64,000 nt of DNA from Haloarchaeobius sp. HME9146 (GCF_025399835.1 NZ_JAODVR010000001.1:2604001-2668000), one strand, 5' to 3'. Positions 1 to 64,000 are shown, numbered from the stretch's first letter. Numbers and translations are program-made. Notes: generated from the letters alone by a model not told the origin.

Positions 1-1
1 G

Positions 2-694
2 GGCGTCTGGGAACTCATGGATGGTGACCACGAGGACTACTGGGAGACCCGGGAAGGCGTCTACGCGGCCGCAATCGATTATATCGACCGCAAGGTGGCT
101 TCCTTCGCGGAGTGGCTCGACGCGAGAGACGATTGCGAGACGACCATCATCGTCACTTCAGATCACGGAGAGAACCACGGCAGGGAGTCAGAGGGCGGGC
201 TCGTCAACCACAAAAGTAGCCTGTCGGAAGGATTGCTCCACGTCCCTCTCGAGATTATCAACCCGCCGAAGGACCTGGAGTCGGTCACCGACTTCGTCTC
301 GCATGCGAAGCTGCCCAGATTGATCACGGGAATCGCGAACGGGTCCGTCCCAGACGTCACTGAAGAAGTGATAACGGCCGAACTGGTGGGACTCAGCGCA
401 GGCCCTGAACCCCCCGAGGACTACGATTACTGGGATCGTGCGATGAGATGCGCGTACCGGAGCTCGGAGAAGGTCGTCTGGGATTCCTTAGGCGAGACAC
501 AGTGGTTCGAGTTGGAACCCGAAACAAGTTCCACGGAAACGAGAGTCGAGTCGACCGATGGCATCCCGGACTGGGCTACTGACCGATTCGCAACCGAAAT
601 AGTGGATTTCAAGCGGGAAGCAGTCTCCAATGCCTCGAAACCGGACGTTAGTGGGTCGACGGAGCAACGTCTGAAGAACCTCGGATACCTATGA
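2..694 (+). CDS. sulfatase/alkaline phosphatase-superfamily protein, C-terminal part (5' end outside window)
   Basis: The reading frame is open to the left edge, so the ATG at 17 is probably internal and the N-terminal half lies outside the window. Visible is the C-terminal metal-site segment IIVTSDHGENHG, whose Asp-His pair binds metal in the alkaline phosphatase/sulfatase fold, followed by LVNHKSSLSEGLLHVPL, the usual end of the catalytic core. The tail STEQRLKNLGYL resembles the end of the next protein (LEALGYRT), which suggests the two are related. The position before a flippase and agl genes suggests a role in surface glycan or sulfo/phospho-sugar metabolism; the substrate is unknown. 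Confidence 0.8.
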   Translation, partial: GVWELMDGDHEDYWETREGVYAAAIDYIDRKVASFAEWLDARDDCETTIIVTSDHGENHGRESEGGLVNHKSSLSEGLLHVPLEIINPPKDLESVTDFVSHAKLPRLITGIANGSVPDVTEEVITAELVGLSAGPEPPEDYDYWDRAMRCAYRSSEKVVWDSLGETQWFELEPETSSTETRVESTDGIPDWATDRFATEIVDFKREAVSNASKPDVSGSTEQRLKNLGYL

Positions 695-735
695 TTTACG
701 CTAGAATTTCACGAGGACGTAACACTTTCCGCGTG

Positions 736-745
736 ATTAATATAC
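736..745 (+). promoter_or_regulatory. TATA-like element for the sulfatase-like gene at 770
   Basis: The AT-rich element ATTAATATAC is centred about 29 bases before the ATG at 770, which fits a leaderless haloarchaeal transcript. Confidence 0.5.
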
Positions 746-769
746 GTACCGAGGAATTCGATAACGAGA

Positions 770-1714
770 ATGAGTCTACTGAAGCGTGCGCTCTCCCGGT
801 TCAGTGAGAACGTGAAGGACGACGGTCTCACGGGAGTGAAACTAACCGCTTACGACTATTACGTCGGTGCCCTCATGATGAGTGGCCTGTACTCGAGGGT
901 CGATTCGACCAACGTGTTCGAGGAGGAGTGGGACGTCCTCGTCCTCCTCGACTGTGCACGACCCGAATTCATCTCGGAGGTCGAAGACGAATACGAGTTC
1001 CTCGAGTCGGGGGCTTCCGAATCGACACTTGTCTCCGTCGGGTCGTCGTCTGAACATTGGCTCGAGAACACCTTCGTGGACACGTACGCTGACGAGATAT
1101 CCGAGACAGCGTACGTGACCGCAAACCCGAACTCCGAGCGGACGGTCTCGAGTTCCCAGTTCGCCCTCCTGGACGAAGTGTGGCGCGACGAGTGGGACCC
1201 AGACCTGCAGACGATTCCAGCGGAGGCAGTGACGGACCGTGCGATCGAAGCAGCACGCGAGAACGATTTCGATCGGCTCATCCTTCATTACATGCAACCC
1301 CATCCACCGTTCGTCCCCGATATGGACATTGACGCGATGCGGGTGACTCCACCGGATAAAGAGGAAGCTGGCAGCAATATGCGAGACCTTGTGTTGAAAG
1401 ACGGGTACGAGCCGAGCACGCTGTGGGACGCACACGTGGAGAACCTGCGATACGTGCTGGACAGTCTGGAGGTACTCCTCAGGAGTCTCGATGCCGATTC
1501 GGTCATCATCTCGGCCGACCACGGGCAAGCGTTCGGCTCCTGGGGGCTGTATGGCCACCCGAGCAGGGTCCCATTGCCAGCGCTCTACACTGTCCCGTGG
1601 GTCGAGGTATCGGCGACCGATACGGGAGAGTACGTCCCCGACCCTGAACGTCGTGCCACACAACGTGACGAGGACCTCGACTCGAAATTAGAAGCGCTAG
1701 GGTACAGGACGTAG
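770..1714 (+). CDS. compact sulfatase/alkaline phosphatase-like protein
   Basis: A 314-residue protein with an N-terminal strand DVLVLLDCARPEF (residues about 49-61), the position of the first metal-binding Asp in this superfamily, and the C-terminal metal motif VIISADHGQAFG (about 243-254) followed by YGHPSRVPLPALY. It is shorter than most sulfatases (450-550 residues), and no clear C/S-x-P-x-R sulfatase active-site signature was seen, so sulfatase activity is not assured; phosphatase, phosphodiesterase or sugar-phosphate transferase roles are equally possible. The ATG fits the TATA element at 736-745. It stands 75 bases after the related partial gene and 83 bases before a flippase, suggesting a glycan cluster. 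Confidence 0.7.
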   Translation: MSLLKRALSRFSENVKDDGLTGVKLTAYDYYVGALMMSGLYSRVDSTNVFEEEWDVLVLLDCARPEFISEVEDEYEFLESGASESTLVSVGSSSEHWLENTFVDTYADEISETAYVTANPNSERTVSSSQFALLDEVWRDEWDPDLQTIPAEAVTDRAIEAARENDFDRLILHYMQPHPPFVPDMDIDAMRVTPPDKEEAGSNMRDLVLKDGYEPSTLWDAHVENLRYVLDSLEVLLRSLDADSVIISADHGQAFGSWGLYGHPSRVPLPALYTVPWVEVSATDTGEYVPDPERRATQRDEDLDSKLEALGYRT

Positions 1715-1797
1715 GTGTTCGATGCACAAACCCGTCGACCGACACGCACGAACACGAACCACAACGCCCATCTTCCAGACGTAGATAGCTACAGTGG

Positions 1798-3321
1798 ATG
1801 GCCGACTCTTCGCTCAGAGAACTGCTCAAAGGAAGCGGCCTCGTGTTCGTCGGCCGAATTTCTGAACTCGGTATCTCGTTCGCTGTCGCACTGATCGTCG
1901 CCCGGGAACTCGGGAAGGAAGGATACGGAACAGTCAGTCTCGGCGCGACCGTCTTGGCGGTCGTCTCTACCCTGGTGGTCCTCGGGACCCATACCGGGGT
2001 GGGGAGATATCTCCCACGCTACGAAGACCCAGCCAAGCGCCGTGGTATCCTCGTTTCTGCCTTCCAGCTCACGATGCCACTCGGAATCCTTGCTGGTGCT
2101 GCCGTGTTCTTCAGTGGGGAGTTCATCGCGACGAACATCTGGAACGACGAGTCTCTGACCCCAATATTACGCCTGTTCGGTCTCGCGATTCCGTTCGGTG
2201 CGCTGGTGAAATACGTTCAGGGAGCGATGCAGGGGTCGAAACTCTCTGGTCCGAAAGTGATCGTTCAGAACATCACGCTCCCGCTCACGAGGCTCGTGCT
2301 CGCAGCAGGCGCCGTCCTCCTGGGCTACGGTGTGCTCGAAGTTGCATCGGCCTACGCTGCCGCGTTCGTCGTCGCCAGCGTACTTGGGGTCTATTACCTG
2401 TACACACGCACTCCCCTGTTCTCCCGGGAACCGTACGAGCCCATGCATCGGGAGTTGCTCGGGTTCTCCCTTCCCCTCGTGGTCACTATCCTGATGGCAC
2501 GGATACTGGGAGACCTCGACATCTTCCTCCTCGCGAGTTACTCCACGACCGCGGCAGTAGGTGTCTACAACGTAATCTATCCGATCTCCAATCTCGTTCT
2601 GCTCGTCTTGTCATCGGTAGCGTTCCTGACCGTCCCGATTCTCTCTGAACTCCATTCCGAAGACGAGTTCGAAGAGATGGACAGGATGTACAAGATACTG
2701 ACCAAGTGGGTGTTCATATCGACGCTTCCCATCTTCCTGTTCCTGGCGCTGTTTCCGACAATCTCGATCAAGTATACGTTCGGACAGGAGTACGTCGGTG
2801 GGAGCCTCGCGCTGGTGATTCTCTCTGCCGGGTTCTTCTTCCGGACCATAATGGGCCCGAATCGGGACACGTTGACCGCAATCGGACACACGCGCCTGAT
2901 AATGTACGACAACATCACCGCGGCGACCACCAACGTCGTGCTCAACGTCCTATTGATTCCCCGGTACCAACTGGTCGGAGCCGCCCTGGCAACCGCGATC
3001 TCGTACACTGTCCTGAATCTTCTGTACGGGGTTCAACTCTACCGGCGAACGGGAATCCAGCCCTTCAGCACGCCATTGGTCAAACCAGCATTGGTTGCCG
3101 GAGTGGTTATAAGCGTCTTGTATTACGGCCTGCGGGCGAACGTGTCGATCACGCTCCCGATCTCGATCCTCGCACTCACGTGTTTCCTACTCGTGTACGG
3201 GCTGGCACTGTTGCGTTTCGGTGGCATCGAAAACGAGGACGTCGAATTGGTACTCGACTTCGAGGACAAGTACGACGTCGACCTCGGCCCGCTGAAGACG
3301 GCGGCGAAGCGGCTGATGTGA
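1798..3321 (+). CDS. oligosaccharide flippase, polysaccharide transporter family
   Basis: A 507-residue integral membrane protein with about 12-14 hydrophobic segments spread over its length, beginning GSGLVFVGRISELGISFAVA, the typical first helix of Wzx/AglR-type flippases of the MVF/MATE-like superfamily. It would move a lipid-linked oligosaccharide across the cytoplasmic membrane. Neighbouring genes encode a nucleotidyltransferase (3409-4164), a dolichyl-phosphate glycosyltransferase (4262-5242) and a UDP-glucose dehydrogenase (7565-8869), so export of an N-glycan or surface polysaccharide precursor is likely. The C-terminal about 25 residues are charged and acidic and probably cytoplasmic. 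Whether it is the AglR equivalent cannot be told from sequence alone. Confidence 0.85.
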   Translation: MADSSLRELLKGSGLVFVGRISELGISFAVALIVARELGKEGYGTVSLGATVLAVVSTLVVLGTHTGVGRYLPRYEDPAKRRGILVSAFQLTMPLGILAGAAVFFSGEFIATNIWNDESLTPILRLFGLAIPFGALVKYVQGAMQGSKLSGPKVIVQNITLPLTRLVLAAGAVLLGYGVLEVASAYAAAFVVASVLGVYYLYTRTPLFSREPYEPMHRELLGFSLPLVVTILMARILGDLDIFLLASYSTTAAVGVYNVIYPISNLVLLVLSSVAFLTVPILSELHSEDEFEEMDRMYKILTKWVFISTLPIFLFLALFPTISIKYTFGQEYVGGSLALVILSAGFFFRTIMGPNRDTLTAIGHTRLIMYDNITAATTNVVLNVLLIPRYQLVGAALATAISYTVLNLLYGVQLYRRTGIQPFSTPLVKPALVAGVVISVLYYGLRANVSITLPISILALTCFLLVYGLALLRFGGIENEDVELVLDFEDKYDVDLGPLKTAAKRLM

Positions 3322-3408
3322 GCAGTACGCTGTTGTTCGGCCACCGTTGTTACAATCAGAGATAGAGAGAGGACCGCACCAGAATTTCGCCAAGCAGCCG
3401 TGCCCGAC

Positions 3409-4164
3409 TCAGTTCGCCTGATTCTCGACCGACGCCTCGCCACCTCCCGTCTCTCCCTCCTGGAGTTTCCGTTCCGCCTCGTCACGGTCCTCTGGGTACC
3501 CGATATCCGACCGCCACCCGTCGATGCGAATCGCGTCGATGGTCCGTCCACTCTGAATCAGCAGGTCCACAGCATCCGAAATCTCGTACTCGCCACGATT
3601 AGACGGCTGCACCAGGTGACACGCGTGGAAGATTGCAGGCGTGAATGTATAGAAGCCGGTCATAACCAGATTCGAGGGTGGGTCCTCTGGTTTCTCGACG
3701 ACGTCCGTAATCTCACCGTATTGATTCGTCGCACAGACACCGTAGCGACTCGCCTCCTCCCAAGGCACTTCCTCAACCAGGAAAGCTGCATCAGCTCTAT
3801 CCTCACGCTGGCGGCGGACCACGTCTTTCAGGTTCGCATCGAAGATGTTGTCCCCAAGCATCAGCATGAAGTCGTCGTCGATGTGTTCCTCGACGGTCAG
3901 CAGGGCGTGTGCGAGACCCTTCTGCTCGCGCTGGTGCGCGTAGGTAATCGGGATTCCTTCGAACTCGTCCCCGTAGTGGCTGATGATCTTCTCTTTCATG
4001 TAGCCGACGACCAGAACGAACTCGTCGGCACCCAGGTCACGGAGTTGCTCCAGACAGTGCGTGATGATTGGTTTTCCGGCGACCTCGACCATACCCTTCG
4101 GTTTGTCGTCGGTGAGTGGCCGCAATCGCGTACCCTTCCCTGCTGCGAGGACGACTGCTTTCAT
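3409..4164 (-). CDS. aglF: sugar-1-phosphate nucleotidyltransferase, AglF-type
   Basis: This 251-residue protein begins MKAVVLAAGKGTRLRPLTDD, the nucleotide-binding signature of glucose-1-phosphate uridylyl/thymidylyltransferases, followed by KPKGMVEVAGKPII and the LGDNIF strand. It makes a UDP- or dTDP-sugar from sugar-1-phosphate. I start at the ATG at 4164 and not further upstream, because the family begins exactly at this motif and a TATA element lies 28 bases before it. In Haloferax volcanii AglF makes UDP-glucose and AglM oxidises it; both types are present here with AglJ. The UTP-versus-dTTP preference and the exact orthology are inferred. It is divergent from aglJ and convergent with the flippase. 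Confidence 0.8.
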   Translation of the reverse strand: MKAVVLAAGKGTRLRPLTDDKPKGMVEVAGKPIITHCLEQLRDLGADEFVLVVGYMKEKIISHYGDEFEGIPITYAHQREQKGLAHALLTVEEHIDDDFMLMLGDNIFDANLKDVVRRQREDRADAAFLVEEVPWEEASRYGVCATNQYGEITDVVEKPEDPPSNLVMTGFYTFTPAIFHACHLVQPSNRGEYEISDAVDLLIQSGRTIDAIRIDGWRSDIGYPEDRDEAERKLQEGETGGGEASVENQAN

Positions 4165-4187
4165 ACCACAACCTCCACCTCCCCGGC

Positions 4188-4198
4188 GATAAATACTT
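4188..4198 (-). promoter_or_regulatory. TATA element of the aglF-type gene
   Basis: On the minus strand this reads about AAGTATTTATC, centred 28 bases before the aglF ATG at 4164. The opposite gene aglJ has only a weak CTTTTG element (about 4233-4238), also about 27 bases before its ATG. Confidence 0.5.
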
Positions 4199-4261
4199 TT
4201 AGCCCGAACCTCGCTCCGCCGACAGCAACTCTTTTGCGCCCACACCGAGGACATCCGCCCG

Positions 4262-5242
4262 ATGGCCGATAGCGACGACGTGTGCGTGTTGGTGCCGACT
4301 TACAACGAGGCGGCGACCATCGGCGAGGTTATCGACGGGTTGCGCGAGGAGGGGTTCGAGGACGTGCTCGTTATCGACGGGCACTCATCGGACGACACTC
4401 GCGAGATCGCCGAAGAGCGCGGCGCACGCGTCGTCAAGCAGAGTGGAACAGGCCGCGGGTCGGGCAAAGGCGAGGCCGTTCGAGAGGGCGTGCTCCAGCA
4501 CATCGACGCGGAGTACGTCCTGATGCTGGACGGTGACGGGACCTACAAGCCGGAAGAGGCACATGACATGCTCGAACCGCTCTTCGCAGGCCGCGCCGAG
4601 CACGTCATCGGGGACCGATTCGCCAACATGGAGTCGGGCGCGATGACGCGGCTTAACCGGTTCGGGAACCGGATGATAAACACGGGGTTTCACGTCGTGC
4701 ACGGGCAGAACTTCCGGGACATCCTGAGTGGCTACCGGGCGTTCACGCGCGACTCGTTCGAACGGATGACGCTCAACGCGGAGGGGTTCGGCATCGAGAC
4801 CGAACTCGCCGTCGAGTGCGCGCGACAGGGAATCAGGACCGAGGTCGTGGACATCACGTATCTCGCGCGCCCGGACGAATCGGAGACGAACCTGCGGCCG
4901 TTCCGGGACGGCGGAGCCATCCTGCTCACGCTGTATCTGCGCTCGAAGACGCACAACCCGCTGTTCTACTTCGGGAGCGTGGGCGGAATCAGCGGGCTCG
5001 CAGGGCTCTTCGTCGGTGCGTGGGTCGGCTACGAGTGGTTCTTCAGGAGCGTCCCACACGACATCCTGGCGATGCTCGCGGGGGTACTCGTGCTCCTGGG
5101 CGTCCAGCTCGTCATGTTCGGCGTGCTCGCGGACACCATCGTCTCGCTCCACCGGGAACAGCGAAGTCGCCTCGAACGGATCGCGGAGGAGACGCGAGAG
5201 GAGGCTGCAGCGGTTGAAGAGGCCTCGGCCGCCGAAGATTAG
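4262..5242 (+). CDS. aglJ: dolichyl-phosphate hexosyltransferase, AglJ-type (GT2)
   Basis: A 326-residue GT2 protein. The N-terminal GT-A domain has VLVPTYNEAATIGEVI (residues about 9-24) and the DxD-type motif MLDGDGTYK (about 83-91), followed by an LSGYRAFTRDSF acceptor-region motif typical of dolichol-phosphate transferases. Two C-terminal hydrophobic segments (about 237-260 and 266-290) and a charged cytoplasmic tail follow. In H. volcanii AglJ adds the first hexose of the N-linked glycan to dolichol phosphate; the same role is likely here, supported by aglF and aglM types nearby. The ATG follows a weak TATA element by about 27 bases. The gene overlaps the end of the convergent 5239-5562 gene by four bases. 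Confidence 0.85.
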   Translation: MADSDDVCVLVPTYNEAATIGEVIDGLREEGFEDVLVIDGHSSDDTREIAEERGARVVKQSGTGRGSGKGEAVREGVLQHIDAEYVLMLDGDGTYKPEEAHDMLEPLFAGRAEHVIGDRFANMESGAMTRLNRFGNRMINTGFHVVHGQNFRDILSGYRAFTRDSFERMTLNAEGFGIETELAVECARQGIRTEVVDITYLARPDESETNLRPFRDGGAILLTLYLRSKTHNPLFYFGSVGGISGLAGLFVGAWVGYEWFFRSVPHDILAMLAGVLVLLGVQLVMFGVLADTIVSLHREQRSRLERIAEETREEAAAVEEASAAED

Positions 5243-5562
5243 AAGGGAAGCGCGCCACGCACTCGTTCGACGACGCTCAGGCTGCCGGAGCGCCACTCGT
5301 CGAACACTGGATACAGTTCGTTCAACAGGGCCTGTTCGTCTTCGAACTCGGAGACGTTGGTATCGGCGATTGCCTCACCGAGGTTGACCGTTCGCCCTCG
5401 CGTGTCGTAGGGAACCTCGATGTGGCCGACGTCTCGCTGGAGTTCCTCGGCGCTCACCGGGTACTCGATGTCGACGCGGTCGAGCTCCGCGTCGACGCGT
5501 GCGATTCCGAAGTCCATCGCCGCAGCTGCGCTCGTGTCGTTCGACGGCGGGCGCATTGCCAT
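5239..5562 (-). CDS. small conserved haloarchaeal protein (DUF5789-like)
   Basis: A 107-residue acidic soluble protein with no membrane segment or catalytic motif. The segment DFGIARVDAELDRVDIEYPVS followed by a short HTH-like end (NELYPVFDEWRSGSLSVVERV) resembles a small haloarchaeal family that I recall as DUF5789; function unknown. The start could also be the ATG six bases further in (MRPPSND). It is convergent with aglJ, and the last four bases overlap. A TATA-like element lies about 30 bases before the start on the minus strand. Confidence 0.65.
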   Translation of the reverse strand: MAMRPPSNDTSAAAAMDFGIARVDAELDRVDIEYPVSAEELQRDVGHIEVPYDTRGRTVNLGEAIADTNVSEFEDEQALLNELYPVFDEWRSGSLSVVERVRGALPF

Positions 5563-5641
5563 ATATCAGGTCCTGTCGGGCTGCAGGCATCAAAATCCTT
5601 CGGTCGAAAGCAACTTGGCCGATGCGGCGAACACACCGTGT

Positions 5642-5851
5642 ATGACCGAGTACACGACGGTCTCCATCCCGAAGGACCTGGCCGAGCGCGTCGACGAGAC
5701 CATCGAGGGCACGAGTTTCTCGTCGACCTCCGACCTCGTGCGCTTCCTGCTTCGTAGCATCGTCATCCAGCACCAGCGGTCTGACGGTCTGTCGGAGGCG
5801 GAGTTCGACGAGATAACGAACCAGCTCCGGGACCTGGGCTACCTGGAGTGA
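5642..5851 (+). CDS. ribbon-helix-helix (CopG/NikR-like) small DNA-binding protein
   Basis: A 69-residue protein beginning MTEYTTVSIPKDLAERVDETI. The TVSIPKDLAERV strand-helix and the following SSTSDLVRFLLRSIVIQ helix match the RHH fold that dimerises and inserts a beta sheet into the DNA major groove. The tail LTEI-type helix ends in LRDLGYLE. No toxin gene is adjacent, so it is more likely a transcription regulator than an antitoxin. I chose the ATG at 5642 because the fold starts there; the longer frame upstream is not protein-like. Confidence 0.75.
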   Translation: MTEYTTVSIPKDLAERVDETIEGTSFSSTSDLVRFLLRSIVIQHQRSDGLSEAEFDEITNQLRDLGYLE

Positions 5852-5891
5852 GCAGCCGGCCGCGGTGGTGAACCAACTGCCGGCGAGGAGT

Positions 5892-6305
5892 TCACTGCCA
5901 CTGTTCTTGCGGCGGTTCCGCGTCGATGACGGTCATCTCCTGCTGGATACCGGCCCGGTCGAACGCCCGGACCGTGTCGGCCTCCCAGGGCGGAATCGCG
6001 ACGAACACGACCGCGTGCAGGTCGTCTTCGAGGGAGACGGACCGACCGCCGGTCGGGTGTGAGACGAACCGGCCGTGGGTCTGGCCCGGGGGCGTCGAGA
6101 GGTCGACGCCGAAGACCGCGCTCACGGACCGTCCCGCGTCGGGCAGGTAGAAGTCGGTGAAGACGGGTGTCTCGGGCGAGAGGTCGTCAGCACCGTCGAG
6201 GTCGCCGGCGGCCGAGGCGGCGAGCGAGAGCGTCACACCCTCGGGGTCAGCTTCTTCGGCGATGTCGACGAGTACCTCGAGCAACCCGCGAGTTACGTAG
6301 ACCAC
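5892..6305 (-). CDS. conserved haloarchaeal hypothetical protein
   Basis: A 137-residue soluble protein starting with GTG (MVYVTRGLLEVLVDIAEEADP). It contains FYLPDAGRSVSAVFGVDLSTP, HGRFVSHPTGG and HAVVFVAIPPWEADTVRAFDR. The order (helix, strand with a phe/tyr-rich patch, then an HP-turn and VAIPPW strand) is reminiscent of JAB/MPN-type folds, but I see no complete H-x-H...D metal site, so no enzymatic claim is made. It lies between the RHH gene and the patatin-like gene, 62 bases after the latter on the same strand, and may be co-transcribed with it. Confidence 0.6.
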   Translation of the reverse strand: MVYVTRGLLEVLVDIAEEADPEGVTLSLAASAAGDLDGADDLSPETPVFTDFYLPDAGRSVSAVFGVDLSTPPGQTHGRFVSHPTGGRSVSLEDDLHAVVFVAIPPWEADTVRAFDRAGIQQEMTVIDAEPPQEQWQ

Positions 6306-6367
6306 GGAACATCTAGCACGGCTGGTGGCTAAAGGGATGCGGTCGATCCGCCACCACTGGGGCCGAC

Positions 6368-7366
6368 TCAGGCCGTCCAGAACTCGTCGGCACGGTCGTA
6401 TCCTCGCGCTTGCAGGTCGGCGAGGAACTCGGGGTCGCGGTCCAGTTTCGAGTAGGCGTCGAGGTTCTTCTGGAGTGTAACCTCGCGAATCTGTATCTCC
6501 TTGTACTCCGGGTTCCCGTCGAGCAACCGATTCACCGTCTCGATGGTGTGTTTCTCCTGTTCGAGCGAGAGGTTACCCGAGAGTTCGGTTCGGCGGTCGG
6601 TGATATCGAGCATCGACCGGGGTGGCACGTCCCTGGTGTCGGGGTCCATCGCCTTCGGGTCGACGCGGACGATCCAGATCTCGTCGGGCTTCGCCGACAC
6701 GTCGACGCCCGACGTGAAGTGCCGAATCGGCGGGTTCTGCGAGAACAGGCCGTCCCAGTAGTAGCGCCCGTCGATTTCGACGGCCTCGAAGATGGTCGGG
6801 ACGGCCGCGGAGGCGAGGGCGGCGTCGGCCGCCTGCTCCGCGGTTTCGACCAGCCGGAACGTCTCCGGTTTCGCGGCGACCCGCGCTTCATCCGTGGTGA
6901 AGACGGTGAAGTCGCCGCCTTCGACGTCGACCGCGCCAAGGAACAGGGCGGGCGCGTCGTCGGCCTCGAACGCGCCAGGCACGTCGCAGTGGTCGAGGAT
7001 GGTCTCGCGCAGCCGTCGCTGTCCCACGTCCGAGGTGGGGTTGTAGTACGGGCTGATTCCCACAGAGCCGAACTCGCTCATGAGCCGGCTACTCGCCAGC
7101 GACCAGTCGTTCGCAACGGCCTCGGCGTAGGATTCGGCGGCGATGTCGCGCCAGAACGCGGTGAGGTTCGAGACCGCAGTCACGGGCTGGTCCGCGGCCA
7201 GTCCCGCCCAGGCTAGCAGTGCGCAGATGCCGCCGCCGGAGGTCCCGCTCAGCGCGACGAGGTCGTACTCGGCTGGACAGTCATCGAGGATTCGTTTCAG
7301 TGCACCCGCGGTGAAGGCGGTGTGGCTGCCGCCACCCTGGCAGGCGACCGCGATTGTCGTCGTCAC
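6368..7366 (-). CDS. patatin-like phospholipase family protein
   Basis: A 332-residue alpha/beta protein with the patatin elements in order: the oxyanion loop CQGGGSHTAF (residues about 9-18), the nucleophile elbow GTSGG with Ser43, and the catalytic Asp in WDGLFSQNPP (Asp205). Patatins hydrolyse acyl esters of lipids with a Ser-Asp dyad. There is no signal peptide, so it acts in the cytoplasm or at the inner membrane face. In an organism with ether lipids the natural substrate may be a fatty-acyl ester or polyester and not a phospholipid. It starts with GTG. Upstream, between this gene and aglM, is a 26-bp tandem repeat. Confidence 0.85.
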   Translation of the reverse strand: MTTTIAVACQGGGSHTAFTAGALKRILDDCPAEYDLVALSGTSGGGICALLAWAGLAADQPVTAVSNLTAFWRDIAAESYAEAVANDWSLASSRLMSEFGSVGISPYYNPTSDVGQRRLRETILDHCDVPGAFEADDAPALFLGAVDVEGGDFTVFTTDEARVAAKPETFRLVETAEQAADAALASAAVPTIFEAVEIDGRYYWDGLFSQNPPIRHFTSGVDVSAKPDEIWIVRVDPKAMDPDTRDVPPRSMLDITDRRTELSGNLSLEQEKHTIETVNRLLDGNPEYKEIQIREVTLQKNLDAYSKLDRDPEFLADLQARGYDRADEFWTA

Positions 7367-7438
7367 GCTCCGAGACGACGGCGGCGATTACCAAAGCGAA
7401 CCCCCATGGAGGGTAATGTCGGTAGCGAGTACAGGAGG

Positions 7439-7502
7439 GGGAGCACGGGATGGGAGTTCAGGATGTGAGCACAGGATGGAAGTTCAGAATGGGAGCACAG
7501 GG
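7439..7502. repeat. 26-bp imperfect direct tandem repeat, 2.4 copies
   Basis: Copies lie at 7439-7464, 7465-7490 and a partial one at 7491-7502. Each begins GGGAGCAC or GTGAGCAC, continues with a GGATGG core and ends with GTTCAG-AT. The first two copies match at 22 of 26 positions by eye. The repeat sits in the 198-base region between the divergent patatin and aglM genes. It could be a replication-slippage product or a regulator-binding array. Confidence 0.75.
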
Positions 7503-7564
7503 AGGCGTGGTCGGCGTCCCCACAACCATCACGGTAAAGAGCGGCCACCGAGTACCTGCGACCG

Positions 7565-8869
7565 ATGAACGTCAGCATCATCGGCAGTGGGTACGTGGGG
7601 ACCACGGCCGCCGCCTGTCTCGCAGACTTCGGCCACGACGTGGTGAACGTCGACATCGACGAGGACATCGTCGCCAGCATCAACGCAGGCGAGTCGCCGG
7701 TCCACGAGCCCGGTCTCGACGAGCTCATCGCCGAACACGCGGGCGACCGCCTGCGGGCGACGACGGACTACGAGTCGGTTCTCGAGACGGACGTGACCTT
7801 CCTCGCGGTCGGGACGCCCTCGCGCGAGGACGGGAGCATCGACACGTCCGTGGTCGAGGCGGCCACCGAGATGCTTGGCGAGACGCTCGCCGAGAAGGAC
7901 GGCAAACACCTCGTCATCGTCAAGAGCACGGTCGTCCCGGGGACGACCGACGGGACCGTCGCGCCCCTGCTGGCGGAGGCCGGCGACCTGACCATCGGCG
8001 AGGACGTCCACGTCGCGGTCAACCCCGAGTTCCTCCAGATGGGGTCCGCCGTCGAGAACTTCCAGACGCCCGAGAAGATCGTCTTCGGAACCCCGGAGGG
8101 TGACGAGTGGGCGCTCGACACGCTCCACGAACTGTTCGCGCCCATCGTCGAGGCTGCCGACCCCGCCATCGTCGAGACCGGCCTGCGCGAGGGCGAGATG
8201 ATCAAGTACGCCAACAACGCGTTCCTCGCGAGCAAGGTGAGCCTCATCAACGACCTCGGCAACATCTGCAAGGAGTTCGACGTCGACTCCTACGAGGTCG
8301 CCGACGCCATCGGCCTGGACGACCGCATCGGCGAGCGGTTCCTGCGCTCCGGGCTCGGCTGGGGTGGCTCCTGCTTCCCGAAGGACGTTGCAGCCATCAT
8401 CGCCGCCGCGAAGAACCAGGGCTACGAGCCGCCCCTGCTCGAGGCCGCGGTCGAAGTGAACGACCTGCAGCCTATCCGCCTGCTGGACTTGCTCGCGGAC
8501 CACGTCGACCTCGACGGTGCCCGCATCGCGGTCCTTGGCCTCTCGTTCAAGCCCGGGACCGACGACGTGCGCGGGACCCGCGCCCTGCCCGTCATCGAGG
8601 GACTGCAGGAGCGTGGTGCCAGCGTGGTCGCCTACGACCCGGTCGCGACCGATAGCTTCCGCGAGAAGTACGACCACGTCGACATCGAGTACGCGGATTC
8701 GGCAGTGGCCGCCCTCGACGGGGCTGACGGCTGCGTGGTCGTCACCGACTGGGACGAGTTCGCCGCGCTCGACGACGAGTTCGACGCGATGGCCGACCCA
8801 GTTGTGGTCGATGGTCGACACGTTATCGGCCGGCGGGATGGAATCGAGTACGAAGGACTGACCTGGTAA
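7565..8869 (+). CDS. aglM: UDP-glucose 6-dehydrogenase, AglM-type
   Basis: A 434-residue nucleotide-sugar dehydrogenase. It has the N-terminal NAD-binding [10 protein letters not shown] (residues 5-14), the [12 protein letters not shown] loop, the helix motif [18 protein letters not shown] (central domain), the catalytic Cys270 in [13 protein letters not shown], and the C-terminal sugar-binding [12 protein letters not shown]. It oxidises UDP-glucose twice to UDP-glucuronic acid with two NAD+. In H. volcanii AglM supplies glucuronate for the S-layer N-glycan together with AglF. Length and motifs are those of a full enzyme. A related activity on UDP-ManNAc or GDP-mannose cannot be excluded from sequence. 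Confidence 0.9.
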
Positions 8870-9116
8870 GGTCGCCCCTCGAAGCGGTACCGAACCGCAT
8901 GGCTGCCACTGTGTCTCTCCAGCTGGACCTCAGGGGTGACATTTCGGGGACTAACGGCTCCAGTACCAACTAGAACGGCTCCCGGACGAATGAGACGATT
9001 TCAGACACGCCAGGTCGCCCGGAAGGTGACCTGTGTCGGAGTGGGGATGATGGAATGGAATCGATGGCTGGCGAGTACCAGAGAACAGTGGGTGTTTCGG
9101 ACGAGAGACTAATCGT
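8870..9116. other. non-coding stretch after aglM
   Basis: No convincing gene, promoter or repeat was found here. A short 62-codon minus-strand frame at 8951-9139 has no family resemblance and no start signal. Together with the next entry the region to 9594 is the longest gene-free part of the first 16 kb and looks like a site of past insertions. Confidence 0.5.
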
Positions 9117-9482
9117 TCAATCGCCCGAATTCCAACCATCTGGGCCCTCTTCTACAAACCTGGCTTCGTAAGCTCGCAAGAAGCCAGCGACCTGTTTCGC
9201 CTGACCGACGGCGAACTGTTTCAGACACGGTTGCAGTCTATCGGTTTCGGAACCCAGTAACCGATGATTCGCCGGTTTTCCCGTCAAGCCGTTCTGCCTG
9301 AGAACCCCGATTTCGGGTGATTCAACGTCCCGCGTATCACGGGCTGACACGTCACTTCTGATTGGCGCTTCGACGGGTTCCAGATATCCTCTCAGCACCG
9401 CCCAGACACCACCCTGCGGAGGATTCTCCGAGTCTGGGCGCGTACAGAGGGAGTTACAACTGCTCTCGTCACCCCTCCACCG
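9117..9482 (-). pseudogene. possible remnant of a TnpB (IS200/IS605 OrfB) C-terminal tail
   Basis: A minus-strand frame, open from the stop at 9483-9485 down to 9117, encodes PDSENPPQGGVWAVLRGYLE, then PVEAPIRSDVSARDTRDVES. This proline- and valine-rich style, with a PVE...VSA-R-VES core, resembles the poorly conserved C-terminal tails of haloarchaeal TnpB proteins as I remember them. No catalytic RuvC motif or zinc-ribbon Cys pairs are present, so at best the last fifth of the gene and the element's right end remain. There is no start signal. The identification is tentative. Confidence 0.3.
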
Positions 9483-9563
9483 TCACTTCCTCGAACGACC
9501 GGGTCTGACCACACGAGCGACGACACCCCTCGGTTCAGCAATGGTTCGCATATCAGTCAGAAA

Positions 9564-9572
9564 AGATATACG
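9564..9572 (+). promoter_or_regulatory. TATA element of the PQQ-propeller lipoprotein pair
   Basis: AGATATACG is centred 27 bases before the ATG at 9595, consistent with a leaderless transcript carrying both propeller genes. Confidence 0.55.
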
Positions 9573-9594
9573 TGGCCCGCTTTGAACGTCGAGC

Positions 9595-10893
9595 ATGCGC
9601 CGCCGCGCCCTCCTCACCGCTCTTGCTACCGGCGGGACAACAGCCATCGCCGGGTGTAGCTCCGGCGGTGGCTCCTGTGAGCTCCCGCCGTCGACGGTCG
9701 ACCGCCCACGTGACCGGTGGCCCACAGCAGGCTACGTCCCGACGAACACCGCCTACGCCCCGGCCGGTCCTGCGGAGTCGACGGTCCAGTGGCTCACCGG
9801 CCGAGACGAGGGCGACGGCGAGTACCTCATCGGCTACTTCAGCACACCCCTCGTCGGCGACGGGCAGGTGTACACCGCGATGCTGGATTACGATCTGTTC
9901 GACGCGGACACGCGCCACGACGAGTCAGGCTTCGTCGTCGCGTTCGACGACGAGACGGGCACTGAAGCGTGGCGACTCGAACTCCCCCGGCTGGCCGGCG
10001 GGTCGCCGTCGCTCGCGGGCGACAGGCTGTTCGTCGGCGATTCGGGTGGCGGCCTCCACGCCATCTCGACCGATGGGGAGTTCATCTGGACGAAGAACCT
10101 CGGGGCACCGGCCCGAGGGTGTACCGTCGCAGGGTCGACCCTCTATGTCATCGACAACTCGGGGGCGGTCCACGGGTTCACGCTCGACGGTGACCGCTGC
10201 TGGCAGCACGACCCGTCCAGCGTCCTCGACGGCATCCTCGGCGGGGAGTCCTACGCCGTCAACAGCGCCCCGGCGGTCGACGCCTCGGGTGTCTACGCCA
10301 CGGTCCACGTGAACCCGAACTCGCGGGACGACCGGACCGCCCGCGTCCTCGCGTTCGACCATGGCGGGAGCCAACGATGGCACTACGACTTCCCGGCCAG
10401 CTACCAGCCGCCGAACACGCCGACCGTCGTCGATGGCACGGTCGTCGCGACAGCCGGAAACCAGATACACGCCATCGACGCGGAATCGGGCGACCGCCAG
10501 TGGCGGTTCGTCACTGGGCACGACCACACCGGCGCGCCGGCCACCGACGGCGACCGCGTCTACGTCGGCGCGAAGAACCTCTACGCGCTCTCGCTGTCGG
10601 ACGGGACCGAGCAGTGGCGCGTCGTCAACGAGGCCACGGAGGGGAGTGTCGGCTACGAGAACGGCGCGCCCTTCATGGCTCGCCCGGCGGTGACCGACGA
10701 CGCGGTGTACCTTCGAGCAGGGGCGTTCGACCCGGAGGACGGGAGCCGGTTGTGGGGCGACTTCGCCAACGAGCACGCCGTCGAGGACGGCGTCCAGCGA
10801 GATTACGGCTGGCGGCCGATGGTCTCGCCGTCGGTGACCGCCGATGCCCTGTACCTCGCCCACCAGACGGAGGGGGTGCTGAAACTCGCATGA
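9595..10893 (+). CDS. secreted PQQ-like beta-propeller lipoprotein (first of a pair)
   Basis: A 432-residue protein with a short twin-arginine-like N-terminus (MRRRALLTALATGG) and a lipobox IAGC (Cys20), so it is probably exported and lipid-anchored outside the membrane. The rest consists of repeated PQQ/quinoprotein-type blades, for example VVAFDDETGTEAWRLELP, VYVGAKNLYALSLSDGTEQW and HAIDAESGDRQWRF. Each has the A-x-D-x-x-T/S-G-x-x-x-W signature typical of BamB-like scaffolds and not necessarily of PQQ-dependent enzymes. No dehydrogenase catalytic residues were recognised, so a binding or scaffold role is more likely. The stop overlaps the start of the next, related gene (ATGA), so the two are translationally coupled. 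Confidence 0.8.
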   Translation: MRRRALLTALATGGTTAIAGCSSGGGSCELPPSTVDRPRDRWPTAGYVPTNTAYAPAGPAESTVQWLTGRDEGDGEYLIGYFSTPLVGDGQVYTAMLDYDLFDADTRHDESGFVVAFDDETGTEAWRLELPRLAGGSPSLAGDRLFVGDSGGGLHAISTDGEFIWTKNLGAPARGCTVAGSTLYVIDNSGAVHGFTLDGDRCWQHDPSSVLDGILGGESYAVNSAPAVDASGVYATVHVNPNSRDDRTARVLAFDHGGSQRWHYDFPASYQPPNTPTVVDGTVVATAGNQIHAIDAESGDRQWRFVTGHDHTGAPATDGDRVYVGAKNLYALSLSDGTEQWRVVNEATEGSVGYENGAPFMARPAVTDDAVYLRAGAFDPEDGSRLWGDFANEHAVEDGVQRDYGWRPMVSPSVTADALYLAHQTEGVLKLA

Positions 10894-12110
10894 ACCGCAG
10901 AGCCTTCCTGGGTCGGCTGGCTGCCGCCGGGTCGCTGGCCGCACTGGCCGGCTGTAACGACCTCGGGGGGCAGGCGAACACCCTCCCGAGCATCGGCCGC
11001 GCCGAGGGCTGCGGCCCGTACGACCCGACTATCGGCGGGACGGCGGAGTGGCGGTCGGTCGGTGGCGACCCCGCCGGAACTGGCGTGTTCCCCGCGGACT
11101 CGGTCCCCGACACACCGCTCTCGGTCGACTGGACGTTCCCCATCGACGGTGCCTCGGGAACCACCCGCCCGGTCGTCGGGGACGGGCGTGTGTACACCCA
11201 CGACTTCGATTCGACGGTGTACGCAGTCGACGCTGAGACGGGCGAGTCGGTCTGGCGGCAGGGTATCACGGAGCCGCGCGGGTCGCCGGCCGTCGCAGCC
11301 GACGCAGTGGTCGTCATCTCGGAGGAGCATGTCGTTGGTTTCGACCCGGCGACCGGCGCCGAGTTGTGGACTGGCCCGACCGGCGACCCGCATTCGTTCA
11401 ACGGGAGTCCGGTCGTCGCCGACGGAATCGCATACGTCCCGTTCGGGCTGTCACTGTACGCAATCGACGTGAGCGACGGGACGGTTCGGTGGAAACACAC
11501 CACGGGTGAGGAGACGGTCGGAACGCCTGCGATTACCGACGGGACCGTCTACTACGGCGACGAAGATACCTACGTCTACGCGCTGGACGCGGCGACCGGC
11601 GCGGAACGCTGGCGGTACAAGACCGAGGCACACGTCCGCTGTAACGTGACGGTCGCCGACGGCCGGGTCTTCACCGCGACCTGGGACGGCGAGGTGCTGG
11701 GACTGGACACGACGACCGGCGAACGGTCGTGGTCGTACCGCATCGGCGGCGTCCCAGAACTCGTCGCGTCGGACGGCGCGAACACCTACGTCGCCACCGA
11801 CAACCGGCTGTACGCCTTCGACCCGGAGACGGGTGTCGCCTGCTGGTCGACCGGCGAGTACGCCGGGAGCTACGATTCCGGGCTGGCGGTCGCGGACGGG
11901 CGTGTCTACGTCCCCACTGCGCTCACGAGACAGGGTTCGTACACTGTCCCGGGCATCCTCGACGCGGCGTCCGGGAAACTCGAGTGGCAGCTGGGCCAGA
12001 CCCCGAACGCCGACCGTCTCGGATTCGAGATGGGCCCGGTCGTCGTCGATGGCGCGGTGTACGCGACCGGAGGCGGCGCGAAGACGCTCCGCCTCACGAG
12101 GATGAGCTGA
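10890..12110 (+). CDS. secreted PQQ-like beta-propeller lipoprotein (second of a pair)
   Basis: A 406-residue paralogue of the preceding protein. It has MNRRAFLGRLAAAGSLAALA then GC: a twin-arginine motif and a lipobox Cys (LAGC), suggesting Tat export and lipid anchoring. At least six blades follow, such as VYAVDAETGESVWRQ, VVGFDPATGAELWTG, VYALDAATGAERWRYK and LYAFDPETGVACWSTG. The ATG overlaps the upstream stop by four bases. The pair probably arose by duplication and may form a hetero-complex outside the cell. The blades are more regular here than in the first copy. Function is unknown. Confidence 0.8.
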   Translation: MNRRAFLGRLAAAGSLAALAGCNDLGGQANTLPSIGRAEGCGPYDPTIGGTAEWRSVGGDPAGTGVFPADSVPDTPLSVDWTFPIDGASGTTRPVVGDGRVYTHDFDSTVYAVDAETGESVWRQGITEPRGSPAVAADAVVVISEEHVVGFDPATGAELWTGPTGDPHSFNGSPVVADGIAYVPFGLSLYAIDVSDGTVRWKHTTGEETVGTPAITDGTVYYGDEDTYVYALDAATGAERWRYKTEAHVRCNVTVADGRVFTATWDGEVLGLDTTTGERSWSYRIGGVPELVASDGANTYVATDNRLYAFDPETGVACWSTGEYAGSYDSGLAVADGRVYVPTALTRQGSYTVPGILDAASGKLEWQLGQTPNADRLGFEMGPVVVDGAVYATGGGAKTLRLTRMS

Positions 12111-12119
12111 GTCCGTGCG

Positions 12120-12803
12120 TCAGACCGGCAGCAGTTGCTTCGCGTTCTTCGCGTACAGCCCGAACATCTTCTTGCGCGAGTTCGAGAGCGCCTCGCGGAG
12201 TGCTTCGGCTGGGCGGAGTTCGACGCCTTCGCCGTGGCCGACGAGAATCAGTTCGGGTTCCAGCCCGCCGAGGACGCGCTTCGGCGGGACGGCCCGGAGC
12301 ATCGGGTGGACGCCCAGGCGCTCGCCGGAGCCACAGAAGTAGTCGACCGTCCCGACCGACTCGGGCACCCACAGCGTCCCCAGTTCCTCGTTCCAGAGGC
12401 CGGCCTCCTGCCAGAAGCGGTTGTCCCGCAGGCGCAGGGTTCTGTACCCCGTATCAGCGAGTTCCTCGCCGAAGCGTTCGACCGGAGCGTCGAGTTCGCT
12501 CGCCACGCCCTCCATCCAGGTTGGGACGTAGACCGGCACGTCGTGGCGGTTCGCGATGGCCGCCGAGTCGCGCTTGTGGCGGTCGAGGGTGATCACCACG
12601 CCCGCGACCTCGCCGCGCTCCGCGAGCAGGTCGTCGAGGTCGGGGACGTCGACCGGGTCGAGGACCCACACCTCGTCGTCGACCACGAGTGCGTGACACG
12701 CCCGTTGCATCTTCTCGTCGGGGTATGGGATCCACCCGACCCCGCCATCGTGCTCGTTCACGATGCGGTACTGGTCGGGGGACCCGGACCCTTTCATCGG
12801 CAT
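12120..12803 (-). CDS. conserved haloarchaeal protein, degenerate MBL-like
   Basis: A 227-residue soluble protein. The pattern HALVVDDEVWVLDPVDVPDL, then VAGVVITLDRHKRDSAAIAN and VPVYVPTW resembles the first half of a metallo-beta-lactamase fold in which the H-x-H-x-D-H metal motif is replaced by LDRHKRD. If so it is a metal-poor relative and not a classical hydrolase. The C-terminal part KKMFGLYAKNAKQLLPV is basic. It could start six bases further in (MKGSG). It is convergent with the PQQ pair; only nine bases separate the stops. Confidence 0.6.
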   Translation of the reverse strand: MPMKGSGSPDQYRIVNEHDGGVGWIPYPDEKMQRACHALVVDDEVWVLDPVDVPDLDDLLAERGEVAGVVITLDRHKRDSAAIANRHDVPVYVPTWMEGVASELDAPVERFGEELADTGYRTLRLRDNRFWQEAGLWNEELGTLWVPESVGTVDYFCGSGERLGVHPMLRAVPPKRVLGGLEPELILVGHGEGVELRPAEALREALSNSRKKMFGLYAKNAKQLLPV

Positions 12804-12844
12804 AGTTGTACTCAGGGGCGCGATGGGAATAAGTGACTGCCTAA

Positions 12845-12970
12845 CGGCAGCTGGACGAGGACCGGCAGACCGTCGTGCGCGAGGTGAACGACCTGCTGCG
12901 CGAGGACCGGTCGGTCGTGGACCTGTCGACCCACATGCTCGGGGTCGCGTGGGTGCTCGGGACGAACTGA
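12845..12970 (+). pseudogene. 3' remnant of a gene, product unknown
   Basis: After an in-frame stop at 12842-12844 the frame reads RQLDEDRQTVVREVNDLLRE, then DRSVVDLSTHMLGVAWVLGTN and TGA. It looks like genuine haloarchaeal coding sequence (acidic, high third-position GC) but has no promoter and only internal GTG codons as possible starts. It is squeezed into 40 bases after the start of the divergent gene. The most likely explanation is the C-terminal end of a gene whose front has been deleted. A functional 30-residue peptide from an internal GTG is less likely. Confidence 0.5.
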
Positions 12971-13054
12971 CAGAAGCGAATTTCGGTACGGCGGATTACA
13001 GAAATGTAATTCTGATTACCTATTTATCCACAGGGGGTGTACCAGAGACTGACG

Positions 13055-13288
13055 ATGAACCACAGCATCACCACCCAGGGAATCGCCCGTAACCAGCTCA
13101 CGACCGGCCTCCTCCGTGGGGCCGCCTTCGCCGTCGGCCTCGCGCTCGTCGTGGCCGTCCTCGTCACGGTCGCCTCGCTGTTCCCCGGCGCGGGCATCCT
13201 GCTCGCGCTCCTCGCGTGGACCGTGCTCCTCGGACTGCTCGTCGGCCTCCCGGTGTTCGCCGTCACACTCGTCGGCGAGTCGCTCTGA
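13055..13288 (+). CDS. small membrane protein, two helices
   Basis: A 77-residue protein with two hydrophobic segments (about residues 24-46 and 48-72, rich in Ala, Leu and Val) separated by a Pro-Gly turn (FPGAG). The N-terminus is polar (MNHSITTQGIARNQ). The ATG at 13055 is preferred over an upstream GTG at 13037, because an AT-rich element TACCTATTTATCC lies about 30 bases before the ATG. It is not recognised as a named family and the function is unknown. It is followed by a separate transcription unit for DoxX. Confidence 0.65.
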   Translation: MNHSITTQGIARNQLTTGLLRGAAFAVGLALVVAVLVTVASLFPGAGILLALLAWTVLLGLLVGLPVFAVTLVGESL

Positions 13289-13374
13289 GCCGGCTGCCGA
13301 CTCCAGTCCCACGGTATCGCACCGATCCCTCTGTTTCTATCATCCCGTTTTCCACACTTTGAGAACGCCCACCG

Positions 13375-13383
13375 GTTTATACG
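13375..13383 (+). promoter_or_regulatory. TATA element and Shine-Dalgarno for the DoxX unit
   Basis: GTTTATACG at 13375-13383 is followed by a UTR of about 15 bases carrying GGTGAGG at 13412-13418, five bases before the ATG at 13424. A ribosome-binding site of this quality is unusual in this window, where most transcripts look leaderless. Confidence 0.55.
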
Positions 13384-13423
13384 GGGTTCCCAGCACAACC
13401 TCGAAATGTGAGGTGAGGAAACG

Positions 13424-13948
13424 ATGTCATACCAAGCGAGCAATCCCCTGGCGGACGAGTTCGAGTTCGACCTAGACCGGCCAGTCACGGCGTACTGGTT
13501 CGCGATGCTCCGCGTCATCACCGGCTGGTGGTTCTTCCACGCCGGCGTGACGAAGCTCATCGACAGCGGCCTGAACTTCGGGTACGCACCGGCCTACCTC
13601 GAAGGCATGACCGGCACGGCCCTCGGGCCCATCCCGGTGATGATGGCAGAGTACTTCGGCTGGGCGCTCCCGGCGCTCGTCCCGCTCGGTGAGACCCTCA
13701 TCGGGCTCGGCCTGATGGTCGGGGCGATGGTCCGCCTGGCCTCGTTCTTCGGGGTCATCTTCATGACCCTGTTCTGGGTCGGCAACGCCGGCTTCGGCCA
13801 CGGGGTCGTGAACGGGGACCTGATGGGGCTGCTCCTGTTCGCGACCATGATGGTGGTCGGCGCTGGCCGGTACTTCGGCCTGGACGCCATCATCGAGAAG
13901 TTCGAGTTCGTCAAGCAACGTCCGAAACTCCGGTACCTGCTCGGCTAA
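13424..13948 (+). CDS. DoxX/TQO small subunit DoxD family membrane protein
   Basis: A 174-residue protein with four hydrophobic segments (about residues 24-45, 75-95, 98-120 and 125-145) and the family-typical first helix WFAMLRVITGWWFFHAGVTKL. DoxX-family proteins are quinone-associated or redox-related; in thermoacidophiles DoxD is part of thiosulfate:quinone oxidoreductase. No DoxA partner was seen, so the activity here is open. The next gene, a two-helix membrane protein 14 bases downstream with its own GAGGTGA ribosome-binding site, is probably co-transcribed and could be a partner subunit. Confidence 0.8.
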   Translation: MSYQASNPLADEFEFDLDRPVTAYWFAMLRVITGWWFFHAGVTKLIDSGLNFGYAPAYLEGMTGTALGPIPVMMAEYFGWALPALVPLGETLIGLGLMVGAMVRLASFFGVIFMTLFWVGNAGFGHGVVNGDLMGLLLFATMMVVGAGRYFGLDAIIEKFEFVKQRPKLRYLLG

Positions 13949-13962
13949 CGAGGTGACACACA

Positions 13963-14253
13963 ATGAACAACGAAATCATCGACAAGACGGCGATGGGACT
14001 CAGCGGCGCGCTGATGTTCCTCGGTATCATCGGCCTCGGCATCGTGGAGATACTTGCGGGCCAGCCATACGGGGCTGCACCGGTCACGAACGACGCGGGT
14101 GAGGTCGTCGCCACCCCGGCGATCGACCCGGCCCTGCGGACGGGGCTGGTGCTCTTGGGGATCGTGGTGCTGCTGCTGTGGCGGCTCTACAAGATGGCCC
14201 AGCCACAGATCGCGGGCGGCGCCGCCAAGCAGCCGAACCTCGCCGGGGAGTAG
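13963..14253 (+). CDS. small membrane protein co-transcribed with DoxX protein
   Basis: A 96-residue protein with two predicted transmembrane helices (about residues 11-31 and 61-79) flanking a 25-residue hydrophilic loop (GQPYGAAPVTNDAGEVVATP), which by topology would face outside, and a short basic-Gln tail. The Shine-Dalgarno GAGGTGA lies seven to eight bases before the ATG. The tight spacing to doxX suggests that the two products work together in the membrane. No named family was recognised. Confidence 0.65.
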   Translation: MNNEIIDKTAMGLSGALMFLGIIGLGIVEILAGQPYGAAPVTNDAGEVVATPAIDPALRTGLVLLGIVVLLLWRLYKMAQPQIAGGAAKQPNLAGE

Positions 14254-14322
14254 ACACGCGAACGCGGTTTCTCGGCTTTTTCCGAACCCACACGCCACCC
14301 AGTGGCGACACTCGCGACCCAC

Positions 14323-14329
14323 GTTTAAG
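14323..14329 (+). promoter_or_regulatory. TATA element of the VOC gene
   Basis: GTTTAAG is centred 27 bases before the ATG at 14353. Confidence 0.45.
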
Positions 14330-14352
14330 CGACCGGCGCACGAACTGGGCGT

Positions 14353-15036
14353 ATGCTCTCGACCCTGCGCTGGCTGGCACTCGAAGTGAAGTACCTCGGG
14401 TCGGCCATGGAGTTCTACGGCGAGACGCTCGGCATGGCCGAGCGCCGCCGCGACGAGTCGGAGGTCGCCTACGCGGCCGGCGACACCGACCTCGTCCTGC
14501 GACGGCCCTCGTCGGTCCCCCGGGGTGGCGTCCACACCCACTACGCCTTCTCGATTCCGGCCGACGAGTACGACGACTGGTGGGACCGGCTCGCAGACGA
14601 GTACGACCTCGACGAGCACGTCTTCGGCGAGGCACGGTCACTGTACCTGTACGACCCGGACGGGAACTGCGTCGAGCTGGGCCAGACTAACGTGGCGGGT
14701 CCCGGCATCGACGGCATCTTCGAGGTGGTACTCGAGGTTGCCGACCTCCACCGCGCGGAGTCGTTCTACCGCGCCCTCGGCTTCGACGTCGTGGACCGCG
14801 GCGAGAACCGGACCCGGATTCGACTCCAGGGGCCCATGGCCCTCGAACTGTGGGAACCCCATCTCGGACTCGCGGATGCCCGCGGTGGCCTCCACGTCGA
14901 CCTCGGCTTCGATGGCGACCCCGACGCCGTGGTCGACGCGGTCGGAGAGACAGCCCGGTCGGTCGAGGGACTCGACGATGGTGGCGTCCGAATCCTCGAC
15001 CCCGATGGTCACTACCTGACGGTCGACAGGGCCTGA
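14353..15036 (+). CDS. VOC-superfamily (glyoxalase/dioxygenase-like) protein, two modules
   Basis: A 227-residue protein made of two vicinal-oxygen-chelate modules, about residues 1-117 and 120-227. Each has a beta-alpha-beta start (LALEVKYLGSAMEFYGETLG; VVLEVADLHRAESFYRALGF) and an end of the type LYLYDPDGNCVELGQ or VRILDPDGHYLTVDRA. VOC enzymes bind a divalent metal through His and Glu residues on these strands; His, Glu and Asp are present at some but not all expected places. The substrate could be an extradiol aromatic or an aldehyde, and cannot be chosen from sequence. No catabolic genes are adjacent. Confidence 0.75.
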   Translation: MLSTLRWLALEVKYLGSAMEFYGETLGMAERRRDESEVAYAAGDTDLVLRRPSSVPRGGVHTHYAFSIPADEYDDWWDRLADEYDLDEHVFGEARSLYLYDPDGNCVELGQTNVAGPGIDGIFEVVLEVADLHRAESFYRALGFDVVDRGENRTRIRLQGPMALELWEPHLGLADARGGLHVDLGFDGDPDAVVDAVGETARSVEGLDDGGVRILDPDGHYLTVDRA

Positions 15037-15056
15037 CAGAAACAGGTCGCGCCCGG

Positions 15057-15353
15057 CTACAGTCGGCCGGTGTCTATCTCGATGCCCGGCGGGGAGACGA
15101 TGAGGAATCCACGGAAGTGGACGAGTTCACCGCCCGATTTCTTCACGTCGCGTGCGAACCCGGACGCGAGTTCGTTCACGTCGCCCTCGATGTGCAGTAC
15201 GAGGATTCGCCCGTTCATGATGGTGTCTATCCACTCTTCCGGCGGCGTCGTGCCGTCGAGTACACCGAGTTCGACGCCACCGACGAGGTCGCCGTCCTCG
15301 TCCTCGTCGAGGTGGTCCTCGACGGCCCGCAGATCCAGGTCGAAGTCGCCCAT
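15057..15353 (-). CDS. small conserved haloarchaeal protein
   Basis: A 98-residue very acidic soluble protein. The central part WIDTIMNGRILVLHIEGDVNEL, followed by RDVKKSGGELVHFRGFLIVSPPG, is a plain alpha/beta pattern seen in a small haloarchaeal family (I recall DUF5779, but cannot verify it). There is no catalytic motif. It is convergent with the VOC gene, 20 bases between the stops. On the minus strand an AT-rich GGATTTTTC element lies about 25-30 bases before the start. Confidence 0.65.
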   Translation of the reverse strand: MGDFDLDLRAVEDHLDEDEDGDLVGGVELGVLDGTTPPEEWIDTIMNGRILVLHIEGDVNELASGFARDVKKSGGELVHFRGFLIVSPPGIEIDTGRL

Positions 15354-15453
15354 GAGCGACTACTCGGTGTGCCCCGAGAAAAATCCTCGCCTCTGGTGGA
15401 ACGGTCCACCCGATTGCGGGCCGCGGGTTGCCGAGACTGCTCAGACGTTCTTG

Positions 15454-15909
15454 TTAGTCGTTCTTGTACTCCTTGCGGTAGCCGCGGAACTCCGAGCGGT
15501 GGGCCTCCTCGTCGGCGAGGAGTGTGACCGCGAGGTCCTCCGTGACGGGGTCGTCCGCTTCCTCGGCCGCGTTGATGAGGGCCCGGTAGGTCTGGATGGC
15601 GTCCTCCTCGGCCTCGATGACGCCCTCGATGACCGACAGCACGTCGGTCGTGTCCTCCGGCGGCTGGAGGTTCTCCTGGCGGGCCTCGAACTGCATGGAG
15701 CCGGGCGGGGCCTCGTCGAGCTGCTTCAGCCGGTCCCCGAGCTGGCGCGCGTGCGTGAGCTCTTCCTGGATGTCCTGGTCGAGGCTCTCCTTGATCTCCT
15801 CGGCGCGGACGCCGTCGAGCACGATGGCGTTCGTCATGTAGTTCATGACGGTCTCGATCTCGTCGCTGTACGCCTTCTTCAGGAGGTCGACGACTTGCTG
15901 GTCTGCCAT
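15454..15909 (-). CDS. ferritin-like (bacterioferritin/DUF2202-type) four-helix protein
   Basis: A 151-residue, nearly all-helical protein. Two pairs of E-x(n)-E-x-x-H ligands can be seen: SDEIETVMNYMTNAI with IQEELTHARQL, and EGVIEAEEDAIQTYRAL with LLADEEAHRSEF. These are the four helices and E/ExxH motifs of ferritin-like di-iron proteins. It may store iron or act in redox protection like Dps or rubrerythrin; no rubredoxin domain is attached. Length matches short ferritin-like proteins of haloarchaea. A TATA-like GTTATGTC lies about 27 bases before the start on the minus strand. Confidence 0.8.
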   Translation of the reverse strand: MADQQVVDLLKKAYSDEIETVMNYMTNAIVLDGVRAEEIKESLDQDIQEELTHARQLGDRLKQLDEAPPGSMQFEARQENLQPPEDTTDVLSVIEGVIEAEEDAIQTYRALINAAEEADDPVTEDLAVTLLADEEAHRSEFRGYRKEYKND

Positions 15910-16247
15910 ACGCGAGTATTCTCACGCCGGAGACATAACAGTGGGGCCAAAGGCAACCTGGGCGTCGACCGCGTGCCGCCAGACCCAGAGCCGCAGCCCA
16001 GGTGCGCGTGAGCCTGTCACCCCCGCGCACCATCCCGGAGCTGGCAAGACATGCCGTATCGCACGCCGGAACTGCCAGAAGCACGACACCACTTCTCGAA
16101 GGAATATAAGGAATATGTATCCGACTGTAGTCGCCTCAGTCGTGCGATTCTCGGATTCGTGATGGTCGTTCAGCACGTTTCGCGGCTCGCGAGACACCTG
16201 TCACACCACCAAGTTTAAATATGGGTTCGCGCTTGGACTGAGATACA
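15910..16247. other. intergenic region before leuA
   Basis: A 338-base stretch between the divergent ferritin-like gene and leuA. Apart from the two promoters it holds a 15-codon frame at 16115-16162 (MYPTVVASVVRFSDS, four Val codons), which has no TATA element at a fitting distance and may be chance. An 18-codon frame at 16162-16218 ends at the leuA TATA box. No RNA gene was recognised. Confidence 0.4.
16213..16221 (+). promoter_or_regulatory. leuA TATA element
   Basis: GTTTAAATA is a strong haloarchaeal TATA box, centred about 31 bases before the ATG at 16248. It predicts a transcript that begins at or just before that ATG, although the ATG is not in the leuA frame. Confidence 0.6.
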
Positions 16248-16248
16248 A

Positions 16249-17478
<1,230 letters not shown>

Positions 17479-17512
17479 TGGGCCATCCCCGCAAGGTCTG
17501 CCCCACCACCAA

Positions 17513-17520
17513 GATTTATA
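17513..17520 (+). promoter_or_regulatory. TATA element of the ilvB leader
   Basis: GATTTATA, centred about 31 bases before the leader ORF ATG at 17548, just after the leuA stop. It gives ilvB its own promoter with a 5' leader of about 245 bases, long for this organism group. Confidence 0.55.
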
Positions 17521-17547
17521 TCGACCGGGGGGCGTACACAGTCGGTA

Positions 17548-17637
17548 ATGAGACAGTCACCAGCTGCAGACGGGGCACGCCTCGCCAGCAGCGGTGCTGT
17601 CGTACGGACGCTGTCGATTATCGTAGGGGCCGCCTAG
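17548..17637 (+). CDS. putative branched-chain amino acid leader peptide of the ilv operon, 29 codons
   Basis: A short ORF at the predicted transcription start of the ilvB promoter. Its end reads SGAVVRTLSIIVGAA-stop: codons 18-26 are Val Val Arg Thr Leu Ser Ile Ile Val, so six of nine encode the three end products of the pathway. The TAG stop lies in the loop edge of a perfect 8-bp hairpin. The arrangement and even the style (VV-R-...-V-G-A) recall the bacterial ilvB leader peptide. I infer ribosome-dependent control by charged Val/Leu/Ile tRNAs. This mechanism is not, to my knowledge, established in haloarchaea, and the peptide is too short to be called from coding statistics alone. Confidence 0.6.
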   Translation: MRQSPAADGARLASSGAVVRTLSIIVGAA

Positions 17638-17669
17638 CCCCTACAACACCCCATCCTGACCCGGTTTTT
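17623..17669 (+). promoter_or_regulatory. putative attenuator: hairpin followed by T5 tract in the ilvB leader
   Basis: GTAGGGGC (17623-17630) and GCCCCTAC (17637-17644) form a perfect 8-bp stem with a six-base loop CGCCTA. About 20 bases further a CCGGTTTTTG stretch contains five T's. Archaeal RNA polymerase terminates at T-runs, so this could be a conditional terminator. Translation of the leader ORF through its last codons would physically cover the 5' arm of the stem. Confidence 0.5.
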
Positions 17670-17711
17670 GCATCGTTTCCAGAGTCACAGCCGACAGCAC
17701 GTACGTCAGTA

Positions 17712-17798
17712 ATGTCCCAGCACACATCCGACACCCCGTATCGACCCCGACCGACACCAGCCGCGTTCGACGCGACACCGACAGGACCGAACACATGA
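17712..17798 (+). CDS. second upstream ORF, 28 codons, overlapping the ilvB start
   Basis: It reads MSQHTSDTPYRPRPTPAAFD and ends in TGA at 17796-17798, which overlaps the ilvB ATG at 17795 (ATGA). Such overlaps usually mean coupled re-initiation. It has many Thr and Pro codons and no branched-chain residues. It could serve to deliver ribosomes to ilvB, or be a chance frame in GC-rich DNA. Confidence 0.3.
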   Translation: MSQHTSDTPYRPRPTPAAFDATPTGPNT

Positions 17799-19567
17799 GT
17801 GAACGCGCGAGCACGACTCCAACCGACACAGCGACTGGTGAAACGACCGGCGCGGACACGGAGACCGACGCCGAACCGACCGTCCCGAAGACCGGCGCGA
17901 CCGCCGTCATCGAATCACTGGAAGCCGCCGGCGTGGAGTTCGCCTTCGGCGTCCAGGGCGGTGCCATCATGCCCGTCTACGACGCCCTGTACCACTCCGA
18001 CATCTACCACGTCACGATGGCGCACGAGCAGGGGGCGTCCCACGCGGCGGACGCCTACGGCATCGTCGCCGGTGAACCCGGCGTCTGCCTGGCCACGTCC
18101 GGCCCCGGCGCGACCAACCTCGTGACCGGTATCGCGGACGCCTCGATGGACTCGGACCCGATGATCGCCCTGACCGGGCAGGTCCCGACCGAGTTCGTCG
18201 GGAACGACGCGTTCCAGGAGACGGACACCACGGGCGTCACCGCCCCCATCACGAAGACGAACTACTTCGCGAGCCACCCGGACACGGTCGGCACGACCGT
18301 CTCTGAGGCGTTCGCGCTTGCGCGCGAGGGCCGCCCGGGCCCGACGCTGGTCGACCTGCCCAAGGACATCACGCAGGCCGACTCGAACGCCGACGCCGGC
18401 CCGCCACAGCTCCCGGACACCTACACGGTGACCGAGAGCGCCGCGCCCGACGCGGTCCAGGAAGCCGCAGACGCCATCCAGTCCGCGAACAAGCCGCTGT
18501 TGCTGTTCGGCGGCGGCGTCATCAAGGGTGACGCGAGCGAAGAAGCACGGGAGTTCGCGACGACGTACGACATCCCCGTGACGACCACCATGCCCGCGCT
18601 GGGCTCGTTCCCCGAGGACCACGAGCTCTCGCTGGAGATGGCCGGCATGCACGGCACCGGCTACGCCAACATGGCCATCACGATGACCGACTGTCTCGTC
18701 GCGGTCGGCTGCCGGTTCGACGACCGGCTCACCGGCGGCATCGAGACGTTTGCGCCCGACGCGGAGGTCGTCCACATCGACATCGACCCCGCCGAGATCA
18801 GCAAGAACGTCGAGGCGGACTACCCGCTCATCGGCGACGCCGGCACCGTCCTGGAACAGCTGGACGAGGCCATCGAGGCAGCGCCCCAGACGAAGAAGTG
18901 GCGCGCGACCTGCCAGCAGTGGAAGTCCGAGTACCCGATGGACTACAGCGCGCCGGAAGACGAACCCCTCCGCCCCGAGTTCGTGGTCGAGGCGTTCGAC
19001 GAGGCGACCGCTGACGACGCCATCGTCACGACCGGCGTCGGCCAGCACCAGATGTGGGCCGCCCAGTACTGGACGTACAAGCGGCCCCGCACCTGGGTCT
19101 CCAGCCACGGGCTGGGGACGATGGGCTACGGCCTGCCCGCCGCCATCGGCGCGAAGGTCGCGGCCCCCGACCAGGAGGTCGTCTGCTTCGAGGGCGACGG
19201 CTCGTTCCTCATGACGATGCAGGAGCTGTCGGTCGCGGTCCGCGAGAACCTCGACATCACCGTCGCGGTGCTGAACAACGAGCACATCGGGATGGTCCGC
19301 CAGTGGCAGGACGCCTTCTTCGGCGGCCGCCGGATGGCATCCGAGTACCCGTGGGTGCCCGCCTTCGACAAGCTCGCCGAGGCGTTCGGCGCGAAGGGCA
19401 TCTCCGTCGAGGACTACGACGAGGTCGCGGACGCGGTTGAAGAAGCACTGAACTACGACGGCCCCGCGGTGGTCGACTTCCACATCGACCCCGAGGCGAA
19501 CGTCTACCCGATGGTCCCGAGCGGCGGCGACAATGGCCAGTTCGCGCTGGAGGAGGGTCACCTATGA
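17795..19567 (+). CDS. ilvB: acetolactate synthase, large catalytic subunit
   Basis: A 590-residue ThDP-dependent enzyme. An acidic N-terminal extension of about 30 residues precedes the PYR domain with the catalytic Glu78 ([15 protein letters not shown]), then the SGPGATN loop, the FAD-type central domain and the C-terminal ThDP/Mg motif [17 protein letters not shown]...NNEHIGMV. It condenses two pyruvates to acetolactate, or pyruvate with 2-oxobutyrate, opening valine and isoleucine synthesis. The stop overlaps the ilvN start by four bases. A long 5' leader with a Val/Leu/Ile-rich ORF suggests attenuation-like control. Confidence 0.95.
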
Positions 19568-20163
19568 GCGGCGGACTGCAGGGCCCCGCGCCCGAAGAGC
19601 GCGTCCGACCCCAGGGCCGACGCAACAAGCAGGGTATCCGCATCGACCCCGAGGTCGAGGCGGAACAGAAGCCCCGCCGGGCTGTCATCTCCGTGCTGGT
19701 CGAACACGAGCCGGGCGTCCTCTCCGACGTCTCCGGCCTGTTCAGCCGCCGGCAGTTCAACATCGAGAGCCTGACCGTCGGGCCGACCGAGGACGACTCG
19801 AAGGCCCGCATCACGGTCGTCACCGAGGAACCCGACCCCGGCATCGACCAGATAGAGAAACAGCTCCGGAAGCTGGTGCCCGTCATCGCGGTCAACGAAC
19901 TGCCCGACAACGCCATCAACCGGGAGCTTGCGCTCATCAAGGTCGCGGGCGAGCACCCCGACCAGGTCGCTGCCGTCGCCGATATGTACGATGCGAAGAC
20001 GGTCGACGCCTGTCGGGAGACCGTGACCGTCGAGATCACCGGGAGCAGACAGAAGATCGAGGCGGCCGTCGAAGCGTTCGAACGCTTCGGTGTCCGCGAG
20101 ATCACCCGAACCGGCACCGCCGCACTGGCGCGAGGAACCACCGACACCGCACAACAGCAATGA
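19564..20163 (+). CDS. ilvN: acetolactate synthase, small regulatory subunit
   Basis: A 199-residue protein. After a basic 35-residue start comes an ACT domain ([35 protein letters not shown], about residues 40-74 onward), which in bacteria binds valine for feedback inhibition, then the C-terminal ACT-like domain of ALS small subunits ([26 protein letters not shown]). It activates IlvB and makes it valine-sensitive. It is coupled to both neighbours by four-base ATGA overlaps. Confidence 0.95.
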
Positions 20164-21209
20164 CAGACGACGAGTTCACCACCGAAGTATACTACGACGA
20201 CGACGCCGACGCATCGCACATCGAGAACAAGACCGTAGCCGTCCTCGGCTACGGCAGCCAAGGCCACGCCCACGCACAGAACCTCGCCGAGAGCGGGGTC
20301 GACGTGGTCGTCGGCCTGCGCGAGAGCTCCTCCTCGCGAGCCGCCGCGGAAGCCGACGGGCTGGCAGTCGCCACCCCGAAGGCGGCCGCCGAGCAGGCCG
20401 ACATCGTGTCGGTCCTCGTGCCCGACACCGTCCAGCCCGCCGTCTTCGAAGAGATCGCGCCGGTGCTGGACGAGGGTGACACGCTCCAGTTCGCCCACGG
20501 CTTCAACATCCACTACAACCAGATCGAGCCGCCGGAACACGTCGACGTGACGATGGTCGCGCCGAAGTCGCCGGGGCACATCGTTCGCCGCACCTACGAG
20601 AACGGCGAGGGCGTCCCCGGCCTCATCGCGGTCTACCAGAACGCGACTGGCGAGGCGAAGTCCGAGGCCCTGGCGTACGCCCAGGGCGTCGGTTGTACGC
20701 GCGCCGGCGTCATCGAGACGACGTTCCAGGAGGAGACCGAGACCGACCTGTTCGGCGAGCAGGCCGTCCTCTGTGGCGGCGTCACCTCGCTGGTGAAGCA
20801 GGGCTACGAGACGCTGGTCGACGCCGGCTACAGTCCGGAGATGGCGTACTTCGAGTGCCTGAACGAACTGAAGCTCATCGTCGACCTGATGTACGAGGGC
20901 GGGCTCGGCGGCATGTGGCACTCCGTGAGTGACACGGCCGAGTACGGTGGGCTGACCCGCGGCGACCGCATCGTCGACGACCACGCCCGCGAGAAGATGG
21001 AGGAGGTCCTCGAAGAGGTCCAGAACGGCGAGTTCGCCCGCCAGTGGATCAGCGAGAACCAGGCCGGCCGCCCGAGCTACACCCAGCTCAAGCAGGCCGA
21101 GGAGAACCACGACATCGAAGCCGTCGGCGAGGAACTCCGCAGCCTGTTCGCGTGGCAGGAGGACGAGGACGAAGAACAGACCGAAGAACCAGCGACCGCA
21201 GACGACTGA
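20160..21209 (+). CDS. ilvC: ketol-acid reductoisomerase (class I)
   Basis: A 349-residue protein. [20 protein letters not shown] (residues about 25-44) is the NADP-binding Rossmann motif. The C-terminal knotted helical domain carries the Mg-binding acidic residues in [21 protein letters not shown]. It converts acetolactate to dihydroxyisovalerate and the isoleucine equivalent. The C-terminus has a halophile-type acidic tail ([16 protein letters not shown]). The ATG at 20160 overlaps the ilvN stop; the longer open frame upstream belongs to the ilvN region. Confidence 0.95.
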
Positions 21210-21223
21210 GACCGAGACCCCAA

Positions 21224-21496
21224 ATGACCACGAACAAAGCGAACGGAACGATGGAAGACGTCAGCCACACCAACCCCTACACCGGCGAGAGCATGGGGTC
21301 GGTGTTCGAGCACGGCGTCACCATCGTCGCAGACGGCGGCCGCGACCCCGAACGAGAGGACGTCGAGGCCGAAACAGAACCGGAAGGAACGCCCATGAAA
21401 GACGTCGACCACACCCCGCCGCACGACGACGGCGAGGGCACCGACCGCGTCTTCGAGCGCGGCGGTGAGGGTGTACCCGAGGAGACAGAGGAGTAA
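21224..21496 (+). CDS. small acidic protein with two internal repeats, between ilvC and leuC
   Basis: A 90-residue hydrophilic protein of no known family. Two copies of a motif are visible: [21 protein letters not shown] (residues about 10-32) and [22 protein letters not shown] (about 58-79), that is M-x-D-V-x-H-T-x-P with a conserved VFE-x-G end. The link is acidic. It lies 14 bases after ilvC and one base before leuC, so it is surely co-transcribed. The conserved His and acidic residues could bind metal or a partner enzyme of the operon; this is guesswork. Confidence 0.7.
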
Positions 21497-21497
21497 G

Positions 21498-22925
21498 ATG
21501 TCCGAGGGCACGCTCTACGACAAGGTCTGGGACCAGCACAAGGTCACGACGCTGCCGACCGGGCAGGACCAGCTGTTCGTCGGCCTCCACCTCATCCACG
21601 AGGTCACCAGCCCGCAGGCGTTCGGGATGCTCCGCGAACGCGACATGGAGGTCGCCTACCCCGACCTCACGCACGCCACCGTCGACCACATCGTCCCGAC
21701 AGCCGACCAGTCCCGCCCGTACAAGGAGGACGCGGCCGAGGAGATGATGGCCGAACTGGAGGAGAACGTGCGCGAGGCCGGTATCGACTTCTCGGACCCG
21801 ACCTCGGGTGACCAGGGTATCGTCCACGTCATCGGGCCGGAGCAGGGGCTCACCCAGCCCGGCATGACCATCGTCTGTGGCGACTCCCACACCTCGACCC
21901 ACGGCGCGTTCGGCGCGCTGGCGTTCGGTATCGGGACGAGCCAGATCCGTGACGTGCTCGCGACGGGCACGGTCGCGATGGAGAAACAGAAGGTCCGCAA
22001 GATCGAGGTCACCGGCGAACTCGCCGAGGGCGTCGAAGCCAAGGACATCATCCTCGAGATCATCCGCCGGCTCGGCACCGACGGCGGCGTCGGCTACGTC
22101 TACGAGTACGCCGGCGAGGCCATCGAGAACCTCGACATGGAGGGCCGGATGTCCATCTGTAACATGTCCATCGAGGGCGGTGCCCGCGCGGGCTACGTCA
22201 ACCCCGACGAGACCACCTACGAGTGGCTCGAAGGGCGCGACCGCGTCCCCGAGGGCGATGCCTTCGAGGAGCGCAAGGCGTACTGGGAGTCCATCAGCTC
22301 CGACGACGATGCGGAGTACGACGACGTGGTCACCATCGACGGCTCCGAGCTGGAGCCCGTCGTCACCTGGGGCACGACACCAGGACAGGGCGTCGGCGTG
22401 ACCGAGCCCATCCCGTCCCCGGAGGACCTGCCCGCAGACAAGCAGGACACCGCCCGACGCGCCCAGGAGCACATGCGCGTCGAGCCCGGCGACACGATGG
22501 AGGGTTACCCCATCGACGTGGCGTTCATCGGTTCCTGTACGAACGCCCGGATGCCCGACCTGCGCCGCGCCGCGAGCATCGTCAAGGGCAAGCAGGTCGA
22601 CGAGGACGTTCGCGCCCTGGTCGTCCCCGGCAGCCAGCGCGTCCAGCGCGCCGCCGAGGAAGAGGGCCTCAAGGAGGTCTTCGAGGAGGCCGGCTTCGAG
22701 TGGCGTAACGCCGGCTGTTCGATGTGCCTCGCGATGAACGACGATACCCTCGAAGGAGACGAGGCGTGTGCCTCCTCCTCGAACCGGAACTTCGTCGGTC
22801 GCCAGGGCTCGAAGGACGGCCGCACCGTCCTGATGAACCCGCGCATGGTCGCCGCCGCGGCCATCAACGGCGAAGTGACCGACGTTCGCACCGTCGAGGA
22901 GACGGAGGTGGTCGCCAATGAGTGA
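21498..22925 (+). CDS. leuC: 3-isopropylmalate dehydratase, large subunit
   Basis: A 475-residue aconitase-family protein. Cys347 in [11 protein letters not shown] and Cys407/Cys410 in [11 protein letters not shown] are the three ligands of the [4Fe-4S] cluster; [21 protein letters not shown] is the substrate-site signature. It isomerises 2- to 3-isopropylmalate together with LeuD. I chose the ATG at 21498, one base after the preceding stop, over the frame start at 21465. Its last eight bases overlap leuD. An acidic insert ([10 protein letters not shown], about 268-277) is a halophilic feature. Confidence 0.95.
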
Positions 22926-23541
22926 CGGCCCCTCCGAAATCGTCGAACACGTCTCCGGGACGGGTATCCCGGTCCGCGGGAACGACATCGACACGGACCA
23001 GATCATCCCGGCCCGCTTCATGAAGGTCGTCACCTTCGACGGCCTCGGGCAGTTCTCGTTCTTCGACCAGCGGTTCGACGACGACGACAACCCGAAGGAC
23101 CACCCGTTCAACGAGGACAGGTTCGAGGGCGCGAACGTCATGGTCGTCAATTCGAACTTCGGCTGTGGCTCCTCGCGCGAGCACGCCCCGCAGGCGCTCA
23201 TGCGCTGGGGCATCGACGCGCTCATCGGCGAGTCCTTCGCCGAGATCTTCGCGGGCAACTGCCTCGCACTCGGCGTGCCGACCGTCACGGCCGACACCGA
23301 GACGGTCGAAGCCATCCAGGACTGGGTCGACGAGAATCCTGACGGGGACATCGACGTGGACGTCGCCGAGGAGACGGTGACCTACGGCGATACCACCGTC
23401 GACGTCACCGTCGACGACGCACAGCGCAAGGCGCTCGTCGAGGGCGTCTGGGACACCACCGCGCTGATGAAGGCGAACTCGCAGGCGGTCTCCGAGACGG
23501 CAGAGAGTCTGCCGTACGTCGAGGACGGCAAGCGGGTCTGA
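22918..23541 (+). CDS. leuD: 3-isopropylmalate dehydratase, small subunit
   Basis: A 207-residue swivel-domain protein with [15 protein letters not shown] near the start and [15 protein letters not shown] (about residues 80-94), the aconitase C-terminal-domain signatures. It completes the LeuCD dehydratase. The start overlaps leuC by eight bases. It is the last gene of the operon; leuB is not adjacent. A T4 run (GGGTTTTC) just after the stop could help termination. Confidence 0.93.
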
Positions 23542-23668
23542 GCGGGTTTTCACCGTCTGTTTCGACGGTCGTAGCCGGTCTGGGGACTTACTCACGTTTT
23601 CGACTGACCGGAGGGAATCGACCGTGATTCCGGACGAACAGCTATCTCCCCGCGTGCCATCCTGTAAC

Positions 23669-24133
23669 ATGGGTATGTTGTTGACGGAAACGACGAGGGT
23701 ACACGCGTCCCCGGGCGACGTCTACCGGTTCTTCGAACGGATGGACGCGAACTACGAGCGATGGCACCCGGACCACGTCGAGTTCAGGTGGGTCGATGGG
23801 GACGGGCTGGAAGCGGGAGCGGAAGCGTACTTCGAGGAGCACATCGGCGGGAAGACCCAGCAGAAGACGGTGCGATTCGTCGAGGTCGACCCGGACCGGT
23901 ACATCGAGTTCAAGCCGACCTCGCTGCTCGTCGGGCTCCTCATGCCGTCTATCAGCTTCACCTTCGAGTCTCACGAGGACGGCTGTGACGTCACGCAACG
24001 GATCAAGGTCCGGACCGGGCCGATCGGTGCGCGCCTCAACCGGCGGGAGTTCGACGCCGTCAGGGAACACATGACAGAGGAGGGGGAGAACCTCAAGGCG
24101 ATACTCGAGTCCGGTGACGTCGACGCGCCCTGA
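23669..24133 (+). CDS. SRPBCC/START-like family protein
   Basis: A 154-residue single-domain protein: VHASPGDVYRFFERMDANYERWHPDHVEF is the typical first helix-grip element (N-terminal strand, two helices) of polyketide-cyclase/SRPBCC proteins, with a hydrophobic ligand cavity expected. Strands QQKTVRFVEVDPDRYIEFK and CDVTQRIKVRTGP and a long C-terminal helix follow. The ligand is unknown. The start at 23669 (MGMLLTE) is preferred; 23675 (MLLTE) is possible. It separates leuD from leuB and shows no link with leucine synthesis. Confidence 0.75.
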   Translation: MGMLLTETTRVHASPGDVYRFFERMDANYERWHPDHVEFRWVDGDGLEAGAEAYFEEHIGGKTQQKTVRFVEVDPDRYIEFKPTSLLVGLLMPSISFTFESHEDGCDVTQRIKVRTGPIGARLNRREFDAVREHMTEEGENLKAILESGDVDAP

Positions 24134-24172
24134 CCAGCGCCGTAATTTCTCGCGGTCGACCCGCAACTTCGG

Positions 24173-25426
24173 TCATACGTCGGGAGTGCCTCGTGCCGAC
24201 ACGAGCCCCTTCTCGAGATACTCCAGCACCCGCGGCCACGAATCCTCGCCAGCACGTGCTGTGGCATTCGCGACCTCGGCAGGCCCGACACCGGAGAGCG
24301 GCTGGTATGGCGTGCCGATGTAGTGGCCGACGCCGTCGTAGGTCCGGTGCTCGGAGGGGTGTGCGAACTCGTGGCGGTCGAGGCGTTCGATGGCGATTTC
24401 GGCGAGGTACCGGGATTGCCACACAGGGTCATCGCCACCAGACAGGAGCAACACCGGCCCGTTCATGTTCTCGACTCTCGTGGCGACACGTTCGATTTCC
24501 TCGTCGTCGATACCCTTCTCGACGGTCTCGCCCGGTGTGTCCTGCGCGACGATGTGGGGAACCGGCTCACCACCGTCTGTCCACGCCGGCTCGCCGGAGG
24601 GCGTGTCCCACGCGAGGCCGCTCCCCGCGTAGGAGATGACGACGCCGACCCAGTCCCGGCGAGCGCCGAGCAGCAGGGCGAGTTCGGCCCCACGCGAGAC
24701 GCCGAACGCGCCGATGCGCTCGGCATCGATTCCCGGTTGCTCGCGGAGCCACTCCCGTGCAGAATCGAAGTACTCCAGGGGGACGTTCCGGTGGTCGTCG
24801 GGGATGGGGTCCCCCTCGCCGAAGTAGTCGAGGGCGAGGGTGGCATAGCCCTTGTCGGCGAGCAGTTTCGCACGGCGGGTGCTGAGGCGGCCGGCAGACC
24901 CGTGGAGGTCGAGGATGGCCGGGTGCGGGCCGTCTCCTGGGGGTTCGAACAGGGTCCCGACGAGGTCGTCGCGGTCGACGGGCCGGCTGGTGATTCCGGG
25001 GTCGTACAGGGTGCGGGTGATAGTCCGGGTGGCCGCCGCGTCGTCGGTGCTCGCCCGAAGGTCGGTGGCGACGCGCGGGTCTTCCCCGAGTACGGGGTAG
25101 GCCTCGTCGGCGTCGTTGTCCATCGCCCAGAGCCAGCCCATCGGTTCGCAGCCGTCGTAGCTGCCGGACTCGGGCGCGTGCTCGGTCAGGTCGACCGTGC
25201 CGTCGTCGTCGGCCTGGAACGTCAGTTTCGAGTACCACTCGACGCCGTCGTCGGCCGTGAGGGAAGCGGTGAACGTGACGTGCTCGTCGGGGTCGAGACC
25301 GGCCAGTCGAATCGCGACGGGCTCGTCGTTGCGACTGGTGTCGGGAGCGTGAATCGTGAGGGTGGTTTTGGGGTCGTCGGTGTCGGTTTCGGTACCTGGG
25401 TCGTCGGTAATCACGTTGTCTGTCAT
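24173..25426 (-). CDS. acyl-CoA thioester hydrolase/BAAT-type alpha/beta hydrolase
   Basis: A 417-residue protein of two parts: an N-terminal Ig-like domain (about residues 20-140, EPVAIRLAGLDPDEHVTFTASL), typical of acyl-CoA thioesterase/BAAT proteins, and a C-terminal alpha/beta hydrolase with the nucleophile elbow FGVSRGAEL (Ser244), Asp in LLLSGGDDPVW and His in DGVGHYIGTPY. It probably hydrolyses an acyl-CoA or another ester in the cytoplasm; no signal peptide is seen. The nucleophile is Ser, as in bacterial and archaeal forms, where animal BAAT has Cys. It is convergent with the SRPBCC gene. Confidence 0.8.
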   Translation of the reverse strand: MTDNVITDDPGTETDTDDPKTTLTIHAPDTSRNDEPVAIRLAGLDPDEHVTFTASLTADDGVEWYSKLTFQADDDGTVDLTEHAPESGSYDGCEPMGWLWAMDNDADEAYPVLGEDPRVATDLRASTDDAAATRTITRTLYDPGITSRPVDRDDLVGTLFEPPGDGPHPAILDLHGSAGRLSTRRAKLLADKGYATLALDYFGEGDPIPDDHRNVPLEYFDSAREWLREQPGIDAERIGAFGVSRGAELALLLGARRDWVGVVISYAGSGLAWDTPSGEPAWTDGGEPVPHIVAQDTPGETVEKGIDDEEIERVATRVENMNGPVLLLSGGDDPVWQSRYLAEIAIERLDRHEFAHPSEHRTYDGVGHYIGTPYQPLSGVGPAEVANATARAGEDSWPRVLEYLEKGLVSARGTPDV

Positions 25427-25484
25427 ATCGAAGGGAGGCCGGTTCTCTGCAGGCGGTGCTGGTCCTGTCCAGGTCGGTCAGTGG

Positions 25485-26060
25485 TCACTCGAGGAGCAGT
25501 CGGGCGTCGGCCTCGACCATCCCCGACTCGTCGCCCGGAATCTCGTCGAACCAGTCGACGATGAAGTCGTCGGGCTCGACGTCGTCGTTCTCGATAGCCT
25601 CGGGGTTCAGCTGGGGGTCGGGGCGGTCCGCTGGACCCGCCACTGGCACGGCCCGGAAGACGACGTGGGTCGTCGACTCGAACACCTCCTCGGAGCCCTC
25701 GACACGATGGTCAACCCGGCGGAGGCGCTCGGTTCTGGCGAACTCGACGGCGACGCCGGTGAGGTGTTCGATTTCGGCGAGTGCTGACGGGAGCCAGTCC
25801 TCGTCCGGCTCGACCTTCACGTTCGGCATGAGCGGGGTGCCAGATGGCTCGTGGACCATGAGCAGGATTCGACCCTGTTCGTCGATGATTCCGGCGATGG
25901 CGCGGCCCGCATAGTCGGCCTCGCAGTGGTCCTTCCCCTCGTGGTCGTTGGGCGTCTCTCGGTAGTCGGCGCCGACCTCGTCGGCGAGCGATTGCAGGTC
26001 GGTGAACTGGTCGAACGTGGGCGGTACGTCGGTCTCGGTGGGTGTGGCGTACTCGGACAT
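25485..26060 (-). CDS. Nudix-fold protein with degenerate Nudix box
   Basis: A 191-residue protein; the frame is open to 26102 but MSEYATP at 26060 is the likelier start. AGRAIAGIIDEQGRILLMVHE is the first strand pair of the Nudix fold. At the Nudix box position (G-x5-E-x7-REUxEExGU) it has VEPDEDWLPSALAEIEHLTG: the first Gly, the Arg and the EE metal-binding pair are replaced. Hydrolase activity is therefore doubtful, and a binding or regulatory role is possible, as for NrtR-type domains. It is 58 bases upstream of the thioesterase gene on the same strand, probably one transcript. Confidence 0.65.
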   Translation of the reverse strand: MSEYATPTETDVPPTFDQFTDLQSLADEVGADYRETPNDHEGKDHCEADYAGRAIAGIIDEQGRILLMVHEPSGTPLMPNVKVEPDEDWLPSALAEIEHLTGVAVEFARTERLRRVDHRVEGSEEVFESTTHVVFRAVPVAGPADRPDPQLNPEAIENDDVEPDDFIVDWFDEIPGDESGMVEADARLLLE

Positions 26061-26278
26061 GTGTTGGGAGTGTCGGTGGTTCGCGGGCGGTTCGCCTGTC
26101 ATCGGTGGAGGAACGGGTGGACGTCAGAAACGACGGTCCGGTCTCTTCGTTCGCGGTCGGTCAGCGGGCGGGCGTCAGCTGGGGACCTGGAATCGGGAGA
26201 GATGTCTCTCATGTGTCCTGTCGAATTTCGGATTGGCAGTCGCTCGGTGGTCGGTGTCGCTGTCGTGATCACGCTCGC

Positions 26279-26334
26279 GTTCGGCCCTGTGCTGGCCGAA
26301 CACCGGAGACTCGCGCTCCGGAGAAGTAGCTACT
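26279..26334. repeat. three consecutive palindromes upstream of leuB
   Basis: GTTCGGCC (26279-26286) pairs perfectly with GGCCGAAC (26294-26301), loop CTGTGCT. One base later CCGGAG (26303-26308) pairs with CTCCGG (26316-26321). AGTAGCTACT (26325-26334) is a perfect 10-base palindrome. The AT-rich leuB promoter follows. They could be stacked RNA hairpins or operator sites; they end 189 bases before leuB. Confidence 0.6.
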
Positions 26335-26403
26335 GGAGACTGATACAAGTAACTGGCGATTTAATTTTGCACTGCTTCTGCGTTTAATAATTCGATGCCC
26401 GGG

Positions 26404-26411
26404 GATAAAAG
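26404..26411 (+). promoter_or_regulatory. candidate leuB TATA element
   Basis: GATAAAAG predicts a start of transcription near 26434-26437 and a leader of about 87 bases. An alternative element, GTTTAATAA at about 26381-26389, would give a leader of about 110 bases. Confidence 0.4.
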
Positions 26412-26436
26412 TCTTGGGGTGCTGCTCGCCTGACAG

Positions 26437-26526
26437 GTGGGGCGCACCCTCACGGCTGCCGACCCGGAGAACATCTGCCGATACCGAATCCCTTTCCACC
26501 CATTGTACCGTCATCGCGAGCAATGA
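26437..26526 (+). CDS. 29-codon upstream ORF (GTG start) overlapping the leuB start
   Basis: From GTG at 26437, near the predicted transcription start, the frame reads [20 protein letters not shown] and ends in TGA 26524-26526, overlapping the leuB ATG at 26523 as ATGA, exactly as the upstream ORF does at ilvB. It contains only two Leu and two Ile codons. It could couple ribosomes to leuB or be accidental. Confidence 0.25.
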
Positions 26527-27500
26527 GCGAACACATCGCCGTCATCCCCGGCGACGGTATCGGACAGGAGGTCGTCCCGGCCGCCATCGAAGTACTGGAC
26601 GCGGTCGGCAACTTCGAATTCGAGTACGGTGAAGCGGGCGACGCCACGAAAGCAGAGACCGGCGACGCACTCCCGCCGGAGACACGCGAACTCGCGGCAC
26701 AGGCTGACGCGACGCTGTTCGGCGCAGCCGGCGAGACCGCAGCAGACGTCATCCTCCCGCTGCGCGACATCGTGGACTCGTTCGTGAACGTGCGCCCTGC
26801 CCGCGCGTACCCGGGCGTGGACGCGCTCCGCCCCGAGACGGACCTCGTCTTCCTGCGCGAGAACACCGAAGGCGTCTACTCCGGCCACGAAGACCGTCTC
26901 TCCGACGATCTCTCGACGCTGACCCGCGTCGTCACCTCGTCGGCTTCGGCCCAGCTCGCCGAGTACGCCTGCGAGTACGTCGACGAGCGCGACATGGACA
27001 GCTTCCACGTCGCCCACAAGGCAAACGTCATGCGCGAGACCGACGGGCGCTTCCGCGACACCGTCGTCGACGTGGCCGAGTCGAACGGTGTCGAGACCGA
27101 GGAGGTCCTGATGGACGCCTTCGCGACCCACATCTGTCTCGACCCGACGCAGTTCGATGTCGTCGTCTGCCCGAACCTCGCGGGCGACGTGCTCTCGGAC
27201 CTCGCGGCTGGCCTCGTGGGCGGCCTCGGCCTGCTCCCGAGCGCCAACATCGGCCCGGAGAACGCCCTGTTCGAGCCGGTCCACGGGACCGCCCCCGACA
27301 TCGCCGGTGAGGGCGTCGCCAACCCGTCGGCGACCATCCTCTCCGCCGCCATGCTGCTGGAGTACCTCGGCTACGACGAGGAGGGGCAGGCTGTTCGTGA
27401 CGCAGTCGAGAGCGTCCTCGAGGAAGGCCCGACCACCCCCGACCTCGGCGGCGACGCCAGCACCGAAGAGGTCACCGCGGGCATCGTCGAGCGCCTGTAG
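26523..27500 (+). CDS. leuB: 3-isopropylmalate dehydrogenase
   Basis: A 325-residue beta-decarboxylating dehydrogenase of the isocitrate/isopropylmalate family: [20 protein letters not shown] at the start, [13 protein letters not shown] (substrate loop), the catalytic Lys in [13 protein letters not shown], the metal-binding Asp in [21 protein letters not shown], and the NAD-binding [18 protein letters not shown]. It converts 3-isopropylmalate to 2-oxoisocaproate. It stands apart from leuA-ilv-leuCD and next to glpR, as in Haloferax. Homoisocitrate or tartrate activities are less likely given the leu context. Confidence 0.92.
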
Positions 27501-27611
27501 ACCGACACCAGTTCTCTTTCTGCTGCATCGCAAGGGCTGGGCAGCTGTTGCTGTCCGATACTCCATGCTATCAGTTCACACAATCGAGAAAGATTCGGCC
27601 TTTCTATTCAG

Positions 27612-27646
27612 AAACAAACACACTATCCGGCACAAACAATTAAATC
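27612..27646 (+). promoter_or_regulatory. glpR promoter with AAACAAAC element
   Basis: AAACAAAC (27612-27619) and a looser ACAAACAA (about 27632-27639) lie before and in the TATA-like CAATTAAATCC (about 27637-27647). The same 8-mer occurs in the ptfC and fba promoters, so it may be the GlpR operator and mean autoregulation. AGAGGA before the ATG (about 27679-27684) is a probable ribosome-binding site. Confidence 0.5.
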
Positions 27647-27687
27647 CGTGCAGTCACCACACACGAATAGGAACTCAAGAGGACAGT

Positions 27688-28452
27688 ATGCTACCTGCAG
27701 AGAGAAAACGAAAGATCGTGGAACTCGTATCGGCCCAGGACGGGTGCTCCGTGCAGGAACTCGCGGACCACTTCGGCTTCTCGAAGGCGACCGTCCGGCG
27801 CGACCTCCAGCAACTCGAAGATGACGGGATGATAGAACGCTCCCACGGTGGGGCGGTCCCGGTGACAACCGTCGGGCGCGAACAGACCTACGGGCAGCGA
27901 GAGGTCCAGAACTTAGAGGAGAAGATGGCCATCGCCGCCCGCGCCGTCGAGGAGATCGTCGAAGGGCAAGTGGTCTGCTTCGACTCCGGGACGACGACGA
28001 TGGAGGTCGCGAAACAGACGCCCAAGGACGGGTCGGTTCTCACCGTCACGAACTCGCCCTTGCTGGCGCTCGAACTCGGGAAAGACGAGAACGAGGTCAA
28101 ACTCACGGGCGGGACGCTCCGCGAGCGGACCCGAGCGCTCGTCGGCCCGAGCGCGGAGCGCTTCATGGAGCGCATGAACTTCGACTTGCTGTTCCTGGGG
28201 ACGAACGCGGTCGACGTCGAGGCGGGGCTGACCACACCCAACGAGGACGAAGCACGCATCAAAGAACAGATGGTTGGCTGTGCGGAGACCGTCGTGCTCT
28301 GTGCCGACAGCACCAAACTCGGGGACAGAAGTTTCGTCCAGTTCGCCACCCTCGACGATGTGGACGTGTTCGTGACCGACGCCGAGCTCACCGACGAACA
28401 GCGCGAGGCGTTCTACGCCGCGGGCGTCAGACTCGTGACGGAGGTCGCCTGA
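27688..28452 (+). CDS. glpR: DeoR-family transcriptional repressor GlpR
   Basis: A 254-residue protein. The N-terminal winged helix has MLPAERKRKIVELV, the HTH SVQELADHFGFSKATVRRDLQQLE (about residues 20-43) and the DeoR signature IERSHGGAV. The C-terminal sugar-phosphate sensor domain has VVCFDSGTTTMEVA and TLLF-type strands with FLGTNAVDVEAGLTTPNEDEA. In H. volcanii GlpR represses fructose and glycerol-kinase-related genes and is co-transcribed with pfkB; gene order here is the same. The start at 27688 matches the family. The stop overlaps the pfkB start by one base (TGATG). Confidence 0.9.
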   Translation: MLPAERKRKIVELVSAQDGCSVQELADHFGFSKATVRRDLQQLEDDGMIERSHGGAVPVTTVGREQTYGQREVQNLEEKMAIAARAVEEIVEGQVVCFDSGTTTMEVAKQTPKDGSVLTVTNSPLLALELGKDENEVKLTGGTLRERTRALVGPSAERFMERMNFDLLFLGTNAVDVEAGLTTPNEDEARIKEQMVGCAETVVLCADSTKLGDRSFVQFATLDDVDVFVTDAELTDEQREAFYAAGVRLVTEVA

Positions 28453-29357
28453 TGATACTCACGGTCACCCTGAATCCGGCCGTCGACCACACCGTCACGG
28501 TCGACGAGGCGTTCACCCCCGACACTGTCCACCGGGCGGGGTCGGCCCGGTACGACGCCGGGGGGAAGGGCATCAACGTCTCGAAGTATCTCGTCGAGTT
28601 GGGTCGCGAGACCGTCGCGACCGGTGTCCTCGGTGGGTTCCTCGGTGAGTTCGTCCGTGAACGCCTCGCCGCCGACGGAATCCCGCAGGACTTCGTCGAT
28701 ATCGACGGCCTCACCCGTCTGAACACGACGGTTCTGGGAGAAGAAGAGTACAAGGTGAACCAGAACGGCCCGACCGTCGGCGTCGAGGCCATCGACGCCG
28801 TCATCGAGACCATCGAGCACCACGAGCCAGAGCTGGTCGTCGTGGCTGGCAGCCTCCCGCCGGGCCTCACGACCGACGCGATAGACGCCATCAGTCGCGC
28901 GGGCGACTGGCAGACAGTCGTCGACGTGGGCGGGGCGACACTGCAGAGCCTGGACGCGAACTACGCACTCTGCAAGCCGAACCGGGCCGAGCTCGCTGCC
29001 GCGACCGAGATGCCCGTTGGGACGGTCGACGAGTGTGCCGCCGCGGCTGAAGCCTTCCGTGAGGAAGGGTTCGAGACGGTCGTCGCGTCACTCGGGTCGG
29101 ATGGAGCTGTCCTCGCCTCGTCCGATGGGACGTACCACGCACCCGCACTCGACGTGGACGTGGTGGATACCGTCGGCGCAGGTGATGCACTGCTGTCCGG
29201 CGTGCTGGCCGCGCTCGACCGCGGGGTCTCTCCCCGGCAGGCCCTGGGAGAAGGGGTCGCCGTCGCGTCGAAGGTGGTTGCCGTGGCGGGAACGAGCATC
29301 CCCTCTCTTGCCGACCTGCCGACGGACGCCGAGCACGTCTCGGTCACGGTCCACTGA
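28452..29357 (+). CDS. pfkB: 1-phosphofructokinase
   Basis: A 301-residue PfkB-family sugar kinase with MILTVTLNPAVDHTVTVD at the start, the AGGKGINVSKYL motif (substrate binding) and the catalytic DTVGAGDALLSG (Asp245). The NPAVDHT start and position next to a fructose PTS point to fructose-1-phosphate as the substrate, giving fructose-1,6-bisphosphate with ATP. It is transcribed with glpR, which would repress it without fructose. 6-phosphotagatose kinase is a remote alternative. Confidence 0.92.
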   Translation: MILTVTLNPAVDHTVTVDEAFTPDTVHRAGSARYDAGGKGINVSKYLVELGRETVATGVLGGFLGEFVRERLAADGIPQDFVDIDGLTRLNTTVLGEEEYKVNQNGPTVGVEAIDAVIETIEHHEPELVVVAGSLPPGLTTDAIDAISRAGDWQTVVDVGGATLQSLDANYALCKPNRAELAAATEMPVGTVDECAAAAEAFREEGFETVVASLGSDGAVLASSDGTYHAPALDVDVVDTVGAGDALLSGVLAALDRGVSPRQALGEGVAVASKVVAVAGTSIPSLADLPTDAEHVSVTVH

Positions 29358-29409
29358 TGGGTAGAGCGCGTGTGCCCGAGATTCGCCCTTCTGGCGATGT
29401 TTCAGCCCA

Positions 29410-29434
29410 AAACAAACATAAACGAAAATATTCG
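29410..29434 (+). promoter_or_regulatory. ptfC promoter with AAACAAAC element
   Basis: AAACAAAC (29410-29417) sits directly before an AT-rich GAAAATATTCG (about 29424-29434), which can serve as TATA box; a small CGAA-AATA-TTCG palindrome overlaps it. Shared 8-mer with glpR and fba suggests GlpR control. Confidence 0.5.
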
Positions 29435-29467
29435 AAAGTACTTTTGAACCGTATCTGAACTATTGTG

Positions 29468-30646
29468 ATGGACACACTCATGGCAATGAAGGACACGGCA
29501 GAGGGGGCGCTCAGAACACACGTAACGAACGTCAAGGAACACCTGATGACGGGTGTCTCGTTCATGATACCGTTCGTCACCATCGGCGGTATCTTCATCG
29601 CGCTCGGGTTCGCAGCCACCGAATTCGTCCCGGGCACGCCGGCGATCGAGAACCTGGCGAGCCAGCCCGGCACGCTGGACTGGTACCTCGTCCAAATCGG
29701 CGGGGCAGGGCTCACGTTCATGGTGCCGATACTCGGCGCGTACATCGCGTACGCCATCGCCGATAGACCGGCACTCGCACCCGCGTTCATCCTGACGTAC
29801 ATCATCCAGCAGCCGGCCGTCATCGAACAGACCGGCAAGCTCATCGGACTGAACGCGGGGGGCAAGCCCGCGGGCTACCTCGGGGCCATCGTGGTCGGTC
29901 TCGTGGTCGGCCTCGTCGTCCGGTGGTTCAAGAACCTGGACGTACCGAAGGCGGTCAAGCCGATGATGCCGGTGCTCATCATCCCGGTCGTCTCGACGGC
30001 GGTGCTCACGCCCGTCGTCCTGTTCGCGCTCGGGGTCCCGGTCGCCATCGTGAACGACGCGCTGACCTCGTTCCTGTCGAGCATGCAGGGCGGCACGGCC
30101 ATCGTCCTCGGCCTCATCCTGGGTGGGATGATGGCGTTCGACATGGGCGGCCCGGTGAACAAGGTCGCGTACGTCTTCGCGGTCGGTCTCATCGCCGCCG
30201 AGGGCGGTGCCGTCACCAAGCCGATGGCCGCGGTGATGATCGCGGGGATGACCCCGCCCATCGGCATGGCACTCTCGAACCTCATCGCTCCCCACAAGTA
30301 CTCCGAGGAGATGTACGAGAACGCCAAGAGCGGCCTCGTCCTCGGGGCGTCGTTCATCACGGAAGGGGCGATTCCCTACGCAGCGGCCGACCCGCTCCGG
30401 GTCATCCCGAGCATCATCGCCGGCAGTGCGGTCGCGGGCGCAACTTCGATGGCACTGGGCGTGACGATGCCCGCTCCCCACGGCGGCATCTTCGTCTTCC
30501 TGCTGTCGAATAGTCCGCTGCTGTTCCTCGCCTGCGTGGTGCTGGGGTCGCTCACCACCGCGGCCGTCGCGACGCTCATCAAGCCCGACTACGAAGAGCG
30601 CATGGCAGAGAGCAGAGCAGAGGGTGACGCACAGCCCTCGGACTGA
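29468..30646 (+). CDS. ptfC: fructose-specific PTS component EIIC
   Basis: A 392-residue membrane protein with about nine to ten hydrophobic segments. Signature stretches of fructose-family EIIC are present: HLMTGVSFMIPFVTIGGIFIALG, GGAGLTFMVPILGAYIAYAIADRPALAPAF, MMAFDMGGPVNKVAYVF and FITEGAIPYAAADPLRVIP. It translocates fructose while it is phosphorylated at C1. EIIA and EIIB are separate genes here, unlike fused bacterial FruA. An in-frame GTG three bases upstream is also possible as start. It begins a unit with ptfA-ptsH-ptsI-ptfB. Confidence 0.93.
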   Translation: MDTLMAMKDTAEGALRTHVTNVKEHLMTGVSFMIPFVTIGGIFIALGFAATEFVPGTPAIENLASQPGTLDWYLVQIGGAGLTFMVPILGAYIAYAIADRPALAPAFILTYIIQQPAVIEQTGKLIGLNAGGKPAGYLGAIVVGLVVGLVVRWFKNLDVPKAVKPMMPVLIIPVVSTAVLTPVVLFALGVPVAIVNDALTSFLSSMQGGTAIVLGLILGGMMAFDMGGPVNKVAYVFAVGLIAAEGGAVTKPMAAVMIAGMTPPIGMALSNLIAPHKYSEEMYENAKSGLVLGASFITEGAIPYAAADPLRVIPSIIAGSAVAGATSMALGVTMPAPHGGIFVFLLSNSPLLFLACVVLGSLTTAAVATLIKPDYEERMAESRAEGDAQPSD

Positions 30647-30716
30647 AAATCGAAGATAAACTACCAACGACCGCCCGATTGGCCCATTTCACGTACACGC
30701 AATACGATACGATACC

Positions 30717-31187
30717 ATGCAACAGCCACAACCCGACATCCGAGAGATACTGACGACCGACACCGTCGCCCTGACCACCGAACCCACCGACAAGCACGAC
30801 TGTATCGAGACGCTGCTCGACCTCGTGGTCGAAACCGGTCGTGTCGACGACCGGGACGCAGCCCTCGACGCGCTCCTCGCTCGCGAGGAGGAGACGACGA
30901 CCGGCGTCGGCAAGGGAATCGGTATCCCGCACGCGAAGACCGACGCCGTCTCCGAACCGACGCTCGCGTTCCTCCGCTCCGAGGCCGGCATCGACTTCGA
31001 CGCGATGGACGGCGAACCGGCACACCTGATATTCATGATACTGGTCCCCGAGAGCGGGAGCCAGGACCACCTCAGCATCCTGAGCAGCCTCTCGCGGGCG
31101 CTCATGCACGACGACGTACGTGAGGCGCTGTACGACGCCGAGTCACCCGACAAAGTGGTCGACGTGGTCGTGGAGGCGGTCGAATGA
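30717..31187 (+). CDS. ptfA: fructose PTS component EIIA
   Basis: A 156-residue EIIA of the mannitol/fructose type. The phosphorylated His72 is in GVGKGIGIPHAKTDAV. The rest has the expected alpha/beta pattern ending in LSSLSRALMHDDVREAL. It receives phosphate from HPr and hands it to EIIB. The gap to ptfC is 70 bases, with no convincing TATA box or AAACAAAC element. The stop overlaps the ptsH start by four bases. Confidence 0.92.
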   Translation: MQQPQPDIREILTTDTVALTTEPTDKHDCIETLLDLVVETGRVDDRDAALDALLAREEETTTGVGKGIGIPHAKTDAVSEPTLAFLRSEAGIDFDAMDGEPAHLIFMILVPESGSQDHLSILSSLSRALMHDDVREALYDAESPDKVVDVVVEAVE

Positions 31188-31465
31188 GCGAACGAATCGT
31201 CGAGGTCGTCCCCGCCGACGGCCTGCACGCCCGACCCGCCGCGAAGTTCGTCGAGGCCGCGAACGAGCACAAGGCCGACGTGACGGTCCAGCCCGTCGAT
31301 GGCGACACCGACCCGGTCGATGCCCGGAGCATGCTCGGCGTGACGAGTCTCGGTGTGGCCTGTGGCGATTCCGTGAAACTGACTGCCGAGGGGGCCGACG
31401 CCGATGAGGCGCTCGACGCGCTCGAAACCGTCCTCTCCACGCCGGAGGCCGAACAGGACGCATGA
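31184..31465 (+). CDS. ptsH: PTS phosphocarrier HPr
   Basis: A 93-residue HPr. ADGLHARPAAKFVEAAN carries the phosphorylated His15 and the Arg beside it; RSMLGVTSLGVACG is the regulatory-serine helix region of bacterial HPr. No HPr kinase gene is visible here. It passes phosphate from EI to EIIA. Overlaps ptfA and ptsI by four bases each, so the four small genes are translationally coupled. Confidence 0.94.
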   Translation: MSERIVEVVPADGLHARPAAKFVEAANEHKADVTVQPVDGDTDPVDARSMLGVTSLGVACGDSVKLTAEGADADEALDALETVLSTPEAEQDA

Positions 31466-33153
31466 GCTGGCGACTCGACGGCGTCGGTGCCACGCCCCGG
31501 TCCGGGGTCGGCACCGTCGTGTGGTACGACCCGGACGCGAGCCTGGACGAGCCGCCCGATCCGGAGACGGTCGACGCGGACGCCGAGCGCGAGCGCGTCG
31601 CAGACGCCCGCCAGACCGCACGGGAAGAACTCGAAACTGAGCGCGAGCAGACCCGCGAGCGCATCGGCGACGAGGAGGCCGAAGTGTTCGACGCACACCT
31701 GCAGTTCCTCGACGACCCACAGCTGGTCGACGCCGTCGACGACGCCATCGACGAGGGACTACCCGCCGAACACGCTGTCGTCGCCGGGTTCGAAGACCCC
31801 ATCGCCCAGTTCGAGGGCATGGACGGCATGATGGCCGAGCGCGCGGACGACCTGCGGGACATCCGCGACCGCCTGGTCCGCCTCCTGACCGATGGCGACC
31901 GGGTCGACCTCGGGGACGTCCCCGAGGGCACGGTCCTGCTCGCGGAGCGACTCACGCCGAGCGACACGGCCCAACTCGATTCCGACCGCGTGGCCGGCTT
32001 CGCGACGGTCGAAGGCGGTCGTACATCCCACGCCGCCATCTTCGCTCGGTCGCTCGCCATCCCGGCCATCGTCGGGCTGGGCGACCAGCTCAGCGAAGTC
32101 GAAGAGGGAGCGACCGTCGTCGTGAACGGCGACGACGGAACGCTCGTCGTCGACCCCGACGAGGAGACCCGGACCGCGGCCGAACAGACGGAGACGGTCG
32201 AACTCCGCCCGGACCCGGTCACGACCGCCGACGGAACTCCCGTCGAGGTTGCGGCGAACCTCGGCACACTCGCGGAACTGGACGGTGCAGTCGAACAGGG
32301 CGCGGACGGCATCGGGTTGTTCAGAACGGAGTTCCTGTTTCTGGACCGCACCGCCCCGCCAACCGAAGACGAACAGGCCGACGTGTACTCCGAGGCGCTC
32401 GACGCCTTCCCCGAGGGGCGCGTCGTGGTCCGGACGCTCGACGTGGGTGGCGACAAGCCCATCCCGTACCTCGATCAGCCCGACGAAGACAACCCATTCC
32501 TCGGCGAGCGCGGCGTCCGCCGGTCGCTCGGGCGCGACACCGACCTGTTCGAGACGCAGTTGCGCGCGCTCATGCGAGCGGCCGCTGTTGGCGACGGGGA
32601 CCTCGCGGTCATGTTCCCCATGGTCGCGACCGTCGAGGAACTCGACACCGTCTTGGCGCGGGTCGAGTCGGTCGCATCGGACCTCGAATCAGCGGGTATC
32701 GCCTACGAGGTTCCCGAACTCGGGGTCATGATAGAGACCCCCGGAGCCGTGTTCCTCGCGGACGAACTCGCCAGCCGGGTCGACTTCCTCAGCCTCGGAA
32801 CGAACGACCTCACGCAGTACGTCATGGCCGCGGCCCGCGAGAACGACCGCGTCGCGGACCTCCACGACCCGCTCCATCCGCCAGTCCTGCGCGCGATCAA
32901 GCGGACCGTCGAGGCCGCCCACGCGAACGACGCCTGGGTCGGCATGTGCGGCGAGATGGCCGGTGACCCCGAAGTCACGGAACTGCTCGTCGGGCTCGGC
33001 CTCGACGAACTGAGCATGAGCGCCGTCACCGTCCCCGCAGTGAAGGCGGGCGTCGAAGCCGTCACCGACGACAACGCCGCCGCCCTCGCAGAACGTGCAT
33101 TGTCAGCACAGACCAAAGACCAAGTGCCCACCACCACCAACGATTCACCATGA
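31462..33153 (+). CDS. ptsI: PTS enzyme I (PEP-protein phosphotransferase)
   Basis: A 563-residue EI. The HPr-binding helical domain is followed by the swivel with the phospho-His190 in EGGRTSHAAIFARSLAIPAIVG, then the TIM-barrel with GLFRTEFLF, RTLDVGGDKPIPYL, LGTNDLTQYVMAA and the catalytic Cys region VGMCGEMAGDPE (about residue 495). It takes phosphate from PEP and starts the relay to HPr. Length is that of bacterial EI (about 570). Such systems are rare among archaea and were probably gained from bacteria. Confidence 0.95.
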   Translation: MSWRLDGVGATPRSGVGTVVWYDPDASLDEPPDPETVDADAERERVADARQTAREELETEREQTRERIGDEEAEVFDAHLQFLDDPQLVDAVDDAIDEGLPAEHAVVAGFEDPIAQFEGMDGMMAERADDLRDIRDRLVRLLTDGDRVDLGDVPEGTVLLAERLTPSDTAQLDSDRVAGFATVEGGRTSHAAIFARSLAIPAIVGLGDQLSEVEEGATVVVNGDDGTLVVDPDEETRTAAEQTETVELRPDPVTTADGTPVEVAANLGTLAELDGAVEQGADGIGLFRTEFLFLDRTAPPTEDEQADVYSEALDAFPEGRVVVRTLDVGGDKPIPYLDQPDEDNPFLGERGVRRSLGRDTDLFETQLRALMRAAAVGDGDLAVMFPMVATVEELDTVLARVESVASDLESAGIAYEVPELGVMIETPGAVFLADELASRVDFLSLGTNDLTQYVMAAARENDRVADLHDPLHPPVLRAIKRTVEAAHANDAWVGMCGEMAGDPEVTELLVGLGLDELSMSAVTVPAVKAGVEAVTDDNAAALAERALSAQTKDQVPTTTNDSP

Positions 33154-33617
33154 AACTCGTCGCAGTCACGTCCTGTCCGACCGGAATCGCACACAGCCAG
33201 ATGGCAGCAGAGAACCTCGAACAGACAGCGCCGGAACTCGGCCACGAGATCAAGGTCGAGGTCCAGGGCGCGATGGGCGCGGAGAACGAGCTCACGGCCG
33301 CGGAGATCGACGCGGCTGACGCGGTCATCATCGCCGCAGATACGGCCGTCAGCCGCGACCGATTCGAGGGAAAGCCCCTCGTCAAGGGAACCGTGAAAGA
33401 CGCGGTCAACGACCCCGAGGGACTCATCGAGCAGGCCCAGGCGGAGGTCGACGGCGCTGGCTCGGCGGAGGCAGCTGGAGACGAGGCTGCCGAATCCGAG
33501 ACGGCCACGACCGACACCACGGATGCAACCACGACCGACACCGAGCCCACCCAGCGCCCGAAGGGCGGCGACCGCTCGAAGGGGCTGTTCGCGCGGCTCA
33601 AGCGGCTCTTCTCCTGA
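33150..33617 (+). CDS. ptfB: fructose PTS component EIIB, with disordered linker and amphipathic tail
   Basis: A 155-residue protein. The EIIB domain (residues 1-97) begins MKLVAVTSCPTGIAHSQMAAE; Cys9 is the phosphorylated residue. It continues with an acidic Ala/Thr/Glu-rich linker (about 100-135) and ends in a basic amphipathic segment GLFARLKRLFS. Bacterial EIIB is normally fused to EIIC; here the tail might hold a free EIIB at the membrane near PtfC, which is inference. Overlaps the ptsI stop by four bases. It ends the PTS unit. Confidence 0.92.
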   Translation: MKLVAVTSCPTGIAHSQMAAENLEQTAPELGHEIKVEVQGAMGAENELTAAEIDAADAVIIAADTAVSRDRFEGKPLVKGTVKDAVNDPEGLIEQAQAEVDGAGSAEAAGDEAAESETATTDTTDATTTDTEPTQRPKGGDRSKGLFARLKRLFS

Positions 33618-33702
33618 GTTCGCCCGATTCGTTCCCGTCTTCTGGTCGGAGCCCTACCCGCGGAGTCGATACGCTTTTCCACCAGCCATCTGACACGCCG
33701 GT

Positions 33703-34320
33703 ATGGACGAGGTCTCCCGAACTGCGAGCGTGTACGAGGGTGACACCGCGGCGTTCGTCGAGAAGTACCGATCGGAATCGGTCGCGGCACTGTACGGGCA
33801 GCGGTTCTTCGAAGCCCTCGCCGGTGAACGGGTCCTCGACGTCGGTTGCGGGCCCGGTGCCGACTCGACGGTGTTCGCCGAGCGCGGCTTCGAGGTGACG
33901 GGATTCGACCGGACCCGGCCGTTCCTCGAGACGGTACGCGAGCAAGTCCCCGAGGCTCGCGCCGCTCACGGCGACATGCGCTGGCTCCCCTTCCGTGACG
34001 ATGCCTTCGACGGCGTCTGGAGCTCTGCCTCCCTGCTTCACGTCCCGCGCGAGGACGTTCCTGCGACGCTCCAGGAGTTCCGACGGGTCCTCGCCCCGGA
34101 CGGCGTCGTGTTCGCGTCGCTCAAGCGCGGCGAGGAGAGCGGCTACAGCGAGGATGGCCGGTACTTCGAGCGATACACGCCAGCGGAGGTGCGACGGCTG
34201 TTCGCGGAGAACGGGTTCGACTGCGTGGACATCGAGATAGAAGAAGTGCCGGACACCGAGCCGCCGCTAGCATGGATCAGCGTCCTCGCGGGTGACGTGC
34301 GTCCCGCGAGCGAGGATTAG
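33703..34320 (+). CDS. class I SAM-dependent methyltransferase
   Basis: A 205-residue Rossmann methyltransferase: motif I VLDVGCGPGADSTVF (about residues 45-59), motif II at VTGFDRTRPFL, then AAHGDMRWLPFRDDAFDGVWSSASLLHV, as in UbiE/Methyltransf_11 proteins. Substrate unknown. It lies between ptfB and the convergent fbp gene, whose stop it overlaps by four bases, and has no evident role in fructose use. The ATG at 33703 follows a weak TACGCTTTTCC element by about 30 bases. Confidence 0.8.
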   Translation: MDEVSRTASVYEGDTAAFVEKYRSESVAALYGQRFFEALAGERVLDVGCGPGADSTVFAERGFEVTGFDRTRPFLETVREQVPEARAAHGDMRWLPFRDDAFDGVWSSASLLHVPREDVPATLQEFRRVLAPDGVVFASLKRGEESGYSEDGRYFERYTPAEVRRLFAENGFDCVDIEIEEVPDTEPPLAWISVLAGDVRPASED

Positions 34321-35177
34321 TTCTCGGTCAACGCATCGACCAGTTCGGGCGTCCCCAGAATCGTCGGGACACGCTCGTGCAGTTCTCCAGGCTCACGGTC
34401 GAGCAACCGCTGTCTCCCGTCGGTCGCTGCCCCGCCCGCGCACTCGACGATGTGGGCAACGGGGTTCGACTCGTACTGGAGCCGCAACACGCCGTTGGGC
34501 CGCCCCTCGTGTTCGGGGTAGCACAGCAGGCCGCCGTTGGCCAGCAGGTGTCCCATGTCCGCGACCATCGCGCCGGTGTACCGGAGTTTGAGGCCGACCT
34601 CGCCCGCCAGATCGAGCACGCTGGCCGGCATCCCATCGTCGGTCCGGTCGATGGTTCCGACGCCGTCGAGTCCCACGACGGTAGCCTCGTCCGGAAGCGT
34701 CACCTGACTGGGCGCGACCCGCTCCCCATCGCGAACGACCCACTCTGTTGCCTCCCCCTCGTGAGCGACCGTCATCGTCGTCAGCGGGCCGTACCGGACA
34801 ACCGCGCTGGCGACGAGAGTCGTTCCCTTCGCGGGCAAGGGCGCATCGTACACGCCGACGACGGTTCCGACGAGGTTGTTCGACGCGAGGTTCGAGGAGC
34901 CGTCGACCGGGTCAACCGTGACGGAGAAACCTGTCCCACAGTCGACGACCGATTCGCGTTCTTCGCTGGCGTAGGCACCGACCGCATCGAGCGCCGTCAG
35001 CCGGTCGTGGAGCAGTGCGTCGACCCGGTCGTCGGCCGCGATGGTGTGGTCGCCGGAGGGGTTCTCGCCTGCCGAGACCATAGCCGCGGAATCGCCGCGA
35101 CTGGTCGCGAGCGCCCTGCGGATGGCCGGCTCGGCGGCAGCGACGGCGTCGAGGACCGCTGCGACGCCCGTGGTCAT
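34317..35177 (-). CDS. fbp: fructose-1,6-bisphosphatase (class I)
   Basis: A 286-residue enzyme of the FBPase/IMPase superfamily. Metal-site motifs are SEERESVVDCG and DPVDGSSN (about residues 104-111); LRYTGAMVADMGHLLANGG and the C-terminal GGAATDG and ELHERVPTILGTPELV are those of class I FBPases and not of inositol monophosphatases. It removes the C1 phosphate from fructose-1,6-bisphosphate to give fructose-6-phosphate. Its start overlaps the end of fba by four bases, so it is co-transcribed with it. On fructose, which enters as fructose-1-phosphate, Fbp would be the source of fructose-6-phosphate. Confidence 0.88.
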   Translation of the reverse strand: MTTGVAAVLDAVAAAEPAIRRALATSRGDSAAMVSAGENPSGDHTIAADDRVDALLHDRLTALDAVGAYASEERESVVDCGTGFSVTVDPVDGSSNLASNNLVGTVVGVYDAPLPAKGTTLVASAVVRYGPLTTMTVAHEGEATEWVVRDGERVAPSQVTLPDEATVVGLDGVGTIDRTDDGMPASVLDLAGEVGLKLRYTGAMVADMGHLLANGGLLCYPEHEGRPNGVLRLQYESNPVAHIVECAGGAATDGRQRLLDREPGELHERVPTILGTPELVDALTEN

Positions 35178-35968
35178 TCGAGTGCGCTGGCAGCGTTGGC
35201 CGCGGACTCGCCCTCGAACACCACCTGTTCGAGCGCGTCGAGGAGCGCGTGCGGCTCGTCGGCCTGCCAGACGTTCCGGCCCACCGCAAGGCCCGACGCC
35301 CCGGCCTCCATCGCCGTCTCGACGAGTTCGAGGAACTCCCGGGCGCTCGTTTTCGAGCCCCCGCTGAGGACGACCGGCATGTCGGCGGCCGAATCACACG
35401 CCCAGGCCATCGCCTCGGGCGAGCGCGGGTACTTCACCTTCGCCAGGTCCGCACCCAGTTCTAGTGCCACGCGGGTCGCGTACGCGATGGTACCCGGTTT
35501 GCGGTGCTCCTTGATGGCCTGCCCGCGCGGGTAGGACCACATCGCGACCGGGAGGTCGTACTCGCGGGCTGCCTCCTGCACCTCGCGGAAGTCCGCGAAC
35601 ATCTCGGGTTCGCGGTTCGTCCCGGGATAGACCGTGTAGCCGACCGCGTCGGCACCGAGTTCGGCCGCGTACTCCACGGAACACGTCGGTGGGGCGTATG
35701 GCTCGCCCTCCCACAGGCTGCTCGACCCGTTCAATTTCGCGAGCAACGAGACGCTGTCGTCGTACGAGGGATAGTACGTCTCCGCGAGCCCCTTCTGGAC
35801 GGCGAAGCCCGTCACCGCGTCGTGGGTCGCCATCTCGAACACCGTCTCAGGGTTGAGTCGTGCCTCGACACCGTCGAACGCCGTCGGCCCGTGTTCGAGC
35901 CCGTGGTCGTGTGCGAGGATGATTGCCTTGCCGTCTCTCGTCAGCGCCGAGTCCACTTGTGGCTGCAT
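35174..35968 (-). CDS. fba: fructose-bisphosphate aldolase, archaeal class I
   Basis: A 264-residue TIM-barrel aldolase of the archaeal class I (DeoC/LacD-like) type. AIILAHDHGLEHGP near the start is family-typical; the Schiff-base lysine is in LAKVKYPRS (Lys177 or Lys179), followed by VVLSGGSKTSAREFLE and the phosphate-binding GASGLAVGRNVWQ. It cleaves fructose-1,6-bisphosphate to two trioses. I start at the ATG at 35968 (MQPQVDS); the frame continues upstream to a TTG. The promoter carries the AAACAAAC inverted repeat, so GlpR control is likely. Confidence 0.9.
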   Translation of the reverse strand: MQPQVDSALTRDGKAIILAHDHGLEHGPTAFDGVEARLNPETVFEMATHDAVTGFAVQKGLAETYYPSYDDSVSLLAKLNGSSSLWEGEPYAPPTCSVEYAAELGADAVGYTVYPGTNREPEMFADFREVQEAAREYDLPVAMWSYPRGQAIKEHRKPGTIAYATRVALELGADLAKVKYPRSPEAMAWACDSAADMPVVLSGGSKTSAREFLELVETAMEAGASGLAVGRNVWQADEPHALLDALEQVVFEGESAANAASALE

Positions 35969-35983
35969 AGCACGACCGACGGG

Positions 35984-36018
35984 AAACAAACAAAAACAGT
36001 TTTTGAATATGTTTGTTT
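35984..36018 (-). promoter_or_regulatory. fba-fbp promoter with inverted AAACAAAC operator
   Basis: AAACAAAC (35984-35991) and GTTTGTTT (36011-36018) are perfect inverted 8-mers separated by 19 bases. Between them lies an AT-rich stretch with AAAAA-CAG-TTTTT and the TATA-like ATATTCAAAAA on the minus strand. A dimeric repressor on these arms would cover the TATA box. The same 8-mer precedes glpR and ptfC. Confidence 0.6.
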
Positions 36019-36142
36019 ACTATTGTCTCTGTCTGTAATAGGGCTGGTTTCGAAACCTGCTGTCCGGTCTGACCGTCCGAAACCGAGACCAATTCGGCCT
36101 CGGCACCGCGCTTAACCCCTCTGCAGCCGTATCTCTACCCGT

Positions 36143-36286
36143 ATGCCGACCATCGAGATCTCCGAGAAGACCCAGGAGCGACTCGACCGCCTCCGCGAGG
36201 AGGACGAGACAGACGACGAGCTCATCACCGAGCTCATCAACATCTACGAGGCGAGCGAACGGACCCTGTTCCACGCAGGGGACTGA
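36143..36286 (+). CDS. very small antitoxin-like/RHH-like protein
   Basis: A 47-residue protein (MPTIEISEKTQERLDRLREE at the start, ending in EASERTLFHAGD). The start, a beta strand TIEIS followed by a helix with KTQERLDRL, resembles VapB/RHH-type small proteins common in haloarchaea (I recall the name DUF7557 but cannot verify it). No toxin gene is next to it; the neighbour on the opposite strand is a DUF5799-like protein with its stop seven bases away. Probably DNA binding or an orphan antitoxin. Confidence 0.6.
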   Translation: MPTIEISEKTQERLDRLREEDETDDELITELINIYEASERTLFHAGD

Positions 36287-36292
36287 TTCTCT

Positions 36293-36748
36293 CTATTTCT
36301 CTGCCCGGGCGCACACCGAGTCCCACTTGCCCTTCGATTCGAGGTGTGCCTGGAGCGTCTCCGCGTACTCGCTCGCGAGCTTGCTCGCCGCTTCGGTCCG
36401 CTCGGCTTCGCGCTTCTTACCGCCGCCACCCATCCCGAGCGCACTTTTCACGGAGTCGAACAGACCGCCACCGCCGCCACTGCTCCCACCGGAACCACCG
36501 GGGGCCCCACCCATGCCCTGCATCTGCTGTGATATCTTCTCCAGTTCCGGGATGACCGCCGAGAGTTTCTCGTCGTTCGCGACGATACGAGCCTCCTCCG
36601 GGTTCTCGGGGTTCTCTATCTCGAACTCGATGGCGCTCATGATGAGGTCCCACTCCTGGTTCGAGAACTCGGAGTCGAGCACCTCCTGATTGAACTCCTT
36701 GTCGACGGTCATCCGGTCGCCCACGATAGTGTCCTGCCAGTTAGCCAT
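36293..36748 (-). CDS. conserved haloarchaeal protein with glycine-rich linker (DUF5799-like)
   Basis: A 151-residue protein. The N-terminal half MANWQDTIVGDRMTVDKEFN...SNQEWDLIMSAIEFEIENP is mainly helical; a Gly/Ser linker (about residues 85-113: GMGGAPGGSGGSSGGGGG) joins it to a basic helical end (KKREAERTEAASKLASEYAETLQAHL). I start at the ATG at 36748 because family members begin MANWQD; the frame is open to 36823 with GTG. I recall it as DUF5799; no function is known. Convergent with the small gene before it. Confidence 0.65.
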   Translation of the reverse strand: MANWQDTIVGDRMTVDKEFNQEVLDSEFSNQEWDLIMSAIEFEIENPENPEEARIVANDEKLSAVIPELEKISQQMQGMGGAPGGSGGSSGGGGGLFDSVKSALGMGGGGKKREAERTEAASKLASEYAETLQAHLESKGKWDSVCARAEK

Positions 36749-36910
36749 ACCCGATAGTTCGGGGACGGCCCGTATCAGAATTGTGTCTCGCCGAGGACGC
36801 AACCCCAATGGTTTGTCAGGCACGGTATAAAATTATTCTGCCAGTTGGCCGACCGCGACAATCAGGCAGTCGTTTAGTGGTTCTGACACTGGAACCGGGA
36901 ACTGGTCCCC

Positions 36911-37762
36911 ATGGACGAAGACAAGTACCCTCCAGAGACCGATAGACGACGGTTCGTCAAAGGCGTCGTCGGTGGCTCCTCCATGGCAGCCATCACGACT
37001 GCCGGCGCGGCCGCAGTGAACAGCAGCACGACCGACGTGGGCAAGGGCGGCGGGTCAGTGACCTACCGTGCCATCCGGAACACCGACGGCCCCGCCCCGC
37101 GCGGCCTTCCCCAGATACCGCTCGAAACGGACGAGGACGGCTACCTCAAGGGTGTCTGGCCCGAGGCCGAGACCAGAACGCTCGAAGACGGCACCGAGAT
37201 CACCGTCGCCGAGACCGAGATCGCCGGCGTCACCTACTCCTCGCGCTGGTTCCAGTACTGCGGCGTCCAGACGTACCGCAACATCCAGCCCGACTCGGAC
37301 CACGACAACTACCTCCGGTACGAACCCGCGACGACGTACGACTGGCAGCGCCAGGCGGTCGAAGGCGGGGAGAAGGTCCACCCCGAGGACTTCGTGCCCT
37401 ACGAGGACTGGACGAACCACATCGGTGACCCGGGGTACGGCAAACCCGCCGACTGCAACTGGCGTTCCCACGCGGACTCGGTTCCCGCAGAAGAGAGCCT
37501 CGCCGTGCAGGTCATCCGGAGCCCGCTCATCGAGGAAGCCGCGAAGGAGGACGACTGGGTCGCCGCCTCGACGGTAAAGGGCTGTCTCGCCTTCATGAAC
37601 AAGTGCACACACTTCTGTTGCATCCCCGGGTTCAAAGACAGCGGCGACGCGCCGAAGTTCGGTGCGGCGAACAAGAGCTACTGCGGCTGTCACCAGTCGG
37701 TGTACGACCCGTTCGACATCGTCGAGAAGACGTACATCGCGTTGCCGCGGCCTGACGAGTAA
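36911..37762 (+). CDS. petA: Rieske [2Fe-2S] protein of cytochrome bc-type complex
   Basis: A 283-residue protein. DRRRFVKGVVGGSSMAAI is a twin-arginine signal-anchor helix. Cys232-His234-Cys237 (CTHFCC) and Cys258-His261 (CGCH) match the Rieske pattern C-x-H-x2-C ... C-x2-H; a standard Rieske has C-x-H-x16-17-C-x2-H, and here the spacing between the two boxes is 20-21 residues. Extra Cys residues next to the ligands (C236, C238?, C260) may form the stabilising disulfide. It transfers electrons from quinol in the respiratory chain. No cytochrome b gene is adjacent, so its partners lie elsewhere. Confidence 0.8.
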   Translation: MDEDKYPPETDRRRFVKGVVGGSSMAAITTAGAAAVNSSTTDVGKGGGSVTYRAIRNTDGPAPRGLPQIPLETDEDGYLKGVWPEAETRTLEDGTEITVAETEIAGVTYSSRWFQYCGVQTYRNIQPDSDHDNYLRYEPATTYDWQRQAVEGGEKVHPEDFVPYEDWTNHIGDPGYGKPADCNWRSHADSVPAEESLAVQVIRSPLIEEAAKEDDWVAASTVKGCLAFMNKCTHFCCIPGFKDSGDAPKFGAANKSYCGCHQSVYDPFDIVEKTYIALPRPDE

Positions 37763-37798
37763 GACCGCAACACGGCCGGGGCGGCCGACCGAAACCGG

Positions 37799-38191
37799 TT
37801 AGAACGCGCCGTCTTCGAGTTCGACCGTCGCGTGCAGGCTCTCCTTGAGCGCGTCGTGGACCTTACAGAGGGCCTCTGCTCGCTCGACGACGGCGTCGGC
37901 CTTGTCGCCGACCTCGTTCTCGACCTGCACGTCGAACGTGATGGCGTCGAGTTTGTCGTCGTCGTTGAGGTCACCGGTGGTGTGGATCTCGACACGGCCG
38001 AGGTCGCCGGCCTTGCGCTGCTCGGCGGCGACGCGGAGCGCGGGCACGAAACACGCCGCGTAGGAGGCCAGCAGGCTCTCGAGTGTGTCCGGTGCGGCCT
38101 CACCGGTCGCGTCGATGCTGGTCTCGAAGTCGCGAATTTCGTTCGTCGCGCTGAACCCCTCCTCGGAGATGGTACGGACTTCCTTGGACAT
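37799..38191 (-). CDS. OsmC family peroxiredoxin-like protein
   Basis: A 130-residue OsmC/Ohr-type protein. The two redox cysteines are at Cys47 (ASYAACFVPALRVAAEQ) and Cys109 (ERAEALCKVHDALK). Family members reduce organic hydroperoxides with a thiol donor. Fold order (beta sheet start, long central helix, C-terminal helix with the second Cys) is complete. Convergent with petA, 36 bases between stops. A TTAAC/TACTTAA element lies close upstream on the minus strand. Confidence 0.85.
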   Translation of the reverse strand: MSKEVRTISEEGFSATNEIRDFETSIDATGEAAPDTLESLLASYAACFVPALRVAAEQRKAGDLGRVEIHTTGDLNDDDKLDAITFDVQVENEVGDKADAVVERAEALCKVHDALKESLHATVELEDGAF

Positions 38192-38419
38192 TGCGTTAAG
38201 TACATCTCACGGAAGCGGGGTAAGCGTTGGCCTCCCGGTGGTTGCTGTCGCCGTCTCGGACGCGGAGCGAGCGCGCGTGTTGACCCTCGAAACCGCACGA
38301 CTCCGGTCGATTCTGGGACCATCGTGGGACGAATCTGGGTCTAACCTGTGGTCGAGTTTCGTGTAACCTCGGCGAACGCTCTTTAGCTACTTCGGGCTCT
38401 CTGCATCTGGAGTTCAGAC

Positions 38420-39703
38420 ATGAAAGCACGAACGATGACCGCGGTCGGGTTCGCCGCCCTGCTCCTCACGTCGAGTGTGTTCGGCGTGGTGGCTGCGACG
38501 CCCGACGAGACGACGACCGACCCCGAATCGACCGGCGACTGGACCGCCGAACTGACCTGGTACCTCGGACTGTTCGACCTGAGCGACGACCAGGTCGACG
38601 CCATCGTTGCCGAGGCCCAGCGCATGCACGACGACGGCGCGACCGCACACGAGATACGTCGCGAGGTCGTCGACTCGCTTCGCCAGTACGGCGTCGACGA
38701 GCGCGAGATTCGCGAGAAGGGCCAGCTGCGTGTCCTGTACAACCTCAAGACGCACTACGACCTGACCGCCGCCCAGCTCGACGAGCTGACGACGATGGTC
38801 GTCACGATGTACGAGGATGGCGAGGCCATCCCCGAAATCAAGCACGCCGTCGTCTGGCAGCTCCAGGACTACGGCGTCGACACGAGCGACCTCGAAGAGC
38901 GCATGTGGCAGGCACGGTACGACCACCTGCTGAAGCGGTACGACCTGACCGAGTCCGAAGCCCAGCTCATCGTCGACGACGCCCGTGCCCTGTTCGAGGA
39001 CGGCGCGACCTGGGACGACATCCAGGACTCGGTGCGCTCGCACCTCCGCGAGTTCGACGCCCAGCGCGTCGACCAGGGCCACTGGCGCGACAAGCTCCAG
39101 CACGTCAAGAAGGTCCACGACCTGGCCCACCGGTACGGCCTCAGTGCCGAGGAGATCCGTGACGTGGCCACCACGGCCCGTGAGATGAAGGCCGACGGCG
39201 CGAGCGACGAGGAGATTCGCACCGCGGTCGGCGAACTGGTCCGTGACTACGCCAGCGACGACCGCCCCACGGACGGCAGCGACCGGCTCAGCCAGCTCGC
39301 CGAGCGCCTGCAGGCGAACTTCCCCCTGACCGACGGCGAGGTCCGCGACATCGTCTCGACCGCCGAAACGATGCACGAGAACGGTGCCGACCGCGAGGAT
39401 ATCAAGCAGATGGTCCGCGAGAAGGTGACGCAGTACACCGCTGACGACCGCAAGAAGGTCGTCGCGAAGCGCGTTGCCCACCACCTGCACGCCGAGTACG
39501 ACCTGACCCGCGAGGAGATTCACACGGTCCTCGTGGAGGCCCGTGACCTCCGGAACGACGGTGCGTCCTGGGCCGAGGTCCGCGAGTACATCACGGACCG
39601 CGCCGAGGAGCTCTCGGGTGACGACGCCACCGGGGAGGCCGACCCCGAGCGTCCCGACGATGCGGACGAGACGGACTCCCGGCGACTCGTCGCCCCGGCC
39701 TGA
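38420..39703 (+). CDS. secreted protein of six ~60-residue helical repeats, function unknown
   Basis: A 427-residue protein. Residues 1-26 form a Sec signal peptide (TAVGFAALLLTSSVFGVVAA). Six repeats start near residues 49, 109, 169, 235, 297 and 356, each of the form (Y/F)-D/G-LT-x5-hydrophobic helix-DGA-x3-EI-x3-V-x2-L-x-Y. Examples are YDLTESEAQLIVDDARALFE and YGLSAEEIRDVATTAREMKA. They predict helix-turn-helix pairs forming a solenoid or rod. The DGA-x-x-EI turn is the best-conserved spot. The C-terminal 30 residues are acidic and disordered. No catalytic residues are recurrent, so a binding or structural role outside the cell is likely. It has no recognised relatives in my memory. Confidence 0.75.
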   Translation: MKARTMTAVGFAALLLTSSVFGVVAATPDETTTDPESTGDWTAELTWYLGLFDLSDDQVDAIVAEAQRMHDDGATAHEIRREVVDSLRQYGVDEREIREKGQLRVLYNLKTHYDLTAAQLDELTTMVVTMYEDGEAIPEIKHAVVWQLQDYGVDTSDLEERMWQARYDHLLKRYDLTESEAQLIVDDARALFEDGATWDDIQDSVRSHLREFDAQRVDQGHWRDKLQHVKKVHDLAHRYGLSAEEIRDVATTAREMKADGASDEEIRTAVGELVRDYASDDRPTDGSDRLSQLAERLQANFPLTDGEVRDIVSTAETMHENGADREDIKQMVREKVTQYTADDRKKVVAKRVAHHLHAEYDLTREEIHTVLVEARDLRNDGASWAEVREYITDRAEELSGDDATGEADPERPDDADETDSRRLVAPA

Positions 39704-39783
39704 GCTGACAGCCGGCCCTCCGAGTGTCACCCCCCGACCCCCGTGACTTATTACAGCGTTCGCGGTACAGGAAACAGACATCG

Positions 39784-40077
39784 ATGCGAAAGGTGCTCTG
39801 GTGGCTCATCGGCGGTGCTCGCGGGGGTCGGAACCGCCTGCGCATCGTCTACGCGCTGGACCAGAAACCGATGAACACCAACCAGCTGTCGAACGCACTC
39901 GACCTCGACTACAAGACGGTGCAACACCACCTCGAACTCCTGACCGAGAACAACGTACTGATGACCATGGGCGACGACTACGGCAAGACCTACTTTCTGA
40001 CCGACCAGATGGAAGCGAACATGGACGTCCTCGACGAGATCGCCGAGCAGGCGGACCTGGGTGATGTGGATGTCTGA
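39784..40077 (+). CDS. winged-helix (ArsR-like) transcriptional regulator
   Basis: A 97-residue protein. RNRLRIVYALDQKPMNTNQLSNALDLDYKTVQHHLELLTENNVL is the winged helix, with NQLSNALDLDYKTVQHHLELL as HTH and GKTYFLTDQM as the wing. The final acidic helix may mediate dimerisation. It starts with MRKVLWWLIGG, an unusually hydrophobic N-terminus. The next gene, a membrane protein, starts inside its last eight bases, so the two are a coupled pair. A CTTATTAC element lies 33-38 bases before the ATG. Confidence 0.75.
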   Translation: MRKVLWWLIGGARGGRNRLRIVYALDQKPMNTNQLSNALDLDYKTVQHHLELLTENNVLMTMGDDYGKTYFLTDQMEANMDVLDEIAEQADLGDVDV

Positions 40078-40492
40078 GGTCCGTGCGGGCCGCCGGACGC
40101 TCGCCGTCGCGCTCGTCGCATTCCTCGTCGCCATCGTCGCGACGTTCCTGTTCACGCGCCTCGTCGGCCGGCTCCCGTTGACCGACCATCCCGAAATCGC
40201 CATCCAGCTGGTGGTGAAGATGTTCGTCTCGACGTTCACCGTCGTCCTGCTCATCGCCCTGACGATGAACTACCTCACCGTCTACCGCGAGCTTCCGAAC
40301 CGGTTCACGCTGAGTCTCATCATCTTCTGCCTCTCGCTGCTGCTGTACGCTCTGACGTCGGTCCCCATCGTCGCGATGATATTCGGCGGCTTCCGGCAGG
40401 GACTCGCCGCGAGTATCGGCCCGTTCGCGTTCATCCCCGACATGTTCGCGAGCATCGCGGTGTTGATACTGTTGCACCAGAGCTACGAGTGA
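40070..40492 (+). CDS. four-helix membrane protein coupled to the HTH gene
   Basis: A 140-residue protein with four hydrophobic segments (about residues 11-31, 45-66, 75-95 and 112-136) and few charged residues. Starts at 40061 (GTG), 40064 (ATG) and 40070 (ATG) are all in frame and all overlap the regulator gene; I favour 40070 (MSEVRAG). No family name was recognised. The pairing of a small wHTH protein with a small membrane protein recurs at 42069-42757 and suggests a membrane sensor-regulator unit. Confidence 0.65.
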   Translation: MSEVRAGRRTLAVALVAFLVAIVATFLFTRLVGRLPLTDHPEIAIQLVVKMFVSTFTVVLLIALTMNYLTVYRELPNRFTLSLIIFCLSLLLYALTSVPIVAMIFGGFRQGLAASIGPFAFIPDMFASIAVLILLHQSYE

Positions 40493-40524
40493 CCGAGTTC
40501 GGCTGAAAAGTAAGAACGGTCGGG

Positions 40525-41265
40525 TTACCGGTCCAGCAGGTTCTCGCTCAGCTCCCAGGACTCGTCGCCCTCGAGGACGACGACCTCGGCGTCGCTGCCC
40601 GTGGCCGTGACCTCGCGTGCGAAGTCGTTGGGGTCCTGCTCGATGGGCGGGAACGTGTCGTAGTGCATCGGGAACGCGTAGTCCACGTCCAGCCAGTCGA
40701 CCGCGATGGCGGCCTGCCACGGCCCCATGGTGAAGTGGTCGCCGATGGGGAGGGCGGCCGCGTCGGGCTCGAGGTGCGGGCCGATGACGTCACGCATCTC
40801 GGTCATCAGTGCGGTGTCGCCCGCGTGATAGAAGGTCTCGGACTCCTTGTCGTCGACCTGCGTCGGCTTCGTGTTCGAGATGATGAAGCCGCCCGGCATC
40901 CCGCCGGAGGTGCCGTAGCTGGTGTCCATCCCGTTGGTGTGGTCGGCGCGGTGCATCGTGATGTAGGCGTCGCCACACTCGACGGTGCCGCCGAGGTTCA
41001 TGCCCATGCCGCCGACTGCCTCGTACTCGCCGAACTCGTCGCGGCAGTACTCGACGACCTCGGGTGTGGCGACGAGTTTCGTCCCCTCGTAGCGGTCCAC
41101 GTCGCCGATGTGGTCGGCGTGCCCGTGTGTGAGGAGCAGGTAGTCCGGGTCCAGCTCCTCGGGGTCGGTCGACGTCTTCGGGTTGTCGAAGAACGGGTCG
41201 ATGAGCAGCTCTGTATCGCCGACCGTCACGGACCACGTCGAGTGGCCGTACCAGGTGAGTTGCAT
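40525..41265 (-). CDS. UPF0173-type metal-dependent hydrolase (MBL fold)
   Basis: A 246-residue metallo-beta-lactamase-fold protein. [13 protein letters not shown] is the UPF0173 start; [10 protein letters not shown] gives the metal ligands His47, His49, Asp51 and His52; YHAGDTAL provides another Asp, and FPMHYDTFP the last His. The substrate is unknown; relatives act on phosphodiesters or lactones. Convergent with the membrane protein gene before it. Confidence 0.85.
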
Positions 41266-41336
41266 GGCAACTGGTACTACTCCCGAGATACACTTAAAAC
41301 TGCACGCGGCGGCAGGGCTGGTCCCGTGTCCGACGG

Positions 41337-41345
41337 GTTATATGA
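41337..41345 (+). promoter_or_regulatory. TATA element of the 41369 gene
   Basis: GTTATATGA is centred 28 bases before the ATG at 41369. It overlaps the in-frame ATG at 41342 and so argues against that upstream start. Confidence 0.5.
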
Positions 41346-41368
41346 GTCGGACTCACGTAGCCGACGGC

Positions 41369-41632
41369 ATGCTCGCGTTACAGCTCAGTGACTTCATGCT
41401 CGAACTCAAGGAGGGCTCCATCAAGAACGTCGGTCCGGCGAACAAGTCGGGGTCGGCGAAACTGTTCGACGTCGCGGAGGCAGAGGCACGGGAGTTCGGC
41501 GACAAGCGCGTGAAGCTGGTCTGCGAAGACGACGACGGAAACGAGGTCCAGGTCGCGCTCTTCCCGGAACAGGTGCGGTCGCTTACGGACGATATCGAGA
41601 AACTCGAAGAGGAGTCCCCGGTGTTCGAGTGA
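41369..41632 (+). CDS. small conserved haloarchaeal protein
   Basis: An 87-residue soluble protein: MLALQLSDFMLELKEGSIKN, then KLFDVAEAEAREFGDKRVKLVCEDDDGNEVQVALFPEQVRSL. A short alpha/beta fold with a helix for the last 15 residues; single Cys, no motif. I place the start at 41369, not 41342, because of the TATA spacing. Function unknown; divergent from the MBL hydrolase. Confidence 0.65.
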   Translation: MLALQLSDFMLELKEGSIKNVGPANKSGSAKLFDVAEAEAREFGDKRVKLVCEDDDGNEVQVALFPEQVRSLTDDIEKLEEESPVFE

Positions 41633-41727
41633 ACCCCGGAACCACCAGTGTGGGATACGCACGCCGGCAGGGCAGTACCCAGCTACCCGGCCGGCAGGTT
41701 GGTCGATTCGTCGGTCGAGTGCCCGAA

Positions 41728-41928
41728 TCAGGCGTTGTTCATCCGCTGGCTGGAGCGCTCGCCACACGTCTGGCACTCCTTGACGCGGTACGGTTCGCGG
41801 GAGAACTGCGCGTTCTCCGTCTTGGAACTCTCGGTGATGATCTGGACGGAGACCTTGTGTAGCGTCTCCGTGCTGCAGCAATCGCAGTGTTCGGTCAGCC
41901 CGTTGAATGAGTCGTCAGTCGTTGCCAT
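41728..41928 (-). CDS. small zinc-ribbon protein
   Basis: A 66-residue protein with two CxxC-type knuckles: HCDCCS (residues about 14-19) and ECQTCGE (about 51-57), so probably one zinc ion in a ribbon. The middle is a beta-hairpin (ETLHKVSVQIITES). Such mini zinc-fingers are common in haloarchaea and mostly uncharacterised. A TATA element GTTATAATG (41949-41957, minus-strand reading CATTATAAC) lies 25 bases before the start. Confidence 0.7.
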   Translation of the reverse strand: MATTDDSFNGLTEHCDCCSTETLHKVSVQIITESSKTENAQFSREPYRVKECQTCGERSSQRMNNA

Positions 41929-42068
41929 ATCTGAAGATTACCCTCTACTGTTATAATGCCACATTAGCGTTTTCAAGCTGAGAAATAACCCTGTTGTACC
42001 ACCAGGTGGTGAATTTTGACACTGTTCAGACCGGGTACAAAAACCTTATATTTCGTAACCGGTGACGT

Positions 42069-42422
42069 ATGTGCGTGGACGACGAGCGGCCAATCGAGGA
42101 GATTCTGGACACCATCGGCGACGAGCACGCACGCGAAGTGCTCGCCGCGGTCAGCGAGGAGCCTCGCTCGGCCAAGCAGGTCGCCGAATTCTGTGACCTC
42201 TCCCTCCCAACGGTGTACCGGCGAATCGAGATGCTCAAAGAACACCAGCTCGTCACCTCAGAGACCCTCGTCGCGAAAGACGGGAACCACTACGACGCCA
42301 TCAAGTCGAACTTCGACGCGACGGTCATCCGTCTCAAAGAGGACGAGTACGACATCCGGATCTACCGCAAGGAGAACCTGCCGGACCGGTTCTCCAGTCT
42401 GTGGGACGAGCTCGGTCGCTGA
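42069..42422 (+). CDS. winged-helix (ArsR-like) transcriptional regulator
   Basis: A 117-residue protein with DERPIEEILDTIGDEHAREVL, then the HTH SAKQVAEFCDLSLPTVYRRIEMLKEHQLV and a wing with KDGNHYDAIKSNFDATVIRL. The TATA box CTTATATTT (42045-42053) is only 21 bases before the ATG, but 27 before the in-frame GTG at 42075, so the true start may be GTG 42075 (MDDERPIEE). The gene is followed after 53 bases by a membrane protein gene with its own weak promoter. Confidence 0.78.
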   Translation: MCVDDERPIEEILDTIGDEHAREVLAAVSEEPRSAKQVAEFCDLSLPTVYRRIEMLKEHQLVTSETLVAKDGNHYDAIKSNFDATVIRLKEDEYDIRIYRKENLPDRFSSLWDELGR

Positions 42423-42475
42423 CCGGGCTCCGGCGGTGCAGTTATGTTCTCGGGCACAGTAGCAGGAGAGCAACC

Positions 42476-42757
42476 GTGGTAGAGTTGCTCGAAATCGCTG
42501 GAATGGTGCTGATGTTGATGCGTCTCATCCTGTTCGCGCTCGCGCTGGGATTGACCTTCATCAGTTTTCAGGCGTACAATCAGAAGGGCGGTAAACGGCT
42601 CGAATCGGCGTTCATCGGCTTCGCCTTCATCAGTATGGGCGTCGCCCTGACCAACATCAGCATGCAGATAACGGAAGGCGTCATCTACTTCAACATCGCC
42701 GAAACGGTGCCGTTCATCGTGGGGTTCAGCATGCTGTATCTCTCCTTGTACCGCTGA
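42476..42757 (+). CDS. small three-helix membrane protein (DUF7521-like), paired with wHTH gene
   Basis: A 93-residue protein beginning with GTG: MVELLEIAGMVLMLMRLILF. Three hydrophobic segments (about 7-28, 42-60 and 68-90) with a short basic loop NQKGGKR between the first two. It resembles small membrane proteins found beside ArsR-type regulators in haloarchaea, recalled as DUF7521 without verification. A GTTATG element about 33 bases before the GTG may be its promoter. Confidence 0.65.
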   Translation: MVELLEIAGMVLMLMRLILFALALGLTFISFQAYNQKGGKRLESAFIGFAFISMGVALTNISMQITEGVIYFNIAETVPFIVGFSMLYLSLYR

Positions 42758-42804
42758 GCGAGTTTCGACAACAGTTTTAGGCCGGGTCCATTCTACTCCG
42801 GCAA

Positions 42805-44955
42805 ATGGGTAACTGTATCATCTGTGGTGCCTCGGTTGACGGGCACATCTGTAAGAGCCACGAGGAGGACGTCGTCTTCACGTTCGAGGGCGATTCACCG
42901 AACCAACTGACCCCCGGCCGCTACTACCGCGGCAGCGTCGACGGCTTCGCCGAGTTCGGCGTGTTCGTCGACATCGGGACCTCGGTCACCGGTCTGTTGC
43001 ACCGAAGCGAACTCGACAAGCGACTCGACAGCCTCGACTGGAAGTCGGGCGACACCGTGTACGTGCAGGTGACGGACGTGCGCGACAACGGCAACATCGA
43101 CCTCGGCTGGTCCATCCGACAGGCCGAGTCCGAGTTCCGCGGCAAGCTCATCGACAACCCGAGCGGTGACCGCCTGCCCGAGGAGGACAAACAGGAGGTC
43201 GCGGCGACGACCGACGGGAGCCAGCAGGCCGCGACGCAGGTCCGCACGCCCGACGCCGACGACGCCCAGCCGACGACCGAGAAGACCGAACCGCCGACGG
43301 AGGCGCCCGACGAGGGAAACGCTGACGCGGCGGTCGAATCGAGCGACGACGACGCCAGTGAGGCGTCCGAATCGAGCCAGGAGCCCGAATCGAGCCAGGA
43401 GCCCGAATCGAGTCACGAGCCCGAGCCGAGCGACGACGAGCCGCTCGCCCGGACTGAGATCGAAGCTCTCGCCGACAACGTCGGCAAGGACGTAAGCATC
43501 GAGGGCGAGGTCATCAGCGTCCGCCAGACCTCCGGCCCCACCGTCTTCGAGCTCCGCGACGAGAGCGGTGTCATCGAGTGCGCCGCGTTCGAGGAGGCAG
43601 GTGTCCGCGCCTACCCCGAGGTCACCGTAGACGACGTCGTCCGCCTCGTCGGTGAGGTCGAGCGCCGTCACGACAACATCCAGGTCGAGACCGAGTCCCT
43701 GACCATCCTCGAGGGTGACGAGGCCGCAACCGTCGAAGACCGCATGCAGGCCGCGCTCGACGACGAGGCCGACCCCGGCACGGTCGACCTGCTTGCCGAC
43801 CACGACTCCGTCGCCGCCGTCTCCGACGAGATTCGCGAGGTCGCGACCGCCATCCGCCGCGCCGTCATCGAGTCGCGCCCGGTCGTCGTCCGCCACCGTG
43901 CGAACGCCGAAGGCTACGTCGCCGGTGCCGCCATCGAGCGCGCCGTGCTCCCGCTCGTCCGCGAGGAACACGCCCGCGACGACGCCGTCTACCACTTCTT
44001 CGAGCGCCGCCCGCTCGACGAGCCGGTGTACGACATGGACGCCGCGACGAACGACGTGACGAACATGCTCGACGCGCGCGAGCGCCACGGCGAACAGCTC
44101 CCCCTCGTCGTGCTCGCCGACCTCGGCAGCACGCTCGAGTCCCAGGAGAGCTACGACCTGCTCGACGTGTACGACGCCGACCGCGTCGTCGTCGACGCGG
44201 GCCACCCCGACGAGGAGATCGTCGATTCCGTCTCGGGCATCGTCAACCCGCACCTCGCCGGTGCCGGTGACGACGTGACGAGTGCGACCCTCGCCGCGAA
44301 CGTCGCCGTCCACGTGAACGAGGACGTGCGCGAGGACCTGCTCCACCTGCCCGCCATCGGCTACTGGCAGGACACGCCGTCGGTGTACACCGACCTCGCC
44401 AGCGAGGCCGGCTACAGCGAGGACGAGACCCGCGAACTCCGCGAGGCCATCGCCCTCGAAGCGTACTACCAGTCCTACAAGGACAAGCGCGAACTCGTCA
44501 CCGACCTCCTGTTCAACGAGAGCGACGGGCTCGCGGGCCACGTCAGCAAGCAGTTCCGCATCAAGTTAGAGCGCGAACTCGAGACCGCGCGCCGCAACGT
44601 CTCGACCCGCACTGCACAGGGCATCGAGTTCGCCGTGCTGGACGCCGACGCGTTCACGCACCGCTTCGACTTCCCGCCGACGGAACTCCTGCTCGACTCG
44701 CTCCACCGCGAGCAGGCCGCCGAGACCGACGAGCCGCTCGTCACACTCGCGCTGGGTGACGACGACCTCTACCTCCGCAGCACGGAGTACGTCGACGTCC
44801 GCGAGGTCGCCGACGAGGTCGCCGAGGTCGTCTCCGACGCTGGCCTGAGCGTCGTCGGTGGCCGCGACGGCCACCTGGAGTACCTCTCCGGCGAGCGCGA
44901 CGACGTGCTCAACGCGACGGTGTCGGCCATCGCGAAATCGTTCAAGCCCGAATAA
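42805..44955 (+). CDS. RecJ-like DHH-family phosphoesterase with Zn finger, S1 and OB domains
   Basis: A 716-residue protein. Domains in order: a small Zn finger (CIICGASVDGHICKSH, residues 4-19), an S1 RNA-binding domain (RYYRGSVDGFAEFGVFVDIG, about 38-110), a disordered acidic linker (about 120-215) with repeats of S-S-Q-E-P-E, an OB-fold nucleic-acid domain (VSIEGEVISVRQTSGPTVFELRD, about 230-305), and a C-terminal DHH/DHHA1-type region (about 330-716). Classic DHH motifs look weak (VVVDAGHPDEE, GAGDDVTS), so nuclease activity is uncertain. Archaeal members interact with replication or RNA 5' ends. Monocistronic by spacing. Confidence 0.75.
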   Translation: MGNCIICGASVDGHICKSHEEDVVFTFEGDSPNQLTPGRYYRGSVDGFAEFGVFVDIGTSVTGLLHRSELDKRLDSLDWKSGDTVYVQVTDVRDNGNIDLGWSIRQAESEFRGKLIDNPSGDRLPEEDKQEVAATTDGSQQAATQVRTPDADDAQPTTEKTEPPTEAPDEGNADAAVESSDDDASEASESSQEPESSQEPESSHEPEPSDDEPLARTEIEALADNVGKDVSIEGEVISVRQTSGPTVFELRDESGVIECAAFEEAGVRAYPEVTVDDVVRLVGEVERRHDNIQVETESLTILEGDEAATVEDRMQAALDDEADPGTVDLLADHDSVAAVSDEIREVATAIRRAVIESRPVVVRHRANAEGYVAGAAIERAVLPLVREEHARDDAVYHFFERRPLDEPVYDMDAATNDVTNMLDARERHGEQLPLVVLADLGSTLESQESYDLLDVYDADRVVVDAGHPDEEIVDSVSGIVNPHLAGAGDDVTSATLAANVAVHVNEDVREDLLHLPAIGYWQDTPSVYTDLASEAGYSEDETRELREAIALEAYYQSYKDKRELVTDLLFNESDGLAGHVSKQFRIKLERELETARRNVSTRTAQGIEFAVLDADAFTHRFDFPPTELLLDSLHREQAAETDEPLVTLALGDDDLYLRSTEYVDVREVADEVAEVVSDAGLSVVGGRDGHLEYLSGERDDVLNATVSAIAKSFKPE

Positions 44956-45025
44956 CTGCGAGACGCGACGCGACCGCCGAACCGCCATCTCTCCTCCCGC
45001 GACCGGTCCTGACTCGTTAGACTCG

Positions 45026-47818
45026 CTAGCTGTCGGTCACTCGGCGGGCCTGCGTCTCGTCCACTGACGGTTCGTCTGCCGGCTTCTGAGACACGTCGTA
45101 CACCTTCTGGAACTCCTCGACCGGGACCCGGTCCAGAACCTCGACGGTTCCATACGTCCCGTCGACCCGGATGCGCTCGCCGGTCTGGATGCGGGCCGTC
45201 GCGGACGGGACCGAGACGACCGCCGGGATGCCGTACTCACGGGCCACGAGCGAGCCGTGGGTCATCCGCCCGCCGACCTCGGTGACGAGGCCAGCCGCGT
45301 TGAGGAACAGCGGCGTCATGCCGGGGTCGCAGAACTCCGTGACGAGAATCTCACCGTGGTTGAGCGTCTCCTTCGTGGGGTCGCGGATGACCCGCGCGAC
45401 GCCCTCGACGACGCCCCGCGAGACGGGTGTTCCTTCGAGCGCGCCGTCTTCGGCGATGCGTGGCTCGCCCAGCGCCTCGCCGTCGCTGGTGATGACGCGC
45501 GGGGCGTACATGGCGGTGTGGTGGGCGAACAGGGCCTTGCGCCGGCGGATGTCGGGCGCGATGGGCTCGCCGGCGAGGGCGGCCTGGAGTTCGTCGAGCC
45601 GGAGGAGCCACACGTCCTCGGTGTCGATGAGCACGTCGGCAGCTTCGAGCGTCTCGCCGGCGGCCACGAACTGGGCCCGGGTCTCGGCGAGCAGCCGGGC
45701 GATGCCGTACTTCGGGTGCTCGCGGATGGCGAGGTAGCCGCGGTAGACGGCGACGAGTCGGCGGACGGCGGCGGCGCGGGCCTGGGCCTCGACGTAGTCG
45801 AGGTTCGCCCTGATCTTCGTCGCCTGGACATCCTCGGCGACGGCGACCTCCAGTCGCGTCGCGGCAGCCTCGGCCTCTCGGACGAGGGTCTGGAAGTGTT
45901 CCTGGTGACCACTCGTATCGCCGCCCACGAGCGAGCCACGGACCGCCTGCAGCAACTGGGTGGGGTCCTCGTTCCACCGCGGGCGCGAGATGTCTATCTC
46001 GTTCGGGCCGCGGAACCCGTACTCGTCGAGGAAATTCTGGAGCGCCGCGTCGAAGGCCGCGCCGCCCTCGACGGCCGCGACAGTCTCGCGGTCCTGTCCG
46101 GCCTCGATGGCGCGGGCGACGGCCGGAAGCGACCGCGCGAGGTCCGCGAGGTCACCTAGGGCGAGCGTCATGTCGGTGACCACGTCGCCCGCCAGACCGC
46201 GGCCAAGTGCATCGATGTCGGCCTCGTGGCCGGGGCAGAGCCGCCGGAGCGCGGCCCCTGCGATGAACGTGGCGTAGAACGGGAAGAACCGACCGACGAC
46301 GCCGAACAGGGAGCCAGAGAGTTCGTCGCGTGCGGCCTGGACCCGCTCTTCGACGGTCTCTTCGGTACGGATTCGTTCGACCGCCTCGGTGGCGAACTCG
46401 TCGTACCAGTCGCGCTGCCGGTCCGCGACGGTCGCGGGGTCGCCGAGGGCGAGTGCTCCGACGGCGCTGCCGACGATGCGCGAGACGAGTGGTGTGGCGT
46501 GGAGCCCGGTTCGCACGCCGCGACCGACCGTCGTGACCAGCCCGTCCTCGTCGGGCCAGGGGTCGCGTTCGTCGAGGAAGTCCCCGATGGCGACGGCCGC
46601 CGGTTCGTCCACGCTGGCCATCGCCCGGAGATAGCGCTCGCGGAGCCGTGGGGTCCGGACGAGTGGCGTTAGGTCCTGGTAGATTCGACCACCCGCGACG
46701 GCGGTGTCGGACAGCCCCTCGAACCCGAATCGGGTCATCGATTCGTCGAGCAGGCTGCGCCAGAGGTCGACCACGAGCGGCGGCATCGCCGCCGACATGG
46801 CCTCCTTGTGGTTCCAGCTGTAGTAGAGATGCAACTGGTCGTCGGTCGGTTGCGGCTCGGGGACCGGGAACAGGGTCGTGATGGGGCGCGCCTGGAGGAT
46901 GAGGAACCGGTCGTCGTCGCGGCACCACTCCACGTCCATCGGGCTCCCGAACAGGTCGTGCGCCTGGTTCCCGATGTCGACGAGGCCGCGGACCTCGTCG
47001 TCGGTGAGGACGCGCTGGCGGCGCTTCTTCGCGGAGACCTGCGTCGTCTCGGTGCCACCTCCCGGCGTGGCGTGGACGGCCTGGCGCTTCTCGCCGACGG
47101 TGTAGTCGAGGACGTCCCCAGTCCCGGCGTCGGCGTGGATGGTATCCGCCGTGACGAGGCCGCCGACCTGTGACTCCCCGAGGCCGTAGCCCGCGTCGAT
47201 GGTGACGCGGGCCCGGTTTCCAGAGACGGGGTCCGCGGTGAACAGGATGCCCGACGCCTCGGGGTAGACCATCCGCTGGACGACGACGGCGCAGCCGACC
47301 TCCTCGTGCGGGATGCCGTTCCGCTGCCGGTAGACGATGGCCCGGTCGGTGAACTCGCTGGCCATGCACTCGACGACCGTCTCGCAGACCGCGTTCGGGC
47401 CGACGACGTTCAGAATCGTGTCGTGCTGGCCCGCGAAAGAGGTGTGTGGCATGTCCTCGGCGGTCGCGCTGGACCGGATGGCGTAGGCGTCGTCGATGCC
47501 GAGGATGCCGAGCTCGCCGATTATCTGCTGGCGAACCTCGGGCGAGAGCCGTCTCGCCCGGATGGCCTCACGGGTCCGCCGCCCTGCTTCCTTGACGGCA
47601 GCGGTATCAGCTGGGTCGAGGTCGGCCAGGGCTTCGATGCGGGCCTGCACCGTCGGGTCGGCCACCACCTCGCAGTAGACCGCCGTGGTGACGCAGAACC
47701 CGGCCGGGACCGGTAGGTTCGCGCCCACGAGTGTCGCCAGGTTCGCGCCCTTCCCCCCTGTCCACGTCGGGTCGGTTGCGAGCGATTCGGCCAGCGGAAC
47801 GACTGTTGGTACTCCCAC
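45026..47818 (-). CDS. PEP-utilising enzyme with rifampin-phosphotransferase domain order
   Basis: A 930-residue protein. The N-terminal ATP-grasp/PPDK domain (residues 1-325) has WTGGKGANLATLVGANLPVP, YAIRSSATAEDMPHTSFAGQHD and ILQARPITT. A long mainly helical domain follows (about 330-780). The swivelling phospho-His domain is at the C-terminus, GGRMTHGSLVAREYGIPAVV with His854. PEP synthase would have a TIM barrel after the His domain; none exists here, so this is not PpsA. The order equals that of rifampin phosphotransferase, which moves the ATP beta-phosphate to a small molecule. Substrate unknown. A TATA element at 47879-47890 leaves a 5' UTR of about 40 bases. Confidence 0.8.
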   Translation of the reverse strand: MGVPTVVPLAESLATDPTWTGGKGANLATLVGANLPVPAGFCVTTAVYCEVVADPTVQARIEALADLDPADTAAVKEAGRRTREAIRARRLSPEVRQQIIGELGILGIDDAYAIRSSATAEDMPHTSFAGQHDTILNVVGPNAVCETVVECMASEFTDRAIVYRQRNGIPHEEVGCAVVVQRMVYPEASGILFTADPVSGNRARVTIDAGYGLGESQVGGLVTADTIHADAGTGDVLDYTVGEKRQAVHATPGGGTETTQVSAKKRRQRVLTDDEVRGLVDIGNQAHDLFGSPMDVEWCRDDDRFLILQARPITTLFPVPEPQPTDDQLHLYYSWNHKEAMSAAMPPLVVDLWRSLLDESMTRFGFEGLSDTAVAGGRIYQDLTPLVRTPRLRERYLRAMASVDEPAAVAIGDFLDERDPWPDEDGLVTTVGRGVRTGLHATPLVSRIVGSAVGALALGDPATVADRQRDWYDEFATEAVERIRTEETVEERVQAARDELSGSLFGVVGRFFPFYATFIAGAALRRLCPGHEADIDALGRGLAGDVVTDMTLALGDLADLARSLPAVARAIEAGQDRETVAAVEGGAAFDAALQNFLDEYGFRGPNEIDISRPRWNEDPTQLLQAVRGSLVGGDTSGHQEHFQTLVREAEAAATRLEVAVAEDVQATKIRANLDYVEAQARAAAVRRLVAVYRGYLAIREHPKYGIARLLAETRAQFVAAGETLEAADVLIDTEDVWLLRLDELQAALAGEPIAPDIRRRKALFAHHTAMYAPRVITSDGEALGEPRIAEDGALEGTPVSRGVVEGVARVIRDPTKETLNHGEILVTEFCDPGMTPLFLNAAGLVTEVGGRMTHGSLVAREYGIPAVVSVPSATARIQTGERIRVDGTYGTVEVLDRVPVEEFQKVYDVSQKPADEPSVDETQARRVTDS

Positions 47819-47878
47819 TTGTGCTCCCCCCAGAGTGCGCCCTATACGGGCCGTAGCGATATGACGGTTCCGCGATTC

Positions 47879-47890
47879 GATATATAAGGG
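47879..47890 (-). promoter_or_regulatory. TATA element of the PEP-utilising enzyme gene
   Basis: Minus strand CCTTATATATCG, about 65 bases before the ATG at 47818. The divergent elp3 gene has CCTTTTTGCC about 29 bases before its ATG. Confidence 0.5.
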
Positions 47891-47971
47891 AGGGCGGCGA
47901 CACGTGGCGGACCACAGCGCGTCGAACCCGTCCCGACACCCTTTTTGCCGTTACACGGCGATGCCATACCA

Positions 47972-49624
47972 ATGAGTACCGAGACGGACCCGACCGAGTC
48001 CGACGCGTTCGCGGCCGTCTGCGAGGACCTCATCGAGCAGATCCTCGCGGGCGAGCTGGAGCGCGACGACGTGGAGTCGGCCAAGTTGCAGGCCTGTTCG
48101 CGTCACTCCGCTCCGAAGGTCCCCAAGAACTCGGAGATACTCGACCATGCGCCCCAGGAGCGCCGCGAGGAACTCGAAGCGGTCCTGATGCGCAAGCCCG
48201 TCAGGACGGCCTCGGGTGTCTCCCCGGTGGCCATCATGACCTCGCCGCACATGTGCCCGCACGGGAAGTGCCTGTACTGTCCCGGCGGCCCGGCCAGCGA
48301 GTTCTCCAGTTCGCAGTCCTACACCGGCCACGAGCCCGCGGCGGCCCGCGGCGTCCAGAACGACTACGACCCGTACGGGCAGGTCACCCTGCGGCTCGAA
48401 CAGTTGCGTGAAATAGGCCACCCCGTCGACAAGGTCGAACTCATCCTGATGGGTGGGACGATGACCGCCCGGAGCCACGACTACCAGGAGTGGTTCGTCA
48501 AGCGCGCCCTGGAGGCGATGAACGACTACGACGTGGACAAGCAGCCCGAGCCCGCCGAGGGCGAGAGCTTCGCGCAGGACTTCGACGACTACGAGTTCAA
48601 ATATCTGGAGGACGTCATCGCCGAGAACGAGACCGGGCGAATCCGCAACATCGGGACGACGTTCGAGACCAAGCCCGACTGGTGCGACCCCGAGCAGATA
48701 GACCGGATGCTCGACCTGGGCGGCACGAAGGTCGAGGTCGGCGTCCAGACCACCTACGAGCGCATCAACCGCGAGATGCACCGCGGCCACGGCGCGCAGG
48801 CCAGCATCGACGCCAACCAGCGCCTCCGTGACTCGGCGTTCAAGGTCGGCTTCCACATGATGCCCGGCCAGCCCGGCATGTCCAAGGAGATGTGCATCGA
48901 GGACTTCCGCCGGCTGTTCGAGGACGAGAAGTGGCGGCCCGACTACCTCAAGATCTACCCGACACTGGTCGTCCGCGGGACCATGGTGTACGACTCCTGG
49001 TACCAGGACGAGTACGACCCGCTCACGAACGAGGAGGCCGCCGAGATCGTCGCCGAGGTCAAGTCGATGATTCCGAAGTACACCCGGCTCCAGCGCGTCC
49101 AGCGTGACATCCCCGCGGACTTCATCGACGCCGGCGTCTGGAAGTCCAACCTCCGCCAGCTGGCCTGGAAGAAGATGGAGGAACACGGCTGGACCTGTGA
49201 CTGCATCCGCTGTCGCGAGGTCGGCATGAACGACGAGGTGCCCGAGGACGTCGAACTCGACGTGATGACCTACGAGGCCGCCGGCGGCACCGAGCACTTC
49301 ATCAGCTACGAGGACCCCGAGAAGGACCTCCTCGTCGGCTTCTGCCGCCTGCGCTTCCCGGGCGACCCGGTCCGCCGCGAACTCCAGAACGCCGCCCTGG
49401 TCCGCGAACTCCACGTCTACGGCCCCATGGTCGAGGTCGGCCAGCAGAGCCACGACTGGCAGCACAAGGGCTACGGGAAGAAGCTGCTGGCGAAGGCCGA
49501 AGAACTCGCCGCCGACGCGGGCTACGACAAGGTCAGCGTCATCTCCGGAATCGGTGCGCGCGAGTACTACCGGAACAAGCTCGGGTACCACCAGGATGGT
49601 CCGTACGTGAGCAAGCGGTTGTAG
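47972..49624 (+). CDS. elp3: Elp3-type tRNA uridine-34 carboxymethyltransferase
   Basis: A 550-residue protein. The radical-SAM cluster cysteines are Cys95, Cys100 and Cys103 (MCPHGKCLYC), followed by GGTMTARSHDYQEWFV and KVEVGVQTTYERINREMHRGH. The C-terminal third is a GNAT acetyltransferase domain with the acetyl-CoA loop QHKGYGKKLLAKAEELA, and an intervening Cys group (CDCIRCREV). Archaeal Elp3 alone makes cm5U in the wobble position of tRNAs. The start at 47972 (MSTETD) fits leaderless transcription. Length as in other archaeal Elp3. Confidence 0.95.
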   Translation: MSTETDPTESDAFAAVCEDLIEQILAGELERDDVESAKLQACSRHSAPKVPKNSEILDHAPQERREELEAVLMRKPVRTASGVSPVAIMTSPHMCPHGKCLYCPGGPASEFSSSQSYTGHEPAAARGVQNDYDPYGQVTLRLEQLREIGHPVDKVELILMGGTMTARSHDYQEWFVKRALEAMNDYDVDKQPEPAEGESFAQDFDDYEFKYLEDVIAENETGRIRNIGTTFETKPDWCDPEQIDRMLDLGGTKVEVGVQTTYERINREMHRGHGAQASIDANQRLRDSAFKVGFHMMPGQPGMSKEMCIEDFRRLFEDEKWRPDYLKIYPTLVVRGTMVYDSWYQDEYDPLTNEEAAEIVAEVKSMIPKYTRLQRVQRDIPADFIDAGVWKSNLRQLAWKKMEEHGWTCDCIRCREVGMNDEVPEDVELDVMTYEAAGGTEHFISYEDPEKDLLVGFCRLRFPGDPVRRELQNAALVRELHVYGPMVEVGQQSHDWQHKGYGKKLLAKAEELAADAGYDKVSVISGIGAREYYRNKLGYHQDGPYVSKRL

Positions 49625-49783
49625 CGACGAGCGGGAGGACCAGTGCGTTCGGTAGTGTGACCGTGGGCCGCACCTGCAACGGTGTCGGAAATATCGGAGC
49701 GACTGTGTCAGGGGTGGATAACTGCGGTGAACCCTCGAATTCGCATATCCGTGCGCATGGTCTACCGCTAGCTAGTGATGTAG

Positions 49784-50422
49784 ATGCCCGTTACCATCAC
49801 CCCCGAACGCACAGCACTGCTGATCACCGACCCACAGGTAGACTTCCTGAAGCCCGAGAGCGTGGTCTGGGACCACATCGGCGAGACGGTCGAGGAGAAC
49901 GACGTCGTCGAGCACCTCGTCCAGCTCCGTGACGCCGCCCGCGAAGGCGGTATCACGGTGTTCTACTCCCCGCACTACTACGACGCCGACGAGTACGAGA
50001 GCTGGCAACACCTGAACCCCATCGACGAGATCATGTTCGACACCAGGATGTTCGACCTCGCCGGGTCGGGTAGCGAGTTCATCCCCGAACTCGAACCAGG
50101 CGACGACACCGTCGTCTGCGCCCCACACAAACAGCTCAGTGGCTTCTGGAGCAACGACATCAACACGCAACTCCGCCAGCGTGGCATCGACACCATCGTC
50201 CTCGCTGGCATGAGCGCGAACCTCTGCGTCGAATCACACCTCCGTGACGCGGTCGAGGCCGGGTTCGAGGTACTGGTCGTCACCGACGCGACCGCCGCCG
50301 CCGGGAAGGACGCACTCGAAGCCGCCTACACCAACTACGGCTTCATCGCACACGAGACCGCCACCACCGAGGAGGTCGTCGCCAGACTGTCACAGAAGGA
50401 AGTGGCCCCGGCCGACGATTAG
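49784..50422 (+). CDS. isochorismatase-family cysteine hydrolase
   Basis: A 212-residue protein with the complete catalytic triad: Asp16 (ITDPQVDFL), Lys116 (APHKQLSGFW) and Cys148 (GMSANLCVESH), with the usual cis-peptide region AGMSAN. Members hydrolyse amides or enol ethers such as nicotinamide, isochorismate or N-carbamoyl compounds; no neighbour tells which. The gene ends inside the stop codon of a small convergent ORF (50419-50568). Confidence 0.85.
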   Translation: MPVTITPERTALLITDPQVDFLKPESVVWDHIGETVEENDVVEHLVQLRDAAREGGITVFYSPHYYDADEYESWQHLNPIDEIMFDTRMFDLAGSGSEFIPELEPGDDTVVCAPHKQLSGFWSNDINTQLRQRGIDTIVLAGMSANLCVESHLRDAVEAGFEVLVVTDATAAAGKDALEAAYTNYGFIAHETATTEEVVARLSQKEVAPADD

Positions 50423-50568
50423 GCCGGTCGGCCACTGCCACACATCTGCAGGACAACCGTATTCGACCCTTTTCCGACGATACCCAGATAGATTCCGTAG
50501 CACACCAGCGCGACGACGACCAGGGCCATCGTCCCGGCACCGACGACACGGGCGGGAAGCGGGACCAT
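50419..50568 (-). CDS. possible 49-residue single-span membrane protein
   Basis: A short minus-strand ORF starting with ATG at 50568 (MVPLPARVVGAGTMALVVVA) with one clear transmembrane helix (about residues 8-32, ALVVVALVCYGIYLGIVG) and a polar end with a Cys (QMCGSGRPA). The codon use looks coding (GTC, CTG, ATC rich) and the stop overlaps the convergent isochorismatase gene by three to four bases, the spacing usual for real convergent genes here. It is too short to be sure of. Confidence 0.45.
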   Translation of the reverse strand: MVPLPARVVGAGTMALVVVALVCYGIYLGIVGKGSNTVVLQMCGSGRPA

Positions 50569-50699
50569 CGATGCGCCGTCGGGGGCGGAGGGTGGACCTG
50601 CGGCTATCTGTTACCTGGTTGACTCGAAGTGTCGATATAACAGTTGTGCTGGCGGCCCTGAACGACAGGCCCTTACCCTCCCCACCAAAAATCTCGCCC

Positions 50700-52829
50700 A
50701 TGGAACCCAAGCGAGAGTTGACGAGCGTCGACCTCGCCGCCCTCGTCTCCGAGTTGAACGCCTACAAGGGCGCGAAACTCGACAAGGCGTATCTCTACGG
50801 CGACGACATGATTCGCCTGAAGATGCGCGACTTCGAGCGCGGCCGGGTCGAGCTGCTCCTGGAGGTGGGCGACACGAAACGCGCCCACGTCGCCGCGCCG
50901 AGCCACGTCCCCGACGCCCCCGGTCGCCCGCCGAACTTCGCGATGATGCTGCGCAACCGGCTCTCCGGGGCGGACTTCGAGGGCGTCGAACAGTTCGAGT
51001 TCGACCGCATCCTCGAGTTCTCGTTCACCCGTGAGGACAAGGACACGAAGATCATCGTCGAGTTGTTCGGGCACGGGAACGTCGCGGTCTGCGACGAGAA
51101 CTACGAGGTCGTCGACTGTCTGGACACCGTTCGCCTGAAGTCCCGGACCGTCGCGCCGGGGTCGCTGTACGAGTTCCCCGAGTCGCGGCTGAACCCGCTG
51201 ACCGTCGACTACGAGCCGTTCGTCGCGAAGATGAACGAGTCCGACACCGACGTGGTCCGGACGCTCGCGACCCAGCTCAACTGGGGCGGGCTCTGGGGCG
51301 AGGAGCTGTGCCAGCGCGCCGGCGTGGAGAAGGCCATGGACATCGAGGATGCCGGCGAAGCCGAGTACCAGGCCATCTACGACACGGTCCAGCGCCTCGC
51401 GAGTTCGCTCTCCTCGGCCGACCTCGACCCCCGAATCTACTACGAGGAGCCCGAAGAAGACGAGGGGAGCCGCCGGGTCCTCGACGTGACACCGGTCCCG
51501 CTGGAGGAACGCGAGAACCTCGCCAGCGACGTGTACGACACGTTCAACGGTGCCTGCGACGACTACTTCTACGAACTCGAACTCGAGGACGAGGAGGAGT
51601 CCGGGGGCAGCAAGGCCGGGTCCAATCGCCCGGACTTCGCCGAACAGATCGCCAAGCACGAGCGCATCATCGAGCAGCAGGAGGGCGCTATCGAGGGCTT
51701 CGACGAACAGGCCGAGGCCGAACGCGAGAAGGCCGAGTTGCTGTACGGCCACTACGGGCTGGTCGACGAGGTCTGTTCGACCATCCGGGCTGCCCGCGAG
51801 GAGGAGGTCCCGTGGGACGACATCGCCGCGAAGTTCGACCAGGGTGCCGACCAGGGTATCCCGGAGGCCGAGGCCGTCGTCTCCGTGGATGGGGCCGAGC
51901 GGACCGTCACGCTGGACCTCGACGGGACCCAGGTCACCGTGGACGTGTTCGAGGGCGTCGAGAAGAACGCCGACCGGCTATACACCGAGGCCAAGCGCAT
52001 CGAGGAGAAGAAGGAGGGTGCGCTGGCCGCCATCGAGGACACCCGCGAGGAACTCGCGGACATCAAGGAGCGCCGCGACCAGTGGGACGCCCGCGACGAT
52101 GACGACGAGGACGGCGGCGACGACGAGGACACAGAGACCGACTGGCTCGCCCTCCAGTCCGTCCCCATCCGGACCGACGAGAAGTGGTTCGAGCGGTTCC
52201 GCTGGTTCCACACGAGCGACGGGTTCCTCGTCATCGGCGGCCGGAACGCCGACCAGAACGAGGAGTTGGTCAAGAAGTACCTCGACAAGGGCGACAAGGT
52301 GTTCCACACGCAGGCACACGGCGCACCCGTCACCATCATGAAGGCGACCGACCCGAGCGAACCCTCTCGTGATGTCGACTTCCCCGAGTCGAGCATCGAG
52401 GAGGCCGCACAGTTCGCGGTGACGTACTCCTCGGTCTGGAAGGACGGCGTCTTCGCCGCGGACGTGTACGAGGTCGACGGCGACCAGGTGACCAAGACGC
52501 CCGAGAGCGGGGAGTACCTCGAGAAGGGCTCGTTCGCCATCCGGGGCGACCGGACCTACCACAACGACACGGCCGTCGGCTGTGCCGTCGGCATCCAGTG
52601 CGAACCGCTGACGCGCGTCATCGGCGGCCCGCCGTCGGCCATCGAGGACCGGACGGAGGTGAACAGCCGGGTCGAGCCCGGTCGCTACGCACAGGGAGAC
52701 GTGGCCAAGCGCATCTACCGGCAGTTCCGTGAGGAGTTCACGGACACGTCGTTCGTCAGGAAGGTCGCGAGTCCGGACAAGATACAGCACTTCCTCCCGC
52801 CGGGCGGGAGCCGCATCCTCGAGGAGTAG
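50700..52829 (+). CDS. rqcH: RqcH/NFACT ribosome quality-control protein
   Basis: A 709-residue protein: NFACT-N domain (MEPKRELTSVDLAALVSELN..., about residues 1-270), a long coiled-coil arm (about 295-475, for example AKHERIIEQQEGAIEGFDEQ and RIEEKKEGALAAIEDTREEL) and the NFACT-R RNA-binding domain (about 485-600: EKWFERFRWFHTSDGFLVIGGRNADQNE). It binds 60S/50S subunits that carry a stalled peptidyl-tRNA and adds Ala tails. I start at the ATG at 50700, where the family begins. An acidic stretch (DDDDEDGGDDEDTETD) in the arm is a halophile insert. The Pelota gene lies 1.4 kb downstream on the same strand. Confidence 0.92.
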   Translation: MEPKRELTSVDLAALVSELNAYKGAKLDKAYLYGDDMIRLKMRDFERGRVELLLEVGDTKRAHVAAPSHVPDAPGRPPNFAMMLRNRLSGADFEGVEQFEFDRILEFSFTREDKDTKIIVELFGHGNVAVCDENYEVVDCLDTVRLKSRTVAPGSLYEFPESRLNPLTVDYEPFVAKMNESDTDVVRTLATQLNWGGLWGEELCQRAGVEKAMDIEDAGEAEYQAIYDTVQRLASSLSSADLDPRIYYEEPEEDEGSRRVLDVTPVPLEERENLASDVYDTFNGACDDYFYELELEDEEESGGSKAGSNRPDFAEQIAKHERIIEQQEGAIEGFDEQAEAEREKAELLYGHYGLVDEVCSTIRAAREEEVPWDDIAAKFDQGADQGIPEAEAVVSVDGAERTVTLDLDGTQVTVDVFEGVEKNADRLYTEAKRIEEKKEGALAAIEDTREELADIKERRDQWDARDDDDEDGGDDEDTETDWLALQSVPIRTDEKWFERFRWFHTSDGFLVIGGRNADQNEELVKKYLDKGDKVFHTQAHGAPVTIMKATDPSEPSRDVDFPESSIEEAAQFAVTYSSVWKDGVFAADVYEVDGDQVTKTPESGEYLEKGSFAIRGDRTYHNDTAVGCAVGIQCEPLTRVIGGPPSAIEDRTEVNSRVEPGRYAQGDVAKRIYRQFREEFTDTSFVRKVASPDKIQHFLPPGGSRILEE

Positions 52830-52864
52830 TCTAAGGTCGAGGCCGGTTTTTCGTCGCGTCGTTT

Positions 52865-53314
52865 TCAGACCAGACTGTCGGCGATGCCGGAGACGACCGG
52901 CAGCCGGATGGACCGACCCTGGTACGTCCGGACCAGCATGTACACCCAGATGCCGAACGCGGCGAACCCGAAGACGAGCCCGACGAGCGAGAGCACGAGC
53001 GAGATGAGGCCACCGAGGAGCCCGCCGATGGCGAACGTGAGTACGACGTTCACCAGCGTGAGGGCGAACGCCGCCACGAATATCGCGATGGAGAGGACGA
53101 TGGACTGCGCGGCGTGGAACCGCACGAACTCGTTCTCCGATTCGAGGACGAACACGATCGCGCCGGAGATGACGCCGAACACGTACGCGAGTGCGCCCGC
53201 GACGTTCTCGTCGACGCCGAGGCTGGTCTCCGATGGCGTGTGCGTGGTCGAGTCGGTGGTTACGGAACTGTCTGCCGTGGCTACGGGGTCAGCGGTGATA
53301 TCATCAGTTGCCAT
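52865..53314 (-). CDS. DUF4870-type membrane protein
   Basis: A 149-residue protein. A polar Thr/Ser/Asp-rich N-terminus (about 1-35) precedes three hydrophobic segments (about 38-57, 72-95 and 98-128). The stretch ENEFVRFHAAQSIVLSIAIF is the DUF4870/Tic20-like signature (F-x-R-x-H-A-x-Q). Function unknown. A TATA element TATATAG (53338-53344) lies 27 bases before its ATG on the minus strand. Convergent with rqcH. Confidence 0.8.
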   Translation of the reverse strand: MATDDITADPVATADSSVTTDSTTHTPSETSLGVDENVAGALAYVFGVISGAIVFVLESENEFVRFHAAQSIVLSIAIFVAAFALTLVNVVLTFAIGGLLGGLISLVLSLVGLVFGFAAFGIWVYMLVRTYQGRSIRLPVVSGIADSLV

Positions 53315-53481
53315 GTGGGTGTATCACACCTTTGAGGTATATAGCTATGCGTGCGTTTCAGACCATGAAACGTCGATAACGTCGGGTTTCCCGTGTCAGA
53401 ATCCGAACCAGCAGGCACTTGCGACTCCGGGTTCGACCGCGAATCATGACCCGTACGCCCACCCGACGAGGTGTGCCCTGA

Positions 53482-54192
53482 GTGCTCCTCGACACGTTCC
53501 GGTACCCGTTCCGTGGGCCCGACGCCAGGAGTGTGTGGGCAGCCCTCGCCGGGTTCGGCCTCACCGCATCCCTCCTCGCCCGGTTCGCGGTCGGCCTGTA
53601 TCCCAGCGCGCTCTCGCTGGTCCCGGCGCTGCTTGCTGTCGTCCCACTCGTCCTCTGGGCGGGCTACTGCCACAGGCTCGTCGCCACGACCATCGAGGGC
53701 GCGACAGAGCTCCCCCCGGCCCGGTCGCTCCGCGAGTTGGCCCGCGATGGCGTTCGCACCGCGGCCGTGACCGGCATCTATCTCTCCGTTCCGACCGCCG
53801 TCCTCCTCGTCACCGTCCGCGGTGCCGGTTCCCTCTCACCGGCAGACGTTTCGGGTGGCGGTGGCGCGCTCTTCGTCCTCGGGACGACCGTCACCCTCTG
53901 TCTCGCCCTCGCTATCGTCTACCTCTACCCGGGGGCATTCGCGGCACTGGCCGACGGGGAGCCACTCGTCACTGCTCTGGACCCGCGCGGCCGTGGCTAC
54001 GTCTACCGCCACAGCGCGTACTTCCTGACCTGGGTCGTCGCGTTCACCGTCGGCGGCCTCGGTGCGACCCTGTTCGGTGTCGTCCTCGCGGGCCGCGGGG
54101 TCGAGGGACTCCTCGCGCTGGCCGTCACGGTGTACACCAGCCAGGTCGCCGCGCGGCTGGTCGGGGTGGGCTACGGGCGGGTGGTCCGGTAG
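53482..54192 (+). CDS. DUF4013-type membrane protein
   Basis: A 236-residue protein with GTG start ([20 protein letters not shown]) and about six hydrophobic segments. The beginning DTFRYPFRG and the order of paired helices with a polar loop are those of the DUF4013 family of archaeal membrane proteins; role unknown. It stands 40 bases before the Pelota gene on the same strand, so it may share a transcript. Confidence 0.75.
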
Positions 54193-54232
54193 AAAGGAAA
54201 GGCATGTACGACCCCAGGCCGGACTCGGGCAT

Positions 54233-55300
54233 ATGCAGATAAAGAACCGGGTGCAGGTCGACGGGCGCACGGAACGCATCACGCTCGTTCCGGAGACCAT
54301 CGACGACCTGTGGCACCTGCAGTACGTCCTCGAGCCCGGTGACCTCGTCGCCGGCGACACGACGCGACGTATCCAGCGCGACGACGAGCAGCTGCGCGAC
54401 ACCGGCGGCGAACGCGAGCACATGCACATCACGTTGGGTGTCGAGGAGGTGGAGTTCCACAAGTTCGCGAACCGGCTCCGGGTGTCGGGAACCATCGAGC
54501 GCTGTTCCCGCGAGGACCAGCTCGGGCTGCACCACACGCTCAACGTCGAGGAACACGACGAGATAGAGGTCGAGAAGATCTGGAAGCCGGACCAGCTCGA
54601 CCGCCTCTCCGAAGCGGAAGAGTCCGCCGACAACCCCGACGTGGCCATCGCGACCGTCGAGGAGGGCGAGGCGCACATCCACACCGTCGCCCAGTACGGC
54701 ACCGAGGACCGCGGCTCGTTCACGGGGACGACCGGGAAGGGTGAGTACGCCCGCGGGCGCTCGGAGCTGTTCGCAGAACTCGCCCAGGCACTGGCCCGGA
54801 TGGACGTCGACGCCGTCATCCTCGCCGGTCCTGGCTTCACCAAGCAGGACGCGTTCAAGTACATCGAGCAGAACCACCCCGAGGTCGCTGAGAAGACGAC
54901 CGTGGTCGATACGGCCTCGGTCGGTGACCGGGGCGTCCACGAGGTCCTGAAACGCGGCGCGGTCGAGGACGTCCAGCGCGAGACTCGCATCGCCGAGGAG
55001 GCCGAGTACATCGACGAGTTGACCACGCGAATCGCCACCGGCCACGAGGCCGCGTACGGGCCGGAATCGGTCGCGAAGGCCGCCGACTACGGCGCTATCG
55101 ACCGGTTGCTCGTCCTCGACGAGAAACTCCGCGAGGAGCGCGGCCCCGACGGCGAGTGGGACCTCGACGTGAACGACCTCATCACGAACGTCGAACGCAA
55201 GGGCGGCGAGATAACCGTCTTCTCCAGCGAGTTCCCACCGGGCCAGCAGCTGAAGAACCTCGGCGGAATCGCGGCGCTCCTCCGGTATCGACTCGACTGA
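54233..55300 (+). CDS. pelA: Pelota (aPelota/Dom34) mRNA surveillance and ribosome rescue factor
   Basis: A 355-residue eRF1-like protein in three domains: N-terminal Sm-like ([20 protein letters not shown]...[21 protein letters not shown], about 1-130), central (about 135-255: [37 protein letters not shown]) and C-terminal (260-355, ending [17 protein letters not shown]). The release-factor GGQ is absent, as expected. With aABCE1 it splits stalled ribosomes. The start at 54233 follows a TATGCAG context; the longer frame upstream belongs to the DUF4013 gene region. Confidence 0.95.
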
Positions 55301-55368
55301 CCTGTCCTATTTTCGAGAACATGGAATAGAAAACCAATTGGTCGTCCGACCCGCAGTGAGAGCCACCC

Positions 55369-56415
55369 ATGAGTTCTGACGATCTCGACATCGACTTCGG
55401 TGGCGGCGGGTCCAGCAGCAGTGGCGGGGGCGGTGACGGCCGACGTGGCCTCGTCATCGCTATCGCGGGCATCACACTGCTCTTGCTGGTCGTCGTCCTC
55501 GTCGCGTTCATCTTCGGCGGTATCGTCACGGTCGACGAAGGGACACGGGCCGTCCACACGAGCCAGGGCAAGGTCGTCGGCGTGTACGGCCCCGGCTGGC
55601 ACCTGAAGATCCCCGTCCTCGACGGTGCACACCACTACGACGTCCGGACCCAGGAGTACACGATGAGTTCCTCCTCCGGTGAGGGCGCGAAGTCGAACCG
55701 CGACGACTCCATCACGGCACTCTCCTCGGAGGGGATGGAGCTCGATATCGACGTCACGGTCAGGTACCACGTCGTCCCGAACGAGGTCGACGCCATCTAC
55801 TCGACGGTCGGCACCTCGAACGAGGAGATCAACCGGAAGATCGTTCGGCCGACCTCCCGGTCCGCGGTCCGGAGCTGTGCTGCCGAGTACGAGGGCCTCC
55901 AGATATACTCGACCGACCGCGACAAGTTCCGCACCTGCATCAACTCCCAGTTGAGCACGGAGTTCGGGACCAACGGGGTCGAACTGGAGACCGTCCAGAT
56001 ACGGAACGTCCAGCTCCCGCCGAAGGTCGTCGAGGCCATCAACGAGAAGCAGGCGACCGAGAAGCGACTGGAGAAGAAGGAGACGGAGATAGAGATAGAG
56101 AAGAAGGAGAAAGAACGGGCGGTCATCGAGGCCGAGGCCGAGGCGGAGCAGATCAAGATCAAGGGCGAGGCACTTCGCGAGAACCCCGAGATATTGCAAC
56201 TGCGCTACATCGAGGCGCTCCGGACGAACCCGAACACGGTCTACATCCCCTCTGACTCCGGGCTCACGCTGACGCGCGAGGTCGATGCACCGAACGGGAA
56301 CACGAACACCACGAACAACTCCTCGCGGGTCGTCTCACAGCGCGACATCGCGGGCGTCGACCCGACGTTGCTCGATTCCGCGACGCTCGACCTCCCGCGG
56401 GTCGTGGTCGGCTGA
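55369..56415 (+). CDS. SPFH/prohibitin-domain membrane protein
   Basis: A 348-residue protein. Residues 1-24 are Gly/Ser-rich (GGGGSSSSGGGG), one transmembrane helix follows (about 27-50) and then the band-7 domain (VTVDEGTRAVHTSQGKVVGVYGPGWHLKIPVLD, about 53-230). A charged coiled coil of alternating Glu/Lys (EKRLEKKETEIEIEKKEKER, about 228-265) precedes a polar, Asn-rich tail with NTNTTNNSS. These proteins form ring-like membrane scaffolds. No protease partner (NfeD/FtsH) is next to it. Its own promoter is probably in the 68 bases after pelA. Confidence 0.88.
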   Translation: MSSDDLDIDFGGGGSSSSGGGGDGRRGLVIAIAGITLLLLVVVLVAFIFGGIVTVDEGTRAVHTSQGKVVGVYGPGWHLKIPVLDGAHHYDVRTQEYTMSSSSGEGAKSNRDDSITALSSEGMELDIDVTVRYHVVPNEVDAIYSTVGTSNEEINRKIVRPTSRSAVRSCAAEYEGLQIYSTDRDKFRTCINSQLSTEFGTNGVELETVQIRNVQLPPKVVEAINEKQATEKRLEKKETEIEIEKKEKERAVIEAEAEAEQIKIKGEALRENPEILQLRYIEALRTNPNTVYIPSDSGLTLTREVDAPNGNTNTTNNSSRVVSQRDIAGVDPTLLDSATLDLPRVVVG

Positions 56416-56729
56416 GCACCCCGCCCCGACCGACCCTATTCTCGTTGGGTGCAACTCCAATAGCGACCAGTCGATAGCAGTAGATGCGGCAGTCGCACAG
56501 GCCAGTCAGCATCCCACAACCGTGCCAACCGAATCACAGCCCCCACTCGTGCCCTGACGGTCCTCGCGTTCCGCTCGAACGCCTTCCGCCATCCACCCCC
56601 ACCCCCTTTCCACCACCCCCTTTCCGCCACCCCTACCCATCCCTTCGTGTGATACCACTGGTCGAATAGCTCGGCGCAACGCTACACTCCTCTCGAAAGA
56701 ATCGCTCGCTGGACCGGTGGCGGCTGGGC
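56416..56729. other. intergenic region with pyrimidine-rich tract
   Basis: 314 bases between the convergent SPFH and TrmB-like genes. From about 56582 to 56645 the plus strand is almost purely C and T with CCACCCCC and CCCCTTTCC units; no coding sense is seen in either direction. It could be a bidirectional termination zone for both genes, or form non-B DNA. Confidence 0.5.
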
Positions 56730-57512
56730 TTACTCGACCGGGCCGCCCGCCGATTTCGCCAGCTGGATGAGCATCTTCGCGAAGTTCGTCTCCTCGCTCC
56801 AGAACGCGGTCTCGCGGTCGATGCCGGGCAGTTCCTGCCCGTGGCCGACGACGCTCAACAGCAACGCGTCGTCGTCGACGAACACGCCCCGGCAGGGGCC
56901 ACCCTCGTCGGGGGCACCCTTGTGTGGATTTGCGGGTTCGTCGGTCCTGATACCGGGCTCGTCTGCGAACAGCTCGCGGACCGCGGGTTCTTCGCTCAGC
57001 ACGGCCGTCTCGAGGCCGCGGTCGGCACACGCGCGGAGCGCCTCGGTGATGTCTTCGGTGACGAGCTCGGGCGAGGCCGCGGCGTAGGCCACCGACTCGT
57101 CGGCACGCCGGATGAGGTCGGCCGCGCGGTCGGAGATGCGTTCGCGACCGCGGATGGTCCAGATGGCCTCCTGTTCCTCCTGGTCGTCACCGAACTGTTC
57201 TCGCACCGTCTCGACGTAGTCGAACGCCTGGTCGGACTCGCGTTCGAAGCGCTCTCGCAGCATCGAGCGCGCCTCGTCGGTGCTGACCGGCCGGTACTGC
57301 ATCGGGCTGGACTGCTGGACCTCGATGAGTCCGCGCTCCTCCAGGCCCTCTGTCACGCTGTATACCTGCGAGCGTGGCACGTCCGCCACCCGGGAGACCT
57401 CCCGGGCGGTACCGGTCCCGAGCTTCTGCAGTGCGATGAACACCTTGGCCTCGTAGCTGGTGAGCCCGAGACGTTCCAGGGAGTCGATGGCCTCGTCTTC
57501 GTTTGCAGTCAT
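56730..57512 (-). CDS. TrmB-family transcriptional regulator
   Basis: A 260-residue protein. The N-terminal winged helix IDSLERLGLTSYEAKVFIALQKLGTGTAREVSRVADVPRSQVYSVTEGLEERGLI (about 9-63) is the TrmB/MarR-like HTH typical of haloarchaea. A helix linker (about 75-105) follows, then a PLD-like ligand domain with IWTIRGRERISDRAADLIRRADESVAYAAASPEL. Its ATG overlaps the stop of the exporter gene upstream, so both are in one transcript, the exporter first. It probably controls its own operon in answer to a ligand of the exporter. Confidence 0.88.
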   Translation of the reverse strand: MTANEDEAIDSLERLGLTSYEAKVFIALQKLGTGTAREVSRVADVPRSQVYSVTEGLEERGLIEVQQSSPMQYRPVSTDEARSMLRERFERESDQAFDYVETVREQFGDDQEEQEAIWTIRGRERISDRAADLIRRADESVAYAAASPELVTEDITEALRACADRGLETAVLSEEPAVRELFADEPGIRTDEPANPHKGAPDEGGPCRGVFVDDDALLLSVVGHGQELPGIDRETAFWSEETNFAKMLIQLAKSAGGPVE

Positions 57513-60500
57513 GACTGGAAGCCAGCACCTCCGTCGTGTTGGGTCGTCGATTCCGCACCGAGGTCGTCGTCGCCGTCGAGCCAGCGGTCGTAGAGGACCT
57601 CCAGCTCCTCACGGGTGAGCTTCCCGTCGCGGGCCTTCTGGCTGGCTTCGTCGAGGGTCGCCTGCGTGACCGGTGCGTCGAGCACCTCGCGGAGGAACGG
57701 CGTCATCACCGTCAACTCGGACGGGCCCTCGATGGTGCCGTCACCAGCCGAGGTCCGGAGCGTCGACTCGAACGCGAGTCGCTTGCCCGCCTTCGCATCC
57801 GCCGGCACGCCGGCGAAGTACGAGAGCGAGAGGTCGGTCGGCTGGTCCAGCTCCCACAGGACGTACAGCCGGCGGCCGACCATCGAGTACGAGGTCGGCG
57901 TCGGCGAGAGTTCCGAGACCTCGCCACCGGTGCCGGGCACCCGTTCGGAGAGCATGACGCGCCCCTCCGCGTCGGGGATGGTGAGGGACGCGGTGAACTC
58001 GCTGCCGGGCGTCGGCGTCTCGTCGGAGACCTCGCGGGTCCCACGGATGGTCGGCATGCTCGCCGGTTCGCCAGCGTCGGCCGGCTGCTCGGTGGCCGCA
58101 TCAGACTCTTCGGAGACGAGCGGCGTCCACTCGCCGGCGTCGTCCGTGCTCGATTCCTCGGGGTCGGCCGCCACGCCGCCGTTGGGCGTCGCGTCGACCG
58201 TCGTCGGGCCGTCGTCGGCACCTGCCGGGACGGCCTCCTGCTCTATCTGCACCATGTCGTCGGTGCCGCCGACGTAGCGGTGCCAGACGACGAGCAGGCT
58301 CGGCAGCACCAGCACGCTCGCGAGGAACGCGTAGATGATGGTGAGCGCGGTGATGACGCCGAACTGTTGCAGTGCCGGGAAGATGGCGAAACTCAGCACG
58401 CCGAAGCCACCGACCGTGGTGGCCGCGGAGCCGAGCAGTGCACCACCGGTTCCGGTGATGGTCGTGTCCATCGCCTCCCACTGGTCCTCGCGGCGGCCCA
58501 GTTCGAGGTTGAACCGCTCGGAGACGTGGATGCTGTAGGCGACCCCGAGCCCGACGGTCAGGCTCGTGATCATCCCCGTCAGGACGTTGAACGGCATGCC
58601 GATGACGTACATCGTCCCGAGAATCCACGCCACCGAGAGGGCGACGGGCAGCAGGGTGACGATACCGAGGGTCGCGCTTCCCTCCGTGATGCGGTACGCG
58701 ATCATCAGGAACGCGAACACCGCGATGAGCGTGATGACGAGGCTCTGGATGACCGTCTCGAGCAGGTCGTTCTGGACGATCTCGTTCACGATGGGCGAGC
58801 CGGTCGCGATGACGGCTGCATCATCGAGGGACGCGGAGTCCTGCACGTCGCTGGCGATGGCGCGCATCTCGGTGGTCGTTTCACCGGTCCCTGCGCCACC
58901 TTTGATCGGCACCACGAGTCGCATCGCGACGTAGGAGCCGTCCTCGGTCTGGTGGATGACGCCGGCAGCTTCCCCTGGTGCGACCTCGAACAGCTGGTCG
59001 TACACACCGGTGACGTTCTCGTCGGGCACGCCGTCACCGTCGGTGTCGGCGGCGGTGAACGTCTGGTTGAACGTCTCGTTCTCCGCGGCGACCTGGGCCA
59101 TGACGGTCAGCGGCGAGCGCATGTTCACCGTCCCGCTCGCGCCGGCGAACGGGGTGTCGTAGTCACCCGCATCGATGCGCTGTTTGGTTGCATCGAGCGC
59201 CTGTAACGTCTGTGGGTCCGTCGCCCCGCCTCGTATCAACACCTGTGCCTGGGAGTCCTCGCGCTGGAAGTGGTCGTTGACGTAGTCGAGGTTCTGCTTC
59301 GCGCTGTACTCGCCCGGCTTCAGTGGCTCGGGCAGTTCGTACATCCACGACGGCGGTTCGCCCGCGATGAAGTCCTCCTGCGAGAACGAGGTGTCGACCT
59401 GGCTCCCGCCGTAGGCACCTGCCGCAGAGATGGTGAGCGCGACGAGGATGACGACGATGGGGGCTTTCTTCGCGAGCACGGAGCCGACCTTGAGGGCCTG
59501 GCTGAACCGACCGCCACCGGTCCCGAAGGCGCGCTTCTTGCGGTCGAAGCCGAAGCCCTCCAGCAACTCGTCCGCCTCGACCTTCAGCGCGGGGATGAAC
59601 GCGCCGAAGATGGCGAGTGCCGAGACGATACCCCACGAGGAGACGATACCGAAGTCCGCAATCGCCGAGAGCGGACTGGTCAGGTTCGAGAGGAACCCGA
59701 TGACCGTCGTCGCGGTCACCCAGACGAGGGCGATGCCGACGCCGGCCAGCGCGTACTGCATGGAGCCGCGCACGTCACTCGGGGTGTTGTCGTCCAGGCG
59801 CTCCTCGCGATGGCGCATGAAGATGTGGATGGCGTAGTCGATGGACAGCCCGATGAGCAACACCGGGACCGCGATCATGATCTGGTTGAACGCGATGTTC
59901 AGGTAGCCCATCATGCCGAACGTCCACATGAGCGCGGCGAAGATGCCGACCAGCCCGAGCGCGATGTCGAGGAGGTCGCGGTAGGCGACGACGAGCGTCA
60001 CGACGACGAACAGGAGTGCGAACGGTCCGACGATCGCCAGCGAGTCCGACAGCGACTGGTCGATCTCCTGTGAGATGACACCGAAGCCGAAGACGATGTA
60101 CTCGTCACCGCTCCCACTGGATGCGGCCTGGGCGAGGTCCTGCATCTCCAGTTGGGTCTGGATGGTCCGGTCAGCGACCGAGTCACTGCTCTGGATGTCG
60201 CTGTCTATCTGGGTCTGCTGCTGGATGATCATCATCCGGGCGCTCGCCGTGGTCGAGCCCGGCTCGTAGTTCTTCTCCATCAGCTGGAGTGCCTGGCCCG
60301 CGAACGGCGACCCGCCGTTGCCATCGTCCGGCTCTGCGAGGACGATTCCGAGGACCTCGTCGACCTCGGACGCGTTCATCGACTCGAGCTGGTCGATCTG
60401 CTCGGCCAGCGAGGGCGAGCCCGACTCCTGGAGTGCCTGCTGGTCGGCCTGCAGTTCCTGGAAGGCTTCCTGGAGTTCCTGGCCCTCCTGTTCCAGCTGG

Positions 60501-61333
60501 TCGGCCTGCTGCTGGAGCTCCTGGCCGCGGTCCTGGAGTTCCTGGCTCTGCTGCTGGAGGTCGGCGAACTCCGCCCGCAGGACGCCCTGGGTCCCGAGGG
60601 TGTACGCCTCCTCTATCTCGGACTGGTTCTGTGCGCTCCGGAGGTCCTCGGCCGCCTGCTTGAACGTCCGGTACTGCGTCTCGTTCAGCCGGACCGAGGT
60701 GTTCGCCTTGACCTGCTCGAACTGGGTCCGGATGCTCGCGTCGGGGTTCTCCCGGAGTTCGGTGAGTCCGGCCTTCAGCAGGTCGACGGTCGTGTTGAGC
60801 GTCTGGCTCCGCTGTTCGAGTGCCGCCCTGTCGGCCTCGAACTCCGCGAAGGACTCGTTCAGCTGTGCTTGTTGTTGCTGGAGTTCCTGCCGTCGCTGCT
60901 GGAGCTGGGCCCCGCGAGCCTGTAGCTCACCGGCCTGTTCCTGCGTGATGGCTGCGATGGCGACGATGTTGGAGACGCCGATGATGGCGTTCTCCTCGAT
61001 GAAGGTGTCGTTGATGGTGTCGTTCGCTCGAATCTGTTGCTGGTATTCGAGCGACCGGAGCAGGGACTCTCTCGTCAGGACGTTCCCGTCGGTCCCTTCG
61101 TTCCTGACGATGACCTGTGTTATCTGTGTGTCCTGGTCACCTGACGAGAAGTTCTCGCTGATGTAGTCGGACGCCTTCGCCTCCGGCGAGTCGCTCTCGA
61201 ACTGGCTGAGGCCAGAGTCCGAGCTCACCTGGGCCGCGCCCGCCCCGATGACGACCGTGAGGACGAGCATGATCACGATGACGATGCGACTGTGCGACGT
61301 GATTCCGTCAGAAAGCCGGTCGAGGGCCGTCAT
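57509..61333 (-). CDS. RND/MMPL-family exporter with large coiled-coil outer loop and soluble C-terminal domain
   Basis: A 1274-residue protein. One helix at about 16-36, then an outer loop of 390 residues with two Gln/Glu-rich coiled coils (about 135-185: LQQRRQELQQQQAQLNESF; about 255-300: ELQDRGQELQQQADQLEQEG), then five helices (about 430-590) with VLLIGLSIDYAIHIFMRHRE, the MMPL proton-relay motif. The second half repeats this: helix at about 625, outer loop with a Ca-binding-like DTDGDGVPD, five helices (about 865-1020) with LTVGLGVAYSIHVSERF. A linker and a beta-rich cytoplasmic domain (about 1095-1195) follow. Exports lipids or hydrophobic compounds by family; substrate unknown. Confidence 0.88.
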   Translation of the reverse strand: MTALDRLSDGITSHSRIVIVIMLVLTVVIGAGAAQVSSDSGLSQFESDSPEAKASDYISENFSSGDQDTQITQVIVRNEGTDGNVLTRESLLRSLEYQQQIRANDTINDTFIEENAIIGVSNIVAIAAITQEQAGELQARGAQLQQRRQELQQQQAQLNESFAEFEADRAALEQRSQTLNTTVDLLKAGLTELRENPDASIRTQFEQVKANTSVRLNETQYRTFKQAAEDLRSAQNQSEIEEAYTLGTQGVLRAEFADLQQQSQELQDRGQELQQQADQLEQEGQELQEAFQELQADQQALQESGSPSLAEQIDQLESMNASEVDEVLGIVLAEPDDGNGGSPFAGQALQLMEKNYEPGSTTASARMMIIQQQTQIDSDIQSSDSVADRTIQTQLEMQDLAQAASSGSGDEYIVFGFGVISQEIDQSLSDSLAIVGPFALLFVVVTLVVAYRDLLDIALGLVGIFAALMWTFGMMGYLNIAFNQIMIAVPVLLIGLSIDYAIHIFMRHREERLDDNTPSDVRGSMQYALAGVGIALVWVTATTVIGFLSNLTSPLSAIADFGIVSSWGIVSALAIFGAFIPALKVEADELLEGFGFDRKKRAFGTGGGRFSQALKVGSVLAKKAPIVVILVALTISAAGAYGGSQVDTSFSQEDFIAGEPPSWMYELPEPLKPGEYSAKQNLDYVNDHFQREDSQAQVLIRGGATDPQTLQALDATKQRIDAGDYDTPFAGASGTVNMRSPLTVMAQVAAENETFNQTFTAADTDGDGVPDENVTGVYDQLFEVAPGEAAGVIHQTEDGSYVAMRLVVPIKGGAGTGETTTEMRAIASDVQDSASLDDAAVIATGSPIVNEIVQNDLLETVIQSLVITLIAVFAFLMIAYRITEGSATLGIVTLLPVALSVAWILGTMYVIGMPFNVLTGMITSLTVGLGVAYSIHVSERFNLELGRREDQWEAMDTTITGTGGALLGSAATTVGGFGVLSFAIFPALQQFGVITALTIIYAFLASVLVLPSLLVVWHRYVGGTDDMVQIEQEAVPAGADDGPTTVDATPNGGVAADPEESSTDDAGEWTPLVSEESDAATEQPADAGEPASMPTIRGTREVSDETPTPGSEFTASLTIPDAEGRVMLSERVPGTGGEVSELSPTPTSYSMVGRRLYVLWELDQPTDLSLSYFAGVPADAKAGKRLAFESTLRTSAGDGTIEGPSELTVMTPFLREVLDAPVTQATLDEASQKARDGKLTREELEVLYDRWLDGDDDLGAESTTQHDGGAGFQS

Positions 61334-61394
61334 GCGGGGATCACCTGCATGCCGGAACCGGCTCTGCTGTGTTGACTACTCATACGACAGTTGT

Positions 61395-61434
61395 GTTGTT
61401 ATGAAACTACTAACAACCAACCTCTCATAAATCT
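61395..61434 (-). promoter_or_regulatory. exporter operon promoter with candidate operator
   Basis: On the minus strand a TATA element GATTTATGA lies at about 61426-61434. GTTGTTA (61395-61401) and TAACAAC (61411-61417) are perfect inverted 7-mers, nine bases apart, over the predicted transcription start (about 61402). It is a plausible binding site for the TrmB-like regulator in the same operon. The UTR would be about 70 bases. Confidence 0.5.
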
Positions 61435-61484
61435 ACTGCCATACGACCCTTGAATAAACTCTCGAGAACGGCGAAGACGTTTCG

Positions 61485-62219
61485 CTACTCGATGGTCAGC
61501 GACAGCATGTCCTCGGCGAACCGCACGTCGCCGTCGTAGGACGCTTCGATGGCGTCGAGCATGTCGCCGTGTTCGCCGACGGTGTGCGGGTAGAGGTGCG
61601 TGAGGTAGACGCGGCCGATGTCGCACCCCGCCAGCGACTCCCCGAGCTGTGACGGCGTCGGATGGTTCGACACGTCGATACCGTCGGGGAACGAGCAATC
61701 GTGGGCCAGGACGGCGGCCTCGTTCGCGAAGTCGGTCAGCTCGCGGAACGCCTCGCTGTCGCCCGAGAAGACGAACCGGTCGTCGAATCGGTACGCCAGA
61801 CAGGCCATCGAGTGGCGGGTCTCGAACGCCTCCACGTCGAACCCGGCCACGGAGAAGGGTTCGTCCGGGCCGACCTCGCGCACCGTCAGGTCGACGCGCC
61901 CCTGCAGGTAGTCGTGGACGTCCAGCAGGCCGTCGACCAGGTCCTGCGTGCCTGCTGGACCGACGACTTCGAGGGTCTCCTCCCCCGCCAGCCAGCGCGC
62001 CTTCAGCAGCGCCATGAGGTCGGAGACGTGGTCGAGATGGTGGTGCGTGAGCAGGACCGTCTCGACGCCCTCGTAGCCGACGTTCGTCCGCGCGAGGCGG
62101 TGCAACACGCCACTGCCGCAGTCGACCAGCAACGGCTCGTCGTCTTCGAGCAGGATACCGGTCTGGAACCGGTCGCCGGTAGGCATCGCGCTCCCGGTCC
62201 CGAGGAAGGTGACTCGCAT
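61485..62219 (-). CDS. MBL-fold nuclease-like protein (RNase Z/ElaC-related)
   Basis: A 244-residue protein: MRVTFLGTGSAMPTGDRFQT is the RNase Z/arylsulfatase-like start; LTHHHLDHVSD gives His59, His61, Asp63 and His64; FSGDSEAF and LAHDCSF the further Asp and His, and VYLTHLYPH the last His. The tRNA-binding exosite arm of true RNase Z is not evident, so it is more likely a related phosphodiesterase. I start at the ATG at 62219, where the family begins, not at 62240. Confidence 0.83.
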   Translation of the reverse strand: MRVTFLGTGSAMPTGDRFQTGILLEDDEPLLVDCGSGVLHRLARTNVGYEGVETVLLTHHHLDHVSDLMALLKARWLAGEETLEVVGPAGTQDLVDGLLDVHDYLQGRVDLTVREVGPDEPFSVAGFDVEAFETRHSMACLAYRFDDRFVFSGDSEAFRELTDFANEAAVLAHDCSFPDGIDVSNHPTPSQLGESLAGCDIGRVYLTHLYPHTVGEHGDMLDAIEASYDGDVRFAEDMLSLTIE

Positions 62220-62268
62220 GGCTGAGAGCGCGTCGGCCACCGGGAAAGCCCTGACGCTCCGCCGAGCG

Positions 62269-63120
62269 CTATCGTTCCTCGGTCACGCGCTCGGCGCGCT
62301 CGGCGACCGCCGCGACCCGGTCCCTGAGTGGCTCGGGTGCGACACCGCCGTGGGCAGCCGCCGTATCGACCGCATCGAGGATGACCGTGAGCGTGTCCCG
62401 CAGGCCCTCACAGCCGGTGACGCTCGCCAGCAGGTCGTCGAGTTCCTCGCCGACGGCGAGGCAGTCGTCGAGGGCGTCAACCCGGACAGCCCGGCGGAAC
62501 TGCGCTCCCAGCGCGGCCACGTACAGCGGGAGCAGGTCGTCCACGTCCAGGTCGAGGTCGACCGGCAAGGTGCCGCGGTGTGTTATCCGACCCAGTGCGA
62601 GCGCGGCATCCTCTCGCAGGAAGTCGTCGTCGCTCTCCAGTTGCGGGACGAGCCGGTCGGCGACGCGAGCGACCGCCTCGGGCTCCGTTCTCGCGAGTCG
62701 GGCCAGCGCCGTGGTCGCCCGACGCCGGCTCGGCAGGTCCGGCGCGTTCGCGACGGTCACCCCGAGCTGGTCGACCGCTATCGCCACCGAGCCCGGATGG
62801 TGTTCGGCCAGGCGTGCCAGCACGAGGGTCGCCTGCTGGCGGACGTTGGTCGCACCCGAGGACGCGTAGGGGGCCACGTCGACGATGGTGTGTTCGACCG
62901 CGTCGGGTTCCTCGGCGGCGAGTGCAGCCACACCCCGAAGGACCGCCACGCTCCGCTGTGAGTCCGTCTCCAGTGCCTCGACGCAGGCCTCCCACTCGTC
63001 GACGATGGTCGCTCGTGGCACGCGAGCGGTCTCCCCCGCAAGTGCGCTCCACTCCGGACTCGGCGACCGCTCCTCCGGCTCGCCGTTCTCCCCTCCCATA
63101 CACGACATGACGAGTCCCAT
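62269..63120 (-). CDS. HEAT-repeat protein
   Basis: About 276-284 residues with helical repeats such as RSVAVLRGVAALAAEEPDAV, VRQQATLVLARLAEHHPGSV, RRRATTALARLARTEPEAVA and REDAALALGRITHR, a HEAT/PBS-lyase-like alpha solenoid for protein binding. The C-terminal third is helical too. Starts at 63120, 63108 and 63099 (MGGENGEP) are equally possible; I use the longest one with ATG. Same strand and 49 bases upstream of the MBL gene, so they may form an operon. Divergent from the helicase. Confidence 0.75.
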   Translation of the reverse strand: MGLVMSCMGGENGEPEERSPSPEWSALAGETARVPRATIVDEWEACVEALETDSQRSVAVLRGVAALAAEEPDAVEHTIVDVAPYASSGATNVRQQATLVLARLAEHHPGSVAIAVDQLGVTVANAPDLPSRRRATTALARLARTEPEAVARVADRLVPQLESDDDFLREDAALALGRITHRGTLPVDLDLDVDDLLPLYVAALGAQFRRAVRVDALDDCLAVGEELDDLLASVTGCEGLRDTLTVILDAVDTAAAHGGVAPEPLRDRVAAVAERAERVTEER

Positions 63121-63196
63121 AGGCAAATCCGTTCGCCTACCGTGGCGTGCCCCCGAGGGCAAAGGCACTTGCATACGCAACCCCGAGACCCCGCCA

Positions 63197-64000
63197 ATGG
63201 ACGGGAGAGCGCTGCTCGCCGAGACCGAGGGGTTCGAGGGCGACCCGGAGACGGTCCCCCTCGACGACGAGCACGTCCTCGACATGCTGGACCCGGCGGT
63301 CCGCAGCTGGTGGGTCGAGCAGTTCGGCGAGTTCGCCGCCGAGAACGAGGGGTTCTTCACGCCACCCCAGAAGGAGGCCATCCCCCTCATCCACGAGGGC
63401 GAGAACTCCCTCATCTGTTCGCCGACCGGGTCTGGCAAGACGCTGGCGAGCTTCACGGCCATCCTGAACGAACTGTTCGCCCGCGAGCGCGAGCAGGACG
63501 ACGGGCTGGAGAACTCCGTGTACTGCCTCTACGTCTCTCCTCTCAAGTCACTCGCCAACGACATCCACCGGAACCTCACGGAGCCACTGGAGGGAATCCG
63601 CGACATCGCAACCGAGCGCGGGGAGCCAGTCGGCGAGATACGCCACGCCATCCGCCACGGCGACACCGACAGCAACGAGCGCCAGAAGATGCTGAAGGAG
63701 ACGCCGCACATCCTCAATACGACCCCGGAGACGCTGGCCATCCTGCTCGATTCCCCGAAGTTCCGCGAGAAATTACGAACTATCGAGTACGTCGTCGTCG
63801 ACGAGATCCACTCGCTGGCGGCCTCCAAGCGCGGCACCCACCTCTCGGTGTCGCTGGAGCGACTGGAGGCGCTCACGCACGACTCGCCGACGCGAATCGG
63901 CTGTTCGGCGACAATCGAGCCACTGGACCAGGTCGCCGAGTTCCTCGTCGGCCAGGACGACGGCGACCCTCGCGAGTACGAGATCGTCGATACTCGCTTC
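63197..64000 (+). CDS. Lhr-type DEAD/DEAH helicase, N-terminal part (runs off the window)
   Basis: 268 codons are visible. QKEAIPLIHEGENSLICSPTGSGKTLASFTAIL contains the Q-motif region and Walker A (SPTGSGKT); YVSPLKSLANDIHRNL is motif Ia; ILNTTPETLAILL motif Ib; VVVDEIHSLAASKRGTHLSVSLERL is Walker B with DEIH and the Lhr-type continuation; IGCSATI motif III. Archaeal Lhr proteins (about 900 residues) act on DNA or RNA in repair. The start ATG at 63197 lies 76 bases from the divergent HEAT gene. Confidence 0.9.
   Translation, partial: MDGRALLAETEGFEGDPETVPLDDEHVLDMLDPAVRSWWVEQFGEFAAENEGFFTPPQKEAIPLIHEGENSLICSPTGSGKTLASFTAILNELFAREREQDDGLENSVYCLYVSPLKSLANDIHRNLTEPLEGIRDIATERGEPVGEIRHAIRHGDTDSNERQKMLKETPHILNTTPETLAILLDSPKFREKLRTIEYVVVDEIHSLAASKRGTHLSVSLERLEALTHDSPTRIGCSATIEPLDQVAEFLVGQDDGDPREYEIVDTRF

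Follow-up and report, generated by a model that had tools for sequence, protein, structure and literature searches.

The fructose locus and its repeated promoter word

The window, the whole 64-kb stretch of DNA that was analyzed, carries a fructose catabolic locus in which glpR, pfkB, and the fructose PTS genes are convergent with a pair formed by fba and an fbp-like gene (Table 1). GlpR contains both the DeoR helix-turn-helix and the DeoR C-terminal sensor domain, each scoring above its cutoff, in a protein of the roughly 250 aa looked for, and the first base of the pfkB start codon is the last base of the glpR stop codon. The pfkB orthologue in an annotated locus (L200) is named 1-phosphofructokinase, and the order EIIA-HPr-EI-EIIB, annotated in this way in L200, is the same in orthologous loci. 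An alternative GTG start of ptfC is possible at 29465. The fbp-like gene overlaps the end of fba and is therefore probably cotranscribed with it; its relatives adjoin the fructose cluster in 16 of 60 orthologous loci. GlpR is encoded together with 1-phosphofructokinase and fructose PTS genes in the window and in most of these 60 loci. In Haloarcula hispanica, the class I aldolase gene fbaB1 is required for growth on fructose (PMC11519228). The domain matches agree with the gene names given in the original prediction (DeoR-family GlpR, PfkB-family kinase, PTS EIIC, and PF01791 aldolase).

Table 1. Genes and predicted promoter elements of the fructose locus (window coordinates)
Feature	Position	Strand	Description
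Predicted glpR operator	27605..27648	+	TATTCAGAAACAAACACACTAT (27605-27626) and CCGGCACAAACAATTAAATCCG (27627-27648)
Putative glpR TATA element	27638..27645	+	AATTAAAT; by inspection; AAACAATTAAC conserved in orthologues
glpR	27688..28452	+	DeoR-family transcriptional regulator, 254 aa; PF08220 E=3.2e-18, PF00455 E=7.8e-49
pfkB	28452..29357	+	1-phosphofructokinase-type PfkB kinase; PF00294 E=6.1e-45
Predicted ptfC operator	29403..29434	+	CAGCCCAAAACAAACATAAACGAAAATATTCG; consecutive 10-bp units
Putative ptfC BRE/TATA	29431..29448	+	TTCGAAAGTACTTTTGAA; CTTTTG-type box, seen across ptfC promoters
ptfC	29468..30646	+	Fructose PTS EIIC; PF02378 E=1.8e-24
Remaining fructose PTS genes	30717..33617	+	ORFs
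EIIA	30717-31187	+	ORF
HPr	31184-31465	+	ORF
EI	31462-33153	+	ORF
EIIB	33150-33617	+	ORF
fbp-like gene	34317..35177	-	ORF; name from context only
fba	35174..35968	-	Class I-type fructose-bisphosphate aldolase; PF01791 E=1.7e-43
Predicted inverted second fba operator copy	35977..35998	+	CGACGGGAAACAAACAAAAACA; held-out matrix 17.6; overlaps putative TATA box
Putative fba BRE/TATA	35990..36009	-	TATTCAAAAACTGTTTTTGT; by inspection and comparison with ptfC promoters
Predicted main fba operator	36004..36035	-	CAGACAGAGACAATAGTAAACAAACATATTCA; best match of the window, 21.7

Four copies of the 8-mer AAACAAAC had been placed by that prediction at 27612-27619 (+), 29410-29417 (+), 35984-35991 (+), and 36011-36018 (-); all four are present, all lie at the glpR, ptfC, and fba promoters, and the window holds no further copies, compared with a mean of 0.20 and a maximum of 2 in dinucleotide shuffles of the same stretch. 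Since the 4.19-Mb genome contains only 19 copies, 15 of them elsewhere, a cluster of four in 8.4 kb greatly exceeds the chance expectation. The other 15 lack the flanking pattern, several of them lying within genes, and when all 19 were scored with the operator matrix, the four reached 14.1 to 21.7 and the remaining 15 scored 8.1 or less. Unrelated promoters do not carry the exact 8-mer more often than those of the regulon (2 of 475 controls). It was nevertheless rejected as the conserved unit, being found in only 3/61 glpR, 7/50 ptfC, and 7/20 fba promoters of the orthologous set, and AAACAAAC is one version of a degenerate element, AAACRAWC with its flanks.

Conservation and specificity of the element

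Close relatives of GlpR are encoded in 92 of 293 genomes of the order. From 60 other GlpR-encoding genomes, about 18.7 kb around glpR (less at contig ends) was taken, glpR, ptfC, and fba were located by tblastn, and the bases upstream of each start codon were compared, with 475 other promoters from the same loci and 48 pyk or gap promoters as the background. AAACRAWC occurs in 26 of 61 glpR, 29 of 50 ptfC, and 17 of 20 fba promoters, compared with 14 of 475 controls; the corresponding P values are 8.8e-18, 7.4e-24, and 2.0e-20, and these overstate the significance because orthologues were treated as independent and because the controls are richer in G+C (62% versus 43 to 50%). The redundancy-filtered, shuffled, one-per-genus, and held-out results given below are independent of these P values. 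Permutations of its letters are seldom enriched, and outside the regulon the element is rare, both in the controls, which were sampled from the same loci, and in pyk (0/30) and gap (1/18) promoters.

A simple EM motif search over 97 promoters of the three unrelated genes, with identity within each gene capped at 70%, returned the conserved element CGAWCARAAACRATCAnAWWCG. Scores of its 12-base core lie above the control 95th percentile in 32/42 glpR, 34/37 ptfC, and 16/18 fba promoters; nearly all of these sites are on the coding strand, with median distances to the start codon of 56 to 66 bases. Ten of the 42 glpR promoters have no site above this threshold, and for some of them a transcription start further upstream is possible.

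When the matrix was rebuilt without this genome and scanned over the 64 kb, ten matches scored above 10 (control 95th and 99th percentiles, 6.7 and 16.9). Eight of these, among them the four highest (21.7, 19.9, 19.4, and 17.6), fall in the glpR, ptfC, and fba promoters; the other two are in coding sequence. The whole genome contains only two matches to a stricter pattern, RAAACRAWCA-N-AWWC, and both are in this locus. In contrast to the full pattern, the short core GAAACRAWCA is overrepresented relative to its reversed control whether or not a genome encodes GlpR, so that it is not specific on its own, and its genome-wide count was dropped as a marker of GlpR presence. The comparative results bear out the proposal of an operator-like element common to the three fructose-regulon promoters: it is conserved in their orthologous promoters, was recovered by the held-out matrix, and is real and maintained in dozens of relatives.

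An operator-like match scoring 16.0 at 33759-33780, inside a methyltransferase-like ORF, is probably due to chance. An AACWATCGTGA-like element recurs at the ptfC start, both in the window (29456-29470, AACTATTGTGATG) and in ptfC promoters of other loci, and is possibly a further operator unit or a start-site feature. Four genomes of the same genus (G261, G270, G273, and G282) show no close glpR and no ptfC match, with only one aldolase relative, and the fructose cluster is therefore patchy within the genus.

Direct repeats with a 10-bp period

In the predicted operator, CRAWCA-like units follow one another as direct repeats every 10 bp, immediately before the putative BRE/TATA. In the promoters of the regulon, 98 pairs of such units lie at 10 bp, whereas dinucleotide shuffling of these promoters gave 9.0 (z = 24.7). 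Spacings of 20 and 30 bp, as well as related ones including 6 and 16, form additional peaks; control promoters have no 10-bp peak (5.7 pairs, scaled, versus 98). When one promoter per genus was retained, 10 bp remained the commonest spacing at glpR and ptfC, whereas at fba it ranked second (8 pairs, with 0.4 expected from the controls), slightly behind 6 bp (9 pairs). The distance from the start of the operator core to the CTTTTG-type TATA box is also fixed, at 24 bp in 18 of the 21 ptfC promoters scored; in the window it is 34 bp, that is, one extra 10-bp unit.

The sites in the window follow this layout. The two glpR sites, with held-out scores of 10.6 and 14.1, have AAAC cores at a spacing of 22 bp, and the second overlaps the putative TATA box; the same two-site arrangement, with a spacing of 20 to 22 bp, is seen in several orthologues. 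At ptfC, the scores of 19.4 (29403-29424) and 19.9 (29413-29434) represent two registers 10 bp apart, and the main fba operator likewise has a second register 10 bp upstream, scoring 13.8.

The original prediction had read AAACAAAC/GTTTGTTT as the half-site of an inverted repeat, which is contradicted by the dominance of same-strand direct repeats. The inverted pair itself is confined to a minority of fba promoters: the window has a high-scoring inverted copy there, and 4 of 18 promoters carry one at -23 to -29 (control rate, 0.013), but no inverted copy was found in the last 45 nt of 42 glpR or 37 ptfC promoters; two inverted half-sites at each promoter are thus not the rule. The 10-bp spacing and the fixed core-to-TATA distance together argue that the candidate operator is a series of direct repeats in phase with the helix and set against the BRE/TATA, not a simple inverted pair, and the inverted 8-mer half-site is to be replaced by this degenerate row.

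The candidate regulator and related systems

The element is most probably the operator of the DeoR-family repressor GlpR, which fructose-1-phosphate would derepress. GlpR is the leading candidate because an operator-like site lies at the regulator's own promoter as well as at the fructose genes expected as its targets and because ptfC and GlpR co-occur: comparison of the genome lists showed a GlpR relative in nearly all ptfC-bearing genomes, and the single exception observed (G036) is a short fragment. The earlier choice of GlpR as the binding protein is therefore kept as the best candidate, given the conservation of the site and its absence from targets of the activator GfcR, and only the wording of an inverted 8-mer half-site is given up. 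That GlpR is the bound protein, that it represses by occlusion, and that it responds to fructose-1-phosphate we infer from homology and the literature. The H. volcanii GlpR regulon was reportedly studied by Rawls in 2010, and the title of Martin 2018 (J Bacteriol 200:e00244-18) names H. volcanii GlpR as a direct repressor of fructose genes; the study reportedly describes its binding of fructose-1-phosphate as a tetramer.

The proposed control would operate as follows: (i) GlpR, probably as an oligomer, would bind the row of CRAWCA-like units, all of which, at 10 bp apart, would lie on one face of the helix; (ii) as the row lies immediately upstream of, and partly overlaps, the putative BRE/TATA of glpR-pfkB, of ptfC and the other PTS genes, and of fba-fbp, bound GlpR would block TBP/TFB when fructose is absent, silencing fructose uptake, breakdown, and glpR itself; and (iii) upon fructose import through the PTS, GlpR would bind fructose-1-phosphate and leave the operator. 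A repressor placed upstream of the BRE/TATA must overlap it or bend the DNA in order to block TFB, and an activator would also fit this position.

Such an activator could be GfcR, the phosphoribosyltransferase-like activator of glucose and fructose breakdown in H. volcanii; Haloarcula hispanica with gfcR deleted cannot grow on fructose (PMC11519228), and the site does lie just upstream of the BRE/TATA, as activator sites do. We consider it unlikely that the element is the GfcR site, since the common targets of GfcR, pyk and GAPDH I (PMC11519228), virtually lack AAACRAWC in the 30 GlpR-bearing genomes compared (counts above), although this evidence is good rather than perfect, as the pyk or gap start codon could not be placed confidently in some loci. 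The presence of the element at the glpR promoter itself also speaks against GfcR, which was set aside as the binder, and many pyk promoters carry an ACTCG-N4-CGAGT-like palindrome instead. This palindrome lies just upstream of a T-rich box at pyk, in the genome's own pyk locus (L155, ACTCGGAACCGAGT) and across L152-L181, and is perhaps the site of GfcR or TrmB.

It is very improbable that the element is a general A-rich part of any strong haloarchaeal promoter, such as an extended BRE or an upstream element: its A-richness, its abutment on the BRE/TATA box, and the abundance of GAAACRAWCA in nearly all haloarchaeal genomes searched would suit such a part, but other promoters of the same loci seldom contain AAACRAWC and show no 10-bp peak, permuted versions of the word are seldom enriched, and the control counts and the held-out scan already point to the 22-bp pattern being rare in unrelated promoters. 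That a low-complexity word recurs in AT-rich promoters merely by chance, as the location of 15 of the 19 genomic copies elsewhere might suggest, has a negligible probability, given four copies in the window where 0.20 are expected, conservation in orthologous promoters, and blind recovery by a matrix from other genomes.

Reading the element as the GlpR operator places the locus among known systems. Like the Haloferax volcanii regulon, in which GlpR is a DeoR-family repressor of glucose and fructose catabolism (PMC12853182), it links a DeoR-family GlpR to pfkB, with the fructose genes as predicted targets of repression; the aldolase differs, being of the class I type (PF01791) here, whereas H. 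volcanii uses class II. GlpR control of fructose genes is thus already known in Haloferax, and the present analysis contributes the site's layout, with units 10 bases apart. The haloarchaeal GfcR regulon likewise covers fructose and glucose breakdown (PMC11519228), but GfcR is an activator of another protein family, and its targets pyk and gap are without this element. Bacterial FruR (Staphylococcus aureus, Lactococcus lactis, and Caldicellulosiruptor; PMC10765703, PMC8579813) is, like GlpR, a DeoR-family protein that controls 1-phosphofructokinase and the fructose PTS, with fructose-1-phosphate as the likely inducer, as proposed for GlpR here; in S. aureus, fructose-1-phosphate relieves its repression of fruRKT, and a DeoR/FruR target made up of four adjacent 10-bp repeats has been reported (PMC10765703), which resembles the present arrangement in layout. 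In contrast to FruR, GlpR is predicted to act on an archaeal BRE/TATA promoter, and the layout suggests how a bacterial-type repressor works there. That GlpR and FruR share ancestry, ligand, and operator code, the regulator, operator grammar, and PTS regulon having crossed together from bacteria to haloarchaea, is conceivable but rather doubtful.

The 22-bp, 10-bp-phased direct-repeat pattern provides a concrete candidate operator for archaeal GlpR across the order and can be used to predict its targets, such as genes encoded near glpR in some genomes that resemble those for sugar ABC transporter binding proteins. Strong operator-like sites (13.2 to 18.6) lie upstream of such genes in L088, L096, L098, and L109, and these are possible additions to the regulon in loci with a divergent PTS or with none found. 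In several loci (L055-L063), class II fba follows the PTS, and a weaker row of similar 10-bp units lies upstream, scoring about 10 in some.
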